Origin: Bacteroidetes bacterium 43-16
GTDB taxonomy: Bacteria > Bacteroidota > Bacteroidia > Chitinophagales > Chitinophagaceae
Length of the DNA stretch: 64,000 nt
Assembly (NCBI GenBank): GCA_001897525.1
Contig: MKTB01000019.1
Span: forward strand, 62,001-126,000
Direction of reading: 5' to 3'
The position numbers and the translations under genes are program-made. Below the pieces are notes generated by a model that searched no databases, was not told where the DNA came from, and saw only the letters and a list, made by a program, of their open reading frames with translations. Shown piece by piece: positions 1-64,000 of the stretch (position 1 is the stretch's first letter; each line of letters starts with the position of its first letter).

Positions 1-38
1 TACAGATAAAATATAGATCTCAACATCCAACATAAATA

Positions 39-3000
39 CTATTTCCTGCCGTTTAATGCCTTGGCTATGGCTTCCAAATGCTCACCAAGCTGGCTCATCT
101 GGATCATGATCTGGCCCGTACTGTCGGCCTGCCCGATACCTGCCAGCTTATTGTTCTTCACAAAAATGGTTTTGATCGCTTCCCATCTTTCTGCTTCGGT
201 ATCAGACAGGATGCCCATAATGGATTTTACTTTTAATAAATTGGCTTCGGCATCTGAGGTTAAGGTCTGCGACTCCTGCTCGTAATGGGATAAGATCAGG
301 GTCTGTACTTCCAGGGCATTCATCAGGGGTACCAGGCGACCAACCATTCGATTCATATTCCGGTAAGAGCCCTGCATTTTAAAAGGCGGCTCTACCCGGT
401 AGGCATCTTTCATCGCGGCGCTGGCAATGTATTGCTGGTTGACCTGCACGACCACATTGCGTACGGCAATGGCATGACGGAGCACGGCAATGGCATCGTC
501 CAGCTCTTGCTTCCCGGCATTGGATTCCAGCTCGGGCAGCAAGTCCTGGCCCTGCTCTACGTATTGTACGAGTTGGTAGAAATCGGTCATGCTCTTTAGT
601 GCAATGTTTTGCAGGTAAGGGTTCTCTGCAATGGCATTTTCCAATAAGCTCAGGTTGAACAGGTGTGCGGTATTGCCCACTACATCGCCCAGGTTATAGA
701 CATCAGAACGGTTGGCGAGCATATCGGGGATCTTAAAGGCCTCCCCGCTTTCGGTATAAGGGTTACCTGCCATGACTACGCAAAAGCGCTTGCCGCGCAG
801 GTCGTAGGTCTGGCTTTCACCCTCAAAAATGCCTTCCATCTTACGTTGCCCATCTGCAAGGGAGATAAATTTCTGTAAGAACTCCGGAGAACAGTGTTGT
901 ATATCGTCTACATACAGCATGACATTATCGGCCATTTCCAAAGCCAGGTTCACCTTTTTAAGTTCTTCGCGTGCCCCGGAGGTACGGGCTTCTGCAGGAT
1001 CAATGGAAGTGATATGATGCCCGATCATTGGCCCGTTCACTTTTACAAAATGTAGTCCCATGGTCTTTGCGAGGTATTCCATCAGGGTGGTTTTACCATA
1101 GCCCGGCGGCGATACCAGTAACAGCATCCCCATCCTCGCGGTACGCTTATCATCACCGGCACTGCCGATCTGCTTGGCCAGGTTATTACCGATCAGCGGG
1201 AAATAGACTTCATTGATCAGTTTATTACGGACAAATGAACTCAGCACTTTGGGCTCGAATTCTGCTATTTTCAGTTCTTTCTGGTAGTCGGCCACGAGCC
1301 TGTTTTTCTCTTCATTGAAGGCCCTGAAGGCCGGCACGGTTTCGGTGGTGAACTGCATCAGCTTTCTTTTAAACTGATGATAATGGAGGGTATAAGCCTG
1401 CTGCACGATCACGTTATGCGTACCTTTCAGGTCTTGTACAATGAGGGTATCATCGGCCGTACTTTCTTTAAAAGTGCCTTCCGGCAAGAGGTACAGCATC
1501 ACCGCTTCGTCCACGTATTCCGGGGCGATGTCATGGGAGCCGCTTTCATAGAATGCCATCAGCCAGTTCTGCAGGATCACGAAACGCTCGTAATGGTCAA
1601 AATCTGCCTGGTCGATATCTGCTCTGAAAGCAGCTTCCTGCTTGTGTTGCTCCAGGTATTGCTCAAATGATTGTTTTAATTGTACGGCTTGCTTGCTCGC
1701 AGTAAAATAAGGATCGGTCGCCAATTCGCGGTAGATATAGAAGGCCATATCTGCCGGTGTCACCGAAGCATTCATCACCACCCTGGCCTGGTATAAAACC
1801 TCGATCTCTTTAGCGATAAAGTCAAACTGGCTGCGCTGCGGAAAGTTGTGCTGGATGGCATAAGCGGTAGCGATCAATCGTTTCAGCTTATTGCGCTCGG
1901 CATCGCTCAATTGCCACCAGAAGAACAAAGCGGCTACTCTTAATTCGGGGGCAAAGCGCAAAACGCCCAGGCGCTCTTCCAGTCCTTTCAAGGCTTGGTA
2001 GATATTGATGGCATCCACATTATGCACGCCTTTGAGATAACCGGCTCCGAAATCCTGTTCGGTTTGCTGGTTGATATAGTCTGTACCTTTAAAGTCGGGG
2101 GACAGCCTGCTCTCTTGTAAAGCCAGGAAGGCCAGGTACTCGGAACGGTAGACCTGCGTATTTTCAGACACCAGTTCCTGCTCCCAGATAGCGCGGTATT
2201 GATACAGGGCTTCTGCTTTAACGGCTTTATAAAAACTGGTCCCGATCAAATGGTAAAATAACTGGTTATCACGGCGCACCATACTCAGGCTGAGGGCTTG
2301 CTTGTTGACCAGGAATTTATGGATACCCAGGGCGATCACATTAGCCCCATCCACAAAGAGGTCGCTGCGGTCTTTCAACTGGCGCAGGGCTTCTTCCTGC
2401 GTAGTGCGCAGGATGGTCTCCATGTTTTCTGCTTTGGCCACATCACCCAGTTCCCGCAGTTCTGCAGACAGGCTGCGTACCTTATCGATCATGAGATCGG
2501 CAGCAAAGAAGGCGAAGATGTCTTCCCGGCTTTCCAGCCTCAGGGCTTTATTTTCTATATTCTTTAATACACGTAAACCGATCTGCTCCAGCGAACCTGC
2601 CCTGCGGTTGAGCTGGGCCTGCAGCATTTCTTTACGGGTATTGAAGGCTTTGATAATCTCGTCTCTTTTATCGGCTATTTTACCGATAAAGTCATCGAAG
2701 TCGGCAAAGCGGCTTTCCAGCTCTTCTACCTGTACGCTGATCTTGGTAAAGTAATCTTCACTTTTCTCCGGGGTATCGGCCAGGTCCATGTAATTGACGA
2801 GGGTCTGGTCGAGCAAGGTCATCTGGGCATAGAAAGCGCCTACGGATTCTGAAGTTTTCAGGTCCTTCAATCTTCTTGCCAGGTCGGCCTTCAGCTCATT
2901 CAGCGCAGCAAAGATCAGGGAGATCTTTTCAACGATCTTCGTGGTCTGCGTGGTATCTTCAATTTTCAGGCTGTTCAGGATATCCACCAGTAATTCCAGC

Positions 3001-4874
3001 TCCCCGGCAATGTCTTTGATCTCGGTTTCTATGGCCTGTGCTTCGATTACTTTCTCTACCGCTGCTACCTGTCCTTTTTGAGCCGCTACCCTGTTTTCAT
3101 AAGGTGCCAGAGCCTGTTCGGTCAGCAGGAAGTCAACGGTCTCTGCAGACAAAGTTGTATTGTATTCCTGTAGCCGCACTTTCAATTGTTCAATGGCCGC
3201 TTTATCTATATAGCGTACATTTTGTACCTCTATTAAAGCACCATTCATTTGCCGGAGCTGTGCCAGCAGGTGTACGAGCTGGTCCAGGCTTTCGGCTTTT
3301 ATATTTTTTATGCTCAGGATGAGCGCGGCTGCTTTTTGCTGCGCCTCTTCCAGGCTGCGGCGTGCATGTGCTCTTTGCTCCTGTACTTTAGCGAACTCGT
3401 CTATGGCCGTTCCGGCAATGCTTTTGATCTGGGAGAGTGGCTCTGAAAGCTGAAAGGTAGCTTCGTCTTTGATCCAGAAATAGGCATCGAGTATATCGGT
3501 GGTTTTCTTCTCAATATCTTCATACAGGCCTTCGTAGGAGTCTTCTTTTTGCAGCAACTGCAGCACTTCCTGTGCTTCTGACATGGCATGTACGATATCT
3601 TTATTACCGATCTTGTACAGGACATTATCTGCCATTGCTTTATTTTCCTGTAAGGCAGCGGTATAAGGGGTTTGCCAGATCTGCACCTGGTGATGCCGCA
3701 CGGCTTCATGGGAAGAACGGAAATAGATCAGTTTACCATCATTAAAAACGGTAAAGCCATTACAGATAATCGGTGTCTCTACAGCTTGCTGGATGACATT
3801 ATAGGACATCAGCACATAGGTATTGTTATACACCTCGTAGAATACATATAGCAGGTCTTCCCCATTGGGAGAGATGATGGTGCGGATAAACTGCAGATGC
3901 TCCAGCTCCGATTCAAAGATCTTATAGGCACCGGTCTGCAGGTAATAACCGTTAGAGAAGATAAGGCCCTGGTTATCGGGCAGCACAATGCCTGCCTCGA
4001 GTAAGGAAGGTATCGGTGTTACGGTCTTTGTTCTTATATTAAAGACATAGGTCCTTTCGGTCTCCTGGTAGGGTTTTATTTTTATGGCAATAATATTACC
4101 CAGGTCGGCGTAGTAGTAGTCCGCATCATCGAGCTGCTGGTCTTTATTGTCTACCGGCTCTGAGTAGATGCCTTTCCCGGTATGGGTATTGTCTTCTACT
4201 TTAAAGGTGATGTCCCCGTTAATGGCCTCAATAAAGAGTTTATCCAAAACGGATATATGTGGATGCTGTCCCAGGCGACGGTCTTCCAAAGTAGTCTTTA
4301 CCCAGCTGAAGCCATGCTGTGGCGGGTCTTTTACTTCATGTATGCTTCTGTCATCAATATAATGAAGTGCTCCGTCTTTGATGAGCCATTTGAAGGCTTT
4401 ACGATCCTCTGGGTTGCGGGAGGTCTGGAAGATCATATAGATATAATGTTCCGTTCTCCTGAATTTGGCAAAAATAGAGTCTCTGTAATATTTATAGAGG
4501 TTGGTAAAATCGGTAATGAAGCTTTCATCGGACAGGATGGTCAGCGGCTGCGCTTCAAAGGCGTTGTCTTTAAACTTATAAATACTGAATACATCACTCA
4601 GCCTGATATCTTCCCGCAGTCCGAAATGTACATTATAAGCGAAGATACATATATCATTTAAAGCCAGGATACCGCGTGCCACGCCATTGTTTTCTGTAGT
4701 GATGCGCTGGTTGGCGATCAGTTCCATGGACAATGAGGTGAACACTTCCTTACGGGCATTGTTCAGTTGCGACAAGCGACTGCTTAATTGCTGTGCCTGC
4801 TCGCGCAAGCGGTTTTGAATAATCTCGTAAGTGCCGGAATCTAATGCTATATTGTCGTTTCTTATATCGGTCAT
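39..4874 (-). CDS. Giant DUF3686-type AAA ATPase (annotated family name: DNA repair ATPase)
   Basis: A 1611-residue predicted cytoplasmic ATPase. There is no signal peptide or membrane segment. The first ~430 residues look beta-rich, residues ~430-860 are long charged helices of coiled-coil type, and a single AAA module lies near the C-terminus. Visible motifs are Walker A PPGYGKTT near residue 1255, Walker B VMLYVDDIQ near 1320, a sensor-1-like VVMAGNPY near 1370 and a candidate arginine finger in LANRSD near 1390. The layout matches the family called DNA repair ATPase (Pfam DUF3686), a name that rests on similarity rather than on a known reaction. It is the last gene of a minus-strand operon with PspA, flotillin and YqiJ-like proteins, 107 bp after the PH-like gene, so a role in membrane maintenance is at least as likely as DNA repair. 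The ATG at 4874 is the first in frame. Confidence 0.85.
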   Translation of the reverse strand: MTDIRNDNIALDSGTYEIIQNRLREQAQQLSSRLSQLNNARKEVFTSLSMELIANQRITTENNGVARGILALNDICIFAYNVHFGLREDIRLSDVFSIYKFKDNAFEAQPLTILSDESFITDFTNLYKYYRDSIFAKFRRTEHYIYMIFQTSRNPEDRKAFKWLIKDGALHYIDDRSIHEVKDPPQHGFSWVKTTLEDRRLGQHPHISVLDKLFIEAINGDITFKVEDNTHTGKGIYSEPVDNKDQQLDDADYYYADLGNIIAIKIKPYQETERTYVFNIRTKTVTPIPSLLEAGIVLPDNQGLIFSNGYYLQTGAYKIFESELEHLQFIRTIISPNGEDLLYVFYEVYNNTYVLMSYNVIQQAVETPIICNGFTVFNDGKLIYFRSSHEAVRHHQVQIWQTPYTAALQENKAMADNVLYKIGNKDIVHAMSEAQEVLQLLQKEDSYEGLYEDIEKKTTDILDAYFWIKDEATFQLSEPLSQIKSIAGTAIDEFAKVQEQRAHARRSLEEAQQKAAALILSIKNIKAESLDQLVHLLAQLRQMNGALIEVQNVRYIDKAAIEQLKVRLQEYNTTLSAETVDFLLTEQALAPYENRVAAQKGQVAAVEKVIEAQAIETEIKDIAGELELLVDILNSLKIEDTTQTTKIVEKISLIFAALNELKADLARRLKDLKTSESVGAFYAQMTLLDQTLVNYMDLADTPEKSEDYFTKISVQVEELESRFADFDDFIGKIADKRDEIIKAFNTRKEMLQAQLNRRAGSLEQIGLRVLKNIENKALRLESREDIFAFFAADLMIDKVRSLSAELRELGDVAKAENMETILRTTQEEALRQLKDRSDLFVDGANVIALGIHKFLVNKQALSLSMVRRDNQLFYHLIGTSFYKAVKAEALYQYRAIWEQELVSENTQVYRSEYLAFLALQESRLSPDFKGTDYINQQTEQDFGAGYLKGVHNVDAINIYQALKGLEERLGVLRFAPELRVAALFFWWQLSDAERNKLKRLIATAYAIQHNFPQRSQFDFIAKEIEVLYQARVVMNASVTPADMAFYIYRELATDPYFTASKQAVQLKQSFEQYLEQHKQEAAFRADIDQADFDHYERFVILQNWLMAFYESGSHDIAPEYVDEAVMLYLLPEGTFKESTADDTLIVQDLKGTHNVIVQQAYTLHYHQFKRKLMQFTTETVPAFRAFNEEKNRLVADYQKELKIAEFEPKVLSSFVRNKLINEVYFPLIGNNLAKQIGSAGDDKRTARMGMLLLVSPPGYGKTTLMEYLAKTMGLHFVKVNGPMIGHHITSIDPAEARTSGAREELKKVNLALEMADNVMLYVDDIQHCSPEFLQKFISLADGQRKMEGIFEGESQTYDLRGKRFCVVMAGNPYTESGEAFKIPDMLANRSDVYNLGDVVGNTAHLFNLSLLENAIAENPYLQNIALKSMTDFYQLVQYVEQGQDLLPELESNAGKQELDDAIAVLRHAIAVRNVVVQVNQQYIASAAMKDAYRVEPPFKMQGSYRNMNRMVGRLVPLMNALEVQTLILSHYEQESQTLTSDAEANLLKVKSIMGILSDTEAERWEAIKTIFVKNNKLAGIGQADSTGQIMIQMSQLGEHLEAIAKALNGRK

Positions 4875-4981
4875 TTTTCTAATTATTTTTTGCTCCTTTA
4901 GCTGCTTTAGCTAAGCGGAAGAGGTACTCATGAGCCTCAGCTTACAATCACAAACCAGGCATACTATTCTAAATCTTCACC

Positions 4982-5407
4982 CTATCTTTTCTTCTTATAC
5001 TTCACTTCCACTGCAGGATTCCGGCTCAAAATCATTTCAATAAATACTTGTTTTTCTTTAGGGGATATCAATATGCTGCTTCCCTTACCGTACTCGATCC
5101 TTAAACGGTCCAGGGAGATGGCTGGCGCACTGGTAGGATCGGAGGTTTCTTTGATCTTCGTGATCGTAGCGATACTGATGGGTTTATTCATCAGGAAGCC
5201 GCAATGTATCCGCAGTTCATCACCGGTAATGGTATAGTAGGTGGTCAAAAACATATGGATAATAAATACTGAAGTAAGCAAAGGGATGATGAGGACGGTC
5301 CAGCTATAAGCGCCGGTCATCATCAGCAATACCACCACTGTGGTCATGATGATCACCAGGGGAGCTAAAAGTTCTACGCCTACTTTTGATTTGAATACCT
5401 TTTTCAT
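4982..5407 (-). CDS. Small membrane protein with PH-like domain (DUF1200-like)
   Basis: 141 residues. Two hydrophobic segments (about 13-33 and 36-56) are followed by a soluble part beginning TYYTITGDELRIHCG and containing a KPISIATITKI stretch and RIEYGKGSSILISP. This is the pattern of the bacterial PH-like domain once called DUF1200, found after a membrane hairpin in YdbS/YdbT-like and YokE-like proteins. The PH-like part should face the cytoplasm and may bind partner proteins or lipids; no reaction is expected. It lies 17 bp after the exported-protein gene and 107 bp before the giant ATPase, in the same operon. Its basic tail (VKYKKKR) fits a cytoplasmic end. Family assignment is by pattern only. 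Confidence 0.75.
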   Translation of the reverse strand: MKKVFKSKVGVELLAPLVIIMTTVVVLLMMTGAYSWTVLIIPLLTSVFIIHMFLTTYYTITGDELRIHCGFLMNKPISIATITKIKETSDPTSAPAISLDRLRIEYGKGSSILISPKEKQVFIEMILSRNPAVEVKYKKKR

Positions 5408-5424
5408 ATGAATGCATTTAAAGG

Positions 5425-6000
5425 TTAAGCACTACAGTCCATGCTGACCAGGTCAAAAACGGTGAGGCACCATTTATTCCCGGTCCAGGTAAGGTAAAAT
5501 ACAACACTGGATTTGGTATCTACGATCCTGTAACTATTGTTTTCAATGGTCTTTATTGTGTTCAAAGTTTCGGTTTCAGTGTCTACCAATTCGTATTGTT
5601 TTAAAAACTTCACGATATTGCTCAAGAGCTGTGGTACGTTTTTCTGGTAGAAAAATCCCTTCCTGGTCCACTGTTCTTTATCACAATCAAAATCTACTTT
5701 TCCCGGTTTCAACTGCCTTTTTTCTGCCTGCAAGGATGCCGTATAGAAATAGGGTGATGAATAAACGCTGTCTTTTTCCAGTGTCGCAGTGCGGTAAAAT
5801 ATATCCGGCACGCCCATGCGATATACTACAAACAGCTCGATACCGGGATGAATGTATTTTTGATTGATGGTCGCCAGGTCATCTTTTTCCAGGCATTGCA
5901 TGATCTCTGCAACGGCCCTTTCAAATTGCACTTGCTTGCTTTGAGCAGATACAGTAAGGCTGTACAGCATCACAATAAAAAAGACGAACAGTTTTTGCAT
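5425..6000 (-). CDS. Exported protein of unknown function
   Basis: 191 residues with a clear signal peptide (about residues 1-19, ending VSA before QSKQ), so it is predicted to be periplasmic or exported. I do not recognise the mature part. It is a mixed alpha/beta sequence with a run of aromatic residues near the C-terminus (VVFYLTWTGNKWCLTVFDLV), as seen in small ligand-binding or SnoaL/NTF2-like folds, but no diagnostic motif is visible. Its start overlaps the end of the preceding membrane-protein gene by 31 bp, so translation may be coupled. It lies between flotillin and the PH-like gene of the envelope-stress-like operon; no ordinary member of PspA clusters known to me matches it. Confidence 0.75.
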   Translation of the reverse strand: MQKLFVFFIVMLYSLTVSAQSKQVQFERAVAEIMQCLEKDDLATINQKYIHPGIELFVVYRMGVPDIFYRTATLEKDSVYSSPYFYTASLQAEKRQLKPGKVDFDCDKEQWTRKGFFYQKNVPQLLSNIVKFLKQYELVDTETETLNTIKTIENNSYRIVDTKSSVVFYLTWTGNKWCLTVFDLVSMDCSA

Positions 6001-6473
6001 AATTCCCCGGATTTATAGCTTTCACTTGCAGAACGAATGCCGTTCATTAAACTTAACTCTTGTATATAATATACCCAATTAAAGAAAATAACAATACCTG
6101 GAAACAGGCAAAGGCTTACCCAATAGGGAATTTCCGTTTTATTAAACAGTTCATGATAGATGATAACAAGATTCATACAAATACAAAATATGCTGATCAA
6201 AGCCGCATCAAATCTAAGCCTGCTTTCTAAAACAAAAAACCATTTCTTGTCTAGCAACTTCTTATAACCATAAATTGAAATAGGTTGATGCCCGTAATTA
6301 TTTATGGATCCCGTTCCAAATGAATTATAGCTTCTAAATCTAAAATCATTAACACCTAAGCAATCTGTTTCGAAAGAAAATTTTTCAAAATGTTGCAGGA
6401 AATGATCAATATCACTTTCAGATTCAAAGGCAACAAGTTCTTTTATTTTAAAAGGCCGCTTCATCATTTTCAT
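5970..6473 (-). CDS. Two-span membrane protein of unknown function
   Basis: 167 residues. The N-terminal ~80 residues are soluble and charged (FESESDIDHFLQHFEKF). Two hydrophobic segments follow at roughly 88-107 (AALISIFCICMNLVIIY) and 117-138 (YWVSLCLFPGIVIFFNWVYYI). I do not recognise the family. The stretch is visibly more AT-rich than its neighbours and uses AT-ending codons more freely, which suggests a later addition to the operon. It overlaps the next gene by 31 bp and follows the flotillin gene by 40 bp. The start at 6473 is the first of several close ATGs (M, K, M, M). It might be a newly evolved gene, but the two well-formed membrane spans and position argue that it is real. Confidence 0.65.
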   Translation of the reverse strand: MKMMKRPFKIKELVAFESESDIDHFLQHFEKFSFETDCLGVNDFRFRSYNSFGTGSINNYGHQPISIYGYKKLLDKKWFFVLESRLRFDAALISIFCICMNLVIIYHELFNKTEIPYWVSLCLFPGIVIFFNWVYYIQELSLMNGIRSASESYKSGELCKNCSSFLL

Positions 6474-6513
6474 ACGTGTAGGTTAGCCAATACTTCTAAT
6501 TACTTACTCAAAT

Positions 6514-8562
6514 TTACAACTGATTCAGCTTCTTATTGGATATTCCTAAACTATTCACCAGGTTGGCCAGCTTACTAATGCCCGGTTGATCATCTGCACT
6601 GGCATTGCTTTGCAATTTCAGCAGCAGGCTGGCAATAGTCAGGTTTTTTAAATCATTGGTAGATACATTATATTTCTGTGCGAAGCCGGCAATACGCTCC
6701 ATAAGGTCGCCGGAACCGCTACCCTCACCCAGCAAGGCTGTTTTGATCTGTGTCGCGTTCTCGCTTTCGTTGATCAGGCGATCAAAGCCTTTGGCATTGG
6801 AGATCTGGTTAACGATATTCTGGAAGAACATGGTCTCTCCGCCCACGATATCGATCTTAGCCGTTTTGAGGGCGCTACCCAATACATCTGCCTGGGCAAA
6901 TGCGATGTCTTTCTGTACATTCACCTGTGCCAATGCGATATCCAGGTCTTTGCGTACGAGTATCTTGAACTCTTCATGCTCTTTACCTACGGCATCCAGT
7001 TTCTTCATCGCTTCGGCTTTCTCTTCGATGCCTGCTGCCTCTGCCAGGGCTTTCTCTTTCACTACTTCTGCCTCTGCAAGACCTTCTTTACGCTTCGCTT
7101 CTGCAATTTTCTCAATAACATTGGCATCTACGGTACCTTGTCTTTCTGCGGCTTCGGCTTTAGCGATCATTACTTCTGCTTCAGACAGACCCAAAGTCGC
7201 ATCTTCACGTGCCTGAGCTTCTGCCAGGATCTTACGTGCCTCTGCCTGCTTAGTGGCCGCTTCTTTACGTGCTTCTGCATCAATAACTAATTGTTTTGCT
7301 TTCTCTTCTGCAGCCTTTTTATCTGCTTCTGCTGCTTTCACGGTGAAGATCAGCTTTTCTTCTGCTTCCTGGCTGGCATGGGTAATGCCTACGGTTTTCT
7401 CACGTTCTACAGTTCTGAAGGCTTCAATGTCTTTCATGCCTTGTTGCTCTTCTACCACACCTTTTTCCAGCTTCACACGCTCACGGATCACATCCTGGAT
7501 ATTTTTCTTTTCTACCTCTATGCTTTTTTCTTTCTCGATCTGGGCAAGGGTCACTATTTTCTCACGTTCTGTTTGCTCCAGGGCACGGTCTTTTTCCACA
7601 CGCTCTGTTTCCACCGCATCTGTACGTTGTTTATTCTTCTCTGCGATAATGATCTGGCGCAGCTTATTCTCTTCCTGTACAGCAAGGGTCTCGTCGGTTT
7701 GAATCCTTACGGTCTCTGATTTCAATCTTTCTTCTTCTCTCACCTTCTGGATCTCTGCGGTCTCACGGGCTTTGATATTATCAATTTCACGTTTTTGCTT
7801 TTCTTCTTTTTCTGCCATCTGGCGGTCGAGTTCCAGGATGGCTTCACGCGCTTCTACATTTTGCTTCTTGATCACTTTTTCTTCTTCTCTGCGGATGAGG
7901 TTGGCGTTGATGTTCTCCCGGGCTGTCAGTTCGGTGATCTTCTTGATGCCTTGTGCATCCAGGATATTCTGCGGGCTCAGGAATTTAATTTCTGTTTGCT
8001 CCAGGTAGTCAATGGCGCAGTCATCGAGGATGTAGCCGTTCAGGTCGGTACCGATCACATTCAGGATCTCGTCCCGGAACTCGCGGCGCGCTTCATACAA
8101 TTCGATGAAATCAAATTTTTTACCTACTGTTTTTAAGGCTTCCGAGAACTTGGCCTCAAAGAGGTTGCGTAATGTCTCCACATCAGAAGCACGCTCGGTG
8201 CCTATGGTCTGGGCCACGTTCAATACATCGTCCACACTTTTATTTACCCGTACAAAGAAGGCTACTTTAATATCGGCCCTTATATTGTCTTTACAGATGA
8301 GGCCATCGTACTCCATCCTGTCGATCTGCAGCTTTTTTACAGAGATGTCCATGATCTCCATTTTATGCAGCACCGGGATTACGTACATTCCTTTATTGAA
8401 GGCTACTTTTCCGCCCCCCACACCGGTACGCACGATGGCCTTACCCTGGGGTATTTTTTTATAGAATGTCGCAAAGGCGAAAAGAATAATGAGTAAGAAA
8501 AAGATCACTCCTCCGATAACGAGGAAAGTAACACTGCCAAAAGCGTCTAATAATGCTCCCAT
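6514..8562 (-). CDS. Flotillin-like SPFH/Band-7 membrane scaffold protein (YqiK-like)
   Basis: 682 residues. An N-terminal membrane anchor (about 10-34) is followed by an SPFH/Band-7 domain (about 35-210) and then a very long Glu/Lys/Ala-rich coiled coil (about 215-560) with the repeated AEA-type pattern typical of flotillins. The C-terminal ~100 residues are less regular. Flotillins oligomerise into cages or rafts on the inner membrane and organise membrane proteins. E. coli YqiK (about 550 residues) is the nearest well-known relative by layout, and as with yqiJ-yqiK the upstream neighbour here is a YqiJ-like OB-fold membrane protein, 41 bp away. The extra length is in the coiled coil. The ATG at 8562 puts the anchor at the very N-terminus as expected. 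Confidence 0.93.
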   Translation of the reverse strand: MGALLDAFGSVTFLVIGGVIFFLLIILFAFATFYKKIPQGKAIVRTGVGGGKVAFNKGMYVIPVLHKMEIMDISVKKLQIDRMEYDGLICKDNIRADIKVAFFVRVNKSVDDVLNVAQTIGTERASDVETLRNLFEAKFSEALKTVGKKFDFIELYEARREFRDEILNVIGTDLNGYILDDCAIDYLEQTEIKFLSPQNILDAQGIKKITELTARENINANLIRREEEKVIKKQNVEAREAILELDRQMAEKEEKQKREIDNIKARETAEIQKVREEERLKSETVRIQTDETLAVQEENKLRQIIIAEKNKQRTDAVETERVEKDRALEQTEREKIVTLAQIEKEKSIEVEKKNIQDVIRERVKLEKGVVEEQQGMKDIEAFRTVEREKTVGITHASQEAEEKLIFTVKAAEADKKAAEEKAKQLVIDAEARKEAATKQAEARKILAEAQAREDATLGLSEAEVMIAKAEAAERQGTVDANVIEKIAEAKRKEGLAEAEVVKEKALAEAAGIEEKAEAMKKLDAVGKEHEEFKILVRKDLDIALAQVNVQKDIAFAQADVLGSALKTAKIDIVGGETMFFQNIVNQISNAKGFDRLINESENATQIKTALLGEGSGSGDLMERIAGFAQKYNVSTNDLKNLTIASLLLKLQSNASADDQPGISKLANLVNSLGISNKKLNQL

Positions 8563-8603
8563 AGATTGATTGATTGTTTAAAGGTTATTTATGTTTTGTT
8601 TGT

Positions 8604-9275
8604 TTAAATATTGTTGAGGTTTACTTCTGCCTGAACGATGTAGATATTGCTTCCTTTCACTTCGTCTACAATAGTCACATCCTGGTTGTAACCGATGGTC
8701 CTACCATCTTTGCTTTGTACATTGATGCGGATGAGATCGGTATGTATCCTGAGTTCAGCATTGCCGATCTTTGTCCCGGAAATATCCGAGCGCATGAGGG
8801 CGGTACGCCCCAGGAGGTCATGTGCCTCTTCTCCGTTATAGCCCATTTGCCGATAGATTTTTACAAGTGGCCGTGTAGCCAGCCGGGTTAAGAAAAAGGT
8901 GATGATAAAGACAGGGATCAGTAATAAGGCTGATTTCCAGCCCCAGTTAAAGGTGTTGAATGCCACGGAGCTGACCAGGGTACCGATCCAGGCGATAAAT
9001 TTAAAGACACTCAGCACGACCATAAAAGGTACTTTACCTACATTTATATATTGCATGGCTTTTTCGAAGCCGGAAAGCTCTGCTCCCCCATCTACATCAA
9101 GTCCTGCATCTACGTCCAGGTCTACATCAGTATCGAAATCAACCCCAAAGTCCATATGCCCCAGGAAGTCGCCTGCGAGAAAGGTGAATACCCAGTACAG
9201 TGCCGACAAACCGGCCAGGATGGTCATGATGGCATTAGCCAAAGGGTGAAATAATAAGTCCAGTATGCCTGTCAT
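8604..9275 (-). CDS. YqiJ/NfeD-like membrane protein with OB-fold and aspartate-rich loop
   Basis: 223 residues. Membrane segments are predicted at about 12-35, 82-105 and 110-130, followed by a C-terminal OB-fold-like domain (about 140-220: LLGRTALMRSDISGTKIGNAEL, then an expected beta-rich end). This is the YqiJ/NfeD type that partners flotillins. Between the first and second membrane spans lies an Asp-rich segment (about residues 40-66) with alternating hydrophobic and Asp residues (DFDTDVDLDVDAGLDVDGG), which could bind divalent cations; that is inference. The gene is 41 bp upstream of flotillin and 74 bp downstream of pspA. The 74-bp spacer consists largely of heptanucleotide repeats. 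Confidence 0.85.
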   Translation of the reverse strand: MTGILDLLFHPLANAIMTILAGLSALYWVFTFLAGDFLGHMDFGVDFDTDVDLDVDAGLDVDGGAELSGFEKAMQYINVGKVPFMVVLSVFKFIAWIGTLVSSVAFNTFNWGWKSALLLIPVFIITFFLTRLATRPLVKIYRQMGYNGEEAHDLLGRTALMRSDISGTKIGNAELRIHTDLIRINVQSKDGRTIGYNQDVTIVDEVKGSNIYIVQAEVNLNNI

Positions 9276-9289
9276 AAGATGAATGATTG

Positions 9290-9345
9290 GTTATGGGTTA
9301 TGGGTGATAGGTGATGGTTAATGGTTAATTGTTTATTGTTAATTG
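9290..9345. repeat. Eight degenerate heptanucleotide repeats
   Basis: The spacer between pspA and the yqiJ-like gene contains eight consecutive 7-bp units: GTTATGG twice, GTGATAG, GTGATGG, TTAATGG, TTAATTG, TTTATTG and TTAATTG. Similar heptads occur at 18824-18924 and 52055-52128. No coding potential is seen. Confidence 0.85.
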
Positions 9346-9349
9346 ACCA

Positions 9350-10057
9350 TTAAGATTTATTCATACCTAATTGCTTTTTAATGGCTTCCAGGTCGCTGTC
9401 AATGGTGCCGGTTTTATCGTTCAATACTTTTTCCAGGTCTTCTTTAATATTAGATTTTTCATTGGCAATCTCGCCATAGGCCTTTGCCAGGGCTTCGCGG
9501 TCTTCTACTTTTTCTTTCATCCGCTCCAGCATGGATATGGTATCATTGGCATCAAGATGGGCCATCTGCTTGTTGACCTGCTGTGTGGCTTTACTCACTT
9601 TTGCTCTCGCTTTCAGGGTTTTCAATTCTTTTTCCCACTTGGACAGGTTCTCTTTAATGACTTCGATGTTCTTCAACATTTCGGCTGCAGATTGCTGATG
9701 CGCTACAGCCTGCCGTTCGAGATCTTCCGACTCTTCGGTGTACTGCATTTTCAGGCGCAGGGCTTCTTTCGCCAGGGTCTCAGCCTTTTCCAGTTCCAAA
9801 GACCCTTCCTGTGCTTTTTCCATCACCAATACTGCTTTCTGGCCGTAGGTTGCCGCTTCTTTAAGGCAGGCTTCTTTTTCATTCTGCGTGCGTATCGACA
9901 GGGCCTTCACACTGGCATAAGCTTCAGTAGCTTCATTTAGATCTTCCCGCAATTCACGCAGTCCCTGCTCGGTCATTTTAACCGGGTCTTCCATTTTTTC
10001 TACAGCGGCATGTATTTCTGCCTGACCAATCCTGAAAATTCTCTTGAAAATGTTCAT
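9350..10057 (-). CDS. PspA/IM30 family envelope-stress protein (YjfJ-like)
   Basis: 235 residues from the chosen start. The sequence starts MNIFKRIFRIGQAEIHAAVEKMEDP, matching the amphipathic N-terminal helix of PspA/IM30 proteins, and continues as an almost fully helical coiled coil with conserved-type stretches (MEDPVKMTEQ, LKARAKVSKA). PspA proteins are ESCRT-III relatives that polymerise on stressed inner membranes to limit leakage. An in-frame ATG lies 13 codons upstream inside the preceding gene; I prefer 10057 because it gives the canonical N-terminus and leaves 4 bp after the preceding stop codon. The DUF2170 gene directly before it mirrors the E. coli yjfI-yjfJ pair. Confidence 0.93.
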   Translation of the reverse strand: MNIFKRIFRIGQAEIHAAVEKMEDPVKMTEQGLRELREDLNEATEAYASVKALSIRTQNEKEACLKEAATYGQKAVLVMEKAQEGSLELEKAETLAKEALRLKMQYTEESEDLERQAVAHQQSAAEMLKNIEVIKENLSKWEKELKTLKARAKVSKATQQVNKQMAHLDANDTISMLERMKEKVEDREALAKAYGEIANEKSNIKEDLEKVLNDKTGTIDSDLEAIKKQLGMNKS

Positions 10058-10061
10058 AGCT

Positions 10062-10454
10062 TTAATATTTAGAATATTCGATAATATTTGGCGCAAACTC
10101 GTTCAGCAATAGGCCGACCGCGTTTATCGCTCCTTCAAATTCATTAAAATCAAGTGCTTCAATCTGCATGGTGTATCGGAAAAGTACTTTTGTACCTTCT
10201 TCGTTCAGCACAAAAGCACCGTGCAGGGTATCCCTGTTTTTTTGTAATAGTGCTTTGAACATATGTACATTATCTTCTTTAAAGGAGAAGAGGTACATCT
10301 CCATGATCAGTATGGGCGGTGCTACACCCAGGATCAGGTTATGGATACCATCCTGCTCATTTTCAAGTACCAATATCCCATCTGCCTCATTCCTGTACTT
10401 TATCTCACATTGCATCTGTTTTGCAAAGCTTTCTATTTTGTCTATATACATCAT
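10062..10454 (-). CDS. DUF2170 (YjfI-like) protein, first gene of the PspA/flotillin operon
   Basis: 130 residues, soluble, alpha/beta, with no membrane segment. The pattern (LVLENEQDGIHNLILGV, then FSFKEDNVHMFKALLQKNR, AFVLNEEGTKVLFRYTMQIE and a final helix) is that of DUF2170, the YjfI family that accompanies YjfJ-type PspA proteins. No biochemical role is established; a chaperone-like or regulatory role toward PspA is inferred from constant linkage. The first ATG at 10454 is preceded by AGGA at good spacing. Its promoter lies in the 106-bp divergent spacer shared with the XRE regulator. Confidence 0.88.
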   Translation of the reverse strand: MMYIDKIESFAKQMQCEIKYRNEADGILVLENEQDGIHNLILGVAPPILIMEMYLFSFKEDNVHMFKALLQKNRDTLHGAFVLNEEGTKVLFRYTMQIEALDFNEFEGAINAVGLLLNEFAPNIIEYSKY

Positions 10455-10480
10455 AAGCTTCCTGTTTTGTGCTGTTCCTA

Positions 10481-10512
10481 CAAATTTAGTAATTATTTTG
10501 AATTATTGCAAA
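10481..10512 (-). promoter_or_regulatory. Promoter of the DUF2170-pspA-flotillin operon
   Basis: On the minus strand a -33 box TTTG (10512-10509) and a -7 box TAAATTTG (10488-10481) are separated by 20 bp, an exact match to the Bacteroidota primary sigma consensus TTTG-N19-21-TAnnTTTG. The predicted start of transcription is near 10477, giving a leader of about 22 nt. Confidence 0.75.
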
Positions 10513-10528
10513 AATATTTAGCAATAAT
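10502..10528. promoter_or_regulatory. Operator-like inverted repeat in the divergent spacer
   Basis: Perfect 8-bp arms ATTATTGC and GCAATAAT are separated by 11 bp. The site covers the -33 box of the operon promoter and sits just upstream of the regulator's own -7 box, so binding by the divergent XRE protein could control both directions. The assignment of the binder is inference. Confidence 0.6.
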
Positions 10529-10545
10529 GATAATTATTTTTACAT

Positions 10546-10553
10546 TACCTTTG
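10546..10553 (+). promoter_or_regulatory. -7 box of the XRE regulator gene
   Basis: TACCTTTG matches TAnnTTTG. It ends 7 bp before the ATG at 10561, so the transcript would have almost no leader. No good TTTG -33 box is visible at the usual distance, where the inverted repeat lies instead. Confidence 0.55.
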
Positions 10554-10560
10554 TAGAGTT

Positions 10561-11238
10561 ATGACAAAAGTGGGCAGTAATATAAAGAAAATCAGGGCTA
10601 CAAAAGGCTTATCTCAACAAGCTTTTGCTGATATATTTGAATTAACCCGGGGAAATATATCTTCTTATGAAGAAAACAGGGCAGATCCTAAAATAGAAAT
10701 TATCGTAAAGATTGCCAATTATTTTAGCATTCCGCTGGAAGCACTGATTACGCAGCACCTGACGGTCAACCAGATATTGAACTTTAAAGGGGATAAGTTG
10801 ATGGAGGAAGAGAAGACACTTGATGCCTTACAACTGAAAGAGGTGCCTTATATCAATGATAATATTTATGCGCAATGCCGGCATGGCCATATCAGCTTCA
10901 GCGACCATCATCTTTTTCCAAAGCTGGTACTACCTTCTACCGGCAATATAAATTTACTGGCGCTTACGTTTAATTCTAATATCCCTCATCCCAGTGCATT
11001 ACCCAGGTTTGGCGAGCATGATATCCTGGTATTTGAAGCGCTTACGGAGACCAATTTTCATTTATGCGAGCATACTCCGGGATTATATATCGGGGAAAAA
11101 GAATTGATGCTGGGTTATTATCAATCTGAAAATGAGTCTATGAAACTGGTACTTAATGCATTAAAAGAGCATGTATTTGATATTAAATCGGGCCAGCAAT
11201 TCTGGAAATTATATGCCAGCTACCAACATTTACCCTGA
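10561..11238 (+). CDS. XRE-family transcriptional regulator, divergent from the PspA/flotillin operon
   Basis: 225 residues. Residues ~5-62 form a helix-turn-helix of the XRE/Cro-CI type (IRATKGLSQQAFADIFELTR, then NISSYEENRADP). The C-terminal ~120 residues (from about 105) resemble the fold of LexA/CI S24 domains in the arrangement of hydrophobic strands and a GEHDILVFE segment (compare DGDxVLVD), but the usual catalytic Ser-Met pair is not evident, so self-cleavage is not claimed. Position and the shared inverted repeat suggest it controls the eight-gene operon and itself. The ATG at 10561 follows a -7 box by only 7 bp. A strong hairpin terminator follows. Confidence 0.88.
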   Translation: MTKVGSNIKKIRATKGLSQQAFADIFELTRGNISSYEENRADPKIEIIVKIANYFSIPLEALITQHLTVNQILNFKGDKLMEEEKTLDALQLKEVPYINDNIYAQCRHGHISFSDHHLFPKLVLPSTGNINLLALTFNSNIPHPSALPRFGEHDILVFEALTETNFHLCEHTPGLYIGEKELMLGYYQSENESMKLVLNALKEHVFDIKSGQQFWKLYASYQHLP

Positions 11239-11255
11239 GCAATGCCACCTGTAAT

Positions 11256-11295
11256 AAAAGAAGTGCAACTTAAAAGTTTAAGTTGCACTTCTTTT
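11256..11295. terminator. Bidirectional hairpin terminator
   Basis: A perfect 19-bp inverted repeat (arms 11256-11274 and 11277-11295) has A-rich and T-rich ends, so it can terminate both the XRE gene and the convergent exported-protein gene. The formal 2-nt gap means the real loop takes a few of the inner A-T pairs. Confidence 0.9.
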
Positions 11296-11311
11296 TGTTA
11301 TAAAGTGTACA

Positions 11312-12400
11312 TCAGAGTAATTTGAAGTAGAAGTTCACTTTTCCACCGAAATAACCTACATGATTGTCCTTAGTAAAACGGAAATTGCTGGCAAAATCAA
11401 ATGTGAAACTAACGGTTCTCCCTACCGGGATAGTTATGCCCAGGTAGGCAGCGGAGCGTGTAGTATCATTAACCGGAACAACAAAACCATTACGGAGTTT
11501 AAAAGTTCTAATATGTGCAGCACCGATACGTACCGCTACCTTTTGAGCGGTCATTTGCTCTCCGGATAAGAAGCCGAATTCTAAACCATGAAACAGGTAT
11601 AGACCCCTGTTACCATTAAATCCTGCATAACCTACAGATCCTCCATAGCCTATGTAATTAGTTGTTCCAACGACACCCCCGTGACCGGCATTAAGATAAA
11701 GTCCTCCATCCAAAGCCGGGTAAGCGGTACCGTTCATAGCCACTCCTATACCCACACCACCAAAGAGCATAACCCTTGATCGTAAATTCTGCCAGCCCAA
11801 GCCTTTTTCCCTTATTGTATTAAGGCTATCAAAGCTCTGCCTCCATTCTGGACCTAAATCAAGACGCGATAAGTCTTTCAGGGTAAACACATATAGCACC
11901 GGGTAGAGACTACCGCCCTTACTCTTTGGTACATTATATGTATAATCTGCGACAATAATCGAATCCATATTATGTTTTACACTAAGCACTTCATTATTGA
12001 TCTCTACAAAATCTGTAGTCTTGGGCGCTCTCTTTTTAAAACGGAATAAAGGTTCGGGAGCATCAGGACTTAAAGCGATCGTTATCACATACTGACTCAA
12101 AGGGTCTGTAATAGAATCTTTTAACAGGCTCAATCCTTTCTGAACTGCTTGAAACACCCTGTCATGATTACTTTTTTCCCAATCACTCCAATAACTCATA
12201 TAGACGGTCATATTACCATCTGGCAAAAGGCTATTTTCCAGCTTCTTAGAACGGTCTGCTGTGGAAAAGTCAAAATAATCGAATTGCTTATGCACCTTAG
12301 GGTCCGGTTTATAAGTAATTTCATTACAGCATTGTGCTAACAATAACTGATGGATGAATAGTTGCAACAGTATAATGAGTATACTGGTTTTTTTTATCAT
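11312..12400 (-). CDS. Exported protein, probable outer-membrane barrel C-terminus, of the sigma/anti-sigma operon
   Basis: 362 residues with a signal peptide (about 1-22, ending LLLAQ before CCNE). The N-terminal half is soluble and unrecognised. From about residue 205 on there are alternating Gly/aromatic strands (GGVGIGVAMNG, GGLYLNAGHGG, GLYLFHGLEFGF, YLGITIPVGRTVSF) ending in an aromatic NFYFKLL, which suggests a small outer-membrane beta-barrel with a C-terminal Phe-type signal. Its ATG overlaps the anti-sigma gene stop (ATGA, 4 bp), so the two are translated together. It may be the envelope sensor or target of the sigma system; that is inference. I do not recognise the family. Confidence 0.75.
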   Translation of the reverse strand: MIKKTSILIILLQLFIHQLLLAQCCNEITYKPDPKVHKQFDYFDFSTADRSKKLENSLLPDGNMTVYMSYWSDWEKSNHDRVFQAVQKGLSLLKDSITDPLSQYVITIALSPDAPEPLFRFKKRAPKTTDFVEINNEVLSVKHNMDSIIVADYTYNVPKSKGGSLYPVLYVFTLKDLSRLDLGPEWRQSFDSLNTIREKGLGWQNLRSRVMLFGGVGIGVAMNGTAYPALDGGLYLNAGHGGVVGTTNYIGYGGSVGYAGFNGNRGLYLFHGLEFGFLSGEQMTAQKVAVRIGAAHIRTFKLRNGFVVPVNDTTRSAAYLGITIPVGRTVSFTFDFASNFRFTKDNHVGYFGGKVNFYFKLL

Positions 12401-13506
12401 TTATAATTTTTTAATACCGAATTAAGATTCATTGAACTTTTTTCTCTGTGCTCCTTATTTTCACCGAATGCACGTCCATATGCAGAGTTCCCCCTGGCGT
12501 GCGCTTCTGAAGGGCGAATATCTGAGATGTGCACGACTCTTTTAACGGGAGCTGCTGTGGCAATAGTTTCTTCAATTTCTTTTTCGGGTGCTAAAAGGCC
12601 ATTATCTCTGACCTCTGTAGTTTTAGTATGGTTAGTTTTAAGTGTTGGTTCTGATTTAGCAAGTACCTTTTCTGACTTTAAAGGTGTCACAGTATTAAAT
12701 CTGCTGGCAACAGGTTCTATTAATTTACGGCTTTGTGGTGCTGCAACCGGTATTTTATCTTTTAAAGGGGCTTTAATGGAATTCCTGGCAATATTATTAT
12801 GCTGTTCCCGATTTACCGGCGCTTCTGTATCCTGTTCAGGTAAAGATATTTCTTCCCGGGGCATAATTTGCGGCCCTACAGGCTGCTGCACAGATTCTGA
12901 AACCGGAGCTTCTGCAATAGTTTTGTGCAGGGACTCTGCAGGCTTGCTCAAGAAAAACCAGGCACCTGCGATACCTATTAAAAGGGCAGCAGCATGACTC
13001 CATCTGAGTTTAAAGAATACTTTACGCTTTTCTTTGGAAGCCGGGTTTGTGGCAAGGATACCTGAAGATACCTGCTCCCAGATCCTTACTTTTGCCTCAG
13101 GCAAGTCCTCCAGGACAGCTAAAGCCGGATCTTGCATTTTTTGCTGCCATTCCAGTTCAAAATTTTCTTTTTGTGCAAATACGGATGCAGCAATACGTTC
13201 TTTGCCGGTTTCATTAAGGAATACGTTTCTTATATTATCAGGTTCTTCAATCTTTTCGCGCCAGTTTTTTTCAAATTTTGCCCGTGGTATCTGTAATTTA
13301 TCCCATATTTCCTGCTTTGCTCCTTGTTCTAAAAATCCTTCCCATCCGGGGATTTCATCTGCTTTCTTTTGCCATGCTTTTTCAAATTTTTTTTTGGAAG
13401 ACTGTATCTTTCCCCACATATGCGCTTTGACCTCTTCTTTCAAAAAGTCTTTTTGTGCATCTGAATCATTCATTTTTTCCCGCCAATGGTCTTCGAAATT
13501 TTTCAT
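12397..13506 (-). CDS. Single-span anti-sigma-like protein with four 37-residue N-terminal repeats
   Basis: 369 residues. The cytoplasmic N-terminus has four tandem repeats starting at F4, F41, F78 and F116 with the frame FExxWxxK, a mid-repeat FL and a later W (W31, W68, W143). One membrane span follows at about 171-187 (AAALLIGIAGAWFFL), then a long Pro/Glu/Lys-rich periplasmic part without obvious domains. The gene begins 6 bp after the ECF sigma stop. Membrane anti-sigma factors with this topology hold the sigma factor with their cytoplasmic part; the repeat region is therefore the candidate sigma-binding domain. It does not look like a zinc-binding ZAS domain or a FecR N-terminus. Function is inferred from position and topology. 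Confidence 0.8.
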   Translation of the reverse strand: MKNFEDHWREKMNDSDAQKDFLKEEVKAHMWGKIQSSKKKFEKAWQKKADEIPGWEGFLEQGAKQEIWDKLQIPRAKFEKNWREKIEEPDNIRNVFLNETGKERIAASVFAQKENFELEWQQKMQDPALAVLEDLPEAKVRIWEQVSSGILATNPASKEKRKVFFKLRWSHAAALLIGIAGAWFFLSKPAESLHKTIAEAPVSESVQQPVGPQIMPREEISLPEQDTEAPVNREQHNNIARNSIKAPLKDKIPVAAPQSRKLIEPVASRFNTVTPLKSEKVLAKSEPTLKTNHTKTTEVRDNGLLAPEKEIEETIATAAPVKRVVHISDIRPSEAHARGNSAYGRAFGENKEHREKSSMNLNSVLKNYK

Positions 13507-13512
13507 GGCTTT

Positions 13513-14052
13513 TTATTTTTTTTGCTTCAAAATATACTCTTGCAAGAATTTGCGTGCTTTAAATAGCTGAGAACGTGACGTGACCTCCGAAACCCCTAAA
13601 TGAGCAGATATTTCTGCATGGCTCATATCTTCAAAAACATATAGATTGAATACAGTTCTGTAGCCGATAGGCATTGTATGTATCACTTTCATGATTTCCC
13701 TCACACTCATGTTGGAAAGGGCCTGCTCCTGCTCTGCGCCAAACTGGACCGGTGTTTCTCCATCTATCGACACAATGTCCATCTGTTTACGCTTCCTGAT
13801 CTTCATTAATGCCTCATTCACTGCAATTCGCTTCATCCAGTGCCAAAGACTCTTATCTCCTCTCCATTCAAAAGTATGAATATTCCCGAATATCTTCAGG
13901 AATGCCTCTGTTGCAGCATCTTCGGCCTCCATGCGTTCTCCCAAATACCGGAACGTTGTAGCATACAAGACATCAGCATATTTTTCATATAAAATATGCT
14001 GCGCGCTGCTTTGTCCTTGCTTGCAATTTTCTACCAGTAATTTTTCTTCCAT
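13513..14052 (-). CDS. ECF-type RNA polymerase sigma factor
   Basis: 179 residues. Region 2 covers about residues 20-88 (LYEKYADVLYATTFRYLG, EDAATEAFLKIF, then WHWMKRIAVNEALMKIRKRK) and region 4 about 115-170 with the helix-turn-helix MSHAEISAHLGVSEVTSRSQ. This is a standard ECF sigma (sigma-70 r2/r4) that recruits RNA polymerase to a small regulon. It is the first gene of a three-gene operon with the repeat-bearing anti-sigma-like protein 6 bp downstream. No close match to TAnnTTTG precedes it, so it may drive its own promoter. Confidence 0.95.
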   Translation of the reverse strand: MEEKLLVENCKQGQSSAQHILYEKYADVLYATTFRYLGERMEAEDAATEAFLKIFGNIHTFEWRGDKSLWHWMKRIAVNEALMKIRKRKQMDIVSIDGETPVQFGAEQEQALSNMSVREIMKVIHTMPIGYRTVFNLYVFEDMSHAEISAHLGVSEVTSRSQLFKARKFLQEYILKQKK

Positions 14053-14156
14053 CCTTGTTTGGCCAGCGCTTTATTTATACAAAGGCAAAATTCAGGCTAA
14101 CTAACTTATATAATGCCTGAACATTATCATATGTTGCCCCTGGAAATTAAAATTAT

Positions 14157-14190
14157 GAAAAAAAGCTACAAAATATAAAATATTGTAGCT
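14157..14190 (-). terminator. Terminator of the acyl-CoA carboxylase gene
   Basis: Read on the minus strand, arms AGCTACAA (14190-14183) and TTGTAGCT (14171-14164) are followed by a run of T residues (14163-14157), about 35 bp after the stop codon. Confidence 0.75.
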
Positions 14191-14222
14191 GTAAATGTTT
14201 AATTATAATCTCTTTGTCTATC

Positions 14223-15851
14223 CTATACCTGAAATACGCCTTCTTTCCATTCTTTAACAATCGGGGCATGGTTCGCGGCTTTAATGCCCTCGGATATCAC
14301 CAATCTTGTATTTAAAGGATCTATAATATCATCTACCCATAAACGGGAGGCGGCATAGTAAGGCGTAGTTTGCGCATTATATTTATCCGTAATGGTTTTC
14401 AACAACTCTTTTTCTTTTTCAGGGTCGATTTCTTCTCCTTTTGCTTTCAAAGAAGCTACCTGGATCTGTAATAAGGTCTTTGCCGCCTGCTCTCCACCCA
14501 TAACGGCAATCTTTGCATTTGGCCAGGCATAAATAAAGCGGGGATCATAAGCTTTCCCACACATGGCATAGTTGCCGGCACCGAAGGAGTTCCCGATAAT
14601 GATCGTGATCTTAGGTACTACGGAGTTGGCTACTGCATTGACCATCTTGGCACCATCTTTTGTAATACCGGAATGTTCGCTGCGGGTACCGACCATAAAA
14701 CCGGTAACGTCTTGTAAAAAGACCAAAGGAATTTTCTTTTGGTTGCAGTTTTGGATAAAACGTGCGGCTTTATCGGCACTTTCACCATAGATCACCCCAC
14801 CCAACTGCATTTCTTTTTTACCATTTTTTACAATCGTACGCTGGTTGGCCACGATACCAACTGCCCAGCCGTCTACACGGGCATAACCGCAAACGATGGT
14901 CTTACCATAGTCCTGCTTGAACTGGTCAAATTCTGAATTGTCTACAATACGTTCTATGACCTCCAGTACATTGTATGGCTTGCTGTTATCGGTGCTCACA
15001 AAGCCGCAGATCTCTTTAGGGTCTTTTACGGGCAATGCAGGCTTGGCACGGTCAAACCCGGCATCTTCAGGTTTACCCAGTTTGTCCATGATACGCTTCA
15101 CCTGGTCCAGGCATTCTTTTTCGGTATCGAATTTATAATCGGCAATACCGCTGATCTCTGTGTGGGTAGCAGCGCCGCCCAGTGTTTCAGAGTCGGCATC
15201 TTCGCCAATGGCTGCTTTTACCAGGTAAGGTCCTGCCAGGAAGATGGAGGCATTACCGGTCACCATCAGGGTCTCATCGCTCATAATGGGCAGGTAAGCA
15301 CCGCCGGCCACGCAGCTACCGGTAACGGCAGCGATCTGGGTGATGCCCATAGCGCTCATTTGTGCATTGTTCCTGAAGATACGGCCAAAGTGTTCTTTAT
15401 CGGGGAAGATCTCATCCTGCATGGGCAGGTAAACACCGGCACTGTCTACGATATAGATCACGGGCAGCCTGTTTTCCATAGCGATCTCCTGCATACGCAG
15501 GTTTTTCTTCCCGGTGATCGGGAACCAGGCACCTGCCTTTACGGTATAATCATTAGCGATGATCATACATTGACGGCCGCTTACATAGCCGATACCGGAT
15601 ACGGTACCGCCTGCAGGGCAACCGCCATGCTCGGCATACATTTCATAACCGGCAAAAACACCTAATTCTATAAATTCAGCACCATCGTCTGTCAGGTATT
15701 CGATACGCTCACGCGGTGACATTTTTCCTTTCAGCTTTGCTTTTTCCAAAGCTTTCTTCCCACCGCCTTCTTCGATCTTCGACTTGCGTTGTTTTACCTG
15801 TGATGTCAACAGACGCATGGCATCTTCATTTTTGTTGAATTCGATATTCAT
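14223..15851 (-). CDS. Acyl-CoA carboxylase beta (carboxyltransferase) subunit, methylcrotonyl/propionyl type
   Basis: 542 residues, the normal length for the biotin-dependent carboxyltransferase beta chain. It transfers CO2 from carboxybiotin to an acyl-CoA in branched-chain amino-acid or propionate metabolism. Two crotonase-like halves are visible: the N-terminal half with MSPRERIEYLTD, a YVSGRQCMIIANDYTVKAGAW stretch and GSCVAGGAYLPIMSDE, and the C-terminal half with VIYGESADKAARFI, VFLQDVTGFMVGT and GNSFGAGNYAMCGKAYDPRF. The GAYLPIMSDE motif is closest to methylcrotonyl-CoA carboxylase MccB, but substrate cannot be fixed from sequence alone. The gene is monocistronic here; the biotin-carboxylase partner is not in the window. 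Confidence 0.93.
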   Translation of the reverse strand: MNIEFNKNEDAMRLLTSQVKQRKSKIEEGGGKKALEKAKLKGKMSPRERIEYLTDDGAEFIELGVFAGYEMYAEHGGCPAGGTVSGIGYVSGRQCMIIANDYTVKAGAWFPITGKKNLRMQEIAMENRLPVIYIVDSAGVYLPMQDEIFPDKEHFGRIFRNNAQMSAMGITQIAAVTGSCVAGGAYLPIMSDETLMVTGNASIFLAGPYLVKAAIGEDADSETLGGAATHTEISGIADYKFDTEKECLDQVKRIMDKLGKPEDAGFDRAKPALPVKDPKEICGFVSTDNSKPYNVLEVIERIVDNSEFDQFKQDYGKTIVCGYARVDGWAVGIVANQRTIVKNGKKEMQLGGVIYGESADKAARFIQNCNQKKIPLVFLQDVTGFMVGTRSEHSGITKDGAKMVNAVANSVVPKITIIIGNSFGAGNYAMCGKAYDPRFIYAWPNAKIAVMGGEQAAKTLLQIQVASLKAKGEEIDPEKEKELLKTITDKYNAQTTPYYAASRLWVDDIIDPLNTRLVISEGIKAANHAPIVKEWKEGVFQV

Positions 15852-15974
15852 ATAAGTATCCAGTAAAGGTTTAAAGTAACATTAAAGGGAAATACATGTT
15901 GAGTATTTCAAGCGACTAAGATAGTATATTTTGGCTAATTGAGTCAGGGAGTGCCCTAATTGTTAGCACAAATA

Positions 15975-16020
15975 TTAAAGCCTCATTCATACGGCTAAAA
16001 AACCGCTGAATAAGGCCTTG
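15975..16020 (-). terminator. Probable terminator of the first secreted protease gene
   Basis: Downstream of the protease stop, the minus strand shows an imperfect stem, AAGGCCTTATTCA paired with TGAATGAGGCTTT, around a T-rich loop. Pairing is broken by one or two mismatches and the T run is short, so it is weaker than the other hairpins in this window. Confidence 0.45.
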
Positions 16021-16038
16021 ATATTGAATTAGTAAAAA

Positions 16039-17856
16039 CTATTTACTAAGGATCACTTTCTTACTGGCATATCCGGTACCGGAATTGATCTTAATGAGGT
16101 AAATGCCATTGGGAGCATTGGAAAGATTGAGTTCTTTATTTCCGCTTCCTGCATTACTGATGTTGCCGGAATAAACAGTTTTACCGGTTACGTCCAATAC
16201 GGTAATGTGTAAATCGGTCGCATGCTTCAGGTTATATTGCAATTGAATGTTACCATTTGTACTCGGATTCGGAAAAACGGCAATATTAGCGTCCAGTTCA
16301 CTGCTTAGCTTATGGATTGATGTTCCCGTAATCTGGGTACAGGAAGAGGTCAGTGGATCTAAAGTAGCTACTCCGGTATTCAGCGGGTCTAACCAAGGCT
16401 TCACCCGCCTGTTATCTGCAGTACCGTTAACGGTATATTCCCATCCATGCGACAATTTATCATACCAAAGCAGGTCCATCGGATATACGTCATCTGCATG
16501 CTTATTGAAAAAACAAGAATCTGCGACATGCTCACTAAAGGAGGCCACTGATGCAATCCCGATAAGTCTGCCATCGCCATCAAACAGTCCGCTGCCGGAA
16601 GATCCGGGAGCAACATATCCTTCGGTGATGGTTTTATACCATTTGGTGCCGGAGGCACTGGGCGCACCTGAAGGCCAGGCCTGAGACTGAACGCTCTGGC
16701 TGGTAGATAATTTTTTATTATCGCCATAGGGGTGATGAAATCCGATAAACTTCTTAGGTGCCGCGAGTGTTGTCGTAATGGCGTTATTCCTGTTCCAGCC
16801 GGCAAGTACTGCGCCATAGGATGCAGGAATGGCTTCCCGCAATTGGTAGATCATAAAATCGCCCACGATCTCATTAACGTTCCATGATTCATTATAATTT
16901 GCCCTTGCCAGGACATTCACACCGGTCATGGAATAGCCATTTGTAGCACCTAAGCCTGCACAGTCGGGTTTTTCAAAATTGAAACGAACGATCACTTCAT
17001 CGAAATCTGTATTGTTAAGGGAACCGCTGCCCTGGCAGTGCGTTGCGGTAAGAATATAAGGTGTACAGTTACTTGGACTGTTACTCGTATTGTTGACCAA
17101 TGTACCGGAACAAGCACCTCCTCCCGGAGACATATCGAGGAGCTGAATGGTAGCTTTCCTGCTATTTGCATAATCTGTGCCTTGCGGACAAATGGCGTTT
17201 ATATTGCATACGGAGGATAAACCGTTCAATTCGGGATCAATATTATCAATAGGGATGATAAATTGATTCAAATGCTCAATAGCCCGGTGGAATACCAGCA
17301 TACTATTGATATGCATATCGATCTTGGCGATATCAACAGCAGCATCTATATTCATTTCCAGGAAAACCACATCACCCTGAACGGCATCTATGGCAAATTT
17401 ACCGGAAGCCGGATTGTTGGCCGCATCAAAAGCGCCTACCACCTGGCGTTTGTTTTCGTTGGTCAAAAACAGCTTTACGCCTTTAGGCAATTGGAAGCGA
17501 TCAAATAAAAAGCCAATTGCGGGCGCTCCTTCAATCGCAATGGTAGTACGCCAGACGCGCGTACCATCTGCCAAAGTAATCAATTGGCCGGAGTTCGGGA
17601 AACTGATATCGGAGGACACATGCAAACCTATCTTCAAGGGTTTGGCAAACAATTGTGCCGCAGATTCGTTTTTTTCATTATCTACATAGGCTTGCCAATC
17701 GGGATTGGTAAAGCTATGTATGGCCATATTGCGTACCGGCAGATCTTGTATCATGGATAAAGGCAAGCCACCCTGGCTGATCTGCGCCTGCATATTGTTG
17801 TTCCAGATGCCCAAAGACATGGCCACCATGCATAAAAAAAGATATTTCTTCCTCAT
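16039..17856 (-). CDS. Secreted lysyl-endopeptidase-like serine protease with T9SS type-A tail (copy 1)
   Basis: 605 residues from the chosen ATG, which gives a basic signal peptide start (MRKKYLFLCM) and cleavage near MQAQ; a GTG/ATG extension six codons upstream is less likely. The catalytic domain is of the trypsin-like, lysyl endopeptidase kind: candidate triad His273 in LTATHC, Asp333 in VGDFMIY and Ser420 in GSSGSGLF, with paired cysteines (CSGTL, THCQG). The last ~80 residues are a T9SS type-A sorting domain (VFPNPSTNG to IYLIKINSGTG), so the protein is exported across the outer membrane and attached or released. A close paralogue lies at 21897-23723. It is divergent from the ABC exporter genes. 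Confidence 0.92.
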   Translation of the reverse strand: MRKKYLFLCMVAMSLGIWNNNMQAQISQGGLPLSMIQDLPVRNMAIHSFTNPDWQAYVDNEKNESAAQLFAKPLKIGLHVSSDISFPNSGQLITLADGTRVWRTTIAIEGAPAIGFLFDRFQLPKGVKLFLTNENKRQVVGAFDAANNPASGKFAIDAVQGDVVFLEMNIDAAVDIAKIDMHINSMLVFHRAIEHLNQFIIPIDNIDPELNGLSSVCNINAICPQGTDYANSRKATIQLLDMSPGGGACSGTLVNNTSNSPSNCTPYILTATHCQGSGSLNNTDFDEVIVRFNFEKPDCAGLGATNGYSMTGVNVLARANYNESWNVNEIVGDFMIYQLREAIPASYGAVLAGWNRNNAITTTLAAPKKFIGFHHPYGDNKKLSTSQSVQSQAWPSGAPSASGTKWYKTITEGYVAPGSSGSGLFDGDGRLIGIASVASFSEHVADSCFFNKHADDVYPMDLLWYDKLSHGWEYTVNGTADNRRVKPWLDPLNTGVATLDPLTSSCTQITGTSIHKLSSELDANIAVFPNPSTNGNIQLQYNLKHATDLHITVLDVTGKTVYSGNISNAGSGNKELNLSNAPNGIYLIKINSGTGYASKKVILSK

Positions 17857-18093
17857 AAAAAAAGATTTCAGCAATGCTGAGTTGGGTTAATAAATAGTCG
17901 TTATAGGTTAATCGTAATAAGGGGGATAAAAGTTACCATTCTTATCTTCTTTTTTGAAAATAAGCACAGTGTCTTCCTTCTCTATGATTACAAAACTATA
18001 CCAGAACTTCAAATAATCATTCACTAAAAATAGTAAAAATAGTTTCGTCCTATAACAGGAGTTGGGGGCCGTGTTGTGTTGTGACCGGTTTTT

Positions 18094-18117
18094 AAATCGG
18101 GTTCACCGATTTTTTTT
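18094..18117 (+). terminator. Small hairpin with T tract just upstream of the ABC promoter
   Basis: AAATCGG (18094-18100), loop GTTCA and CCGATTT (18106-18112) are followed by more T residues to 18117. It looks like an intrinsic terminator, but no plus-strand gene precedes it; its T tract also forms part of the TTTG -33 box of the next gene. Confidence 0.45.
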
Positions 18118-18147
18118 GATCGTACACGGATCTTGGTCGTACATTTG
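18115..18147 (+). promoter_or_regulatory. Promoter of the ABC exporter genes
   Basis: TTTG (18115-18118), a 21-bp spacer and TACATTTG (18140-18147) match the Bacteroidota consensus. The predicted leader before the ATG at 18166 is about 15 nt. Confidence 0.7.
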
Positions 18148-18165
18148 GTCCATATTTCACATGCT

Positions 18166-18831
18166 ATGATAGAACTCATTTCTGTTAATAAAATATATAC
18201 TAAGGGTGCACATAAAATTGCGGCTTCCAATAATATCAATTGCCGGATTGTTGAGGGGGAATTTGTGGCTATCGTCGGCAAGTCGGGATCGGGCAAGTCT
18301 ACCCTGCTCAATTTACTGGCGGGACTGGATACTGCCACATCAGGGCAAATCTTGTTTGACGGAGCAGATATCAGTGCATTCAGCCCTAATCAATATGCGG
18401 CACATCGCCTGAATAATATCGGGATCATCTTCCAGTCTTTCAACCTGATCTTTTCTAAAACGGCCCTGGAAAATGTGATGCTACCACTCATTTTTGCAGG
18501 CCTTTCTGCAACGGAGCGCCTGGCGAAAGCGAAACGTGTACTGGAGCAGGTGGGCCTGGCAGACCGTATGCAACATAAGGCTAATGAACTCTCCGGAGGT
18601 GAAGCGCAAAGGGTGGCCATTGCCAGGGCGCTGGTCAACGAGCCTAAAGTATTGCTGGCGGATGAACCTACGGGCAACCTGGACTCTGCCACGACTGAAG
18701 AGATCTTAGACATCCTGCTTTCGTTAAAGGCAAAGGGTAAAACGATTATCATGATTACGCATGACCGGGAGATCGCTGAAAAAGTAGCGGACAGGATCCT
18801 GACGATTAAAGACGGGGTATTAAGTGAGTGA
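18166..18831 (+). CDS. MacB/LolD-type ABC transporter ATP-binding protein
   Basis: 221 residues from the ATG at 18166; a TTG 11 codons upstream would sit inside the promoter region and is rejected. Walker A GKSGSGKST (about 40-48), a Q-loop in IIFQSFNLI, signature LSGGEAQRVAIARAL (about 142-156) and Walker B VLLADEPTGNLD (about 163-174) are all intact. This is the ATPase of a MacB/Lol-like system in which ATP hydrolysis drives mechanotransmission by an FtsX-type permease, used for export of peptides, drugs or lipoproteins across the envelope. The permease gene follows after a 187-bp repeat-filled spacer. Confidence 0.93.
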   Translation: MIELISVNKIYTKGAHKIAASNNINCRIVEGEFVAIVGKSGSGKSTLLNLLAGLDTATSGQILFDGADISAFSPNQYAAHRLNNIGIIFQSFNLIFSKTALENVMLPLIFAGLSATERLAKAKRVLEQVGLADRMQHKANELSGGEAQRVAIARALVNEPKVLLADEPTGNLDSATTEEILDILLSLKAKGKTIIMITHDREIAEKVADRILTIKDGVLSE

Positions 18832-18953
18832 TGGGTGATGGGTGATGAGTTATGAGTGATGGGTGAGATGTGGAGCGTAAAAGTAAAAAGTAAAAAGTGA
18901 ATAGTGAATAGTGAATAGTGAATAGTGAGATGCGGAGCGTAAAAGTAAAAAGT
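18824..18953. repeat. Heptanucleotide tandem repeats and a 29-bp direct repeat
   Basis: Heptads of the ATGGGTG type run from 18824, overlapping the last codons of the ABC ATPase, to 18865. Four perfect copies of GTGAATA occupy 18897-18924. These are flanked by a 29-bp direct repeat, 18863-18891 and 18925-18953, containing GGAGCGTAAAAGTAAAAAGT and differing at one base. It fills most of the spacer before the permease gene. Confidence 0.9.
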
Positions 18954-19018
18954 GAATGTTGGGGAGAGAAAAGTGGGTGGTGAGTGAAGACATTTTGTTC
19001 TATAAAAATATTTTATCA

Positions 19019-20416
19019 ATGACTTTATCTGATTTAATTACAATGGCCCGCCAGAATCTATGGCGTACGCGCCTGAGGACTCTGCTTACGCTGATTGGTG
19101 TTATCATCGGCATTGGCGCACTGATCGCTATGGTCAGTTTTGGTATAGGCCTGGAAAAGAACATTACGGAGAAATTCAAATCGAATGATCTGTTTACCAG
19201 CTTAACGATTTCTACTAAAGCGATTAACTTTAAAGCGGGTCCGAGGAACAGGTCGAAGGTGGAGAAGAGCGAAGCAACAGGGGTACCTCTGAATGATTCG
19301 CTAATATCGGTCTTACAAAAAAGACCTGAAATAGCCATTGCTTATCCCAGGATCAACATTCCGATAAGGGCTGCCCTGGGTAGTGATACGGCTGCCACCA
19401 ATACGGGTAGTCTACCGATGGTGATGGCGCAACAGCCGCCCTATAATGAGTTATATGCCGGGAAGTATTTCTCTAATGATTCGGCACTCGAGGTTTTAGT
19501 CAGCCTGAACTTCCTGAGGGCCTTAGGGTATGAGGTACGTACCAGGGAAAAGATAAACGCAAACATAGAGGTAGACAGCGGATTGCAATTGGCCCTGGCT
19601 GATACCATCATTGGTAAAGAGCTGATCTTGCTCAGCACTTCTCTAAAGAGCACTTCTCCGCTCGCAATAATGGCGGGTATTGAAAATGTAATTGGCGAAG
19701 AGAGCACTCCTGTAAAGATCGTAGGGATCATGAAGGAGGAACAGTTTTCCGGGCCCTCTCTCCGGGAAGAGATCATCTTGCCGATACAGACGGCTAAGTC
19801 TTTACCCTCGCTTGGCTTTGACCGCATCAGCGACCTGATGGAAAATAAAACTAAGGGCAACCAGTACACTTCTATTTATGTAAAAACAAAGAGCATGGAA
19901 GACCTGGGTAAGATCAAAGCTTACCTGGATGGGCAAAAAATAAATTATTTTGCAGTAGATGATGGTCTTTCGGAAATGAAGAAGGCCTTCCTGATACTGG
20001 ATAGTATCCTGGGCATTATCGGCCTGATCAGCTTGCTGGTAGCGGGTTTTGGCATTGTCAACACGATGCTGATGAGTATCCTGGAACGTAAAAGGGAGAT
20101 CGGCATTATGAAGGCTGTCGGCGGTAAGAACCGGGACATACGAATGATCTTCTTTTTCGAGGCCGGATTCATCGGCCTGGTGGGTGCTTTAGGGGGCATT
20201 GCCCTGGGTTACGGACTCACACGTATTGCCAATCTAATTGTCAACAACCAATACATCAAGGATGCAGATGAGTTCGTGGACCTCTTCTCTTTCCCCTGGT
20301 GGCTGGTAGGTGGCTCTATTGTGTTCTCTATCGTGATCAGCCTGCTGGCCGGGCTGTATCCTGCAATCCGGGCATCCAGTATTCATCCTATTGATGCGCT
20401 GAGGCAGGAGGGATAA
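19019..20416 (+). CDS. MacB-type ABC transporter permease (FtsX family)
   Basis: 465 residues from the ATG at 19019, which gives the usual N-terminus MTLSDLITMARQNLWRTRLRTLLTLIGVIIG. Topology is that of MacB-like permeases: one membrane span at about 19-42, a large periplasmic domain (about 45-310) and three spans near 325-350, 375-405 and 425-450, with the FtsX-type motif LERKREIGIMKAVGGKNRDI between them. It partners the ATPase upstream. An in-frame ATG 21 codons upstream lies in repeats and is not favoured. The substrate is unknown; adjacency to secreted proteases is suggestive only. Confidence 0.92.
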   Translation: MTLSDLITMARQNLWRTRLRTLLTLIGVIIGIGALIAMVSFGIGLEKNITEKFKSNDLFTSLTISTKAINFKAGPRNRSKVEKSEATGVPLNDSLISVLQKRPEIAIAYPRINIPIRAALGSDTAATNTGSLPMVMAQQPPYNELYAGKYFSNDSALEVLVSLNFLRALGYEVRTREKINANIEVDSGLQLALADTIIGKELILLSTSLKSTSPLAIMAGIENVIGEESTPVKIVGIMKEEQFSGPSLREEIILPIQTAKSLPSLGFDRISDLMENKTKGNQYTSIYVKTKSMEDLGKIKAYLDGQKINYFAVDDGLSEMKKAFLILDSILGIIGLISLLVAGFGIVNTMLMSILERKREIGIMKAVGGKNRDIRMIFFFEAGFIGLVGALGGIALGYGLTRIANLIVNNQYIKDADEFVDLFSFPWWLVGGSIVFSIVISLLAGLYPAIRASSIHPIDALRQEG

Positions 20417-20481
20417 GGTAGCTGACTGGTAAATAATCGTTATTCGCTATAGTTATTTATGGCAGGCAAAGTGAACTGAGC

Positions 20482-20489
20482 TAACTTTG
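20482..20489 (+). promoter_or_regulatory. -7 box of the ClC gene
   Basis: TAACTTTG matches TAnnTTTG and lies 24 bp before the ATG at 20514. The -33 region carries TTTATGG rather than TTTG, so the promoter is only partly supported. Confidence 0.45.
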
Positions 20490-20513
20490 CCTGCTCAGAT
20501 AATTGGTCAACTA

Positions 20514-21773
20514 ATGAAAAAGAGTGCGCTCATTCACAGAAAATATTATTTCAGGTTAATCATTGCTTCAGCGCTGATCGGTCTACTCTCGGCGGCTCTC
20601 GCTTTTTTCCTGAAGTTAATTACTGAATTTTTTGAAGAGCAGATCTTTCATACGGTATCGCATCATGCGACCCTATTATTTATCCTGCTCCCTACGATAG
20701 GCATTACGGCTATTTACTTCCTGAGAAAGTATGCTTTTCAAAAGCGGAAAAATAAAGGGATCACTGAGATTTACAAGACACTGGACCAAAGGAAAGATCA
20801 TCTTCCGCTCTTCAAGATCCCATCCCATTATTTCAATGGCTTCCTGACGGTTATTTTCGGGGGCTCTACAGGGATTGAGGTATCTACGGTAGTGGCCACC
20901 GCCACGATCGGCAACGAGGTGTACAAAAAGGAATTTTCTGCAAAGATGTATAAGCGGGAATTGGTTTGTGCCGGTGTATGTGCCGGTGTGGCCATTTTGT
21001 TTGCCAGTCCGCTGGCAGGATGGCTTTTTGCTATTGAAGTGATTGCCAGGAAGCTCAATAAATCTCTTTTTCTCAGTTGCACTACGGCTGCCCTGGTAGC
21101 CTGGTTTATCTTGTATTTTCTCCCGGGGAAACCTTTAATAGCAATCCCCAGTACAGGATGGCATTGGGTTGCCATTCCTTTCATGCTATTGCTCAGCCTG
21201 ATGAGTGCGGCACTATCGGTCTATTTCACCGTGCTGGTGGTGAAGATCAAGAGCTTTTTTGCCGGCATCAATAATAATTTCCTGCGGGTAAATCTTGGCG
21301 CATTGATCGTGGGTACCGGCATCTTTTTCTTCCCATTCCTGTATGGAGACAGTTATCATGCTCTGAAAGAGATCTCGCTACGGCCTGAGGCACAGTCTAT
21401 CTTATTACTATTGTTATTAACGTTGCTGAAACCTCTTGCAGCTTCGCTTACTTTGGGTGCGGGCGGTGATGGAGGTGTCTTTGCGCCCGGCATTGTATCC
21501 GGGGCATTCCTGGGCCTGGCATTCGCGCTTTTTTGCAATACCTACCTGGGCACTTCCCTGGTATATGTAAACTTTATTGTCATCGGAGCAGCTGCTACTT
21601 TATCGGCCTCTATTTATGCACCATTTACCGCGCTGTTCCTGGCTTGCCATCTTATTCCAAACGGTTTTGTTTTATTCTTTCCTTTATTAGTCACTGCGCT
21701 TTTGTCCAACTATTTTGCCCGGTGGATCTTTCCTTATAATGTGTATACGCACAAGATGCCGGCGGTACAATAA
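20514..21773 (+). CDS. Divergent ClC-family anion channel/transporter
   Basis: 419 residues, about ten hydrophobic segments, no C-terminal CBS domains. Aligned by eye to E. coli ClC-ec1, the filter motif GSGIPE is replaced by NKGITE, and GREGP by GIEVS with the gating glutamate kept. GGVFAP matches the conserved GxFxP motif. The internal proton-glutamate region reads AGWLFAIEV where ClC-ec1 has AGILFIIEE, so the residue matching Glu203 is Val, as in channel-type ClCs. A tyrosine in NVYTHK may match Tyr445. It therefore looks like a ClC with an altered ion filter, and probably not a standard 2Cl-/H+ exchanger. The TTG nine codons earlier lies inside the -7 box, so ATG 20514 is chosen. Confidence 0.85.
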   Translation: MKKSALIHRKYYFRLIIASALIGLLSAALAFFLKLITEFFEEQIFHTVSHHATLLFILLPTIGITAIYFLRKYAFQKRKNKGITEIYKTLDQRKDHLPLFKIPSHYFNGFLTVIFGGSTGIEVSTVVATATIGNEVYKKEFSAKMYKRELVCAGVCAGVAILFASPLAGWLFAIEVIARKLNKSLFLSCTTAALVAWFILYFLPGKPLIAIPSTGWHWVAIPFMLLLSLMSAALSVYFTVLVVKIKSFFAGINNNFLRVNLGALIVGTGIFFFPFLYGDSYHALKEISLRPEAQSILLLLLLTLLKPLAASLTLGAGGDGGVFAPGIVSGAFLGLAFALFCNTYLGTSLVYVNFIVIGAAATLSASIYAPFTALFLACHLIPNGFVLFFPLLVTALLSNYFARWIFPYNVYTHKMPAVQ

Positions 21774-21791
21774 GATTTTTACAACTCACCT

Positions 21792-21819
21792 AAAAGCTCC
21801 GGCAAATGCCGGAGCTTTT
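21792..21819. terminator. Bidirectional terminator between ClC and protease copy 2
   Basis: Arms AAAAGCTCCGGCA (21792-21804) and TGCCGGAGCTTTT (21807-21819) form a GC-rich hairpin with A and T flanks, between two convergent genes. Confidence 0.9.
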
Positions 21820-21896
21820 CATATGAATCTATTCACTGACATGCACTATTTATTTGCAGTCGGAATACCTGTCTGTTTTAATATTCAAACAGGTAA

Positions 21897-23723
21897 TTAT
21901 TTTCCAATAAAAAGTTTTTGTGTAGCAAATCCTTGTTTCGTGGCAATCTTCACAAAGTACATACCCATAGCTGCATGTTCAAGATTTAATGTTTTAATTC
22001 CATTCAAAGCCCTGGCAATTTTTGCAGTCAGTACAATATTTCCGCTGAGATCATAAACGGTTATATCCAGGTTTTCGGCTTCTTTTAAATTATACTGTAA
22101 ATAAACTTTACCATCGGTACTCGGATTAGGATAGATCGCGACCGCTTCATATAATGAATTGCTGGCGTTCTTTATGCCTATTTCGCTTATGGCTTCACAA
22201 GATGAGGTAACGGAATTAATTGTTGTCACCCCTGTATTGGCAGGATCAAGCCATGGTTGTAACCTCCTTTTGCTATCTGTACCATGTAAGGAAAACTCCC
22301 AGCCATGCCATAATTTATAATACCATACTATGTCCATTGCATACACATCCTGTCCTCTATGGTTGACAGAGCATTCTACGGGCACATCAAATGTAGTACC
22401 CGCTGTTGAAGCAATACCAATCAATCTGCCATCGCCATCAAAAAGTCCGCTGCCAGAAGATCCGGGTGATACATACCCAACCTCGGTCTGCGTAAACCAT
22501 CTGCTCCCATCCGGATCTATATTATAGGGGGAGGTATTCATCCTGGAAACAACGCTTTGACTGGTGGATAATTTTTTATTATCTGACATGGGATGGTGAA
22601 ATCCGATAAATTTCCTGGGAGCGTTAACACTTTCTTCTATCCCGTTTGACCTGTTCCAGCCAGACAGTACGGCTCCATACGAGGCCGGAATTGCTTGCCT
22701 GAGTTCATAGAGCATAAAATCACCGATTAACTCATCCGTAGTCCAGCTCGTATTATAATCGGCTCTCGCCACTACATTTACCCCATTCATAGAAACAGCA
22801 TTGGTGTTTCCTGTGCCCTGGCAGTCGGGGCGCTCAAAATTAAAACGTACCAAAACGTTATCAAAGTCACTATTTAATAATGTTCCGGTACCCTGGCAGT
22901 GTGTCGCTGTTAAAATGTAGGGTTTACAGTCTTGTGTCGTATTACCGGTATTGTTGATCAGCGTTCCGCTGCAGCCACCGCCACCAATACCAAAATTGAT
23001 CGTTGATACGGTTGCTCTCCTGTTTTTCTCATAATCTGTACCCTGGGGACAGATCGCATTTATGGTACAGACAGAAGATCTCCCGTTATAGGTAGTATCA
23101 TATTGGTCAATAGGAATACCATTGCCCTCTGTTACAAATTGCCGGAGATGCTCAATAGCACGATGAAACACCAATGCTTTGTCAATATTTAATTTTATTG
23201 CGTCTTCTTTCACACCGGCAGCGATATCGAGTTCGAGATAAACTTTGTCTCCCTGAATAGCATCAATTAAAAATTTACCGGAGGCCTGAACATTGCGGTG
23301 GTCAAAAGCACCCACCACTTGCCTACCATTTTCGTTGCTGGCAAATAGCCGCACTCCTTCAGGCAATTGAAACTGATCAAACATCAGGCCTATTGCGGGT
23401 GCACCTTCAATGTGTATTACACCGCGCCATACACGTGTTCCGTCGGCTGCCACCTGCAATTGCCCTGATTGTGGGAAGCTGAAACCGGTAGCTACATGCA
23501 AGCCAACCCGGACTGCATGGTTAAACTTTTCTGATATTGCCGTCCCGGACTCTTCTTCCAGGAAGGCTGCCCAATCGGGATTTTGGTAACTGCTCACCGG
23601 AATAGTTCCGAAAGCGAGTTTTTGCTGCAGGGATGCGGGTAAACCTCCGTACTGAATCTGGGCATTAATGTCATTGTTGAATGCTATAAAGCCCAAAGCA
23701 CATAAAAGCAAGTATTTTTTCAA
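21897..23723 (-). CDS. Secreted lysyl-endopeptidase-like serine protease with T9SS type-A tail (copy 2)
   Basis: 608 residues, starting with TTG at 23723 because no in-frame ATG precedes the signal peptide (MKKYLLLCALGFIAFNNDINAQ). It is collinear with copy 1: pro-region, trypsin-like domain with candidate triad His275 (LTATHC), Asp335 (IGDFMLY) and Ser423 (GSSGSGLF), then a T9SS type-A tail (IYPNPSTDGKVYLQYN to YFVKIATKQG). Shared words such as SVCxINAICPQGTDY, ASYGAVLxGWNR and FIGFHHP show recent common origin. Cleavage after lysine is inferred from family resemblance, not shown. It lies between the ClC gene and rho, both separated by terminators. Confidence 0.92.
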   Translation of the reverse strand: MKKYLLLCALGFIAFNNDINAQIQYGGLPASLQQKLAFGTIPVSSYQNPDWAAFLEEESGTAISEKFNHAVRVGLHVATGFSFPQSGQLQVAADGTRVWRGVIHIEGAPAIGLMFDQFQLPEGVRLFASNENGRQVVGAFDHRNVQASGKFLIDAIQGDKVYLELDIAAGVKEDAIKLNIDKALVFHRAIEHLRQFVTEGNGIPIDQYDTTYNGRSSVCTINAICPQGTDYEKNRRATVSTINFGIGGGGCSGTLINNTGNTTQDCKPYILTATHCQGTGTLLNSDFDNVLVRFNFERPDCQGTGNTNAVSMNGVNVVARADYNTSWTTDELIGDFMLYELRQAIPASYGAVLSGWNRSNGIEESVNAPRKFIGFHHPMSDNKKLSTSQSVVSRMNTSPYNIDPDGSRWFTQTEVGYVSPGSSGSGLFDGDGRLIGIASTAGTTFDVPVECSVNHRGQDVYAMDIVWYYKLWHGWEFSLHGTDSKRRLQPWLDPANTGVTTINSVTSSCEAISEIGIKNASNSLYEAVAIYPNPSTDGKVYLQYNLKEAENLDITVYDLSGNIVLTAKIARALNGIKTLNLEHAAMGMYFVKIATKQGFATQKLFIGK

Positions 23724-23840
23724 TGTTTTATGATTTAATAGTAAGCAATGTGCCTAAATATACATAAAAAAAGAAAAACCGATCCATTACTTTGCTGCTT
23801 ACGATTTCCGGTGAATGAATCTGATCGGTAGGTTTTAAAA

Positions 23841-23870
23841 ATAAAGCCCCGGCCATTGCCGGGGCTTTAT
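23841..23870 (-). terminator. Terminator of rho
   Basis: Arms ATAAAGCCCCGGC (23841-23853) and GCCGGGGCTTTAT (23858-23870) with a CATT loop, 27 bp after the rho stop codon on the minus strand. Confidence 0.88.
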
Positions 23871-23896
23871 AACAAAATATTTAGTACGAATTAAAA

Positions 23897-25657
<1,761 letters not shown>

Positions 25658-25832
25658 TAAAATATGTTTAGTGATAAAACGCACACGTGGTAATCAGTGA
25701 ATATAGTGCGAAGATGAATTAAGAATTGTGGTAAAAAATTACTTTTGAAAAAATGTAAATGGATTTTGTAGAGGCTACTTTTTGAACATTTACATTGCAA
25801 GATTAATTAATCTTTCTGAAATGACAAAAAAA

Positions 25833-26801
25833 TTAGATATTCTTAAGAAAATCTTTTGATACCCTTTCTACGGTATTTTTCATGGATTGGTACCTAAAAC
25901 CGGGAAATTGTTGCAGGAATTTATGATTGTCATAATGGCAAACGGCCTGTGCGGTACGTATCGTTTCCCTGGTGAGTATCGATCTTTTACCGGCCAGTCC
26001 TGCCTTTATACTGGATAATATCCAAGCCACTTTACTCATCAGAGGACTCGCTTTTTTATAAGGTGGTTTTTTACCCATAGCATTAGCCATCCAGGTAAAG
26101 ATATCTTTGTAGGTATGATTCCCTTCGGTGAGTATATAGCGTTCTTCAACAATATCACTTTCCATCAGCAACAAGGCAGCCCTTGCCACGTCTTTCACAT
26201 CGACCCAGCCATTTACGCCTGATGTGTACCAGGGAAATTCTTCATAAGCAGACTGGAACAGCTTCGCAGAGCCTTCCTGATAATTGCCTTCTCCCAGGAT
26301 GATGCCGGGGTTGAGAATTGCCGCGTTTAAGCCTTCGGCCATTCCGCGCCATACTTCCATCTCGGCCTGGTACTTCCCGATGGCATAAGCCGTATTCGTA
26401 CTGCTTTCTTCCCAATGCGTTTCTTCGGAAATAAGTTTATTTTCTTTGGTGGGTCTCCCTAAAGCTGCAATAGAACTGATGTGTATCATTCTTTCTACGC
26501 CTGCGATCAGGGCCTCGTCTACTACATTGGCGGTAGCATTGCGGTTTTGTTCTATAACACGTTCCCGGTCTTTTTGCTCAAAAGAGACAATAGCCGCGCA
26601 GTGATATACCTGACTGATGCCTTGCATCACTTCTTCAACAGCATATACGTCCAGCAGGTCACAGGCCACCCACTCGATTAAAGGGTGGGTCCACTCAGGG
26701 CGGTTACGATTAAATAAAGCTCTTACCGAAAGCCCTTTTTCTACCAGAGCCTCCAGAAGATGTTTACCTAAAAAACCACTTGCACCTGTAACTAAAACCA
26801 A
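25833..26801 (-). CDS. Extended SDR family NAD(P)-dependent epimerase/dehydratase-like protein
   Basis: 322 residues. The Rossmann start VLVTGASGFLGKHLLEAL is complete, with a second strand acid region, VYHCAAIVSF, HISSIAALG and the catalytic YAIGK motif near residue 137, so cofactor binding and Ser-Tyr-Lys chemistry are expected. It resembles dihydroflavonol-4-reductase/3-beta-HSD-like extended SDRs; the substrate cannot be named. The frame has no ATG at its start; TTG at 26801 is used because it directly precedes the Rossmann strand and an in-frame stop lies just upstream. It follows pheS by 74 bp and may be co-transcribed with it unless the weak hairpin there stops transcription. Confidence 0.88.
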   Translation of the reverse strand: MVLVTGASGFLGKHLLEALVEKGLSVRALFNRNRPEWTHPLIEWVACDLLDVYAVEEVMQGISQVYHCAAIVSFEQKDRERVIEQNRNATANVVDEALIAGVERMIHISSIAALGRPTKENKLISEETHWEESSTNTAYAIGKYQAEMEVWRGMAEGLNAAILNPGIILGEGNYQEGSAKLFQSAYEEFPWYTSGVNGWVDVKDVARAALLLMESDIVEERYILTEGNHTYKDIFTWMANAMGKKPPYKKASPLMSKVAWILSSIKAGLAGKRSILTRETIRTAQAVCHYDNHKFLQQFPGFRYQSMKNTVERVSKDFLKNI

Positions 26802-26837
26802 AGATTCGACTATTTATATTATTAAAAGCATATAACA

Positions 26838-26871
26838 AGACCTCAAAGTTATCATTAAAACTATGAGGTCT
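26838..26871 (-). terminator. Weak hairpin after pheS
   Basis: Arms AGACCTCA (26838-26845) and TGAGGTCT (26864-26871) with an 18-nt loop lie directly after the pheS stop. There is no good T run, so it may only slow transcription into the SDR gene. Confidence 0.4.
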
Positions 26872-26875
26872 GCAA

Positions 26876-27907
26876 TCATTGCTGAATGGAGGTAAACTGT
26901 TTCAGGAAGCGTATATCGTTCTGAGAATACAGCCTCAGGTCGTTTACCTGGTACTTGATCTGCGTAATCCGTTCTACGCCCATACCAAATGCAAAACCGG
27001 AATATACTTCAGGATCGATGTTGAAATTGCGTAAGAGGTCCGGGTGTACCATACCGCAACCCAGGATCTCTACCCAACCGGTATGCTTACACAGGTTACA
27101 GCCTTTACCGCCACAAACGGTACAGCTAATGTCCATTTCTGCACTCGGCTCTGTAAAGGGGAAATAAGAAGGACGGAAGCGCACTTTAGTATTGCTGCCG
27201 AACATTTCTTTTACAAAATAATAAAGCGTCTGCTTCAGATCAGCGAAAGAGACTTTCTTATCGATGTACAAACCTTCTGTCTGGTGGAAGAAGCAGTGTG
27301 CCCTGGCACTGATGGTTTCATTCCTGTAAACACGGCCGGGACAGATCACACGTACCGGCAGGTTACCCTCTTCCAGTACACGTGCCTGTGTGGAAGAAGT
27401 ATGTGTACGCAGGATCCAGTCGGGATTCTGGGCCACATAGAACGTATCCTGCATATCCCTTGCCGTATGATCGGCAGGCATATTCAGGGAAGTAAAGTTA
27501 TGCCAGTCGTCTTCTATTTCAGGACCTTCAGCTACAGTAAAACCAATCTTGCTGAATATATTGACGATCTCGTTTTCGGTCACTTTTAAGGGATGGCGCG
27601 TTCCGGGCTGAAACTGCAGACCGGGCAGGGAGAAATCCAGTTGGTTGCCTTGCTTTCCTCCTCCGGACTGTACCTGCTTATTGTTCTCGTAATGTGCTTC
27701 TGCAAATTGCTTAAAAGCATTCAGCAACTGACCGGCATCTTTTTTATCTGCCGGGGCTACATCTTTCATAGCAGCAAAAGCATCTTTTACCAAACCCTTG
27801 GTGCCTAAGAATTTGATCCTATAAGCCTCCAAAGCGGCGGCATCTGTAATAACAATATTTGAAATCTCAGCTTCCAAGGCTGCTAATTTCTGTTTCAGCG
27901 ATTCCAT
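26876..27907 (-). CDS. pheS: Phenylalanine--tRNA ligase alpha subunit
   Basis: 343 residues, normal length. It charges tRNA-Phe as part of an alpha2-beta2 enzyme. The N-terminal coiled coil (1-90) is followed by the class II core: motif 2 region VRVICPGRVYRNETISARAH, FHQTEGLYIDK, the PSYFPFTEPSAE segment that lines the Phe pocket, and motif 3 GFAFGMGVERI near the end. A Cys cluster (CTVCGGKGCNLCKHTGW) is the usual insertion. pheT is not adjacent in this window. A -7 box (27915-27922) ends 8 bp before the ATG, suggesting a very short leader. Confidence 0.97.
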   Translation of the reverse strand: MESLKQKLAALEAEISNIVITDAAALEAYRIKFLGTKGLVKDAFAAMKDVAPADKKDAGQLLNAFKQFAEAHYENNKQVQSGGGKQGNQLDFSLPGLQFQPGTRHPLKVTENEIVNIFSKIGFTVAEGPEIEDDWHNFTSLNMPADHTARDMQDTFYVAQNPDWILRTHTSSTQARVLEEGNLPVRVICPGRVYRNETISARAHCFFHQTEGLYIDKKVSFADLKQTLYYFVKEMFGSNTKVRFRPSYFPFTEPSAEMDISCTVCGGKGCNLCKHTGWVEILGCGMVHPDLLRNFNIDPEVYSGFAFGMGVERITQIKYQVNDLRLYSQNDIRFLKQFTSIQQ

Positions 27908-27914
27908 AAGAGTG

Positions 27915-27922
27915 CAAAGATA
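27915..27922 (-). promoter_or_regulatory. -7 box immediately upstream of pheS
   Basis: On the minus strand TATCTTTG matches TAnnTTTG and ends 7 bp before the ATG at 27907. With a start site 3-5 nt after the box the message would have a leader of only a few nucleotides. No clear TTTG -33 box is visible. Confidence 0.55.
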
Positions 27923-28048
27923 GGAAATTGAAGGATTTGTAAATTAGGGAATTTGAGCTTGTAGATGGATAGCTAAACTACTCCATTTTACAGAAAAAAA
28001 ATACAGGGACTCAACGGTAGTTTCAAAAAGGGTAAAAGCCTTATCACA

Positions 28049-28079
28049 AAAGAGCCGGAAGCAATGCTTCCGGCTCTTT
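28049..28079 (-). terminator. Terminator of folD
   Basis: A 15-bp GC-rich stem with arms AAAGAGCCGGAAGCA (28049-28063) and TGCTTCCGGCTCTTT (28065-28079), 8 bp after the folD stop on the minus strand. Confidence 0.88.
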
Positions 28080-28087
28080 CTATATAA

Positions 28088-28957
28088 TTAGTCCTTACAG
28101 GCTTTTAATGTATTTTGCATCAGGGCGCAAATGGTCATTTTGCCTACCCCACCCGGCACCGGGGTAATGTAGCTTGCTTTTTCCTTTACGGTATCAAAGT
28201 CTACATCGCCTACCAGCCTGAAGCCCGACTTTTTAGTCGCATCTTCGATCCGGTTAATGCCCACATCCACGATGATAGCACCTTCTTTCACCATATCAGC
28301 AGTCACATATTTGGGACGGCCAATAGCGGCTACGATAATATCTGCTTCAAGACACAATTCTTTCAGGTTCTTTGTCTTAGAGTGTGTCAAAGTTACCGTG
28401 CAGTTACCCGGGTTGGTATTGCGGCTCATCAGCAGGCTCATAGGCGTACCCACGATATTGCTTCTGCCGATCACGACACAATGCTTACCTACGGTATCAA
28501 TACCATAGTGTTGCAACATCATCATGATACCATTCGGTGTAGCCGGGATAAAAGTATCTTGTCCCAATACCATTTTACCGATACTGTTAGGATGAAAGCC
28601 ATCCACATCTTTTTCGGGATGGATGGTATTGATCACTTTATCTTCTGAGATATGTTTGGGTAAAGGCAATTGTACCAGGATACCATCGATATCACTGTCT
28701 GCATTATAGGTTTCGATCAGCGCCAGCAGTTCCGCTTCGGTAGTGTCCGGGGCCAAACGGGATAAAGTAGATTTGAAGCCTAAGAAATCACAGGTTTTCA
28801 CTTTTGAAGCTACATAGGTCTGACTTGCAGGGTCTTCTCCTACCAAAATTGCGGCCAGGTGGGGCACTTTTTTGTTGTTTTGAACACGAGCGGCTACCTC
28901 GCTCTGAATTTCTTTAAGTATTTCTTCTGATACTTTTACGCCGTCTAATAATTGCAT
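28088..28957 (-). CDS. folD: Bifunctional methylenetetrahydrofolate dehydrogenase/cyclohydrolase
   Basis: 289 residues, the usual FolD length. It interconverts 5,10-methylene-, methenyl- and 10-formyl-tetrahydrofolate in one-carbon metabolism. Conserved stretches are visible in order: AAILVGEDPASQTYVASKVKTCD (with the catalytic Lys), DGILVQLPLPKHI, KDVDGFHPNSIG, the Rossmann part VVIGRSNIVGTPMSLLM and TVTLTHSKT, ADIIVAAIGRP and the C-terminal DVDFDTVKEKASYITPVPGGVGKMT. It is followed by a strong terminator and preceded by a -7 box abutting the start codon. Complete, no anomaly. Confidence 0.97.
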   Translation of the reverse strand: MQLLDGVKVSEEILKEIQSEVAARVQNNKKVPHLAAILVGEDPASQTYVASKVKTCDFLGFKSTLSRLAPDTTEAELLALIETYNADSDIDGILVQLPLPKHISEDKVINTIHPEKDVDGFHPNSIGKMVLGQDTFIPATPNGIMMMLQHYGIDTVGKHCVVIGRSNIVGTPMSLLMSRNTNPGNCTVTLTHSKTKNLKELCLEADIIVAAIGRPKYVTADMVKEGAIIVDVGINRIEDATKKSGFRLVGDVDFDTVKEKASYITPVPGGVGKMTICALMQNTLKACKD

Positions 28958-28961
28958 GGCG

Positions 28962-28969
28962 CAAAATTA
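28962..28969 (-). promoter_or_regulatory. -7 box abutting the folD start codon
   Basis: TAATTTTG on the minus strand ends 4 bp before the ATG at 28957, separated by GCGCC-type sequence that resembles the one before ispG. Transcription would begin at or next to the start codon, so the mRNA is predicted to be leaderless. No clear -33 box. Confidence 0.55.
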
Positions 28970-29140
28970 AACAAATTTACGTTTAAAGTAAATTTATGTG
29001 TACAAGGAATGTGTATAAAAAAGGGCCTTTACACAATTTATAAGACTTGTAAGTTAAAAAATTATTTTAACTTCGCCTGTCATAGTATTTGATAAAAAAA
29101 CATAAAATTTCAATAAAATTAAAATAACAGATAGATAAAG

Positions 29141-30712
29141 ATGGATAATATCGCAATTATAGGTGCGGTGGTAGTCGGGGTTATATTAGGGATTATTTTA
29201 GGAAAACTAATATTTGCCAAGAATACCGCTAACAAGGTAGCAGAAGCAGAACTACAGGCGCAAAAATTAATAGAAGACGCGCAAGCGAAAGCAGATACCA
29301 TTAAAGAGAAGAAAGTACTTGAAGCCAAAGAACATTTTTTACAGTTAAAATCTGACAACGACAAAGAGACCAACCTACGTAACCAGAAACTAAGCGAGCA
29401 GGAAAATAAATTAAAACAAAAGGAACAATCCTTAAACGATAAACTAAAAGCCGTTCAGACTCAGGTAAATGAAAATACGGAGCTTAAAACGGAATTACAG
29501 GACCATATTGAATCGGCCAAAATAAAAAGGGCTGAATTGGAAAAACACCAGGAAGAGCAGATCAAACGCCTGGAAAAAATTGCCAACCTCTCTGCTGAAG
29601 AAGCGAAAGCGGAACTGGTAGAAGCGATGAAAGAGGAAGCGCGTACCAATGCTATGGCGCATATCCAGGAGATCGTGGAGCAGGCGAAAACAAATGCCAG
29701 CAAAGAAGCTAAGAAAATCGTTATTCAAAGTATCCAGCGTGTGGCTGCCGAGCAGACCATCGAGAATGCCATTACGGTATTCAACCTGGAAAGCGATGAG
29801 ATCAAAGGCCAGATCATCGGTCGTGAAGGTAGAAACATCCGTGCTTTGGAAGCAGCCACAGGAGTAGACCTGGTGATTGATGATACGCCTGAAGCCATCG
29901 TTTTAAGCTGCTTTGATCCGCTGAGAAGAGAAATTGCACGCTTATCGCTGCAACGCCTGGTACAGGATGGCCGTATCCACCCTGCCCGTATTGAAGAGGT
30001 GGTGGAAAAAACTAAAAAACAGATCGAAGACCAGGTAATGGAAATCGGTGAACGTACGATCATTGAATTAGGTATTCATGGTTTACATAAAGACCTGGTG
30101 AGAATGGTGGGTAAAATGCGTTTCCGTTCTTCTTATGGTCAGAACTTATTGATGCACTCCAAAGAGACCGCTAACCTTTGTGGTATCATGGCTGCAGAGC
30201 TCGGACTGGGACAGAAAGTAGTTAAATTAGCGAAGAGAGCCGGTTTATTACATGATATAGGTAAAGTACCTGATGAAGAAACAGAATTGAGCCACGCCTT
30301 ATTGGGAGCCAAGCTGGCAGAGAAAGCCGGAGAACATCCTGCGGTGATCAATGCAATCGGTGCGCACCATGATGAGATGGAAATGGCTTACATTATCTCC
30401 CCGATCATCCAGGCTTGTGATGCCATCAGTGGTGCAAGACCGGGAGCGCGTCGCGAGATCATGCAGAGTTACCTGCAAAGGATCAAGGATCTTGAAAACT
30501 TAGCGGTAGCTTATGATGGTGTGGAAAAAGCTTATGCCATCCAGGCTGGCCGTGAACTGCGCGTGATCGTAGAAGCAGATAAAGTAACGGATAGCGACAG
30601 CGACCGTTTAAGCTTTGAGATCGCTGATAAGATCCAGAAAGAAATGCAATACCCGGGACAGATCAAAGTAACGGTGATCCGCGAGAAAAGAGCGGTCAAC
30701 GTAGCCCGCTAA
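29141..30712 (+). CDS. rny: Ribonuclease Y
   Basis: 523 residues. The N-terminal membrane anchor (about 5-24, [17 protein letters not shown]) is followed by a long coiled coil (25-205), a KH domain (about 212-275, [19 protein letters not shown]) and an HD domain (about 335-430) with the metal-binding HD pair in [10 protein letters not shown] and [11 protein letters not shown]. RNase Y is a membrane-anchored endoribonuclease that starts mRNA decay. The length and order match the family well. The only neighbour on the same strand is a palindromic terminator just downstream; it stands alone. Confidence 0.97.
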
Positions 30713-30741
30713 TATAAAATTTCATTAGCTTATCAATATAA

Positions 30742-30775
30742 AAAATTCCGGGATGCTTAAGCATCCCGGAATTTT
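30742..30775. terminator. Bidirectional palindromic terminator
   Basis: A perfect 34-bp palindrome whose left arm is AAAATTCCGGGATGCTT, between rny and the convergent lipoprotein gene; A and T ends allow termination on both strands. Confidence 0.9.
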
Positions 30776-30823
30776 AGCTTTTAAGTATTAACCTACTGTA
30801 TAAGCACTAGCGGATGACGGTAA

Positions 30824-31360
30824 CTACCTGTTGCGGTCAATCTCTTCCTGCAGTTCATTCTCCTGGACCCTGAAATTATAGCTTGTTGCAAATTGCTTTT
30901 GGGCGCGGGCAAAGGCCTTATCATATTGTTCTTCCTCTTTGGTAAAGCGCCTTGTCAAGGCTTCCATCTTAGCCGCGTGTCCCATTACCGTGTCTGTGGT
31001 ATAGGCCAGTGCCAGCAGTTCCTGGTAATCCTGGGCTACTGCTTTCTTATAGAATTTAAGCAATTCCATGAATGCCTTTTTAAACTGCTTATCATCTCCG
31101 TCAAAGCTCAGCTTCTGGGCTTTACTGATCCCGTTTTCCACTTTACGCAAGACGGCTAAACGCTCGGCCTGTGCATCTGCGCTATCAAGCTGGCCCAGGT
31201 CATCTTTCAATTTCAGGAAACTAAGGATAATATCATTTTGTACGGCAACCAGGCTGTCATTGTAGCGTACCGCTTTCTGGCTGTCCTGGCAACCGGAAAA
31301 TACCATAGCCCCAAAGCCCAGCCCTATACTTATCAGGATGTTTTTAGTCATTTGATTCAT
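30824..31360 (-). CDS. Lipoprotein of unknown function
   Basis: 178 residues with a lipoprotein signal: hydrophobic stretch and lipobox VFSGC, Cys at about residue 24. The mature part is almost entirely helical and charged with no recognised motif; heptad-like spacing suggests a helical bundle or coiled coil, as in periplasmic lipoprotein chaperone-like families. Its ATG overlaps the stop of the upstream alpha/beta-hydrolase-like gene by one base (TAATG), so the two are translated together and probably act together. A second ATG lies at codon 4. No function is proposed. Confidence 0.8.
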   Translation of the reverse strand: MNQMTKNILISIGLGFGAMVFSGCQDSQKAVRYNDSLVAVQNDIILSFLKLKDDLGQLDSADAQAERLAVLRKVENGISKAQKLSFDGDDKQFKKAFMELLKFYKKAVAQDYQELLALAYTTDTVMGHAAKMEALTRRFTKEEEQYDKAFARAQKQFATSYNFRVQENELQEEIDRNR

Positions 31361-32586
31361 TATTTATTTAAGAATGAAGAGGCTTCCCCGACAAACCTGC
31401 TGAATGCTTCGTCCACCTCTTGTTTGTATTTATGTACCAATGAAAAAGGGTTCATATGTGAATAAGGATATTGGTAGTCATCTATCAGCACTTCGATAGG
31501 AATATCCCTGTAACCGCCCTTTAAAGTATTGAGGGCTTCTACCGGAGGTGCCACATCATCTTGCTTCAAAACCAGTGCTTTGATCTGGTGACTCATGCCG
31601 GACAAGCGGCTTTCCCTTTCCTTCAGGAAATAATTGTAGCGGAGCATGGTCTTGAACCAGGCTTCTTTAGGATGCTCTTCCCAGTTTTGAAAATGCGCGA
31701 GACGCTTATCGGTAGCAAAATCGGAGCTCAACAGTTCTGCATAGCTTCTTTGCATGGCAATGGCTGCGCTGGCATCCATAATGTATTTGGACACGGGAAA
31801 CATACGGTCTATGGTCATCCCACCACAGAAGCAAAACAGCCTGGCCTCCTTGAAATAATCTGAAGGATTGGCCATCTTGAGGATCGAGGCAAAGAAAGAA
31901 CCTATGGAGTAGCCGAATAAATCAACGGAAGCATTCGGTTCAATTTCGGGTACCTTACCCTCATTGATCGTTTCTATCAACTGAACGACATCTGCATAGG
32001 TCTGGAAACCGGACCAGAACAATCTTTGCGGGAAATATTCCAGCCTGCTGCTGATGGCCGCATTGATGAAAGAGGAGGAAGTACCGTTCTCCGGGTATTT
32101 CTCCGCCCTGCTCCGGGCCAGGGCCAGCATCTGCTGCTTATCTCCCCAGTCTTCGGGCGCACGGTCCATATGAAAGGCAATAGGAAACAGGACAACAGCC
32201 TTCTGGGTTTGCTTTGCGATCTCGCAGGCCCAGGGCAGGTATTTATCCCATTTCTTTTCATTAAGCCCGTGAAAAAACAAGATAAAGCCTTTACTTCTTT
32301 CCGGTGCTGTAGTTTTTAAAATATAGTAAGAGAAAGACCGGTTACACTGGATCTCGAAATCGGTCTGTACAATGTCTTCCGCATTATTTACACCTGCTCC
32401 TCCTCCGTCCAAACCAGCGCCATGAATATTACATTGCGGCTGTTCACATCCTGATAAAAACGAAGCAGATTTTTGGGACTCAAAAGCGTAGCGTTTGATG
32501 GTGATGCCCAATTCGGCCATCGCAGCCTGGTCAGTAATCACCGGGAAGTTGTTTTTCAACAAAGAATAGAGCTCATAGTAGTGCAT
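31360..32586 (-). CDS. Alpha/beta-hydrolase-like protein of unknown substrate (possibly DUF6051)
   Basis: 408 residues, no signal peptide. A strand FILFFHGLNEKKWDKYLPW resembles the HG oxyanion region of alpha/beta hydrolases, and LFGYSIGSFFAS carries a nucleophile elbow with candidate Ser227. A late VLIDDYQYPYSHMNPFSLVHKY supplies candidate Asp and His residues. An N-terminal Cys/Gly-rich stretch (SGCEQPQCNIHGAGLDGGGAG) is unusual and might bind metal. I believe similar Bacteroidota proteins are filed as DUF6051, but am not sure. It is coupled by TAATG to a lipoprotein gene, suggesting an envelope-related role. Confidence 0.75.
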   Translation of the reverse strand: MHYYELYSLLKNNFPVITDQAAMAELGITIKRYAFESQKSASFLSGCEQPQCNIHGAGLDGGGAGVNNAEDIVQTDFEIQCNRSFSYYILKTTAPERSKGFILFFHGLNEKKWDKYLPWACEIAKQTQKAVVLFPIAFHMDRAPEDWGDKQQMLALARSRAEKYPENGTSSSFINAAISSRLEYFPQRLFWSGFQTYADVVQLIETINEGKVPEIEPNASVDLFGYSIGSFFASILKMANPSDYFKEARLFCFCGGMTIDRMFPVSKYIMDASAAIAMQRSYAELLSSDFATDKRLAHFQNWEEHPKEAWFKTMLRYNYFLKERESRLSGMSHQIKALVLKQDDVAPPVEALNTLKGGYRDIPIEVLIDDYQYPYSHMNPFSLVHKYKQEVDEAFSRFVGEASSFLNK

Positions 32587-32695
32587 GAAGAAACATTTTA
32601 AATAGCGTGTAGGGCTACAGCAATTTATCTAAAAATACTAATTATATGGAAGTAAAACAAAAATGTGTGAAGGGCTAAATCTTTCGTGGAACGTG

Positions 32696-33808
32696 CTATT
32701 TTCCCCTTGCAGCCAACTCAAAAACAATACCTGCGGCATTTTCAGAAGCATTATTGTCTTTGGCCAAGTATTGCCAGAGGCGTGTGTAGTCCGATTGTAT
32801 GCGGTCTATATTATCCTGGTTAGTGGTGATGTCTTCCAGGGCTTTACTCAACTGCGCTTTATTAAAATCGCCCTGCAGCAACTCGACAACAGACAGTTTG
32901 TCTAAAATAATATTCAGCAGGGACACATATTTTATCTTCACCATTTTCTTGGCAATGGTATAGGTCAATGCATTGGTTTTATAGACCACGACCTGGGGTA
33001 CGCCCATCAAAGCCGTTTCCAGGCTTGCGGTACCGGAAGCTACAATTGCCGCATCAGCAATTTTTAAAATATCGTATGTTTTATTTTTGATCAGGGAAAC
33101 GTTCTTATAGGGTGCGATCATTTCCGCGTAAAGCTGCTCATCCTGGCCAGGTGCCTGGGCAATGATCACCCGGTATCCCGGCATATCGGCTGCGGCATCC
33201 AGCATTAATGGCAATAACTTCTTAATCTCCTGGGTACGGCTGCCGGGCAATAGCGCCAGCACTTTTCCCGGTCCTTTTTCCAGAACGGAATCGGTCTCTA
33301 AAGCCGCATTGATCACTTCTACAAGGGGATGCCCCACGTAATGTACCGGGTAATTAAATTTAGCATAGAAAGGTTCTTCGAAAGGGAGGATGACCATCAT
33401 CTCATCCACATATTTATTGATGTGGTGTATGCGGTTTTCTTTCCAGGCCCACACGGTGGGAGAAATATAATAAGCAGTACGGAATCCCTGTTGATGCGCC
33501 CATTTAGCAATACGCAGGTTGAACCCGGGATAGTCTACCAACAGGATGACATCGGGATTAAAGGCAAGGATATCTGCTTTACAAAATGAGATATTTTTAA
33601 GAATAGTGCCCAGGTGCTTCAGTACTTCTACCAGGCCCATAAAAGCCAGGTCGCGGTAGTGCTTGATGATATCAGCTCCGGCAGCCTGCATCAGATCGCC
33701 TCCCCAGGCCCTTATCTGAGCGCCCGGATCTTTACGTTTTAATGCTTTGATCAGGTTGCCGGCGTGCAAGTCTCCGCTTGCCTCACCTGCTATAATGTAA
33801 TATTTCAA
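32696..33808 (-). CDS. lpxB: Lipid-A-disaccharide synthase
   Basis: 370 residues, usual length. It joins UDP-diacylglucosamine and lipid X in lipid A synthesis at the inner membrane. Visible conserved parts are [21 protein letters not shown] at the start, [88 protein letters not shown] and [24 protein letters not shown]. The frame has no ATG; TTG at 33808 directly precedes the conserved N-terminus and an in-frame stop lies just upstream. It starts 20 bp after a GT2-like glycosyltransferase gene, so the two form an operon. Confidence 0.97.
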
Positions 33809-33828
33809 TAGATAAGCTTATGAAAGTT

Positions 33829-34626
33829 TCACTGAACTACTTCCCGGTCGATCTTATTGCGCCATCCCCATTTATTAAAATAGTATAATGAAGACCTGAA
33901 CCCGTACCAGGTCAATAAGGTGCTTTTATGAACCCCTCCTTTAAAGTCATGCACGACAACTGCTTCAGGGAAATAGGCCGTTTCTGCGATCTGCAGGATC
34001 CTCCTGCTCAAATCGGCATCTTCGGTGTACATGAATATACGTTCATCAAATAAGCCCGCCTGCTGCAATGTGCTGCATCTCAAAAACATGAAGCAACCGG
34101 AAAGAAAGGGGATATGAAACATAGGTTTTTCATAATCTTTATCTTTATTTTCAAAGAAATAAAGCGATTCTTCCATACGCTTCTGTCCAAGGCCTTTCAT
34201 AAAGCGCCGGGCCAATAAAATATAAGGAGTAGGATTATTTTTACAAAGATACTGAATACGGCCATCAGGATAAATAATTTTAGGCATCACCAGGCCTACA
34301 TGGGTATTTTCTTCCATGAAGTTCCCTAATGATTCCAGGCATTTTCTATCAAATAATAAATCAGGATTGAGTACTACATGATAATCGGAACTATTCATGG
34401 TCTCGCGCATAGCTACATTATGTGCTTTCCCATATCCCAGATTGCCCGGAAAATGCATATAAATTATCCTATTGTCAAACTTGAGTTTAGAACTTATCTG
34501 ATCAATTGCAGAATTATCTATTACATAAAGTTGTGTGACCATTTTACTTTGCAAAAAAGACTTACACACCTGTAATACCTCTGTCAATGATGTATTATAT
34601 GTTACAATAGAACCTGTTATCTTCAT
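33829..34626 (-). CDS. Family 2 glycosyltransferase (rhamnosyltransferase-like)
   Basis: 265 residues from the ATG at 34626, which gives the standard beginning MKITGSIVTYN; a frame extension of 18 codons upstream lacks homology signals. The GT-A core shows VIDNSA, NLGYGKAHNVAM, the DxD-like YHVVLNPDLLF, VGLVMPKIIYPDGR, GCFMFLRCSTLQQAGLFDERIFMYTEDADLSRRI, which is the pattern of rhamnosyl/dTDP-sugar transferases for surface glycans. It likely acts at the cytoplasmic membrane and is followed at 20 bp by lpxB, linking it to lipopolysaccharide synthesis. The donor sugar cannot be given. Confidence 0.9.
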   Translation of the reverse strand: MKITGSIVTYNTSLTEVLQVCKSFLQSKMVTQLYVIDNSAIDQISSKLKFDNRIIYMHFPGNLGYGKAHNVAMRETMNSSDYHVVLNPDLLFDRKCLESLGNFMEENTHVGLVMPKIIYPDGRIQYLCKNNPTPYILLARRFMKGLGQKRMEESLYFFENKDKDYEKPMFHIPFLSGCFMFLRCSTLQQAGLFDERIFMYTEDADLSRRILQIAETAYFPEAVVVHDFKGGVHKSTLLTWYGFRSSLYYFNKWGWRNKIDREVVQ

Positions 34627-35095
34627 AAATAAACAAATCGGCCTGCCGGCAAAACCCTCTCCAATACCATGCGGTATCAATAGTCAAATCAAGCCTATTC
34701 AGTACTTTTACATCATCATGATGCATGTTACGAACCGAACATTAAAAACATTCATTTATACCTTAATATTTCCAAAACCAGCATACCCGAATTCCTCCTC
34801 ACTCTCTAAGACGCTCAAAATACTCCGTTTCTTTTAAGGCAGCGCAAATATACAAAAGTAAACCATTAGGACCTTGACATTATTATTATTAGAAAACGGT
34901 AAAGTTTTAACAATTATTGCCATACTATTTATCTTTTTTAATTCGTTGTCTTTAGGTATGTTTTGTTAAATTCTTTAAAATGGAGGCCTAAAAGAGTAGA
35001 GAGGCGTAACATTGGCTTAACTTTGAAGCTCAAGCTAAAAGCTTGAAAAGCAAAACTATATAACAGAACTTTTAAGTACAGAACAAAACCTATTG
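34627..35095. other. 469-bp divergent spacer
   Basis: This spacer separates the GT2-lpxB operon from the CpsB-like phosphatase gene. Minus-strand TATATTTG (34852-34845) is a possible -7 box for the GT2 gene, leaving a ~215-nt leader. Plus-strand TAACTTTG (35018-35025) is a possible -7 box for the phosphatase. Neither has a clear TTTG partner. No gene or RNA structure was recognised. Confidence 0.4.
35018..35025 (+). promoter_or_regulatory. Possible -7 box of the CpsB-like phosphatase gene
   Basis: TAACTTTG matches TAnnTTTG, leaving a leader of about 65 nt. The -33 box is not convincing. Confidence 0.4.
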
Positions 35096-35854
35096 ATGTT
35101 TTCGATTTTCAAAAAAAACAAAAAAATAAACGTAAATTTTTCTTCATTTCTTAACCAGGATATGCACTCTCATATCCTCCCGGGAATTGATGATGGTGCT
35201 CCTGACACCGATACTGCAATAGCGCTGATCCGGGGAATGATGAGTTCCGGGATCACAAAATTCATGGGAACGCCTCATATTATGGCAGAGATTCACCGCA
35301 ATACCAGAGCCTCCATAACTGATGCCTATGAGAAGTTGCGCAAAGCGCTTACAGAAAATAATATAGATATTGACCTGAAGTATGCTGCCGAGTACATGAT
35401 TGATGAAGGTTTCCTCGACCATTTAAAAAAGGGAGACCTCTTAACTGTTTTTGACAACAAAATATTGGTTGAAACTCCATTTTATCACGAGCCGATCGAC
35501 ATCGAAGATGTGCTTTTCCAGATAGATACTGCAGGATATAAAGCGATACTGGCACACCCTGAGCGTTATCACTTTATTGATGATAAGCTTAAGGTCCTGG
35601 ATAAATACCTGGACCGTGATATCGCCTTACAACTCAATATACTCTCCTTAAGTGGCTATTACGGAAGCAGGGAAAAAGAAAATGCCCATAAAATATTGGA
35701 TGCCGGTCTCTACCGTTTCGTAGGCAGCGACCTGCACCATACGCGGCACCTGAACCGTATTGCAACAATGGTCCTGGACCGGAAGGTGATTGACAAGCTG
35801 GAAAAGCTGGCCTGGGAAAATCAACAGATCACGGATTTTGCCCCGAGTGTATAA
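35096..35854 (+). CDS. CpsB/YwqE-type tyrosine-protein phosphatase (PHP fold)
   Basis: 252 residues from ATG 35096 (a TTG precedes it by one codon). The metal-binding PHP motifs DMHSHILPGIDDGAPD (about 22-37), TPHIM, a central AEYMIDE, LAHPERYHF and VGSDLHHTRH are all present, matching the manganese-dependent tyrosine phosphatases CpsB/YwqE that dephosphorylate BY-kinases and so regulate capsule or exopolysaccharide synthesis. No kinase or Wzz-like gene is adjacent here. The last 26 bp overlap the end of the convergent deacetylase gene. Confidence 0.92.
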   Translation: MFSIFKKNKKINVNFSSFLNQDMHSHILPGIDDGAPDTDTAIALIRGMMSSGITKFMGTPHIMAEIHRNTRASITDAYEKLRKALTENNIDIDLKYAAEYMIDEGFLDHLKKGDLLTVFDNKILVETPFYHEPIDIEDVLFQIDTAGYKAILAHPERYHFIDDKLKVLDKYLDRDIALQLNILSLSGYYGSREKENAHKILDAGLYRFVGSDLHHTRHLNRIATMVLDRKVIDKLEKLAWENQQITDFAPSV

Positions 35855-37163
35855 GCTCGATCATTTTTTGATAGAACTTATACCAGCCCTTATACTCTCT
35901 GCCGGAGCCCAGGTTATTATTATGGAAAATACTGATGAGCTTGCCCCTGGTCTGCTTCACCGCAAGGTAGATGCGCTCCAGTTCGGCATAAGCTTCCGTT
36001 TTTGACCGGTTATAATTATTGATGGCCGTGGTTTCCATAAAACAGAAGGGATGCACCCGCAGCTCTGACTTTGTTTCATTGGAAAGATCATACCACATAA
36101 AGGACCTGGAGGTACCTGCCCTGAAGCCATTGACGGTGGGGTATCCCATAGAATAATCGTTCTGGATCCCTATGTGTTCCAGCTGGCGGTAGGTATCCGG
36201 AAGGCTCATTTTAATATAGTGTTGTCTTGATTTCCAGACGGGCTTATCCAGGATGTTCTCCAGTACCTGCAACTCTTTTTCCATTACAGATTGCTGCAGA
36301 TAGGAACCATAGGAAGGGTGTAAGCCCACCTGTGCATGGGTAGAGGTATGCCGGATGAGGGATTGCATCTCGGGATGTGAAGGACTTATATTGCGGTCAT
36401 AAGTGCCATTAGCGCCTACCAGGAAGAAATAGATCGGTTGCAACTGGTAATATTTCTGCAGATCTTCCATCCACTTAAAGGCATCATAAGGGTCCTGCCT
36501 GCCGGAAGAGGAAACTAAGATACGGTCGAAGAACCAGCCAATATTAAGTCTTAAGAGGTCCCTTAGCGCACCGCCGATATTCTGCTTCCTGGGTTTATTT
36601 AAATAGGCCCAGGCGATATCAATATCGTAAGTGGGTTGAAATTCGAAGGTATGCTGGGGCAATATAAGTTTGAACTTTTTCTCCAGGATGTTCCTGAATG
36701 CGCTCACCCATTCATCCACTACCGGCTGCTGGATAAAGGAATACTGGGCAGCCACGGAATTACTGTGCATATACCTCCCATGTGTATCTTTTTTATGAGG
36801 TAAATATTCCTCATACCGGGAAATCAGGTAAAAAACGGCCGAAAACAGGTCAAAGGGAATGAGTGCTCCCGGCTGGTTGTAGAACAGTACAGTGCTCTTC
36901 TTCCAGCGGTTGATATTCAATTGCTGTGCGGTCTCCCCCACTTCATAGATCAGGCGGTGTGGCCGGATGAGGATATCTTCTGTATCGATCCGTTTTTCGG
37001 AATAGTTCACTTTCAAGCCCTCATAGGCCTTCCATTGCTCCGCATCATAGGTTACCCGGAAGTCCAGCTGTAGCTGCTCCTGGAAGATCCACTCCAACAC
37101 GTATTGAAGCCGGTGGGTAATCTGCTCACAATAAATCAGTACCTGGTGCCGGAAAGTAGACAT
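35829..37163 (-). CDS. Polysaccharide deacetylase family protein
   Basis: 444 residues from ATG 37163. The C-terminal half carries a NodB-like pattern: QPTYDIDIAWAY (metal-site Asp pair), later HPSYGSY with VGLHPS, SMGYPTVNGFRAGTSRSFMWYD (R-G-T/S-x-x-x-Y region) and RVHPFCFME. The N-terminal ~190 residues form the extra domain common in Bacteroidota deacetylase-like proteins (often called DUF7033). No signal peptide, so it is probably cytoplasmic. It likely removes acetyl groups from a glycan or nucleotide-sugar. It shares 26 bp antisense with the convergent CpsB-like gene and starts 30 bp after dusB, so those two may be co-transcribed. Confidence 0.88.
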   Translation of the reverse strand: MSTFRHQVLIYCEQITHRLQYVLEWIFQEQLQLDFRVTYDAEQWKAYEGLKVNYSEKRIDTEDILIRPHRLIYEVGETAQQLNINRWKKSTVLFYNQPGALIPFDLFSAVFYLISRYEEYLPHKKDTHGRYMHSNSVAAQYSFIQQPVVDEWVSAFRNILEKKFKLILPQHTFEFQPTYDIDIAWAYLNKPRKQNIGGALRDLLRLNIGWFFDRILVSSSGRQDPYDAFKWMEDLQKYYQLQPIYFFLVGANGTYDRNISPSHPEMQSLIRHTSTHAQVGLHPSYGSYLQQSVMEKELQVLENILDKPVWKSRQHYIKMSLPDTYRQLEHIGIQNDYSMGYPTVNGFRAGTSRSFMWYDLSNETKSELRVHPFCFMETTAINNYNRSKTEAYAELERIYLAVKQTRGKLISIFHNNNLGSGREYKGWYKFYQKMIELIHSGQNP

Positions 37164-37192
37164 ATTCAATAACAAGTATTTTGGTTCGCGTA

Positions 37193-38191
37193 TTAAGTAA
37201 ATTCTGCATTTGCTTCCGTCAAGCCCACAACGCTTTCTTTAAGGATAAACCTTACTTCTTCCAGTGTTGCCGCATTGACCAATCCCATGCGGTATTCTTT
37301 TGCATTTCTTAATCCTTTAAAGTAGGTCGCATAGTGACGACGCATTTCCAGGATACCTAGTTTCTCGCCTTTCCATTCACAGGAGCGCTCTACGTGCTTC
37401 TGACAAACCTGTATGCGTTCTTCAATGGTAGGTGGCGGCAAGAGTTCACCGGTAGCAAAATAGTGTTTCACTTCCCTGAAAAACCAGGGATAGCCGATCG
37501 CTGCCCGGCCTATCATGATACCGTCCACTCCATACCGGTTCTTATATTCCAGGGCTTTTTGCGGGCTGTCAATATCCCCGTTCCCGAATATAGGAATCTT
37601 AATCCTTTGGTTTTCCTTTACTTTGGCAATGAGGGTCCAGTCGGCCTCTCCTTTATACATCTGCATCCGGGTGCGACCGTGTATAGATAAGGCTTTAATG
37701 CCTACATCCTGCAGGCGTTCCGCTACTTCTTCAATATTTTTAGAACTTTCATCCCAGCCCAGCCTGGTTTTTACCGTAACGGGCAAGTCTGTGGAGTCTA
37801 CAACAGCTTTGGTCAGTTGTATCATCTTAGGCACATCTTTCAGGATACCGGCCCCGGCTCCTTTACACACTACTTTCTTTACCGGGCAGCCGAAATTGAT
37901 ATCGATAAGATCGGGATTGGTCGCGGCACAGATCCTGGCCGATAAAGCCATTGCTTCTTCATCGCCACCGAAGATCTGGATACCTATCGGGCGCTCATAA
38001 TCGAAAATATCTAATTTCTGGCGGCTCTTGATCGCATCCCGGATCAGGCCTTCAGAAGAAATAAACTCGGTGTACATAAAGTCCACCCCCTGCTCTTTGC
38101 ACACTGCACGAAAAGGCGGATCACTCACATCCTCCATAGGAGCGAGCAATAAAGGAAATTCGCCTAATGCTATATTGCCAATTTTCACCAT
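37193..38191 (-). CDS. dusB: tRNA-dihydrouridine synthase B
   Basis: 332 residues from ATG 38191, which gives MVKIGNIALGEFPLLLAPMEDVSDPPFRAVC, the classic start; a frame extension seven codons earlier is not favoured. FMN-binding TIM-barrel motifs are clear: the catalytic Cys in INFGCPVKKVVCKGAGAG, PVTVKTRLGWDESS, SIHGRTRMQMYKG, IFGNGDIDSPQKAL and GVDGIMIGRAAIGYPWFF. It reduces uridine in the tRNA D-loop. Its -7 box lies 8 bp from the ATG. The deacetylase gene follows after 30 bp. Confidence 0.96.
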   Translation of the reverse strand: MVKIGNIALGEFPLLLAPMEDVSDPPFRAVCKEQGVDFMYTEFISSEGLIRDAIKSRQKLDIFDYERPIGIQIFGGDEEAMALSARICAATNPDLIDINFGCPVKKVVCKGAGAGILKDVPKMIQLTKAVVDSTDLPVTVKTRLGWDESSKNIEEVAERLQDVGIKALSIHGRTRMQMYKGEADWTLIAKVKENQRIKIPIFGNGDIDSPQKALEYKNRYGVDGIMIGRAAIGYPWFFREVKHYFATGELLPPPTIEERIQVCQKHVERSCEWKGEKLGILEMRRHYATYFKGLRNAKEYRMGLVNAATLEEVRFILKESVVGLTEANAEFT

Positions 38192-38199
38192 AAGAACTG

Positions 38200-38207
38200 C
38201 AAAGTTA
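38200..38207 (-). promoter_or_regulatory. -7 box immediately upstream of dusB
   Basis: TAACTTTG on the minus strand ends 8 bp before the chosen ATG at 38191, predicting a leader of about 5 nt or none. It also argues against the longer start, which would lie upstream of the promoter's expected start site. Confidence 0.55.
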
Positions 38208-38346
38208 AGCAATTAGAAAATTAGTGAATTTGTAAATTTACAGGAGTCCGCCTGCGCAAACTTTCCAACCTTTATTTTACCTGAACAGAATTTGTTAAAA
38301 TTCAAAGATTACTATTAATATTGCAGCTTAAATTTTATAATCTTAT

Positions 38347-38808
38347 ATGGAACAAGAAGCCTACATCGAACAGGAAGAAATTTTTGAAGCCAACCTGCAG
38401 TTGGATATGGAAAGCAGGATTTATTTAAAGGAAGCCGCAAAATGGGCCAGGTTTCTGGGTATTTTAGGATTTATCGGCACTGGATTTATCCTTTTGACTA
38501 TGCTGACCGTCCTGTACAGCAGTAGCCAGGCCTTTAACGTATTAAGTAGCAGTGCAGCCGGCCTCGCCTCAATGGGAATGGGGGTTATGCTATTTATTTA
38601 CCTGGTACTCGCTGTCATCAGCTTTTTCGTCGCTTTGTTTACCTACAGGTTTGGGCAACGCACCTACCGGGCTTTACTCAACGACACTCAGGTAGATCTA
38701 AGGTCAGGAATGTCCAATTTGAGGCTTATTTTCCGTACCTATGGTATTATGGCGGTTATTTACCTTTCGATCATAGCTTTGGCTATTATAATCGGCATTA
38801 TATTTTAG
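38347..38808 (+). CDS. DUF5362 family membrane protein
   Basis: 153 residues with a short acidic N-terminus and four hydrophobic segments (about 36-58, 70-85, 85-107 and 132-153). The layout (LDMESRIYLKEAAKWARFLGILGFIGTGF, then YRFGQRTYRALLNDTQVDLRSGMSNLRLIFRTYGIM) matches DUF5362, a Bacteroidota membrane-protein family without a known function. A strong terminator follows, so the gene stands alone. No close promoter match was found. Confidence 0.9.
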   Translation: MEQEAYIEQEEIFEANLQLDMESRIYLKEAAKWARFLGILGFIGTGFILLTMLTVLYSSSQAFNVLSSSAAGLASMGMGVMLFIYLVLAVISFFVALFTYRFGQRTYRALLNDTQVDLRSGMSNLRLIFRTYGIMAVIYLSIIALAIIIGIIF

Positions 38809-38827
38809 TGGATGACTCTTATATTTT

Positions 38828-38873
38828 AAGCGAATCCCTGTATTGCCTTTGGCCATACAGGGATTCGCTTTTT
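38828..38873 (+). terminator. Terminator of the DUF5362 gene
   Basis: A 16-bp stem with arms AAGCGAATCCCTGTAT (38828-38843) and ATACAGGGATTCGCTT (38855-38870) followed by T residues, 20 bp after the stop codon. It could also work toward ispG on the other strand, though that side lacks a good T run. Confidence 0.88.
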
Positions 38874-38956
38874 ACATCAGATGTGATAAGAACAGAAAAT
38901 GATGCTATCTTTATTGGAATGTTGGGTGACTCTAAGCTTAAATAAATCCAGGACAC

Positions 38957-40939
38957 TTACTCTCTTTCCACCCAGGCATCATTGTCTTTGATCAGCTGGA
39001 TCAATTCCTCTACAGCCACCTCGGAGTCTACATTACGCTTTACCACTTCCTGGCCTTTATACAAAGTGATCTTGCCCACACCAGAACCTACATAACCGAA
39101 ATCGGCATCGGCCATCTCTCCAGGACCATTCACGATACAACCCATAATACCGATTTTCAGCCCTTTAAGGTGATAGGTAGCGGAACGGATCCTGGCCGTG
39201 GTCTCCTGCAGGTCGAAAAGGGTGCGCCCGCAACTCGGGCAGGAAATATATTCAGTTTTGGATATACGGGTACGTGTAGCCTGTAAAATGCCGAAGGCCG
39301 CATCATTCAGCAGCTTTTCAACATTTTCACCACTTAAGGCATCGTAGGATTTCTGCTTTACACCCAGGGACAGGCCGTCCCCAAAGCCATCGATCAGTAA
39401 GGCACCACATTCTGTGGCAAAATGGATCAGGTGTTCATCTGCCGTTTGCCAGTAGGAATCATTCATGAGGATGATCGGCAATGCTATACCCATTTCCATC
39501 AATGCGATTCCCATCCTGCGGATGGCCTGCATGGCATTTTTATGCTCGGAGCTCAGGCACAATACAACAGTAGGGTCTGCTTTCAGCAGTTTGAGGTCTT
39601 CAATATCAAAAGGAAATTCTGTGCTGTAGCAGTCGATCATCACAAAATTGATGCGGTTGCTTTTATCTTCGGCCTGCAGGTATTCTTCTAACAAGAAAAC
39701 CGGGAAAGTATTATTCTTCTGCTCTTCGACCTGTTTTTGCCAGGCTGCAGACCAGGTAATGATTTTTAAAGTTCCCGGAAGGGCAAAGCCCAGTTCCGGA
39801 TCGTTGACGAACAGGTAGTCTGCCGCCGCATCAGCGATCTGCCATTTATCTAAAGATGCGGAATAGTTGTAACCAATGGAGCTGAGAGCAGCAGGCAATT
39901 TTTCACCTTTATATTTTGAAAAGTCCGCGATCACTACCGGCACCTGGCCACCGCCTATATTTTCTACAGGAACAGTGGACCTGCGTTTATATTCAAAAGG
40001 ATGATAAGGTAAATGTTCAATAGCCGGCATATGTGCGGCTTCCAGCTGGTAAGGATTGCTCTCGTACCGTTTCACGAGGTCGCGGCACACCGGGATCTCA
40101 AATTCAGGGTCCTCGGTGAGGGAAACCCGCACGGTGTCCCCGATACCATCTTCCAGTAAGGTACCTATACCTACCGCACTTTTAATGCGGCCGTCTTCCC
40201 CATCCCCGGCTTCAGTAACGCCCAGGTGTAAGGGGTAGCAGATCCCGAACTCTTCATTCATCGTTTTCACCAACAGGCGGTATGCATGTACCATCACCTG
40301 CGGATTACTGGACTTCATAGAGATCACCAGGTTGTGAAAGTCCTGGGAGCGTGCGATGCGCAGGAATTCCATAGCGCTCTCCACCATCCCGGTATGGGTA
40401 TCTCCATAGCGGCTCATGATGCGATCGCTCAGGGAACCATGATTGGTCCCGATCCTGATGGCGGTACCATATTGCTTACAGATCTCAATTAAGGGTATAA
40501 ATTTCCTGGCGATGCGGTCCAGCTCTTCCTGGTATTCCTCATCTGTATAAGTAATGCTTTCAAACTTTTTCTTATCTACATAGTTACCGGGATTGACCCT
40601 TACCTTTTGTATCAGGCGTGCAGCGATCTCTGCCGCATTAGGAGTGTAGTGAATATCGGCAACGAGTGGTGTAGTAAAGCCTGCTGCTTCAATGCCCGCC
40701 CTGATATGAGCAAGGTTCTCCGCCTCCTTTTTAGAAGGCGCTGTGATGCGCACCAGCTCTGCTCCTGCACGGATACAGGAAATCGTTTCTTCTATAGAGC
40801 CCTCCGTGTCCATAGTATCTTTGGTAGTCATGGTTTGCAGGCGAATGGGGTGTCCATTGCCTAACAGCAAACCTCCTATATTTACTTCTACAGTCTGGAG
40901 TCTTTGGTATGAGATCAGCGAGCCGGAATAAAATTGCAT
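38957..40939 (-). CDS. ispG: (E)-4-hydroxy-3-methylbut-2-enyl-diphosphate synthase, long form
   Basis: 660 residues, the long IspG/GcpE type with an extra central domain (about 270-530) found in Bacteroidota, chlamydiae and plants; the E. coli form is ~370 residues. It makes HMBPP in the MEP isoprenoid pathway. The TIM-barrel part (QTMTTKDTMDTEGSIEETI, PLVADIHYTPNAAEIAA, KVRVNPGNY) and the 4Fe-4S part (ISCPSCGRTLFDLQ, then GIMGCIVNGPGEMADADFGYVG) are intact. Complete, ATG at 40939 placed 4 bp after a -7 box. Confidence 0.97.
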   Translation of the reverse strand: MQFYSGSLISYQRLQTVEVNIGGLLLGNGHPIRLQTMTTKDTMDTEGSIEETISCIRAGAELVRITAPSKKEAENLAHIRAGIEAAGFTTPLVADIHYTPNAAEIAARLIQKVRVNPGNYVDKKKFESITYTDEEYQEELDRIARKFIPLIEICKQYGTAIRIGTNHGSLSDRIMSRYGDTHTGMVESAMEFLRIARSQDFHNLVISMKSSNPQVMVHAYRLLVKTMNEEFGICYPLHLGVTEAGDGEDGRIKSAVGIGTLLEDGIGDTVRVSLTEDPEFEIPVCRDLVKRYESNPYQLEAAHMPAIEHLPYHPFEYKRRSTVPVENIGGGQVPVVIADFSKYKGEKLPAALSSIGYNYSASLDKWQIADAAADYLFVNDPELGFALPGTLKIITWSAAWQKQVEEQKNNTFPVFLLEEYLQAEDKSNRINFVMIDCYSTEFPFDIEDLKLLKADPTVVLCLSSEHKNAMQAIRRMGIALMEMGIALPIILMNDSYWQTADEHLIHFATECGALLIDGFGDGLSLGVKQKSYDALSGENVEKLLNDAAFGILQATRTRISKTEYISCPSCGRTLFDLQETTARIRSATYHLKGLKIGIMGCIVNGPGEMADADFGYVGSGVGKITLYKGQEVVKRNVDSEVAVEELIQLIKDNDAWVERE

Positions 40940-40943
40940 AGCG

Positions 40944-40951
40944 CAAAATTA
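40944..40951 (-). promoter_or_regulatory. -7 box abutting the ispG start codon
   Basis: TAATTTTG on the minus strand is followed by CGCT and then the ATG at 40939. The same box and similar GCGC-type spacer precede folD. A leaderless message is predicted. No clear -33 box. Confidence 0.55.
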
Positions 40952-41128
40952 GGATAATTAGTTGATGTGCTGATTTGCAGATCTGCCAATTTAAAAATAT
41001 TTTAATGCAACCTTTATTAAAATGAGGCGTTTCAATGGCCACCACAATTAAATCTTTATTTTATATAACAAAACACCAACTTTACCTGCATAATAAAGGT
41101 CTTAAATGATATAAATCCTGATTTGATC

Positions 41129-42802
41129 ATGAAAAAGCTTTCCTTAACCAGTTTCCTGCTCTGTGCTTCTTTTGTGCTAAGCCAGGCACAAGGCCCTTTT
41201 TTCCTTGACCCGAATTTTGGTCAAGCTGGTGTCCGGGTAGTTCGCAATGCGGAATGGACCCCGCAATTTGGCCCTTATGTAACGTACAAAGTATGGAATA
41301 TGCTGGTAGGTAACGACGATAAGATCATACTGGGAGGCAATATAGGAGCCGTGTATAGCCCGCAGGGGGTAAGCTCAGACCATGTGATTTCCAGGTTGTT
41401 GCCCAACGGGAAGCCCGATTCCAGTTTTAATGGCACCGGCCATTTAAACTTTAGTGCCTCCAACCAACCCGATGTAAAATGGCTGGACAATATGGTTTTG
41501 CTACCGGATAATAAAATATTGTATGCCGGAAATTCCAGCACCGGCACAAGTTCTAAAATTGTTATTTATAAGATCAATGCCAACGGGACTTTTGACAACC
41601 AGTTTGGCACCAATGGTGCCATCCGGCATCAGGGGCCTCACCCCTATAATAATTTAAGAGCTATTGCCACCCAAAGTAATGGAAAGATCATAGCGCTTAC
41701 GAACAGCTTTAGCCAGACTGCCTCTGCCGGGGTGATCATGAGGCTGAATGCCAATGGCATTATGGACAATACTTTTGGTAACAATGGATCTATAACGCCC
41801 AACCTGGGTTTCAGCGATGCTAAGGTCCTCTACCGCATGATCAAGGTGCTTGAGGATAATTCTTTTATCGTCGTGGGCACACATACTGCCGATCCTGCCA
41901 GTGGAGCACCGGCCTATAGTGCACACCAGGACTTCGTAGCCAAGTTTAATGCAGACGGGGTATTACAAACCAGTTTTGGCACGAACGGTAAAACTATCCT
42001 GCCTAAAATGAGTACGGAACGACTTTCTTTTTTCAATAAATATGTAGACATAGACCAGCATGGAGATATTTATGTAAACTGCTCGGCAGAGGACTTTACT
42101 TCGGGGCCTAACTATCCTACAGAAGTATTGGTCTATAAACTGCAGGCCAACGGCAGTATAGCTTACAATTACGGGCAGGACGGGCGCTTACCCATTCCCG
42201 GTATGCATGCGGACAATTTTTATTATTATGATGCCTGCATACAGAACGGGGACCAGCTATTGCTGGCGGCTATGATGGACACGGGTATGGATGCCCAATA
42301 CATGGTAAAGCGCCTCAATGCAGATGGCAGTAATGACCTTACTTTCGCAGGCAATTCTGCTGAGATCACGGGAAGCCGTGCCGCACTGGACCACTTTCAT
42401 TTTATAGGCCTGCAAAGCAACAATAAAATTATCGTAGGCGGATACGGCAGAAAGCAAAAGAATCCTACAGCGGATACGCTGCACCCGGTACTTATGCGAT
42501 TGGTAGATCACAAAACAGAAGAACCTGTAGATTCCGGTACGGCTATTGTGCCGCTTAAAGAACAGGATTATATCAAAGTATTCCCTAATCCGGCAGGTAA
42601 TTACCTCTACATCCGGGGTATGAAGGCCGATGCAGATATTTTGCTTTTTGATATCAGCGGTAAAGCGGTGATGAGCGCTCACCTTTCCGGCAAAGCACCG
42701 GAACCGCTAGATTGCAGCGTACTGGCCCCGGGCATATATTGGCTGCACATTAAGGAAGATCTCAACACGACTGTTTATACCCATAAACTCATTAAACAGT
42801 AA
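41129..42802 (+). CDS. Secreted delta-60 repeat protein with T9SS type-A tail
   Basis: 557 residues from ATG 41129; signal peptide about 1-20 (SFVLSQAQ). Six or more delta-60-like repeats with the pattern xLNxxGxxDxxFGxxG are visible (KINANGTFDNQFGTNG, MRLNANGIMDNTFGNNG, KFNADGVLQTSFGTNG), expected to form a beta-propeller-like surface. The final ~75 residues are a T9SS type-A sorting tail (VFPNPAGNYLYIRG to YWLHIKED). Role is extracellular or surface; no catalytic motif is seen. It stands before the CHU_C array and is separated from it by a terminator. No overlap with any operon. Confidence 0.9.
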   Translation: MKKLSLTSFLLCASFVLSQAQGPFFLDPNFGQAGVRVVRNAEWTPQFGPYVTYKVWNMLVGNDDKIILGGNIGAVYSPQGVSSDHVISRLLPNGKPDSSFNGTGHLNFSASNQPDVKWLDNMVLLPDNKILYAGNSSTGTSSKIVIYKINANGTFDNQFGTNGAIRHQGPHPYNNLRAIATQSNGKIIALTNSFSQTASAGVIMRLNANGIMDNTFGNNGSITPNLGFSDAKVLYRMIKVLEDNSFIVVGTHTADPASGAPAYSAHQDFVAKFNADGVLQTSFGTNGKTILPKMSTERLSFFNKYVDIDQHGDIYVNCSAEDFTSGPNYPTEVLVYKLQANGSIAYNYGQDGRLPIPGMHADNFYYYDACIQNGDQLLLAAMMDTGMDAQYMVKRLNADGSNDLTFAGNSAEITGSRAALDHFHFIGLQSNNKIIVGGYGRKQKNPTADTLHPVLMRLVDHKTEEPVDSGTAIVPLKEQDYIKVFPNPAGNYLYIRGMKADADILLFDISGKAVMSAHLSGKAPEPLDCSVLAPGIYWLHIKEDLNTTVYTHKLIKQ

Positions 42803-42822
42803 ACTGGTGTTATTCATAAAAT

Positions 42823-42867
42823 ATAAGTATAAAGGCTTTTCTTCTTAAGAAAGGCCTTTATACTTAT
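42823..42867 (+). terminator. Terminator of the delta-60 repeat gene
   Basis: Arms ATAAGTATAAAGGC (42823-42836) and GCCTTTATACTTAT (42854-42867), 20 bp after the stop codon. AT-rich but 14 bp long and perfect. Confidence 0.75.
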
Positions 42868-42955
42868 CCTGCACAGCATTTTGAATTATTGATTTAATTG
42901 TCAATATTTGCGCAAATCTATTTAACCTTTATACATACATCAGCATTTCCAAATC

Positions 42956-43105
42956 ATGAAAAAACGATAGCTATTTTCCTCAGTTTTTTTGCCCTTAATT
43001 ATATAGGTTGTGGACAAAGAACGATTGAGATCAATAATTACTTGATCACCTTCCATGCGGCAATCAGAAATTTACCAGAATGGGAGTATAAACCTGATCA
43101 GGTAA
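42956..43105 (+). pseudogene. Decayed, internally deleted remnant of a CHU_C-array gene
   Basis: An ATG at 42956 is followed by stop TAG after four codons; restoring one base would give a lipoprotein-like signal (ending NYIGCGQ). From about 43028 the DNA matches the 3' end of the CHU_C gene at 43527-45476: aattacttgatcaccttc here versus aattatatgatcaccttc near 45405, then GTATAAACCTGATCAGGTA in common, with a 1-bp deletion that breaks the frame. The downstream terminator is also shared. It is best read as a fourth array member that lost nearly all of its coding region. A small open frame across it is not considered a gene. Confidence 0.75.
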
Positions 43106-43133
43106 TACAAATGCATGCCTGAAACAGGAAAAC

Positions 43134-43164
43134 AAGGGTCCTTCTTATGTAAAGGGGGACCCTT
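43134..43164 (+). terminator. Terminator duplicated with the CHU_C remnant
   Basis: AAGGGTCC (43134-43141) and GGACCCTT (43157-43164) form a stem. The surrounding ~45 bp are nearly identical to the terminator at 45505-45535. Confidence 0.75.
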
Positions 43165-43526
43165 TCTTAGTTATACATTTATGCATTGAACCTTAACAAG
43201 GTACACAAAAATCACTCACTCCTTTTGATGCATTAAACAGTAGTACAGCCGGCAAGTGACTAGGCACGGCAAAAGGATTCCACACTCAAAACCGAAACAT
43301 TTAGAACAGTGAAAAAACGTGAATCTTACAAAACAAACAAAAAATATTACAAATATTTATAAGAATTCCTGACCCAATTTTATACAAGAGTAATATAAAA
43401 AAAAGTAACATTAAAATTTCCTGTGCAAACATGCCAATTAATGCATACCTGAACACCTTTACCTGAAGCTGCAATAAAATATCAACCATCAAACCTTATT
43501 TATCCACCCAATCAATCACAACTTGT
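43165..43526. other. AT-rich spacer before CHU_C copy 1
   Basis: About 360 bp, AT-rich, without an open frame of interest. The stretch near 43240-43275 resembles that near 45560-45605 (shared GGCAAG and CAAAAGGAT words), so the spacer belongs to the duplicated unit. No TAnnTTTG promoter match was found. Confidence 0.5.
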
Positions 43527-45476
43527 ATGAAAAAAAAAATCCGAACTTTAATCCTCTGCTTAGTGGTACTCTGCTGCTTTAAGAGCAAGAGCCAGGCCCA
43601 ATTACCCAACTGTTCTACTGTTTATTACGATGACTATCAAGCAGTTTGGGCACCGTTTTTCGGTGTGCTCGTTCCATGGCCTGGTCCCTCTACGCTTAAG
43701 TTATACAATTTTGATCCTGCCGCTGCTATCTCTCCTACCAATCCTTCTTTAAATACGATTTCCTTTCCCCCCAGCTTTTTTGGAGGTCTTACCGTATCTA
43801 AAGTATTAAACTCCAACGATCCTACCCTCACTTTTTATGGAATCTACGGATCACCCATGATACCCGGAGATGTCAGGTTCTGCTACTATGATCCTGCAAC
43901 CAGTACCTGGGTAATGACCAATCACCAGGCATTTGAAGCCGTAAATATTGCAGCGGGTGGCAATGGGATCATTTATTGTTACGACCTGATTAATCAAAAG
44001 ATTTACACCTATGATGGCACTGGAGATGCTAGCTTCCTGATGACAATACCAGATATGGATCCTGAAAGTCCTTCTGACCTTGTGGCAGACTGTGAAGGCA
44101 ATTGGTACATCATGAATTTTTCAGGCAGGGAGCATCCACCTTTCCTCCGGAAATATTCACCTGCAGGTGTATTACTGGAAAGCTGGAATGTTTCTAATCC
44201 CAATAATTACCGGATATTAGGAGGAGGATTTGCCATTGTCGGCAATACGATTTACACAGACGTTATACTGCCTGTCAGTCTGGAGTTAGGACTGGCCTCT
44301 GCCACCATTACACCAGGTACGATTGTCTTCAACAATGTATCACAAGGGCTGCCTACCAGCGCTACCACACCTGCCGGAACCGGATATACCCAGCATATTA
44401 TAGGAGACATGGGCACCTGCCCGCAACAGATTCCCCTTACGGCCTCCATCAGTGTAACGGCTGCCCCTACAGCACTCTGTTTAGGGACAGATGTCACCTA
44501 TACCGCCACTATCACAGGAGGAGGCGCTAGCCCCCAATACCAATGGTTTGTAAATGGAGTAGCTGTCCCGGGAGCCACTAACCCTACCTTTACCTATCCT
44601 ACCGCCCTGAATGAGCAAGTTACCTGCCAGTTGACCAGCAGTTCGTTCTGTGTGCCGGAAAGAGTGATTATGAGTGCGCCGGTAAGCGTTGATGTGGTCG
44701 ACGGCTCTGATCCCTCATTAAGTTACCCTTTTGAAAAAATATGTGAACAAGCTTTACAGACCGAGCCGGTATTTTTACCCCCGGGCGGTACTTTTAGTGT
44801 AATTCCGGCTAATGGCCTCAATGTAAACAGCACGAATGGAAAGGTTGACTTCACCGGTAGCAGAACAGGCGATTATGCCATCACTTATACTACTAAAGGG
44901 AACAGCAGCTGCCCTTCAAAAAGCATAAGTGTACCTATGAAAGTGATGCCTCAACCACAAGCAAAAATCAATATACTGGATCCTTTTATCAGCTTATGCC
45001 AGGGCGGGGAGATACGTTTAGAGACCAATCACTATCCGAATACCAATTATCATTGGTGGCCGCAACACTACTTCAGCGACAATTTCTTTGAAAATTCTGT
45101 GACCGGCAAGTTCCCGGAAGGAACAAGTACGGTAAGTGTCTATGTAGAAAATGAATATGGTTGTGTGGCAAAAGATACCACTACGATCAAGCTGGAAGCT
45201 TGCTGCAAATTTGATCTGCCCAATGCATTTACGCCTAATGGAGATGGCAGGAATGATTACTTTGCCCCGGTATCTATGTCTGATCTGGCAATCATTGATT
45301 TCTCTATCTACAACCGTTGGGGCCAACTGGTTTACAAAGGTTTTGGAAGCGATGCGCGCTGGGATGGCAAACTTAAAAGCAAAGAACTGGCACAGGGCAT
45401 TTATAATTATATGATCACCTTCACTTGTGACAATCAGCAATTTTCCAGGAAGGGAACTATAAACCTGATCAGGTAG
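43527..45476 (+). CDS. Surface protein with gliding-motility-associated C-terminal (CHU_C) domain, copy 1
   Basis: 649 residues. Signal peptide about 1-25 (ending SQA before QLPNC). Residues ~26-295 are a propeller-like region (YYDPATSTWV, NIAAGGNGIIYCYD, YDGTGDASFLMTIPD, LVADCEGNWYIMNF). Ig/PKD-like modules follow (about 300-390, YQWFVNGVAVPGATNPTF) and a second at about 395-480. The last ~85 residues are a CHU_C/T9SS type-B domain (FDLPNAFTPNGDGRNDYFAP, IYNRWGQLVYKGFG, WDGKLKSKELAQGIYNYMI). It should be exported by the T9SS to the surface, possibly as an adhesin. It is one of three near-collinear paralogues. The ATG is followed by an A-run (10 A), a spot prone to slippage. Confidence 0.92.
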   Translation: MKKKIRTLILCLVVLCCFKSKSQAQLPNCSTVYYDDYQAVWAPFFGVLVPWPGPSTLKLYNFDPAAAISPTNPSLNTISFPPSFFGGLTVSKVLNSNDPTLTFYGIYGSPMIPGDVRFCYYDPATSTWVMTNHQAFEAVNIAAGGNGIIYCYDLINQKIYTYDGTGDASFLMTIPDMDPESPSDLVADCEGNWYIMNFSGREHPPFLRKYSPAGVLLESWNVSNPNNYRILGGGFAIVGNTIYTDVILPVSLELGLASATITPGTIVFNNVSQGLPTSATTPAGTGYTQHIIGDMGTCPQQIPLTASISVTAAPTALCLGTDVTYTATITGGGASPQYQWFVNGVAVPGATNPTFTYPTALNEQVTCQLTSSSFCVPERVIMSAPVSVDVVDGSDPSLSYPFEKICEQALQTEPVFLPPGGTFSVIPANGLNVNSTNGKVDFTGSRTGDYAITYTTKGNSSCPSKSISVPMKVMPQPQAKINILDPFISLCQGGEIRLETNHYPNTNYHWWPQHYFSDNFFENSVTGKFPEGTSTVSVYVENEYGCVAKDTTTIKLEACCKFDLPNAFTPNGDGRNDYFAPVSMSDLAIIDFSIYNRWGQLVYKGFGSDARWDGKLKSKELAQGIYNYMITFTCDNQQFSRKGTINLIR

Positions 45477-45504
45477 TACACAGTTATGCCTCAAACAGGA
45501 AAAC

Positions 45505-45535
45505 AAGGGTCCTTCTTATGTAAAAGAGGACCCTT
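45505..45535 (+). terminator. Terminator of CHU_C copy 1
   Basis: AAGGGTCCT (45505-45513) and AGGACCCTT (45527-45535), followed by CTTCTTTTT. Confidence 0.85.
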
Positions 45536-46079
45536 TCTTCTTTTTAGGTATTTGATACATCCGTAGAGCGGGCAAGAGGCAAGATGCAGTACAAAAGGAT
45601 ATCCAAAATGGGAAAAGTCCTCCCTATCCGGGCATGAGATCTTATAATTATCTACTCATAAAGTATTGAATCAATAAAAAAAAACGGGGCCAAACAACGA
45701 AAAATGAATAAATAGCATTTCAATAGAAATTTGACCAAGCTATTAAACAATCAACTATTTCAAATACATAGATTTTTTATCTAAAAAATAAAGGTTGTTT
45801 TTCGAAAAATAAAATAATGTATTAAACAGGAAGCCTTATCATTAAAAAATCACCTGTATCGGCAATTTTAAAATATTTAAGCAATCCAATCTGCCCGCAT
45901 GAAAAGCTTTTTTTACTCTTTTTAGTTGCTCCGCTCTCCTTCGCGCCTTTATCCCTATCCCACTGCATCTCATAAGTACCCTTCTACCAGGCAAGCCACC
46001 TATTGTTTCGACATAAAAAGTATTGCAGATTAAAAACAATTCAAGCATTGTTATTCAATTTTTACAACAATCACTACCT
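45536..46079. other. AT-rich spacer before CHU_C copy 2
   Basis: About 540 bp, AT-rich, with part similarity to the spacer before copy 1 near its start. Two short minus- and plus-strand frames cross it but lack protein character. No clear TAnnTTTG promoter. Confidence 0.5.
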
Positions 46080-48020
46080 ATGAAAAAAAACTTTACTCGT
46101 TTAATATCACTCTTCTTCCTGCTATGTGGGTGGTATCGTAACAGCTTTGCCCAATTACCCAATTGTACCAACATCTATTTAGATGAATATTTAGATCAGA
46201 TTGATGCCAGCGGGGCGCACACCAGTTCAGTTCCTACCGGGAAATTATACACTTTTGATCCTACGGCACCCGTTTCTGCCACTAACCCTTCTTTAAATGC
46301 GATTTCCTTACCACCGGATTACTTTGGTGGTCTTACGGTATCTGAGGTACTTAACTCCGGCAATCTCACACAAACTTTTTATTGTGTGACCAGGATACCA
46401 ACGGGTCAACTCAAGTACAGCTATTACGATCCGTTAACCAGCAACTGGGTGAACACGGGCCACAATCCCGGGCCTCCCAATATTGCTGCAGGAGGCAATG
46501 GTATTATTTATAGTTTAAACATATTTGGCAGAGTGTATAAATATGACGGGACAGGGGATGCTACCGTTTTAATGGATGTACCCGACTTCCTGCTTGAAGG
46601 ACCTCTTGACCTGATCGCAGATTGTGAAGGCAATTGGTATATTATCAATTTTACCGGCAATTTTGCCCCTCCCTTTCTCCGGAAGTATTCTCCAACAGGC
46701 GTATTGCTGGAAAGCTGGACCATTAGCAATCCTAATAATTATCAAATGATTATAGGCGGAGGCTTTGCCATTATCAATAATACCATTTACGTAGATGTAG
46801 CCATCCCTCCCGCTAATACAGACCTGGGCATGGCCTATGCTACATTGACTCCGGGCAATATCTCGTTCAACAATATTACAAGCGCTTTGCCCAATAATGT
46901 CGTCGTCCCTTCCGGGAACGGAACAGCAACACAGCATATATTTTCAGACCTGGGCAGTTGCTCAGGAGCCATTCCCACTTATGCTTCCATTACAGTGACC
47001 GCTAGCCCTAATGCTATATGCGCCCGCACAAATGTGAACTATACTACCAGCGTCACCCATGGAGGCAATGCTCAATACCAATGGTTTGTGAATGGCGTTG
47101 CCATTCCCGGTGCCACCGGCAGTACGTTCAGCTATATTACCAATATGAACGACCAAGTCACCTGCGAGCTCACCAGCAGCCTCGCCTGCGTGACCAACAG
47201 GGTGGTCATGAGTGCTCCTGCTGTGATTGATATAGTAGATGGTGCTATACCGGCATTAGGCTATCTTTTTTCAAAAATCTGCGTGGGTGAGGCCCTGCAG
47301 ACAGACCCCATCCTGGTAAGACCACAAAACGGTACGTTCAGCGTAAGCCCTGCTACCGGATTAAATGTTAATACAAGTACCGGCCACATTGATTTCAACA
47401 ATGCCACTCCCGGCAACTATACCATTACCTATACCACAAAAGGCAATGCTAACTGCCCATCAAAGAGTATCAGTGTGCCCATGAGTGTCATTCCTCAACC
47501 CTATGTAAAGATTGATGTGGACGGAAAATTGTCCAGCTTATGTGATGGCTCTGAAGTACATCTAAGTACCCCCTACTATCCCAATACTACTTATGACTGG
47601 TGGCCGGACCATTTCTTCACCGATAGCTTCTTTGAAAACGCTATTACCGCCACCTTCCCCGAAGGCAACAATACAGTAAGTGTATATGTAACCGACTCTA
47701 ACGGCTGCATAGGAAGAGATACTGTCCTCATTACACTAGAACCCTGCTGTAAATTTGATATGCCTAATGCATTTACGCCGAATGGTGATGGCAGAAATGA
47801 TTATTTTGCCCCGGTATCCATAACAGAACTGAATGTAACCGATTTTTCTATCTATAACCGATGGGGGCAATTAGTCTACAAAGGATTTGGACGAGAGGTG
47901 AGATGGGATGGCAAGCTGAAAGGTAAAGATATGGCCCAGGGTATTTATAACTATATCATTGAATTTAAATGTGATGGCAAGCAGTATTCGAAGAAAGGAG
48001 ATATCAACCTGATCCGATAA
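46080..48020 (+). CDS. Surface protein with CHU_C domain, copy 2
   Basis: 646 residues from ATG 46080, chosen because it gives the signal peptide (MKKNFTRLISLFFLLCGWY, cleavage near SFAQ); an upstream extension of 19 codons is AT-rich noise. Layout is as in copy 1: propeller-like region (NIAAGGNGIIYSLN, YKYDGTGDATVLMDVPD, LIADCEGNWYIINF), Ig/PKD-like modules (YQWFVNGVAIPGATGSTF) and the type-B T9SS CHU_C tail (FDMPNAFTPNGDGRNDYFAP, FSIYNRWGQLVYKGFG, WDGKLKGKDMAQGIYNYII). Differences are spread through the sequence, so the array is not a very recent duplication. Confidence 0.92.
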   Translation: MKKNFTRLISLFFLLCGWYRNSFAQLPNCTNIYLDEYLDQIDASGAHTSSVPTGKLYTFDPTAPVSATNPSLNAISLPPDYFGGLTVSEVLNSGNLTQTFYCVTRIPTGQLKYSYYDPLTSNWVNTGHNPGPPNIAAGGNGIIYSLNIFGRVYKYDGTGDATVLMDVPDFLLEGPLDLIADCEGNWYIINFTGNFAPPFLRKYSPTGVLLESWTISNPNNYQMIIGGGFAIINNTIYVDVAIPPANTDLGMAYATLTPGNISFNNITSALPNNVVVPSGNGTATQHIFSDLGSCSGAIPTYASITVTASPNAICARTNVNYTTSVTHGGNAQYQWFVNGVAIPGATGSTFSYITNMNDQVTCELTSSLACVTNRVVMSAPAVIDIVDGAIPALGYLFSKICVGEALQTDPILVRPQNGTFSVSPATGLNVNTSTGHIDFNNATPGNYTITYTTKGNANCPSKSISVPMSVIPQPYVKIDVDGKLSSLCDGSEVHLSTPYYPNTTYDWWPDHFFTDSFFENAITATFPEGNNTVSVYVTDSNGCIGRDTVLITLEPCCKFDMPNAFTPNGDGRNDYFAPVSITELNVTDFSIYNRWGQLVYKGFGREVRWDGKLKGKDMAQGIYNYIIEFKCDGKQYSKKGDINLIR

Positions 48021-48034
48021 GACTGCAATGAAGT

Positions 48035-48079
48035 AAACCAACAGGGGCCTGGCTATTAGCCAGGCCCCTGTTGGTTTTT
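48035..48079 (+). terminator. Strong terminator of CHU_C copy 2
   Basis: A perfect 20-bp stem, left arm AAACCAACAGGGGCCTGGCT (48035-48054), ATT loop, right arm 48058-48077, then T residues; 15 bp after the stop codon. Confidence 0.92.
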
Positions 48080-48678
48080 GGCTCTTATGCCCATCTTCAA
48101 CAAGTAACAATTTACAGATCCAAAATCCTGCAACCTATTGTATCACTTCTGCCTGCAAGGTATTGTTGTGTTTTGAAAGAGTTTTTTCAGCAGGATGCAC
48201 CATCTATAAGCAGAGCAATGACTTGCTGATAAGGGTATGGCAGGACAGCTGTCGGACCAAATGATTGTTCTACCGGCAAACATAATTACCTCAATCCTGA
48301 TATACCGGATACGAGCATATGTTCTGAATATTTTTAGCAATCAGACCGGAATTTCACTGATATGCCTGTATTTCATTAAGATACAAGTAAAAATTCACAA
48401 ATCATAAACAAACCCTTTAGGCATTCTTAACTGTCTTCTATGAAAGAATTGAATGGAATGAAAAATCTTAACGCTTAAGCATTGAAAAGTTAATAAATAA
48501 AGATAAAAACAATATATTTTAAAGAAATCAGATCAAAAAAAACAACAAATAGTATTTTTATCTAAAAATGATGTAATTTTTTAAAAATAAAAACAAAAAA
48601 AATAAAAAAAATTGAGCAAAATAAGAAAATTTATCTACCTTCTTGATTCCAATTGTATAATCTCAAATATTCCCTGAC
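48080..48678. other. 599-bp AT-rich spacer with poly-A/A-tract segment
   Basis: Nothing coding is supported. From about 48470 to 48630 the plus strand is dominated by runs of A (phased A-tracts separated by T-rich steps), a composition expected to bend DNA or exclude nucleoid proteins. TACCTTCTTG near 48637 is one base longer than a -7 box and may be part of the promoter of the DUF4907 gene. Confidence 0.5.
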
Positions 48679-49047
48679 ATGAAAAAAACTTTTTTTGTCC
48701 TTTTCGGTTTAATGATGACCCTTTTTTCCTCATCAGTTAGCTATGGTCAAAATGGCAAGGTACACTACACCTCCACCAAAACAGTTAATGCAATAGCTGA
48801 AGATCAAAAAGAAATACACTATACTTATAAAGTGTTTAAAAATAATGACGGCTCTTTTGGCTATGAGATACTGGCCAATGGCAAAACTTATTTTTACCAG
48901 CCCAATTACCCGGGCCGCACAGAGGGGTTTGCAGAAAAGAAAACCTGTGATGTGATTGCGACCCTGGTGATCAAAAAGATCAATTCAGGCAAAATGATCC
49001 CTGCTGTAAATGACCGTGAACTCGATGCCTACGGTTTAAAAAAATAA
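48679..49047 (+). CDS. DUF4907 family exported protein
   Basis: 122 residues. Signal peptide about 1-23 (ending SYGQ). The mature part matches DUF4907: GSFGYEILANGKTYFYQPNYPG, then KTCDVIATLVIKKINSGKMIPAVNDRELDAYGL, a compact alpha/beta domain of unknown function found in Bacteroidota. It lies 35 bp before CHU_C copy 3 and probably shares its transcript, while the other array copies lack such a partner. The gene is complete. Confidence 0.88.
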   Translation: MKKTFFVLFGLMMTLFSSSVSYGQNGKVHYTSTKTVNAIAEDQKEIHYTYKVFKNNDGSFGYEILANGKTYFYQPNYPGRTEGFAEKKTCDVIATLVIKKINSGKMIPAVNDRELDAYGLKK

Positions 49048-49082
49048 TTTCCAACACCTTTTCCCTTTAATAATCACTCTGT

Positions 49083-51035
49083 ATGAAGAAGATATTTCGT
49101 AAATCACTCACCTCTTTATTAATACTCTGCTGCCTGCACAGCAGCACTTCTGCTCAATTACCCAATTGCTCCAATATATATTATGATGATTATGATGCCA
49201 TCCTGCTTAATCTATTTGGACTGGTCCTGCCTATAGTAGGCAACCCTACCGGAAGATTATACACGTTTAATCCTGCCACACCAGTATCTCCCACAAATCC
49301 TTCTTTAAACAGCATCGCCCTGCCGACCGGCTATGTAGGAGGCATTACTATATGTGAAGTGTTGAACTCGGGAAACCCTACACAAACTTTTTACTGTGTA
49401 ACCGGATCAACCGTTAATAACATCCGGTACAACTATTATGATCCGGTCACCAGTAGCTGGGTAAATACCGGGCATAATCCTGCCGCTGTAAATATTGCTG
49501 CAGGAGGTAATGGTAACATTTACAGCCTGGACGGGGGCACCGGAAGGGTCTATAAATATGACGGCACCGGCAATGCCAGCTTACTGATCACTGTACCTAA
49601 TTTTAGCAATGAAGGCCCTTATGACCTGATCGCAGATTGTGAAGGCGACTGGTATATCCTGAATTTTACGGGTATGAATGCTGCTCGCTTTCTTAGAAAA
49701 TACTCTTCCACAGGTACCTTACTGGAAAGCTGGACGGTAACCAATCCTAACAACTATGAAATGCGCTTCGGTGGCGGATTTGCCATTGTCAATAATGTGA
49801 TCTATACAGATGTGGTCATCCCCGGATCCCAGGATATCGGTATGGCTTATGCAACCATAACACCGGGTAATATTGTCTTTAATGATGTCACTACCGCTTT
49901 CCCTAGTGGTACGGCAGTACCTGCCGGCGGCGGATTGTTTACACAAAATATTTTTGCAGACCTGGCCAGTTGTGCCGGTGCTATCCCTACCATTGCCTCT
50001 ATTAATGTAACGGCCAATCCTGATGCATTATGTGCCGGTGCCAGCGTTACTTATACCACCACCATTACCGGTGGCGGTAACAATCCCAGGTACCAATGGT
50101 TCATCAACGGTAACCCTGTTGCCGGTGCTACAAGCCCTACCTTCACCCATAATACGGGGCTGAATGAGCAAATCACCTGTGAGCTGACGAGTAGTTCGCT
50201 ATGCGTGCCGGACAAAATCGTGATGAGCGCGCCTGCAGTTATTGATGTAGTAGATGGTTCCAATCCTGTGTTGAGTTATCCGCTGGCGCAGATCTGTGAA
50301 GGAGAGGAAATACAGATCGACCCTATCGTATTTACCCCTAAAGCCGGTACCTTCAGCGTAAACCCTACGACAGGATTAAATGTGAATACCACGAATGGCC
50401 GTGTTGACTTTACCGGTGCTGCTGTAGGCGATTACACGATCACCTACACGACTAAAGGGAACAGGAACTGCCCTGCTAAAACCATCTCTGCACCTATAAA
50501 AGTTTTGGCCAAACCTTATGTGAAGATCAACTTGTCGGAGCATGAAAATACCTTGTGTACGGGATCTGAAATACGCTTAACGGCCAATCACTACCCGAAT
50601 GCAGTCTACAACTGGTGGCCGAAACGCTACTTCAGCGACAATTTCTTTGAAAGCGCTATAAACGGTGTCTTCCCGGAAGGAACGAGTACGGTAAGCGTGT
50701 ATGTTGAAGATGCAAATGGCTGTGTGGCTAAAGATACGACCACCATCAAACTGGAAGCCTGCTGCAAAATTGATATGCCCAATGCGTTTACACCAAATGG
50801 AGATGGCAGAAATGACTACTTTGCCCCGGTAACGATGACTGATATGAGAATTACCCAGTTTTCTATCTACAACCGTTGGGGAAAATTAGTGTACAAAGGA
50901 TTTGGGAACGGTGTAAGCTGGGACGGTAAGCTTAACGGCAAGGACCTGGCCCAGGGCATCTACAACTATATTATTGAATATCACTGTAATGGTGAGCAGT
51001 CTTCTACAAAGGGAGATGTACTCCTGATGCGATAA
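49083..51035 (+). CDS. Surface protein with CHU_C domain, copy 3
   Basis: 650 residues. Signal peptide about 1-25 (ending STSA before QLPNC). Propeller-like region (YYDPVTSSWVNTGHN, NIAAGGNGNIYSLD, YKYDGTGNASLLITVPN, LIADCEGDWYILNF), Ig/PKD-like modules (YQWFINGNPVAGATSPTF; AGTFSVNPTTGLNVNTTNGR) and a CHU_C/T9SS type-B tail (IDMPNAFTPNGDGRNDYFAP, FSIYNRWGKLVYKGFG, WDGKLNGKDLAQGIYNYII). It sits 35 bp after the DUF4907 gene and is followed by a terminator and the promoter of rplF. Closest by eye to copy 2 in the propeller part. Confidence 0.92.
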   Translation: MKKIFRKSLTSLLILCCLHSSTSAQLPNCSNIYYDDYDAILLNLFGLVLPIVGNPTGRLYTFNPATPVSPTNPSLNSIALPTGYVGGITICEVLNSGNPTQTFYCVTGSTVNNIRYNYYDPVTSSWVNTGHNPAAVNIAAGGNGNIYSLDGGTGRVYKYDGTGNASLLITVPNFSNEGPYDLIADCEGDWYILNFTGMNAARFLRKYSSTGTLLESWTVTNPNNYEMRFGGGFAIVNNVIYTDVVIPGSQDIGMAYATITPGNIVFNDVTTAFPSGTAVPAGGGLFTQNIFADLASCAGAIPTIASINVTANPDALCAGASVTYTTTITGGGNNPRYQWFINGNPVAGATSPTFTHNTGLNEQITCELTSSSLCVPDKIVMSAPAVIDVVDGSNPVLSYPLAQICEGEEIQIDPIVFTPKAGTFSVNPTTGLNVNTTNGRVDFTGAAVGDYTITYTTKGNRNCPAKTISAPIKVLAKPYVKINLSEHENTLCTGSEIRLTANHYPNAVYNWWPKRYFSDNFFESAINGVFPEGTSTVSVYVEDANGCVAKDTTTIKLEACCKIDMPNAFTPNGDGRNDYFAPVTMTDMRITQFSIYNRWGKLVYKGFGNGVSWDGKLNGKDLAQGIYNYIIEYHCNGEQSSTKGDVLLMR

Positions 51036-51056
51036 GAGAAATCTCTACCTATCAAT

Positions 51057-51092
51057 AAAGCTGCCGGGACCTTGATCCCGGCAACTTTATTT
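51057..51092 (+). terminator. Terminator of CHU_C copy 3
   Basis: AAAG plus TGCCGGGA (51062-51069) pairs with TCCCGGCA (51076-51083) plus CTTT, with one mismatch, then T-rich sequence; 22 bp after the stop codon. Confidence 0.85.
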
Positions 51093-51348
51093 TATTTAAC
51101 CTTCATAATAGATGTATCACCATAAATGATCAAGGTTGTAATGATTCTTTATATGTAGCACTTACTATAATTCTAAATCATTTTTTTATCAGGGATTGCT
51201 CGACTTCATTATATTTCGCTCAAAATGATGCCCTTTTTGGACGGCTCCATTATCTTTAAAAATTAAGCTTACTTTTGCCGGACCGGCCAGCTAAAGCAGC
51301 TCTTCTTCACGCTGTAAAAAATCTTTACCGGCGGCCTCATAACAAATA

Positions 51349-51380
51349 TTTGGCTATATAAAAAGATAGGATTACCTTTG
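51349..51380 (+). promoter_or_regulatory. Promoter of the rplF ribosomal-protein unit
   Basis: TTTG (51349-51352), a 20-bp spacer and TACCTTTG (51373-51380) are an exact match to the Bacteroidota consensus. The leader to the rplF ATG at 51494 would be about 110 nt and contains inverted pairs AGTTC/GAACT and GTTATT/AATAAC that could fold. It places the rplF-secY block under its own control. Confidence 0.75.
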
Positions 51381-51493
51381 CCCTCCATTTTAAAAAACCA
51401 GGTCTGAAAATCTAAAGTTCTTTCCTATACGTGGAACTGAACACGGGTCCGGGTTATTTGAAACATTCAATAACTTTTTTAAATTTTTTAAAC

Positions 51494-52048
51494 ATGTCTC
51501 GTATAGGCAAGAAGGTAATTACATTACCAGCAAACGTTACGTTAACGGTTTCTCCTTCTAACGAAGTAACTGTTAAAGGCCCTAAGGGTGAATTAAAACA
51601 ACAAATTGACCGCGATCTTAAAGTTGAGATCGAAGGTACTGAAGTGACGATCACTCGTCCTACAGACCAAATCCGTCACCGTGCATTACATGGTCTTACC
51701 CGTTCTTTGGTAAACAACATGGTTGTAGGTGTAACTGATGGTTATGAATTGAAACTGGAATTAGTGGGTGTGGGTTATCGTGCCGCTGTAACCGGCCAAC
51801 AATTAGACCTGGCTTTAGGTTATTCTCACAACATCATCATCGAAATGCCAAAAGAAGTAACTGCTACTGCGGTTATGGAAAAAGGTAAGCCACCATTGGT
51901 TACTTTAACTTCTATCGACAAACAATTAGTAGGTCAGGTAGCGGCGAAAGTACGTAGCATGCGTAAACCAGAACCGTACAAAGGTAAGGGTGTTCGTTTC
52001 CAAGGTGAAGTTATCCGTCGTAAAGCAGGTAAAACAGCCGGTAAATAA
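51494..52048 (+). CDS. rplF: 50S ribosomal protein L6
   Basis: 184 residues from ATG 51494 (MSRIGKKVITLPANV). The two L6 halves are intact, ending EPYKGKGVRFQGEVIRRKAGKTAGK with the conserved YKGKG box. L6 binds 23S rRNA near the factor-binding site. Other frame starts upstream lie inside the leader. Unlike the usual spc order there is no rpsN or rpsH directly upstream; instead a CHU_C gene, a terminator and a promoter lie there. It is followed by a 220-bp spacer before rplR, where a few bases are usual. Confidence 0.98.
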   Translation: MSRIGKKVITLPANVTLTVSPSNEVTVKGPKGELKQQIDRDLKVEIEGTEVTITRPTDQIRHRALHGLTRSLVNNMVVGVTDGYELKLELVGVGYRAAVTGQQLDLALGYSHNIIIEMPKEVTATAVMEKGKPPLVTLTSIDKQLVGQVAAKVRSMRKPEPYKGKGVRFQGEVIRRKAGKTAGK

Positions 52049-52054
52049 TATTTT

Positions 52055-52128
52055 AATGGTTAATGTTGAATGGTTAATGATTAATTATCGAAAAGCCGTT
52101 TAACATTAACCATTGCCCATTAACAATC
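52055..52128. repeat. Heptanucleotide repeats in inverted orientation between rplF and rplR
   Basis: Four heptads (AATGGTT, AATGTTG, AATGGTT, AATGATT; 52055-52082) are mirrored by complementary heptads (TAACATT, AACCATT, GCCCATT, AACAATC; 52101-52128). A perfect 13-bp inverted repeat, AATGGTTAATGTT and AACATTAACCATT (52055-52067, 52102-52114), results, so the spacer RNA can fold into a long hairpin inside the operon. Confidence 0.85.
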
Positions 52129-52268
52129 AATATAGTAACCTTCGGAAGCCTTCTTTAATTCTTGTATGGTGTTGCGGATGCCAAAAAGGTATTTTAGCTT
52201 AAACCGCTAAAACGTCCCGGTGCCAGGATTGCAAGTTTAAAGTAGAGCCCGTACAAATAGCAAATAAA

Positions 52269-52631
52269 ATGTCAAAAACAGCAAAAAGCGTATTGCGTCG
52301 TAACAAATTACGTGCAAGAGTACGTAGAAATGTAAGCGGTACTGCACAAAAACCACGTCTTTGTGTATTCCGTTCCAACAAAGACATCTATGCACAAATC
52401 ATAGATGACACAACAGGTAGCACTATTTGTGCAGCAAGCAGTCGTCAAAGCGATATCGTTGCTCAAGGTGGTACAAAAACTGAAAAAGCAGCATTAGTAG
52501 GTAAAACTATCGCAACTAAGGCTAAAGAATTAGGCCTGGACGCTATCGTATTTGACAGAGGTGGTTATTTATACCACGGTCGTATCAAATCATTAGCTGA
52601 CGGCGCTCGTGAAGCGGGTCTTAAATTCTAA
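52269..52631 (+). CDS. rplR: 50S ribosomal protein L18
   Basis: 120 residues, complete and of normal length ([24 protein letters not shown] to [18 protein letters not shown]). It binds 5S rRNA. The 220-bp gap to rplF carries repeats and a small hairpin (TTAGC, loop, GCTAA near 52192-52210); the 55-bp gap to rpsE is unremarkable. Strong use of GGT/AAA/CGT codons marks it as highly expressed. Confidence 0.97.
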
Positions 52632-52686
52632 TTCTTAAAAAAATATTCAGTATTTGAGGCTCATCCTCATTAAAAAATTTATCAAA

Positions 52687-53205
52687 ATGACAAATTCAAA
52701 TAAAAACCAAATCAAAACTGGTGAAGTAGAGTTGAAAGACAAGGTTGTTTCAATCAACCGCGTAGTAAAAACTACTAGTGGTGGTCGTACTTTCTCTTTC
52801 TCTGCTTTAGTAGTTGTAGGAGATGGTAATGGTGTTATCGGTCAAGGTCTTGGAAAAGCTAAAGAAGTTCAGGAAGCGATCCAGAAAGGTATTGATGATG
52901 CAAAGAAAAACTTAGTAAAAGTTCCGGTAATGAAAGGAACTGTTCCTCACGATCAGTTTACTAAATTAGGTTCTGCTAAAGTTTTAATCAAGCCGGCAGC
53001 ACAAGGTACCGGAGTACTTTCCGGTGGTAGCATGCGTGCAGTATTAGAGGTTGCAGGTTATACAGATATCTTAGCGAAATCTTTAGGTTCTGCAAACCCT
53101 CATAATGTGGTTAAAGCGACTATTAAGGCATTAACTTCTATGCGTCAGCCTATTGAAGTGGCTAAAGAGCGTGGTATCGGTCTTAAAAAAGTATTTAACG
53201 GGTAA
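52687..53205 (+). CDS. rpsE: 30S ribosomal protein S5
   Basis: 172 residues from ATG 52687 ([28 protein letters not shown]). The double-stranded RNA-binding-like N domain and the [34 protein letters not shown] core are intact. S5 is needed for decoding accuracy. An in-frame ATG 11 codons upstream is AT-rich and lacks homology, so it is not chosen. It follows rplR by 55 bp and precedes rpmD by 47 bp. Confidence 0.98.
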
Positions 53206-53252
53206 TTGAATTTCAATTATCATCATTCGATTATCTTTTAAAAAATAAAGAA

Positions 53253-53435
53253 ATGACTAAAGTAAAAATCACTCAAGTAAAAAGTGGCATCGATCGTCCT
53301 GAGCGTCAAAAACGTACTTTGAAAGCTTTAGGCTTGAAAAAGATGCATGCTACTGTTGAAAAAGAGGTAACTCCTCAGATTCAAGGTATGATTACTAAAG
53401 TTCTTCACTTAGTAACTGTAGAAGAAGTAAAATAA
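53253..53435 (+). CDS. rpmD: 50S ribosomal protein L30
   Basis: 60 residues, the usual size ([38 protein letters not shown]). Conserved [14 protein letters not shown] box. Between rpsE and rplO as in most bacteria. Confidence 0.95.
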
Positions 53436-53516
53436 TTCATTCGGGTTTCCCGTTATATTCATTAACATTGCGAGCGGATGTGTTTCCGCGTAAGTAAACA
53501 AAAACAAATTTCAATT

Positions 53517-53963
53517 ATGCAATTGCACAATTTAAAACCAGCGGCAGGAAGTACTCATCACCAAAAACGTGTTGGACGTGGTGAAGGTTCCGGTTATGGC
53601 GTTACAGCAGGTAAAGGTAATAAAGGTCAACAATCCCGTACTGGTTACCAATCTAAAGTTGGTCACGAAGGTGGACAAATGCCGATCCAACGCCGTATGC
53701 CTAAACGTGGGTTCAAAACAAGAAACCGTATAGAGTTCAAAGTGTTCAACTTAGGCGCTATCGAGTATTTTGTTGAAAAATATGGTTTGACTGAGTTTTC
53801 TTTGGAGAACTTGTATATCAATGGTTTAATCAGCCGTACTGATGCTGTAAAAGTATTAGGTACCGGCGAACTGAAAGCAAAAGTAACAGTAAAAGTGAAT
53901 GCAGTATCTGCAAGCGCTAAAGCTGCTATCGAGGCTGCAGGTGGAACCGTAGATTTAGGTTAA
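53517..53963 (+). CDS. rplO: 50S ribosomal protein L15
   Basis: 148 residues from ATG 53517 (MQLHNLKPAAGSTHHQKRVGRGEGSGYG). The Gly/Arg/Lys-rich N-terminal extension that enters the ribosome core (GKGNKGQQSRTGYQSKVGHEGGQMPIQRRMPKRGF) is complete, followed by the globular domain. A frame extension of 13 codons upstream is not conserved. It is followed by an unusual folded spacer before secY. Confidence 0.97.
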   Translation: MQLHNLKPAAGSTHHQKRVGRGEGSGYGVTAGKGNKGQQSRTGYQSKVGHEGGQMPIQRRMPKRGFKTRNRIEFKVFNLGAIEYFVEKYGLTEFSLENLYINGLISRTDAVKVLGTGELKAKVTVKVNAVSASAKAAIEAAGGTVDLG

Positions 53964-53970
53964 GATAATC

Positions 53971-54058
53971 AAAAACGCATTTTACACAAGTTGTTAATAA
54001 CTAACAAGGCCCTTGATCATCAAAAATTGATATTAAGGTTTGGTAAAATGCGTTTTTT
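53971..54058 (+). ncRNA. Candidate structured RNA (three-way junction) between rplO and secY
   Basis: An outer perfect 15-bp stem, AAAAACGCATTTTAC (53971-53985) with GTAAAATGCGTTTTT (54043-54057), encloses two hairpins: TTGTTA (53991-53996)/TAACAA (54002-54007) and CCTTGAT (54011-54017) plus ATCAA (54019-54023) with TTGAT (54027-54031) plus ATTAAGG (54032-54038), leaving one bulged C. The right outer arm ends in a T run, so it may act as a terminator/attenuator setting secY levels or as an RNA processing site. It matches no leader I can name. Confidence 0.55.
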
Positions 54059-54093
54059 GTTGTTTATTCGCTGCTCGTTTAAATACTTAATTC

Positions 54094-55428
54094 GTGAAAA
54101 AATTTATCGAAAAAATCAAAGACATCTGGAGTATTGAAGAATTACGTAATCGTATCCTTCTTACTTTAGGTCTTATTTTGGTATATCGTCTGGGATCATT
54201 CATCGTGCTTCCCGGTATCGACCCTATTACTCTAAGTGAAAAGAATAACGCCCAGGATGGTCTTCTAGGCCTCATCAACATGTTTGCAGGTGGTGCATTT
54301 AGTAATGCATCTATTTTTGCATTGGGTGTTATGCCTTATATCTCCGCATCCATTTTCATGCAATTGGCAGGTATTGTAATCCCTCAATTTGCCAAAATGC
54401 AGAAAGAAGAAAGCGGCAGACAAAAAATTAACCAATATACGCGTTACCTCACTATCGTGGTGACCGTATTCCAGGCCGCAGCCTATATTACTTATCTTAA
54501 AACACAGACTAATGGTGCCATTGTTACCGATAGTATGATGTTTTATGTGTCTACAGTGGTTATCTTAACTGCTGGTACTTTATTCGTAATGTGGCTGGGT
54601 GAAAAAATTACTGATAAAGGTATCGGTAACGGTGTATCCATCATGATCATGGTAGGTATCCTTGCCCGTCTGCCCCACTCTTTATTGCAAGAGGTGACTA
54701 CAAAAGTAGGACAGGATAAGATCCTTTTCCTGTTGATCGAATTAGCTATGTTTATCGCTGTGATCATCGGATTGGTATTATTAACTCAAGGTGTTCGTAA
54801 GATTCCGTTGAACTATGCCCGTCGTATCGTAGGTACTAATGCTGCTAAAGAGATTGGCGGAGCGCGTAACTTTATCCCTTTGAAAGTGAACTCAGCAGGT
54901 GTAATGCCGATCATCTTTGCCCAGGCATTGATGTTTATCCCGGCTATGCTTGCAGGTTTTGCTACCGATGAAACGTCTACCGCTTCCGGCTGGTTGAGAA
55001 ATATGTCTGATCATACTTCAATGACCTACAACTTAATTTATGCCGTATTGGTGATCCTGTTCACTTATTTCTATACTGCCCTGATCTTTAACCCTACAGA
55101 AATGGCTGAAAACCTGAAGCGTAACAACAGCTTCATCCCGGGTATTCAACCAGGTCAGCCAACTGCTGATTACATAGGAGCGATCATGGACCGTATTACC
55201 TTACCGGGCTCTATATTCTTAGCAGTTGCAGGTATCTTACCGGGTATTGCTGCCTTACTGGGTGTAACCAGTGGTTTTGCAACCTTCTTTGGTGGTACTT
55301 CTATGCTGATCGGAGTTGCTGTAATTTTAGATACGATCCAGCAAATTGACAGTTATTTATTGATGCGTCAATATGATGGTATGATGAAGTCCGGAAGAGT
55401 ATCCGGCCGTCAGGCAGTTCAACTGTAA
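54094..55428 (+). CDS. secY: Protein translocase subunit SecY
   Basis: 444 residues with a GTG start (54094) giving MKKFIEKIKDIWSIEELRNRILLTLG. Ten hydrophobic membrane segments, the plug region after the first span (FIVLPGIDPITL), IFALGVMPYISASIFMQL and the cytoplasmic loop NNSFIPGIQPGQPTADYI are as expected. SecY is the channel of the Sec translocon. The gene sits after rplO as usual, but secY is followed by a strong terminator and an unrelated SRAP gene rather than infA, rpmJ and rpsM. Confidence 0.97.
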   Translation: MKKFIEKIKDIWSIEELRNRILLTLGLILVYRLGSFIVLPGIDPITLSEKNNAQDGLLGLINMFAGGAFSNASIFALGVMPYISASIFMQLAGIVIPQFAKMQKEESGRQKINQYTRYLTIVVTVFQAAAYITYLKTQTNGAIVTDSMMFYVSTVVILTAGTLFVMWLGEKITDKGIGNGVSIMIMVGILARLPHSLLQEVTTKVGQDKILFLLIELAMFIAVIIGLVLLTQGVRKIPLNYARRIVGTNAAKEIGGARNFIPLKVNSAGVMPIIFAQALMFIPAMLAGFATDETSTASGWLRNMSDHTSMTYNLIYAVLVILFTYFYTALIFNPTEMAENLKRNNSFIPGIQPGQPTADYIGAIMDRITLPGSIFLAVAGILPGIAALLGVTSGFATFFGGTSMLIGVAVILDTIQQIDSYLLMRQYDGMMKSGRVSGRQAVQL

Positions 55429-55450
55429 TACTATATTTATCAAAATAGAG

Positions 55451-55482
55451 TAAAGCCGGCTACTGTCAAGTAGCCGGCTTTA
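55451..55482 (+). terminator. Terminator of the rplF-secY unit
   Basis: A 14-bp GC-rich stem with arms TAAAGCCGGCTACT (55451-55464) and AGTAGCCGGCTTTA (55469-55482), loop GTCA, 22 bp after secY. The following T run is short. Confidence 0.85.
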
Positions 55483-55528
55483 CTGTTTGAGCCATTTATT
55501 ATTCCATATTTCCAAGCAGGAACATACT

Positions 55529-56149
55529 ATGTGCTATTACCTGAAAGTGGCCGCAACAGCCAAACAACTGGCGGAACAATACCAGAAAGAAACTTCGATT
55601 GACTTCGCTCCCGGAGATTTCAATGGCTTTGACCTGCCCCAGACACCGCTTATCTCAAATGAACAGCCGGACCATATCCTCCTGGGCAAATGGGGCCTGA
55701 TGCCCCAGTGGGCAGACCGTGACTTTGAAGCCCGCAATACTTTGAATGCCCGGATCGAGACGCTTTCAGAAAAAGCCTCTTTCAGCCCTTATATGGCCAA
55801 CAGGTGCCTGATCCTGGTATCCGGCTTCTACGAATGGCAATGGCTGGACAAGATGGGCAAGCGAAAACAGAAATATTATATCAGTACCCGGCAACCCAGC
55901 TTTGCGCTTGCAGGGATATGGTCCTTATATGACCGGCAATTAACCTATAGTATTGTGACCACCGCCGCCAATGAACAGATGGCCCTGATCCATAATTCTA
56001 AAGAAAGGATGCCGGTGGTACTCTCCGGTATACAGGAAGCCGATTGGCTGGCAGGTGCCCCTATTTCCACCTTCCGCAATTGTGTAGCGGAACTGGACCC
56101 GCAAATGGTTATGGAACCGGGCAAGAACGGCCAGTTAAGTTTATTTTAA
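55529..56149 (+). CDS. SRAP/HMCES-type protein protecting abasic sites (YedK-like)
   Basis: 206 residues from ATG 55529, the only start that gives the essential Cys at position 2 (MCYYL), exposed after Met removal. Other SRAP residues are in place: Asn73 in TLNARIET, Glu102 in FYEWQ, His155 in ALIHNSKERMPVVL. The family forms a thiazolidine bond between Cys2 and abasic DNA, shielding single-stranded lesions. The longer frame at 55487 would bury the Cys and is rejected. It lies just after the secY terminator and 29 bp before a methyltransferase gene. Confidence 0.95.
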   Translation: MCYYLKVAATAKQLAEQYQKETSIDFAPGDFNGFDLPQTPLISNEQPDHILLGKWGLMPQWADRDFEARNTLNARIETLSEKASFSPYMANRCLILVSGFYEWQWLDKMGKRKQKYYISTRQPSFALAGIWSLYDRQLTYSIVTTAANEQMALIHNSKERMPVVLSGIQEADWLAGAPISTFRNCVAELDPQMVMEPGKNGQLSLF

Positions 56150-56178
56150 TCACTAAAAACCAAAATACTATCAAAATC

Positions 56179-56985
56179 ATGGAACCCTCCAACAATTATG
56201 TAGATATCAACAAAACCTTATGGAACAATAAGGTAGCTCATCACGTCAGTTCAGACTTTTATAATATGGGAGCCTTCCTGGCCGGGAAGAGTTCGCTCAA
56301 TCCCGTAGAACTGGAATTGCTGGGCGACGTTAAAGGTAAGCGTATTTTGCACCTGCAATGCCATTTCGGACAGGACACTCTTTCCCTGGCCCGCATGGGT
56401 GCGGAGGTTACCGGTGTTGATTTTTCTGATGTGGCTATTGATTATGCCCGCAAGCTTGCTACAGATACCGCTCTAAATGCAACATTCATCTGCTGCGACC
56501 TCTATACCTTACCGGAGCATTTAAATGAGACTTTTGACATTGTATTTACCAGCTATGGCACTATCGGCTGGCTGCCGGACCGCGATAAATGGGCAGCCAT
56601 CGTAAACCGGTTCTTAAAACCGGGAGGCCAATTCATTTTTGTAGAGTTTCACCCGGTAGTCTGGATGATGGATGATGATTTTCAACACATCACTTACCGT
56701 TATTTCAGGGATGAGCCGATCATAGAGATGACTGAGGGCACTTATGCCGACAGAGAGGCTCCGATAGCCCACCAGAGCGTTTCCTGGAACTTTAGTTTAT
56801 CTGAGGTAATGACCGTGCTTTTAAAACAAGGCCTGGAGATCCGGCATTTTGAGGAGTTGGACTATGCTTCTTACCCCTGCTTTAACGGGACAGAAGAGTT
56901 TGAGCCCGGAAAATTCAGGATCAAACATTTGGGGAATAAAATACCAATGATGTTTTCTCTGATGGCTGAAAAAATTCAATCTTAA
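56179..56985 (+). CDS. Class I SAM-dependent methyltransferase
   Basis: 268 residues from ATG 56179, chosen because conserved sequence begins there. SAM-binding core: GKRILHLQCHFGQDTLSLARMGAEVTGVDFS (motif I and acidic loop), IDYARKLA, FDIVFTSYGTIGWLPD (motif II region) and FLKPGGQFIFVEFHPV (motif III). It is a small-molecule or biosynthetic-type methyltransferase; the acceptor is unknown. It is 29 bp after the SRAP gene, so the two share a transcript, though no functional link is known. Confidence 0.9.
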   Translation: MEPSNNYVDINKTLWNNKVAHHVSSDFYNMGAFLAGKSSLNPVELELLGDVKGKRILHLQCHFGQDTLSLARMGAEVTGVDFSDVAIDYARKLATDTALNATFICCDLYTLPEHLNETFDIVFTSYGTIGWLPDRDKWAAIVNRFLKPGGQFIFVEFHPVVWMMDDDFQHITYRYFRDEPIIEMTEGTYADREAPIAHQSVSWNFSLSEVMTVLLKQGLEIRHFEELDYASYPCFNGTEEFEPGKFRIKHLGNKIPMMFSLMAEKIQS

Positions 56986-57066
56986 GGAATGATCACTTTG
57001 TAACATTTCATTACCACCAATCGTGCCTTCTTTGTCCTAATTTAGATTATAGCAAAAAAATATATT

Positions 57067-57849
57067 ATGAAGAAGCAATGGTTTTTACTCTTATTACTGT
57101 TTACTACAATTTCGTTTGGATTTGTACGCTGTAGCAAAAATGACAAGAGTTCCGATAATGCCCGTATAGAGTTACGCTTAACAGATGGCCCTGCAGATTA
57201 TGATGCTGTTCTTATAGATGTACAAAGTGTGGAAATTAATACAGAAGCCGGTGGCTGGGTATCGCTTCCGGTCATTCATCCCGGAGTTTATGACCTTTTA
57301 CAATTAAATAATGGTTTAGATACTTTACTCTGTGAGGGTGCACTACCTGTGGGTAATATTAGCCAGATAAGGCTTATTCTGGGTAATAATAATACCATTG
57401 TAGTTAATGGGATCAGCCATCCTTTGCAAACACCTTCTGCCCAACAGAGCAGTTTAAAGATCAATATACATCAAAGCCTGCAAGCAGGTAAAGTATATAA
57501 AATATGGCTGGATTTTGATGCCGGTAAATCGATCGTAGTGCAAGGAAACGGGGGATATTTACTGAAACCCGTTATTCGTGGATTTACAGATTTAACCAAT
57601 GGCATTATTGAGGGCAATATTCAACCTATGATCACCTTGCCGGTAGTATATGTACTCCAAAACAATGATACCATAGCCAGTGCTATTCCTCATGCAAACG
57701 GTTATTTTAGATTTTGTGGTCTTCCTGCGGGCAGCTACACTTTAGCCATAGTACCTTCAGTACCTAATTTTACAACACTTATTATCCCGAATGTAACTGT
57801 TACTTTCGGTGCAGCTAATCATTTAGGGATCTTGACGATAGTACCTTAA
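57067..57849 (+). CDS. DUF4382 domain exported protein, probable lipoprotein
   Basis: 260 residues. The N-terminus (hydrophobic 5-20, then FVRCSKNDKSS) looks like a lipoprotein signal, but the residue before Cys is Arg, so the lipobox is imperfect. The mature part starts ARIELRLTDGPADYDAVLIDVQSVEI and continues YDLLQLNNGLDTLLCEG, LPVGNISQIRLILG, the DUF4382 pattern, followed by a C-terminal domain resembling a carboxypeptidase-regulatory/transthyretin-like repeat (YFRFCGLPAGSYTLAIVPS). Surface or periplasmic, function unknown. A strong terminator follows. Confidence 0.85.
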   Translation: MKKQWFLLLLLFTTISFGFVRCSKNDKSSDNARIELRLTDGPADYDAVLIDVQSVEINTEAGGWVSLPVIHPGVYDLLQLNNGLDTLLCEGALPVGNISQIRLILGNNNTIVVNGISHPLQTPSAQQSSLKINIHQSLQAGKVYKIWLDFDAGKSIVVQGNGGYLLKPVIRGFTDLTNGIIEGNIQPMITLPVVYVLQNNDTIASAIPHANGYFRFCGLPAGSYTLAIVPSVPNFTTLIIPNVTVTFGAANHLGILTIVP

Positions 57850-57878
57850 TCAGCTTTTCGGTAAAGGGCCCAATAAAT

Positions 57879-57933
57879 AAAGGTACTGTCTCCTACATTT
57901 GCTCAATGCAAACATAGGAGACAGTACCTTTTT
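57879..57933. terminator. Long-stem terminator between convergent genes
   Basis: Arms AAAGGTACTGTCTCCTA (57879-57895) and TAGGAGACAGTACCTTT (57915-57931) perfectly pair, and the loop itself can pair TTTGC with GCAAA, so a nearly continuous hairpin forms; T-rich end. Confidence 0.88.
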
Positions 57934-58005
57934 ATTATCCAGAAGCAATATCCTGTAGAATAATCTGTTCTACATTCTATAACACATTCTGAACAAGGAT
58001 ATTAT

Positions 58006-59064
58006 TTACACCTTATACACAAAAGCATTAATATTCATACCTGCTCCTACAGAAGCAAAGAGTACAACATCACCTGTCTCAATGCGATGATCGGGCAGTT
58101 CTCCTTTTAGTATCATGGTGAGTAAAGAGGGGATGGTAGCCACGCTGCTGTTGCCGAGTTTATGGATGACCATAGGCATGATGTGCTCGGGCATAGGCGT
58201 GTCATACAATTTGTAAAACCTTTTTACAATGGCCTCATCCATTTTTTCATTCGCCTGGTGTATAATGATTTTATTCAGTTCCCCGATGGTATATCCGCTG
58301 TCATCCAGGCATTTTTTCATGGCTACAGGTACCTGCAGGAGGGCAAATTCATAGATCTTCCTGCCATTCATTTTAATGAACCTGATATCAGGGCTGCTTT
58401 CATTATGATAGGACTTTCCAAAATACAGGTAGTCTTTTTCTTCCTGTGTATAGGAAGCGGATATATGGGATTTGATACCCGACTCTTCTGTACCGATTGC
58501 CAAAACGGCGGCCCCTGCCCCATCTGCATAGATCATACTATCCCTGTCGTGCATATCGACGACACGGGAGAGTGTCTCTGCCCCTATCACCAGGCATTTT
58601 TTAGCAATACCTGCTTTTATGAATGCATGCGCCTGTATCACCCCTTCTATCCAGCCGGGACAACCGAATACCAGGTCATAGGCCACACAGAAATTGTTCT
58701 TAATATTCAGCAGGTGTTTCACACGCGAAGCCAGGCTGGGCACCATATCAGACTGGATGGTACCAAAACGGACATCGCCGAAGTTATGGGCAAAGATGAT
58801 GTAATCCAGGGTCTCCGGATCTATCCCGGAATCCTTTATAGCGGCCTGTGCGGCAATAAAGCCCAGGTCTGAATTTACCTGATCATTACCGGCATAGCGC
58901 CGCTCTTCGATACCGGTAATCTCTTTTAGTTTTCCGGCAATGGTGGCGTTATCCTGCTTTAAGGTAACACCGCTTTCATCCAGGAAAAGGTGTTGGTCAA
59001 AAAACAGGTTACTGATGGATTGTGAGGGAATATAATTACCTACTCCGATTATTTTACTGGTCAT
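58006..59064 (-). CDS. FabH-like 3-oxoacyl-ACP synthase III family protein
   Basis: 352 residues. Thiolase-fold ketosynthase with the type III Cys-His-Asn triad: Cys135 in DLVFGCPGWIEG, His269 in IIHQANEKMD and Asn305 in HKLGNSSVAT. N-terminal start MTSKIIGVGNYIPSQ and YADGAGAAVLAIG are also typical. It may be a second FabH or a specialised KAS III for flexirubin-type or other lipid chemistry; no partner genes (ACP, reductases) are adjacent. It has no terminator of its own beyond the shared hairpin at 57879-57933. ATG at 59064. Confidence 0.9.
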   Translation of the reverse strand: MTSKIIGVGNYIPSQSISNLFFDQHLFLDESGVTLKQDNATIAGKLKEITGIEERRYAGNDQVNSDLGFIAAQAAIKDSGIDPETLDYIIFAHNFGDVRFGTIQSDMVPSLASRVKHLLNIKNNFCVAYDLVFGCPGWIEGVIQAHAFIKAGIAKKCLVIGAETLSRVVDMHDRDSMIYADGAGAAVLAIGTEESGIKSHISASYTQEEKDYLYFGKSYHNESSPDIRFIKMNGRKIYEFALLQVPVAMKKCLDDSGYTIGELNKIIIHQANEKMDEAIVKRFYKLYDTPMPEHIMPMVIHKLGNSSVATIPSLLTMILKGELPDHRIETGDVVLFASVGAGMNINAFVYKV

Positions 59065-59314
59065 ATGTTAAAAGGCTTTCCTCAGACACTGCTTACAAGA
59101 GCAGCAGCATTTGAAATGGCTTCATAAATGTAAGCAATAAAAACGTGTAAGCGTGTCTGTCGCACTATTTTAACGGAATACTGGCGCGCTTATTGTCTAA
59201 GGTGGAAAGTAGAGGCATTACAAGGATAAATTATATGATTGTAATGCACTTATACTATAATTGATCTTGCAGACAGCATTTGGCGCGCTATTTACCGGTA
59301 CTATATATAAAAGC

Positions 59315-60262
59315 TTACTTCCCGGAAAGCGACAAAATTGATTCTTTTTCTTTGGTGTTCAAAGCTATATGATAATATTTTTGCATTTCTCCGATAATTT
59401 CCTTGTCAATGTTATCATCGAATTTACGGGCAAACAGACAGTCACTTAAACTCAGGAACTTATAATCACTATGTGTAAAGGTTTTCGGGCGCAGTTTGAT
59501 ATCTCCGTCCGGTATCCATACAATAGCTCTTTTATCATCATCAATAATTACACCTTGGTAGGATGTATTCATTAATACCGTCTGGAAGAAAGATTCATCC
59601 GCAATCAAGGTATTCTTGTAATACTCTTCAAATTTCTTCACCTCGGTACTGTTGCAGAGGAAAGTGCAGCAGTCCCTGGTTAATATCATCCATTGTCCGC
59701 CGATATAAGGGGTTACATTATCCATATATTTTCTCCTGAATTGTTGTAAAGACATTTTATCTTCCAATTCTTCAAAATAATATTCCACCCTGTTCATAGT
59801 ATCGGGACGCTTCTTTTTTTGGTCTGCCACCTTGATGAAATTTTTGCCTTTACTACGACCCAAAAATTCGCGGATAATCTTCTGGGACCTTAGGGGGAAA
59901 TCCTGACCACTCAGGTTAATAAAGTAATCCCAGTTAAGTTCCTGGCTCAATAGAAATTTCATTCCATCAAGTTCGGCCTGAACCATACTGTAGCCACCCC
60001 AAACAACATTCTGGGAGTTCAGTACAAAGACATTTGCATAGGGTTTAAGGAAAGCGCTCACTTCTTCATGAATTGCGTTACCGGCCTTTCTATCAATATG
60101 GATCAGATAACAGTTATCTGCATCATAGATGGCATTAAATAAACGCTTGAATTGTTCCGGAAAGCGGTGTACCAAAATCATGTAGGCAATTCTGATATTC
60201 GGGAAGGAAGGTTGCTCGATTGACGCAGGATCTGCATCAAGAGACAGTAGCTCATATTTCAC
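59315..60262 (-). CDS. GT14-like beta-glycosyltransferase (core-2/I-branching type)
   Basis: 315 residues with a GTG start (60262). Motifs match the GT14 / core-2-I-branching fold: RIAYMILVHRFPEQFKRLFNAIYD, YLIHIDRKAG, VVWGGYSMVQAELDGMKFLL, WDYFINLSGQDFPLRSQ, GGQWMILTRDCCTF and ADESFFQTVLMN. These enzymes add GlcNAc- or xylose-type sugars; in bacteria they decorate surface glycans. No signal peptide. A possible -7 box (TATTTTTG, 60348-60341 on the minus strand) is weak. It is the sole glycosyltransferase here and is not within a glycan cluster. Confidence 0.85.
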   Translation of the reverse strand: MKYELLSLDADPASIEQPSFPNIRIAYMILVHRFPEQFKRLFNAIYDADNCYLIHIDRKAGNAIHEEVSAFLKPYANVFVLNSQNVVWGGYSMVQAELDGMKFLLSQELNWDYFINLSGQDFPLRSQKIIREFLGRSKGKNFIKVADQKKKRPDTMNRVEYYFEELEDKMSLQQFRRKYMDNVTPYIGGQWMILTRDCCTFLCNSTEVKKFEEYYKNTLIADESFFQTVLMNTSYQGVIIDDDKRAIVWIPDGDIKLRPKTFTHSDYKFLSLSDCLFARKFDDNIDKEIIGEMQKYYHIALNTKEKESILSLSGK

Positions 60263-60682
60263 TGAAAATTATTTTCAACCCATGAGTGCAGATACATCAA
60301 AATAACATAGAGCAAAACTTGAATTATCTCACAATATACGCAAAAATAACGGATAAACGGCCACTTATCTTTTGCGCTGCCGCCAACTTGTAAATATTAA
60401 TTATCATAAATAAGTAGTTGTAAATAAACCAACTTAATTAATTTAATTAAAAGAGCCATGCCTTTATAATAGCATAAAGCAATCAGCTCAGACCCAGGTT
60501 TCCAACGACTGTTTTCCTATATATCTATCAAAATACTCAGGATAAAAGTGCGCTATTTAAACAATTAAACCTTTCGGCAAAGAATTACGTATTTGTTTAA
60601 TACACAGGCTCAAGTACTACCCTACTTTTTTCACCCTGCACTCAGATTTAATTATTTCGCATACAAATTTAATATCAAGATA
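60263..60682. other. 420-bp divergent spacer
   Basis: AT-rich, no gene or repeat recognised. It holds the promoters of the GT14-like gene (minus) and the SdrD-like protein gene (plus); neither direction has a full consensus. A TATTTTTG on the minus strand at 60348-60341 is the best candidate. Confidence 0.4.
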
Positions 60683-62581
60683 ATGAAACAACCCATTTTT
60701 ACCTCAATTTTAAAAAAGTCTCTGCTTATATTAGGCTTGAGTACAGGCCTTGCCATTCATGCCCGGGCACAAACAGTCGTTAGTGTAGGCGGCACGGTCT
60801 TCAACGACCTTAATCGCAATACCAGAATAGATGCAGGAGAATCCTCCACCGGCCTGCCGGCCCCGATGTATGTGTACCTCGTCCGTGCCAATATTATAAG
60901 AGAGGCCGCTACTGTAGCTGCTAATGGTAGCTATACCTTGCAAGCCACCAGTGGTTTTACTTATACATTGGAATTTTCAACACAGTCCTACCCTATAGGC
61001 AATAATACCGGCACCAACCCTATTGACCATAATCCTCCGGCCGGCTGGGTGACCACAGGGGAAAATGCCAGCGGTACCAATACCGGTAGCGGCGACCTGA
61101 ATGCGAATGGCATTATGCAGGTGAACGTAGGCAGCAGCTCCCTGGTTGCCAGGAATTTCGGCATTACCTGTAAAAGTGCGGGTAGCAGTGGTGCTTACGA
61201 TATCTGTGTCAACGATCCTTCTGTAATGCCATTGGCAGACTTTATCAGCAACCAGGATCAAGGGGGCACCTGGTCTTACCTGTCGGGATCAGGCATTACC
61301 TTCAATGCTGCTGCGGGCACTATTCAACTGGGCGCTAATCCTACTACCAGTACCTACCAATATGATATTGTTGGCACAGGTACCTGCCCGTCCAGCTCGA
61401 GTACGGCAACCGTCACTATTATTCAAAGGCCTGTCACTAACCAGAGCCTGAGCATCTGTGCCGGGGACTCTTTATGCATTGTGAATACCAGTGTCGGCTC
61501 CAGGACATTAGCTGCCAACGAAAAGTTATGCTATACAACAGCGGGTACTTATACAGATACTTTGCTCAATGCATCAGCATCTGGCTGCGATAGCATTGTG
61601 ATCACCACTTTAACGGTCAATAGCTGCGGCAGTGTTGACATTAGCGGCAGTATATTCAACGATGCCAACAGCAACAGGATCATTAATGCCGGGGAGACCT
61701 TCAGCACACTACCGGCACAGCTATATGTATACCTGGTGAACAGCGACAACATTGTTGTGGATTCTGCTTATGTGCATCCTAATGGCAGCTATACCATACA
61801 GGGTATGCCCAATCAAAATTATATACTCAAGTTATCTACACAGCAATATCCTTTAGGTACCAAAGTGGCTGCCACAGCGATCAGCACTACGCCACCAACA
61901 GGCTGGACGACTACAGGAGAGAATGGCAATAATAATACGGGCAACGGAGACGGCACGCCGGATGGTTCCCTGGCATTAGCCTTAGGAACAAATAGTGTGA
62001 GCAACCAGAATTTCGGCATTGCCAGCACTACGCCTTTAAGTGTTACATTAATGTCCTTCGATGCAGTAAAAGCAGGTACAGGCGTGCAATTGAACTGGTC
62101 TACTGCCAGCGAGCACAACAATAAAGGATTTGGTATAGAAAGCAGTGTGAATGGCAATACCTGGACAGAGACCGGCTTTGTGAACAGCCTTGCGGAGCAG
62201 GGCAAGAGCCATACTGCGTTGACCTATAACTTTAGGGATAACAAAGCAACGAGTGGTAAAAACTACTACCGTTTAAAACAAATGGACCTGGATGGCGGCT
62301 ATAGCTATAGTGAAGTTGTCCTGATCACATTGACTCAAGCAAATGCGCTCTTTGTCTATCCGAATCCTGCATCTGAGGTATTGATGATAGCCGGCCTGGA
62401 ACAAAATGTGATCCTTAGTATCCGTAACACTTCAGGACAGGAATTAAGTTTGAAACCGGTTCTTGTAAATGGTACTGTGGTAAGCCTGGATATCTCCCAT
62501 TTACCACAAGGTGTATATTATATAGTTGTTATGGATGAAGCTCAAAAAACAATGATGCAGCAATTATTTATCAAACAGTAA
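60683..62581 (+). CDS. Secreted SdrD-like repeat protein with T9SS type-A tail
   Basis: 632 residues from ATG 60683, which gives the signal peptide MKQPIFTSILKKSLLILGLS (cleavage near ARAQ); a 30-codon frame extension upstream is rejected. Two SdrD B-like domains of Cna-B type are visible: about 25-135 (GGTVFNDLNRNTRIDAGES, then TYTLEFSTQSYPIG) and about 320-440 (SGSIFNDANSNRIINAGETF, NYILKLSTQQYPLG). Between them is a Ser/Thr-rich region (CPSSSSTATVTIIQRP). The last ~85 residues are a T9SS type-A sorting tail (VYPNPASEVLMIAGLE to YYIVVMDEAQ). Extracellular, possibly adhesive. Confidence 0.9.
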   Translation: MKQPIFTSILKKSLLILGLSTGLAIHARAQTVVSVGGTVFNDLNRNTRIDAGESSTGLPAPMYVYLVRANIIREAATVAANGSYTLQATSGFTYTLEFSTQSYPIGNNTGTNPIDHNPPAGWVTTGENASGTNTGSGDLNANGIMQVNVGSSSLVARNFGITCKSAGSSGAYDICVNDPSVMPLADFISNQDQGGTWSYLSGSGITFNAAAGTIQLGANPTTSTYQYDIVGTGTCPSSSSTATVTIIQRPVTNQSLSICAGDSLCIVNTSVGSRTLAANEKLCYTTAGTYTDTLLNASASGCDSIVITTLTVNSCGSVDISGSIFNDANSNRIINAGETFSTLPAQLYVYLVNSDNIVVDSAYVHPNGSYTIQGMPNQNYILKLSTQQYPLGTKVAATAISTTPPTGWTTTGENGNNNTGNGDGTPDGSLALALGTNSVSNQNFGIASTTPLSVTLMSFDAVKAGTGVQLNWSTASEHNNKGFGIESSVNGNTWTETGFVNSLAEQGKSHTALTYNFRDNKATSGKNYYRLKQMDLDGGYSYSEVVLITLTQANALFVYPNPASEVLMIAGLEQNVILSIRNTSGQELSLKPVLVNGTVVSLDISHLPQGVYYIVVMDEAQKTMMQQLFIKQ

Positions 62582-62602
62582 AATGCTGCTTTAGCTAATC
62601 AT

Positions 62603-62638
62603 AAGCGTGGCATTCCTTAGAGCTCTGCCACGCTTTTT
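62603..62638 (+). terminator. Terminator of the SdrD-like gene
   Basis: AAGCGTGGCA (62603-62612) and TGCCACGCTT (62626-62635) followed by TTT, 22 bp after the stop codon. Confidence 0.85.
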
Positions 62639-62691
62639 GCCTGAACAGAAAATACTTTGGCTTAAGTATGCATCACAAGTGGTGCCAGTAA

Positions 62692-62726
62692 TAAAGGGAA
62701 CGCCTGAAATTCAGGCGTTCCCTTTA
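62692..62726 (-). terminator. Terminator of tRNA-Val
   Basis: A 17-bp stem, left arm TAAAGGGAACGCCTGAA (62692-62708), right arm TTCAGGCGTTCCCTTTA (62710-62726), just downstream of the minus-strand tRNA gene. Confidence 0.85.
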
Positions 62727-62732
62727 TATAAG

Positions 62733-62807
62733 TGGGCAATACCGGGTTCGAACCAGTGACCCCTACCTTGTCGAGGTAGTGCTCTAAACCAGCTGAGCTA
62801 ATTGCCC
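62733..62807 (-). tRNA. tRNA-Val (anticodon GAC)
   Basis: Read on the minus strand the 75-nt gene begins GGGCAATTAGCTCAGC and ends in ATTGCCCA. The acceptor pairs GGGCAAT with ATTGCCC, the D-arm has GCTC/GAGC, the anticodon stem is CTACC/GGTAG around loop TCGACAA with anticodon GAC (Val), and the T-arm carries GGTTCGAACC. CCA is not encoded. A terminator hairpin lies just downstream. Confidence 0.95.
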
Positions 62808-63163
62808 TTTTTTAATTTACAAAAACCGTTTATTAGATTTTGCGCTAAAATAAAGCAGAAAAATTACAATTTCAAATTCCTTCAAAGGAAACAGGATAAT
62901 TAGTATTATTATCAAAGAAATTAAGGCAACAGCGCGTCTTTAGTACAAAGCTCGTCAACTAAACGTAATCTTTTCCTGGCCTGTTCACCTGATTAAAAAA
63001 TGCCCGAAACGATTTTTCTATTATGAAAAACAGAGTCAATTGCAGCAGAATTTTAGTTTATAAATAAATGAAAATGAATTAATTATATTTATTCAACCTT
63101 AAACAAATCTACTATAATTACAAAACCCTTAAACATTATACTCATTTTTAAATAGTTTACATT
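62808..63163. other. 356-bp AT-rich spacer
   Basis: Lies between tRNA-Val (minus) and the last gene (plus). It should hold both promoters, but no full TTTG/TAnnTTTG pair was found. No further RNA gene or repeat was recognised. Confidence 0.4.
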
Positions 63164-64000
63164 ATGAAGCAACTCTGTACAACATTACTTTTATTAATGG
63201 CCGGTATCACCAGCTTTGCACAGGCAGCATTTGCCCCGGTGGGCGCAAAATGGACCTATTATAAACAAACCTATGTAGGTGGGCCTGGCGGTATAGAAAA
63301 GTTTACCACCTACACTTGTACTTCCAGTCACTTAAGTGAGGGGAGAACGATTAAGATTATCGAATCGGAAATCAAGCAACAGCAGGTAACTTATGATAAT
63401 GCTTTAAGTGCCTACGTTTTTTCCAACCGTACTACAGAACATAAAACAGATAGTCTTTATGAGCAAAATGATACGGTGTTCCTCTACAACAGGCTCTTTG
63501 AAAAATACACGCCTCTTTACCTGTTTAATGTACAGGAAGGCGATACTATTACACTTCCGGTATTTGATACGGTTTTAGCAGATGCCTGGTTTGGTTTCAG
63601 CAATTTAGTAACGGCTTTTGATTCTACCTTTACCTTTAGAGTGACTGGTGTAGACACGATCAACTACAACGGGAACGCATTAAAAACCATCTTCACAGAA
63701 CCGGTGTTTGAGATAGACTGGACTAATTATACGCTTTCTGAAATCCACAAAACATTCAAACCGGTTTCTAATTGGGGAACAGACTTTGTTAACACCTGGA
63801 TCGATCATCCTAACCCGGGAAGTGGAAACGGGCCGGATAGTTTCAATATTTATTACCCCAAAGGAGGCTATGCGCGCACACTTGGTGGCCTGGGGGCCGG
63901 CCTGGTACCAGAGCATACCATAGTTTTCAATGCGAATACTATAGCTGATGGATATTACCATAAATTCACTCCTCTGATCTGTTATACAGACAGTATATTT
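63164..64000 (+). CDS. Exported protein of unknown function, cut by the window end
   Basis: An open frame from ATG 63164 runs to the last base (279 codons) with no stop. Signal peptide about 1-20 (MKQLCTTLLLLMAGITSFAQ). The mature part is rich in Tyr/Thr/Asn (KWTYYKQTYVGGPGG, then TTYTCTSSHLSEGRTIKI), as in many T9SS cargo proteins of this phylum; a sorting tail would be expected beyond the window. I do not recognise the family. Confidence 0.8.
   Translation, partial: MKQLCTTLLLLMAGITSFAQAAFAPVGAKWTYYKQTYVGGPGGIEKFTTYTCTSSHLSEGRTIKIIESEIKQQQVTYDNALSAYVFSNRTTEHKTDSLYEQNDTVFLYNRLFEKYTPLYLFNVQEGDTITLPVFDTVLADAWFGFSNLVTAFDSTFTFRVTGVDTINYNGNALKTIFTEPVFEIDWTNYTLSEIHKTFKPVSNWGTDFVNTWIDHPNPGSGNGPDSFNIYYPKGGYARTLGGLGAGLVPEHTIVFNANTIADGYYHKFTPLICYTDSIF

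Follow-up and report, generated by a model that had tools for sequence, protein, structure and literature searches.

A conserved flotillin operon encoding a giant AAA+ ATPase annotated for DNA repair in Bacteroidetes bacterium 43-16, with a candidate ATPase-docking block in the flotillin

Bacteroidetes bacterium 43-16 carries an operon in which a giant ATPase bearing a DNA-repair name is encoded together with PspA, YqiJ-like, and flotillin proteins. The locus raises the question of whether this ATPase serves DNA repair or works with its membrane-associated neighbors, and, if the latter, with which of them. An earlier note on this DNA had proposed a membrane motor acting on a PspA-flotillin scaffold. 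Operons of this type have been described. Section 19 of Ravi et al. (2024; PMC11237479) defines a class that combines a CesT/Tir-PspA dyad with band-7/flotillin, AAA+, and YqiJ genes, reports shorter operons without CesT-PspA, and proposes ATP-dependent membrane remodeling for PspA-AAA+ associations; hence, neither the operon type nor the main idea is new. The name DUF3686, the Pfam family of the ATPase, does not appear in that paper, and the term was not found in the literature searched.

The eight minus-strand open reading frames (ORFs) of the operon were confirmed (Table 1; positions refer to the window, the whole 64,000-nucleotide stretch of DNA analyzed). The gaps between them, from the first gene to the ATPase gene, are 4, 74, 41, 40, −31, 17, and 107 bp, in agreement with the earlier note. 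The ATG start of PspA lies inside a longer listed ORF that extends to position 10096, and the divergent HTH gene is part of the unit. The first gene had been called DUF2170; its product matches CesT_Tir_1 (1.3e-45) and has no match to DUF2170 (PF09938) at E ≤ 0.1, and the homolog on plasmid pQBR103 (YjfI), used as a control, matches DUF2170 (2.6e-44). Both families are assigned to the CesT/Tir superfamily (Ravi et al., PMC11237479).

Table 1. Features of the operon and its divergent regulator, with positions in the window.
Feature	Position	Strand	Basis and remarks
ATPase, 1611 aa	39..4874	-	Pfam and AlphaFold models: DUF3686/DUF7902/AAA+; beta-propeller at ~50-405, helical arm, AAA+ domain at ~1205-1520
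bPH_4 membrane protein, two hydrophobic spans	4982..5407	-	Pfam; local accessory without homolog in other loci
191-aa orphan, N-terminal signal-peptide-like span	5425..6000	-	Local accessory
167-aa two-span membrane protein	5970..6473	-	Near-orphan, GC 31.5%
Flotillin: N-terminal TM, Band_7/SPFH, long helical coiled-coil-like part	6514..8562	-	
Flotillin residues 515-600, 86-residue block	6763..7020	-	Candidate docking site; in two collections, found solely together with the ATPase
YqiJ/NfeD-like protein, three hydrophobic spans	8604..9275	-	YqiJ_N
PspA/IM30 (YjfJ-like)	9350..10057	-	PspA_IM30
CesT_Tir_1 chaperone-like protein	10062..10454	-	Pfam PF22550, not DUF2170
Operator-like palindrome GCAAAAATATTTAGC between divergent genes	10508..10522		
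Divergent HTH (XRE-type) regulator	10561..11238	+	Conserved beside CesT-PspA

The locus has the features of the published class. The CesT_Tir_1 (PF22550) and PspA_IM30 (PF04012, E = 1.9e-39) genes form a dyad 4 bp apart. The YqiJ-like protein scores 26.6 bits with YqiJ_N (cut-off 23) and has the three hydrophobic spans of a 3TM YqiJ/YuaF protein. The ATPase matches DUF3686 (E = 1.3e-165), DUF7902, and AAA, and its models join a propeller, long helices, and an AAA+ domain, that is, an AAA+ domain fused to a coiled coil and a beta-propeller. PspB, PspC, and PspF, the partners of PspA in the classical psp operon, had no Pfam match among the nine proteins scanned at the locus. On the same strand, 46 bp past the ATPase gene and outside the window, further small genes follow, the first of them DUF3592-like (E = 0.0015, below the Pfam cut-off). 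Among 395 sampled Bacteroidota genomes, DUF3686 occurs in 10, and the order HTH-CesT-PspA-YqiJ-flotillin-ATPase is repeated in all nine of these other than the host, so the core order is not due to chance. The operon is real, conserved, and of the published kind. Compared with that class, the window locus adds the bPH, exported, and two-span proteins, and the divergent HTH gene, its operator, and the flotillin block are not mentioned in section 19 (PMC11237479).

To which partner the ATPase is tied was surveyed at 100 ATPase loci, the window excluded: nine from Bacteroidota, the best 80 of 536 confirmed genome_contigs relatives, and 11 of the 12 ATPase-bearing plasmid-collection records, a second Proteus record being left out. 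Close relatives are over-represented because the genome_contigs loci are the best 80 of 536, and the profiles used to find genes had been iterated on these very loci. In a survey of 148 Desulfobacterota genomes, DUF3686 occurs in the centre genome alone, and no frequency was drawn from it. With this composition, flotillin lies within 2 kb of the ATPase gene in 84 of the 86 loci with at least 2.5 kb of upstream sequence; it is upstream on the same strand in 83 (within 200 bp in 58) and divergent in one (L070). The two loci without a nearby flotillin (L041 and L076) have a close flotillin elsewhere in the genome. YqiJ accompanies flotillin in 79 of 83 loci with at least 3.4 kb upstream. Where at least 6 kb of upstream sequence was available (82 loci of the same survey), the counts are 42 for PspA, 41 for CesT, 43 for HTH, and 41 for all five partners together. 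The survey thus favors a membrane role over DNA repair, with flotillin, not PspA, as the near-obligate partner. Of the reading in the earlier note, the association of the ATPase with flotillin and YqiJ is supported, and a place for PspA in the core is not. The Pfam profile YqiJ_N (PF21001), found in 13 of the 395 genomes, was discarded as a co-occurrence marker, for it misses YqiJ in nine of the ten ATPase genomes. Its matches supplied ATPase-free flotillins for comparison.

The whole flotillin has no Pfam match at E ≤ 0.1, and its first 300 residues alone match Band_7 (1.2e-10). A TM-like span lies at residues 1-38. The C-terminal half has no Pfam match, and its long helical part is described here as coiled-coil-like. 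ATPase-adjacent flotillins have a median length of 692 aa (n = 87, in the survey that includes the best 80 of 536 relatives). They were compared with ten flotillins of YqiJ-flotillin pairs that have no adjoining ATPase, nine from Bacteroidota without DUF3686 and one from E. coli. These ten are 553-616 aa long and score 216-324 bits with the flotillin profile; ATPase-linked flotillins of at least 640 aa score at least 669 bits.

A block at flotillin residues 515-600, for which a profile was built from 38 flotillins, follows the ATPase closely. In the 395 Bacteroidota genomes, it matches exactly ten, all of them DUF3686-bearing, and none of the other 385. In the plasmid collection (72,556 records), a flotillin like that of the window occurs in 314 records, and the 12 best-scoring are the 12 that bear the ATPase; six of these 12 are chromosome-sized (1.7-11.9 Mb). 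In two tblastn searches, the block was found in 11 of the 12 ATPase-bearing records vs. none of the 302 other flotillin-bearing records; it went undetected in the Vibrio campbellii record, though the ATPase is present there. The block has no significant Pfam match. In a small alignment, the unlinked flotillins have an occupancy of 0.00 at residues 541-560, and E. coli YqiK (553 aa) lacks a counterpart of the block; in a large alignment, other residues are placed at 541-560 in all ten unlinked flotillins. As the two alignments disagree on this stretch, the profile and tblastn searches were relied on. We infer from the co-occurrence that the block docks the ATPase. On a more cautious view, it could mark a subfamily of flotillins passed on together with the ATPase, and not the site of contact. 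The ATPase-specific block is the new, testable part of this study.

The architecture of the ATPase was examined with two AlphaFold models, one for each half, built from 65-row alignments (mean pLDDT 87.4 and 86.3). Structural matches of the N-half in Foldseek are mostly beta-propeller proteins. The AAA+ domain of the C-half matches RuvB first, followed by Hsp104/Clp, MCM, and MoxR-type proteins, at the domain level only (the top hits have a TM to target of ~0.34). Among solved structures, a sequence search puts p97 nearest and RuvB below it, at E ~1e-4. All 96 sequences compared show no variation at K1261, D1323, D1324, N1371, R1389, or R1505, residues labeled here, by our own assignment, as the putative Walker A lysine, Walker B DD pair, sensor-1 asparagine, arginine finger, and sensor-2 arginine. 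A Walker B DD instead of DE may indicate that the ATPase is a slow switch and not a motor (cf. DnaA). No TM-like span was found in the 1611 residues, and the Pfam scan gave no match to a protease family or an MIT domain. In the C-half model, a beta-hairpin (strands 585-590 and 593-598) precedes the sensor-1 strand (604-609). Classic AAA proteins are not known to have a hairpin at this place, and the modeled hairpin argues against a classic Vps4-type AAA.

The HTH gene, conserved beside CesT-PspA, appears to have its own operator. The pattern GCWAA-N3-7-TTWGC occurs as 36 sites in 32 of 42 HTH-CesT intergenic regions, compared with a mean of 0.8 and a maximum of 3 in 200 dinucleotide shuffles, and is about 50-fold denser there than elsewhere in the loci; the pattern was derived from the same regions in which it was then counted, with 60 bases added on each side. 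Ten of the 42 regions do not have it, including three from Hymenobacter (L073, L074, and L123). In the window, the operator-like site is upstream of a TAAATTTG box, which we take to resemble the Bacteroidetes -7 element. The C-terminal part of the regulator shows a weak S24 match, in one relative only, and is perhaps LexA/CI-like.

The three small genes between flotillin and the ATPase had been read as adaptors. Their products have no phmmer homolog at E ≤ 10 among 8847 ORFs (104 other loci and the region downstream of the window) and none at E ≤ 1 by BLASTP among 10393 ORFs. Pfam gives bPH_4 for the PH-like protein and nothing credible for the exported and two-span proteins. A search of 98 further genomes of the order gave no match for the exported protein and, for the two-span protein, one weak match with four internal stops. 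The two-span gene, with a GC content of 31.5% vs. 45.4% for the operon, is probably a later insertion. Because no homolog is detectable in related loci, the three genes are not core adaptors, and one of the proteins is moreover predicted to be exported; they are taken as local additions. Elsewhere, the flotillin-ATPase gap holds other inserts, e.g., IS200-type transposases and DUF559 genes. At an Aquimarina locus (L032), this gap is filled by a different set of small genes; one is DUF3592-like, and another matches DUF6141 weakly (E = 0.00065, below the cut-off). DUF6141 is presumably PH-like, and such analogous additions may recur.

These results are best explained by a flotillin machine with a block-recruited ATPase, an optional CesT-PspA module, and control by the divergent HTH regulator, an account that we regard as somewhat probable. 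By analogy with published SPFH-NfeD complexes, YqiJ and flotillin would assemble into a membrane-bound SPFH cage on the cytoplasmic side. The soluble ATPase would be recruited to the cage through flotillin residues 515-600, as their co-occurrence suggests, and its beta-propeller and long helical arm would bind the target. A single AAA+ ring, whose catalytic residues are conserved, would then remodel either the cage itself or membrane proteins collected within it; as no protease domain was found, the ATPase would pull on or rearrange its substrates rather than degrade them. The CesT-PspA pair may couple the machine to membrane patching under envelope stress. In Bacteroidota, site conservation points to a repressor-like HTH protein that would control the set through GCTAA-N5-TTTGC-like palindromes. 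A broader proposal, held more tentatively, is that a dedicated flotillin subfamily exists in several phyla, in which the block would be a docking cap for a giant beta-propeller AAA+ motor; the resulting cytosolic, protease-free machine would have acquired PspA, as a membrane-patching module, on at least two occasions and perhaps on three.

PspA is a relative of ESCRT-III, and the ATPase might instead disassemble or remodel PspA polymers as Vps4 does ESCRT-III, with flotillin merely positioning it. This PspA-centered reading continues that of the earlier note and is close to that of Ravi et al. An analogy between PspA and ESCRT-III has also been drawn in PMC11237479. A PspA-type polymer and an AAA+ ATPase would be common to both systems. 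PspA, counted above in 42 of 82 loci, occurs in three arrangements: on the 5' side, paired with CesT in Bacteroidota or with DUF2170 on pQBR103, and directly 3' of the ATPase, 27-31 bp downstream, in two MAGs titled planctomycetes. The PspA of the operon is the only PspA match in the host genome. CesT_Tir_1 has a strong match (E < 1e-37) in 25 genomes, 15 of them without DUF3686, and PspA lies beside CesT in 15 of these 15. In the 34 ATPase genomes without adjoining CesT-PspA, PspA is found over the cut-off elsewhere in 16, where a distant copy could still serve, and as a weak match only in five. In the remaining 13, however, it was undetected at E ≤ 0.001; some of these are incomplete MAGs, and genomes not titled as MAGs are included (Dysgonomonas, two Chryseobacterium, Rhodopirellula, and Acidaminobacter). 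CesT-PspA is also missing from two of five Chryseobacterium loci that retain HTH, YqiJ, flotillin, and ATPase genes. PspA is thus optional and not part of the operon core. With PspA often missing, and with an ATPase that, unlike Vps4, has no MIT domain match, has an AAA+ fold matching RuvB first, and carries the hairpin before sensor 1, we consider this ESCRT-like reading unlikely.

The genes might also be a laterally moving cassette, e.g., a defense or stress island, whose members travel together without forming one complex. The patchy distribution in the phylum given above, the absence of DUF3686 from the one congener sampled, and the presence of the ATPase on plasmid-sized records of several phyla accord with such movement. 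On the other side, PADLOC gave weak matches only (best E = 0.0018, for the ATPase P-loop), and none was found in 50,697 phage records, so a defense system is unsupported by these searches. The fixed order across phyla and the exact pairing of block and ATPase suggest functional selection, not transfer alone, and we judge this alternative improbable.

That the annotation is right, with the membrane genes being mere operon neighbors of a DNA-repair or nucleoid ATPase, is highly improbable. The Pfam and NCBI names, the partial RuvB similarity with RuvB as the best Foldseek match, and some DNA-related neighbors speak for it, but the RuvB_N match is below its cut-off and spans 46 residues, no RuvB C-terminal domain was reported by Pfam, and the commonest non-core neighbor cluster, among the 25 largest clusters listed and named by eye, occurs in at most 12 of 89 loci, compared with flotillin near the ATPase in nearly all. 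In the same list, an SSB-like gene lies in four of 89 loci, outside the operon. DUF3592 is the commonest Pfam family (five members) of 134 intercalated or downstream ORFs; nuclease-like DUF559 and GIY-YIG and a weak dUTPase_2 match have two each, and the 25 of 78 families listed include none known as a repair core family. UvrD-like and methyltransferase genes lie upstream of the pQBR103 run. DUF3686 genes are therefore not mostly beside DNA-repair genes, the observation that the earlier note had named as counting against a membrane role. On the neighborhoods and the weak RuvB match, the DNA-repair reading was rejected; the label probably reflects merely a weak RuvB-like similarity around the P-loop.

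The favored flotillin machine can be set beside known systems. In E. coli, YjfI-YjfJ and YqiJ-YqiK are cognate pairs; as the earlier note stated, they lie at separate places in MG1655 (yjfIJKLMC and yqiJK), neither has an adjoining ATPase, and none of the 14 control genomes, E. coli included, carries DUF3686. On pQBR103, homologs of both E. coli operons and the ATPase stand in one run. FtsH-HflK/C likewise combines an AAA+ enzyme with an SPFH cage. FtsH is membrane-anchored and has an M41 protease domain, and HflK/C face the periplasm; the window ATPase differs in having neither a TM-like span nor a protease family match.

A counterpart with experimental data is bacABCDEF of P. aeruginosa. It likewise joins DUF2170, PspA, NfeD, flotillin, and ATPase genes in one operon (PMC10948618, PMC2587700), with DUF2170 in place of the CesT_Tir_1 of the window and a proposed sigma-54 promoter. 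BacA is the DUF2170 protein and BacB the PspA-like one; PA14_16160 is a short NfeD and PA14_16180 an SPFH protein (PMC13086221), and the ATPase, BacE, is annotated for DNA repair (PMC10948618, PMC8855297, PMC13086221). Its identity as DUF3686 is taken from annotation text, not sequence (PMC8855297). Reverse transcription-PCR products span each junction from bacA to bacF, and the other five proteins (BacB-BacF) increase together, by 6.1- to 13.5-fold, when bacA is mutated (PMC10948618). BacB rises on osmotic shock (PMC10948618, PMC2587700). Two observations speak against the favored reading: deletion of paFlo3, the flotillin of the operon, lowers biofilm by only ~20% (PMC13086221), and an insertional mutant of PA3728, the probable ATPase, was an unremarkable control in a growth study (PMC12599236). 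The word "ATPase" is absent from the main text of the two P. aeruginosa papers searched for it.

The finding sets right a misleading name, "DNA repair ATPase", and links the AAA+ motor with the biofilm operon of P. aeruginosa. It also points to a subfamily of flotillins for which every occurrence in two large collections is accompanied by one particular AAA+ motor. For bacterial flotillin function, removal of the block gives a concrete test, in which the motor is retained or lost. If the proposal is true, a protease-free SPFH-AAA+ remodeling machine has been hidden under a DNA-repair name.

Homologues of the two separate Escherichia coli operons yjfIJKLMC and yqiJK lie in a single run of consecutive genes on plasmid pQBR103, in the order YjfI, PspA, rhomboid, DUF2491, DUF350, DUF1190, glutathionylspermidine synthase, YqiJ-like, SPFH, and ATPase. 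The E. coli gene order is kept, and the run differs from the E. coli operons in its additional rhomboid gene and ATPase. Across the plasmid collection, a related flotillin occurs in 314 records (260 typed conjugative; 229 from Escherichia); in the listed flotillin records without the ATPase, the alignment to flotillin ends near residue 439-463.

Features at the surveyed loci (L, locus number).
Feature	Locus	Coordinates	Remark
pQBR103 gene run	L117, NC_009444.1	4043-17247	consecutive genes
PspA gene	L100	4766-5449	downstream of ATPase
PspA gene	L066	6790-7479	downstream of ATPase
DUF3592-like small membrane protein	L011	13579-13992	
DUF3592-like small membrane protein	L012	4744-5166	
DUF3592-like small membrane protein	L073	15002-15436	
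DUF3592-like small membrane protein	L032	9066-9425	
HKD-motif protein	L121	16864-17568	directly 3' of ATPase
HKD-motif protein	L125	16839-17540	directly 3' of ATPase
Gimesia ATPase ORF	L061	9917-19879	3320 aa as read

In two metagenome-assembled genomes (Phycisphaerae and Anaerohalosphaeraceae; L100 and L066), the ATPase gene is followed after 27-31 bp by a PspA gene, whose product scores only 9-22 bits against the Bacteroidota PspA profile. At four loci of Bacteroidota without DUF3686 (L102, L107, L113, and L114), CesT-PspA precedes an apparent spermidine-synthase group, which by eye resembles that of Ravi et al. (2024). Near the operon in the window, positions 13513-14052 may encode an ECF sigma factor, as judged by eye. 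A Pfam search of the final 1658 residues of the Gimesia ATPase ORF returned nothing at E<=0.01.

In the excerpts of two papers (PMC8190622, PMC4199492), Pseudomonas aeruginosa PA3728, termed an ATPase, is among the genes repeatedly mutated in cystic fibrosis isolates; its numbering places it beside the flotillin gene PA3729. The repeated mutation could be explained by gene length alone.

The HKD-motif proteins of Vibrio and Photobacterium (L121 and L125) are related to each other, and they are consistent with the phospholipase D remark of Ravi et al. (2024; PMC11237479). PLDc_2 was matched by 2 of 134 intercalated or downstream ORFs in a Pfam family table that does not identify the two. DUF3592-like proteins, only one of them scoring above the Pfam cut-off, adjoin the ATPase in four Bacteroidota loci, including Hymenobacter (L073) and Aquimarina (L032), and are possible accessory partners of the ATPase.
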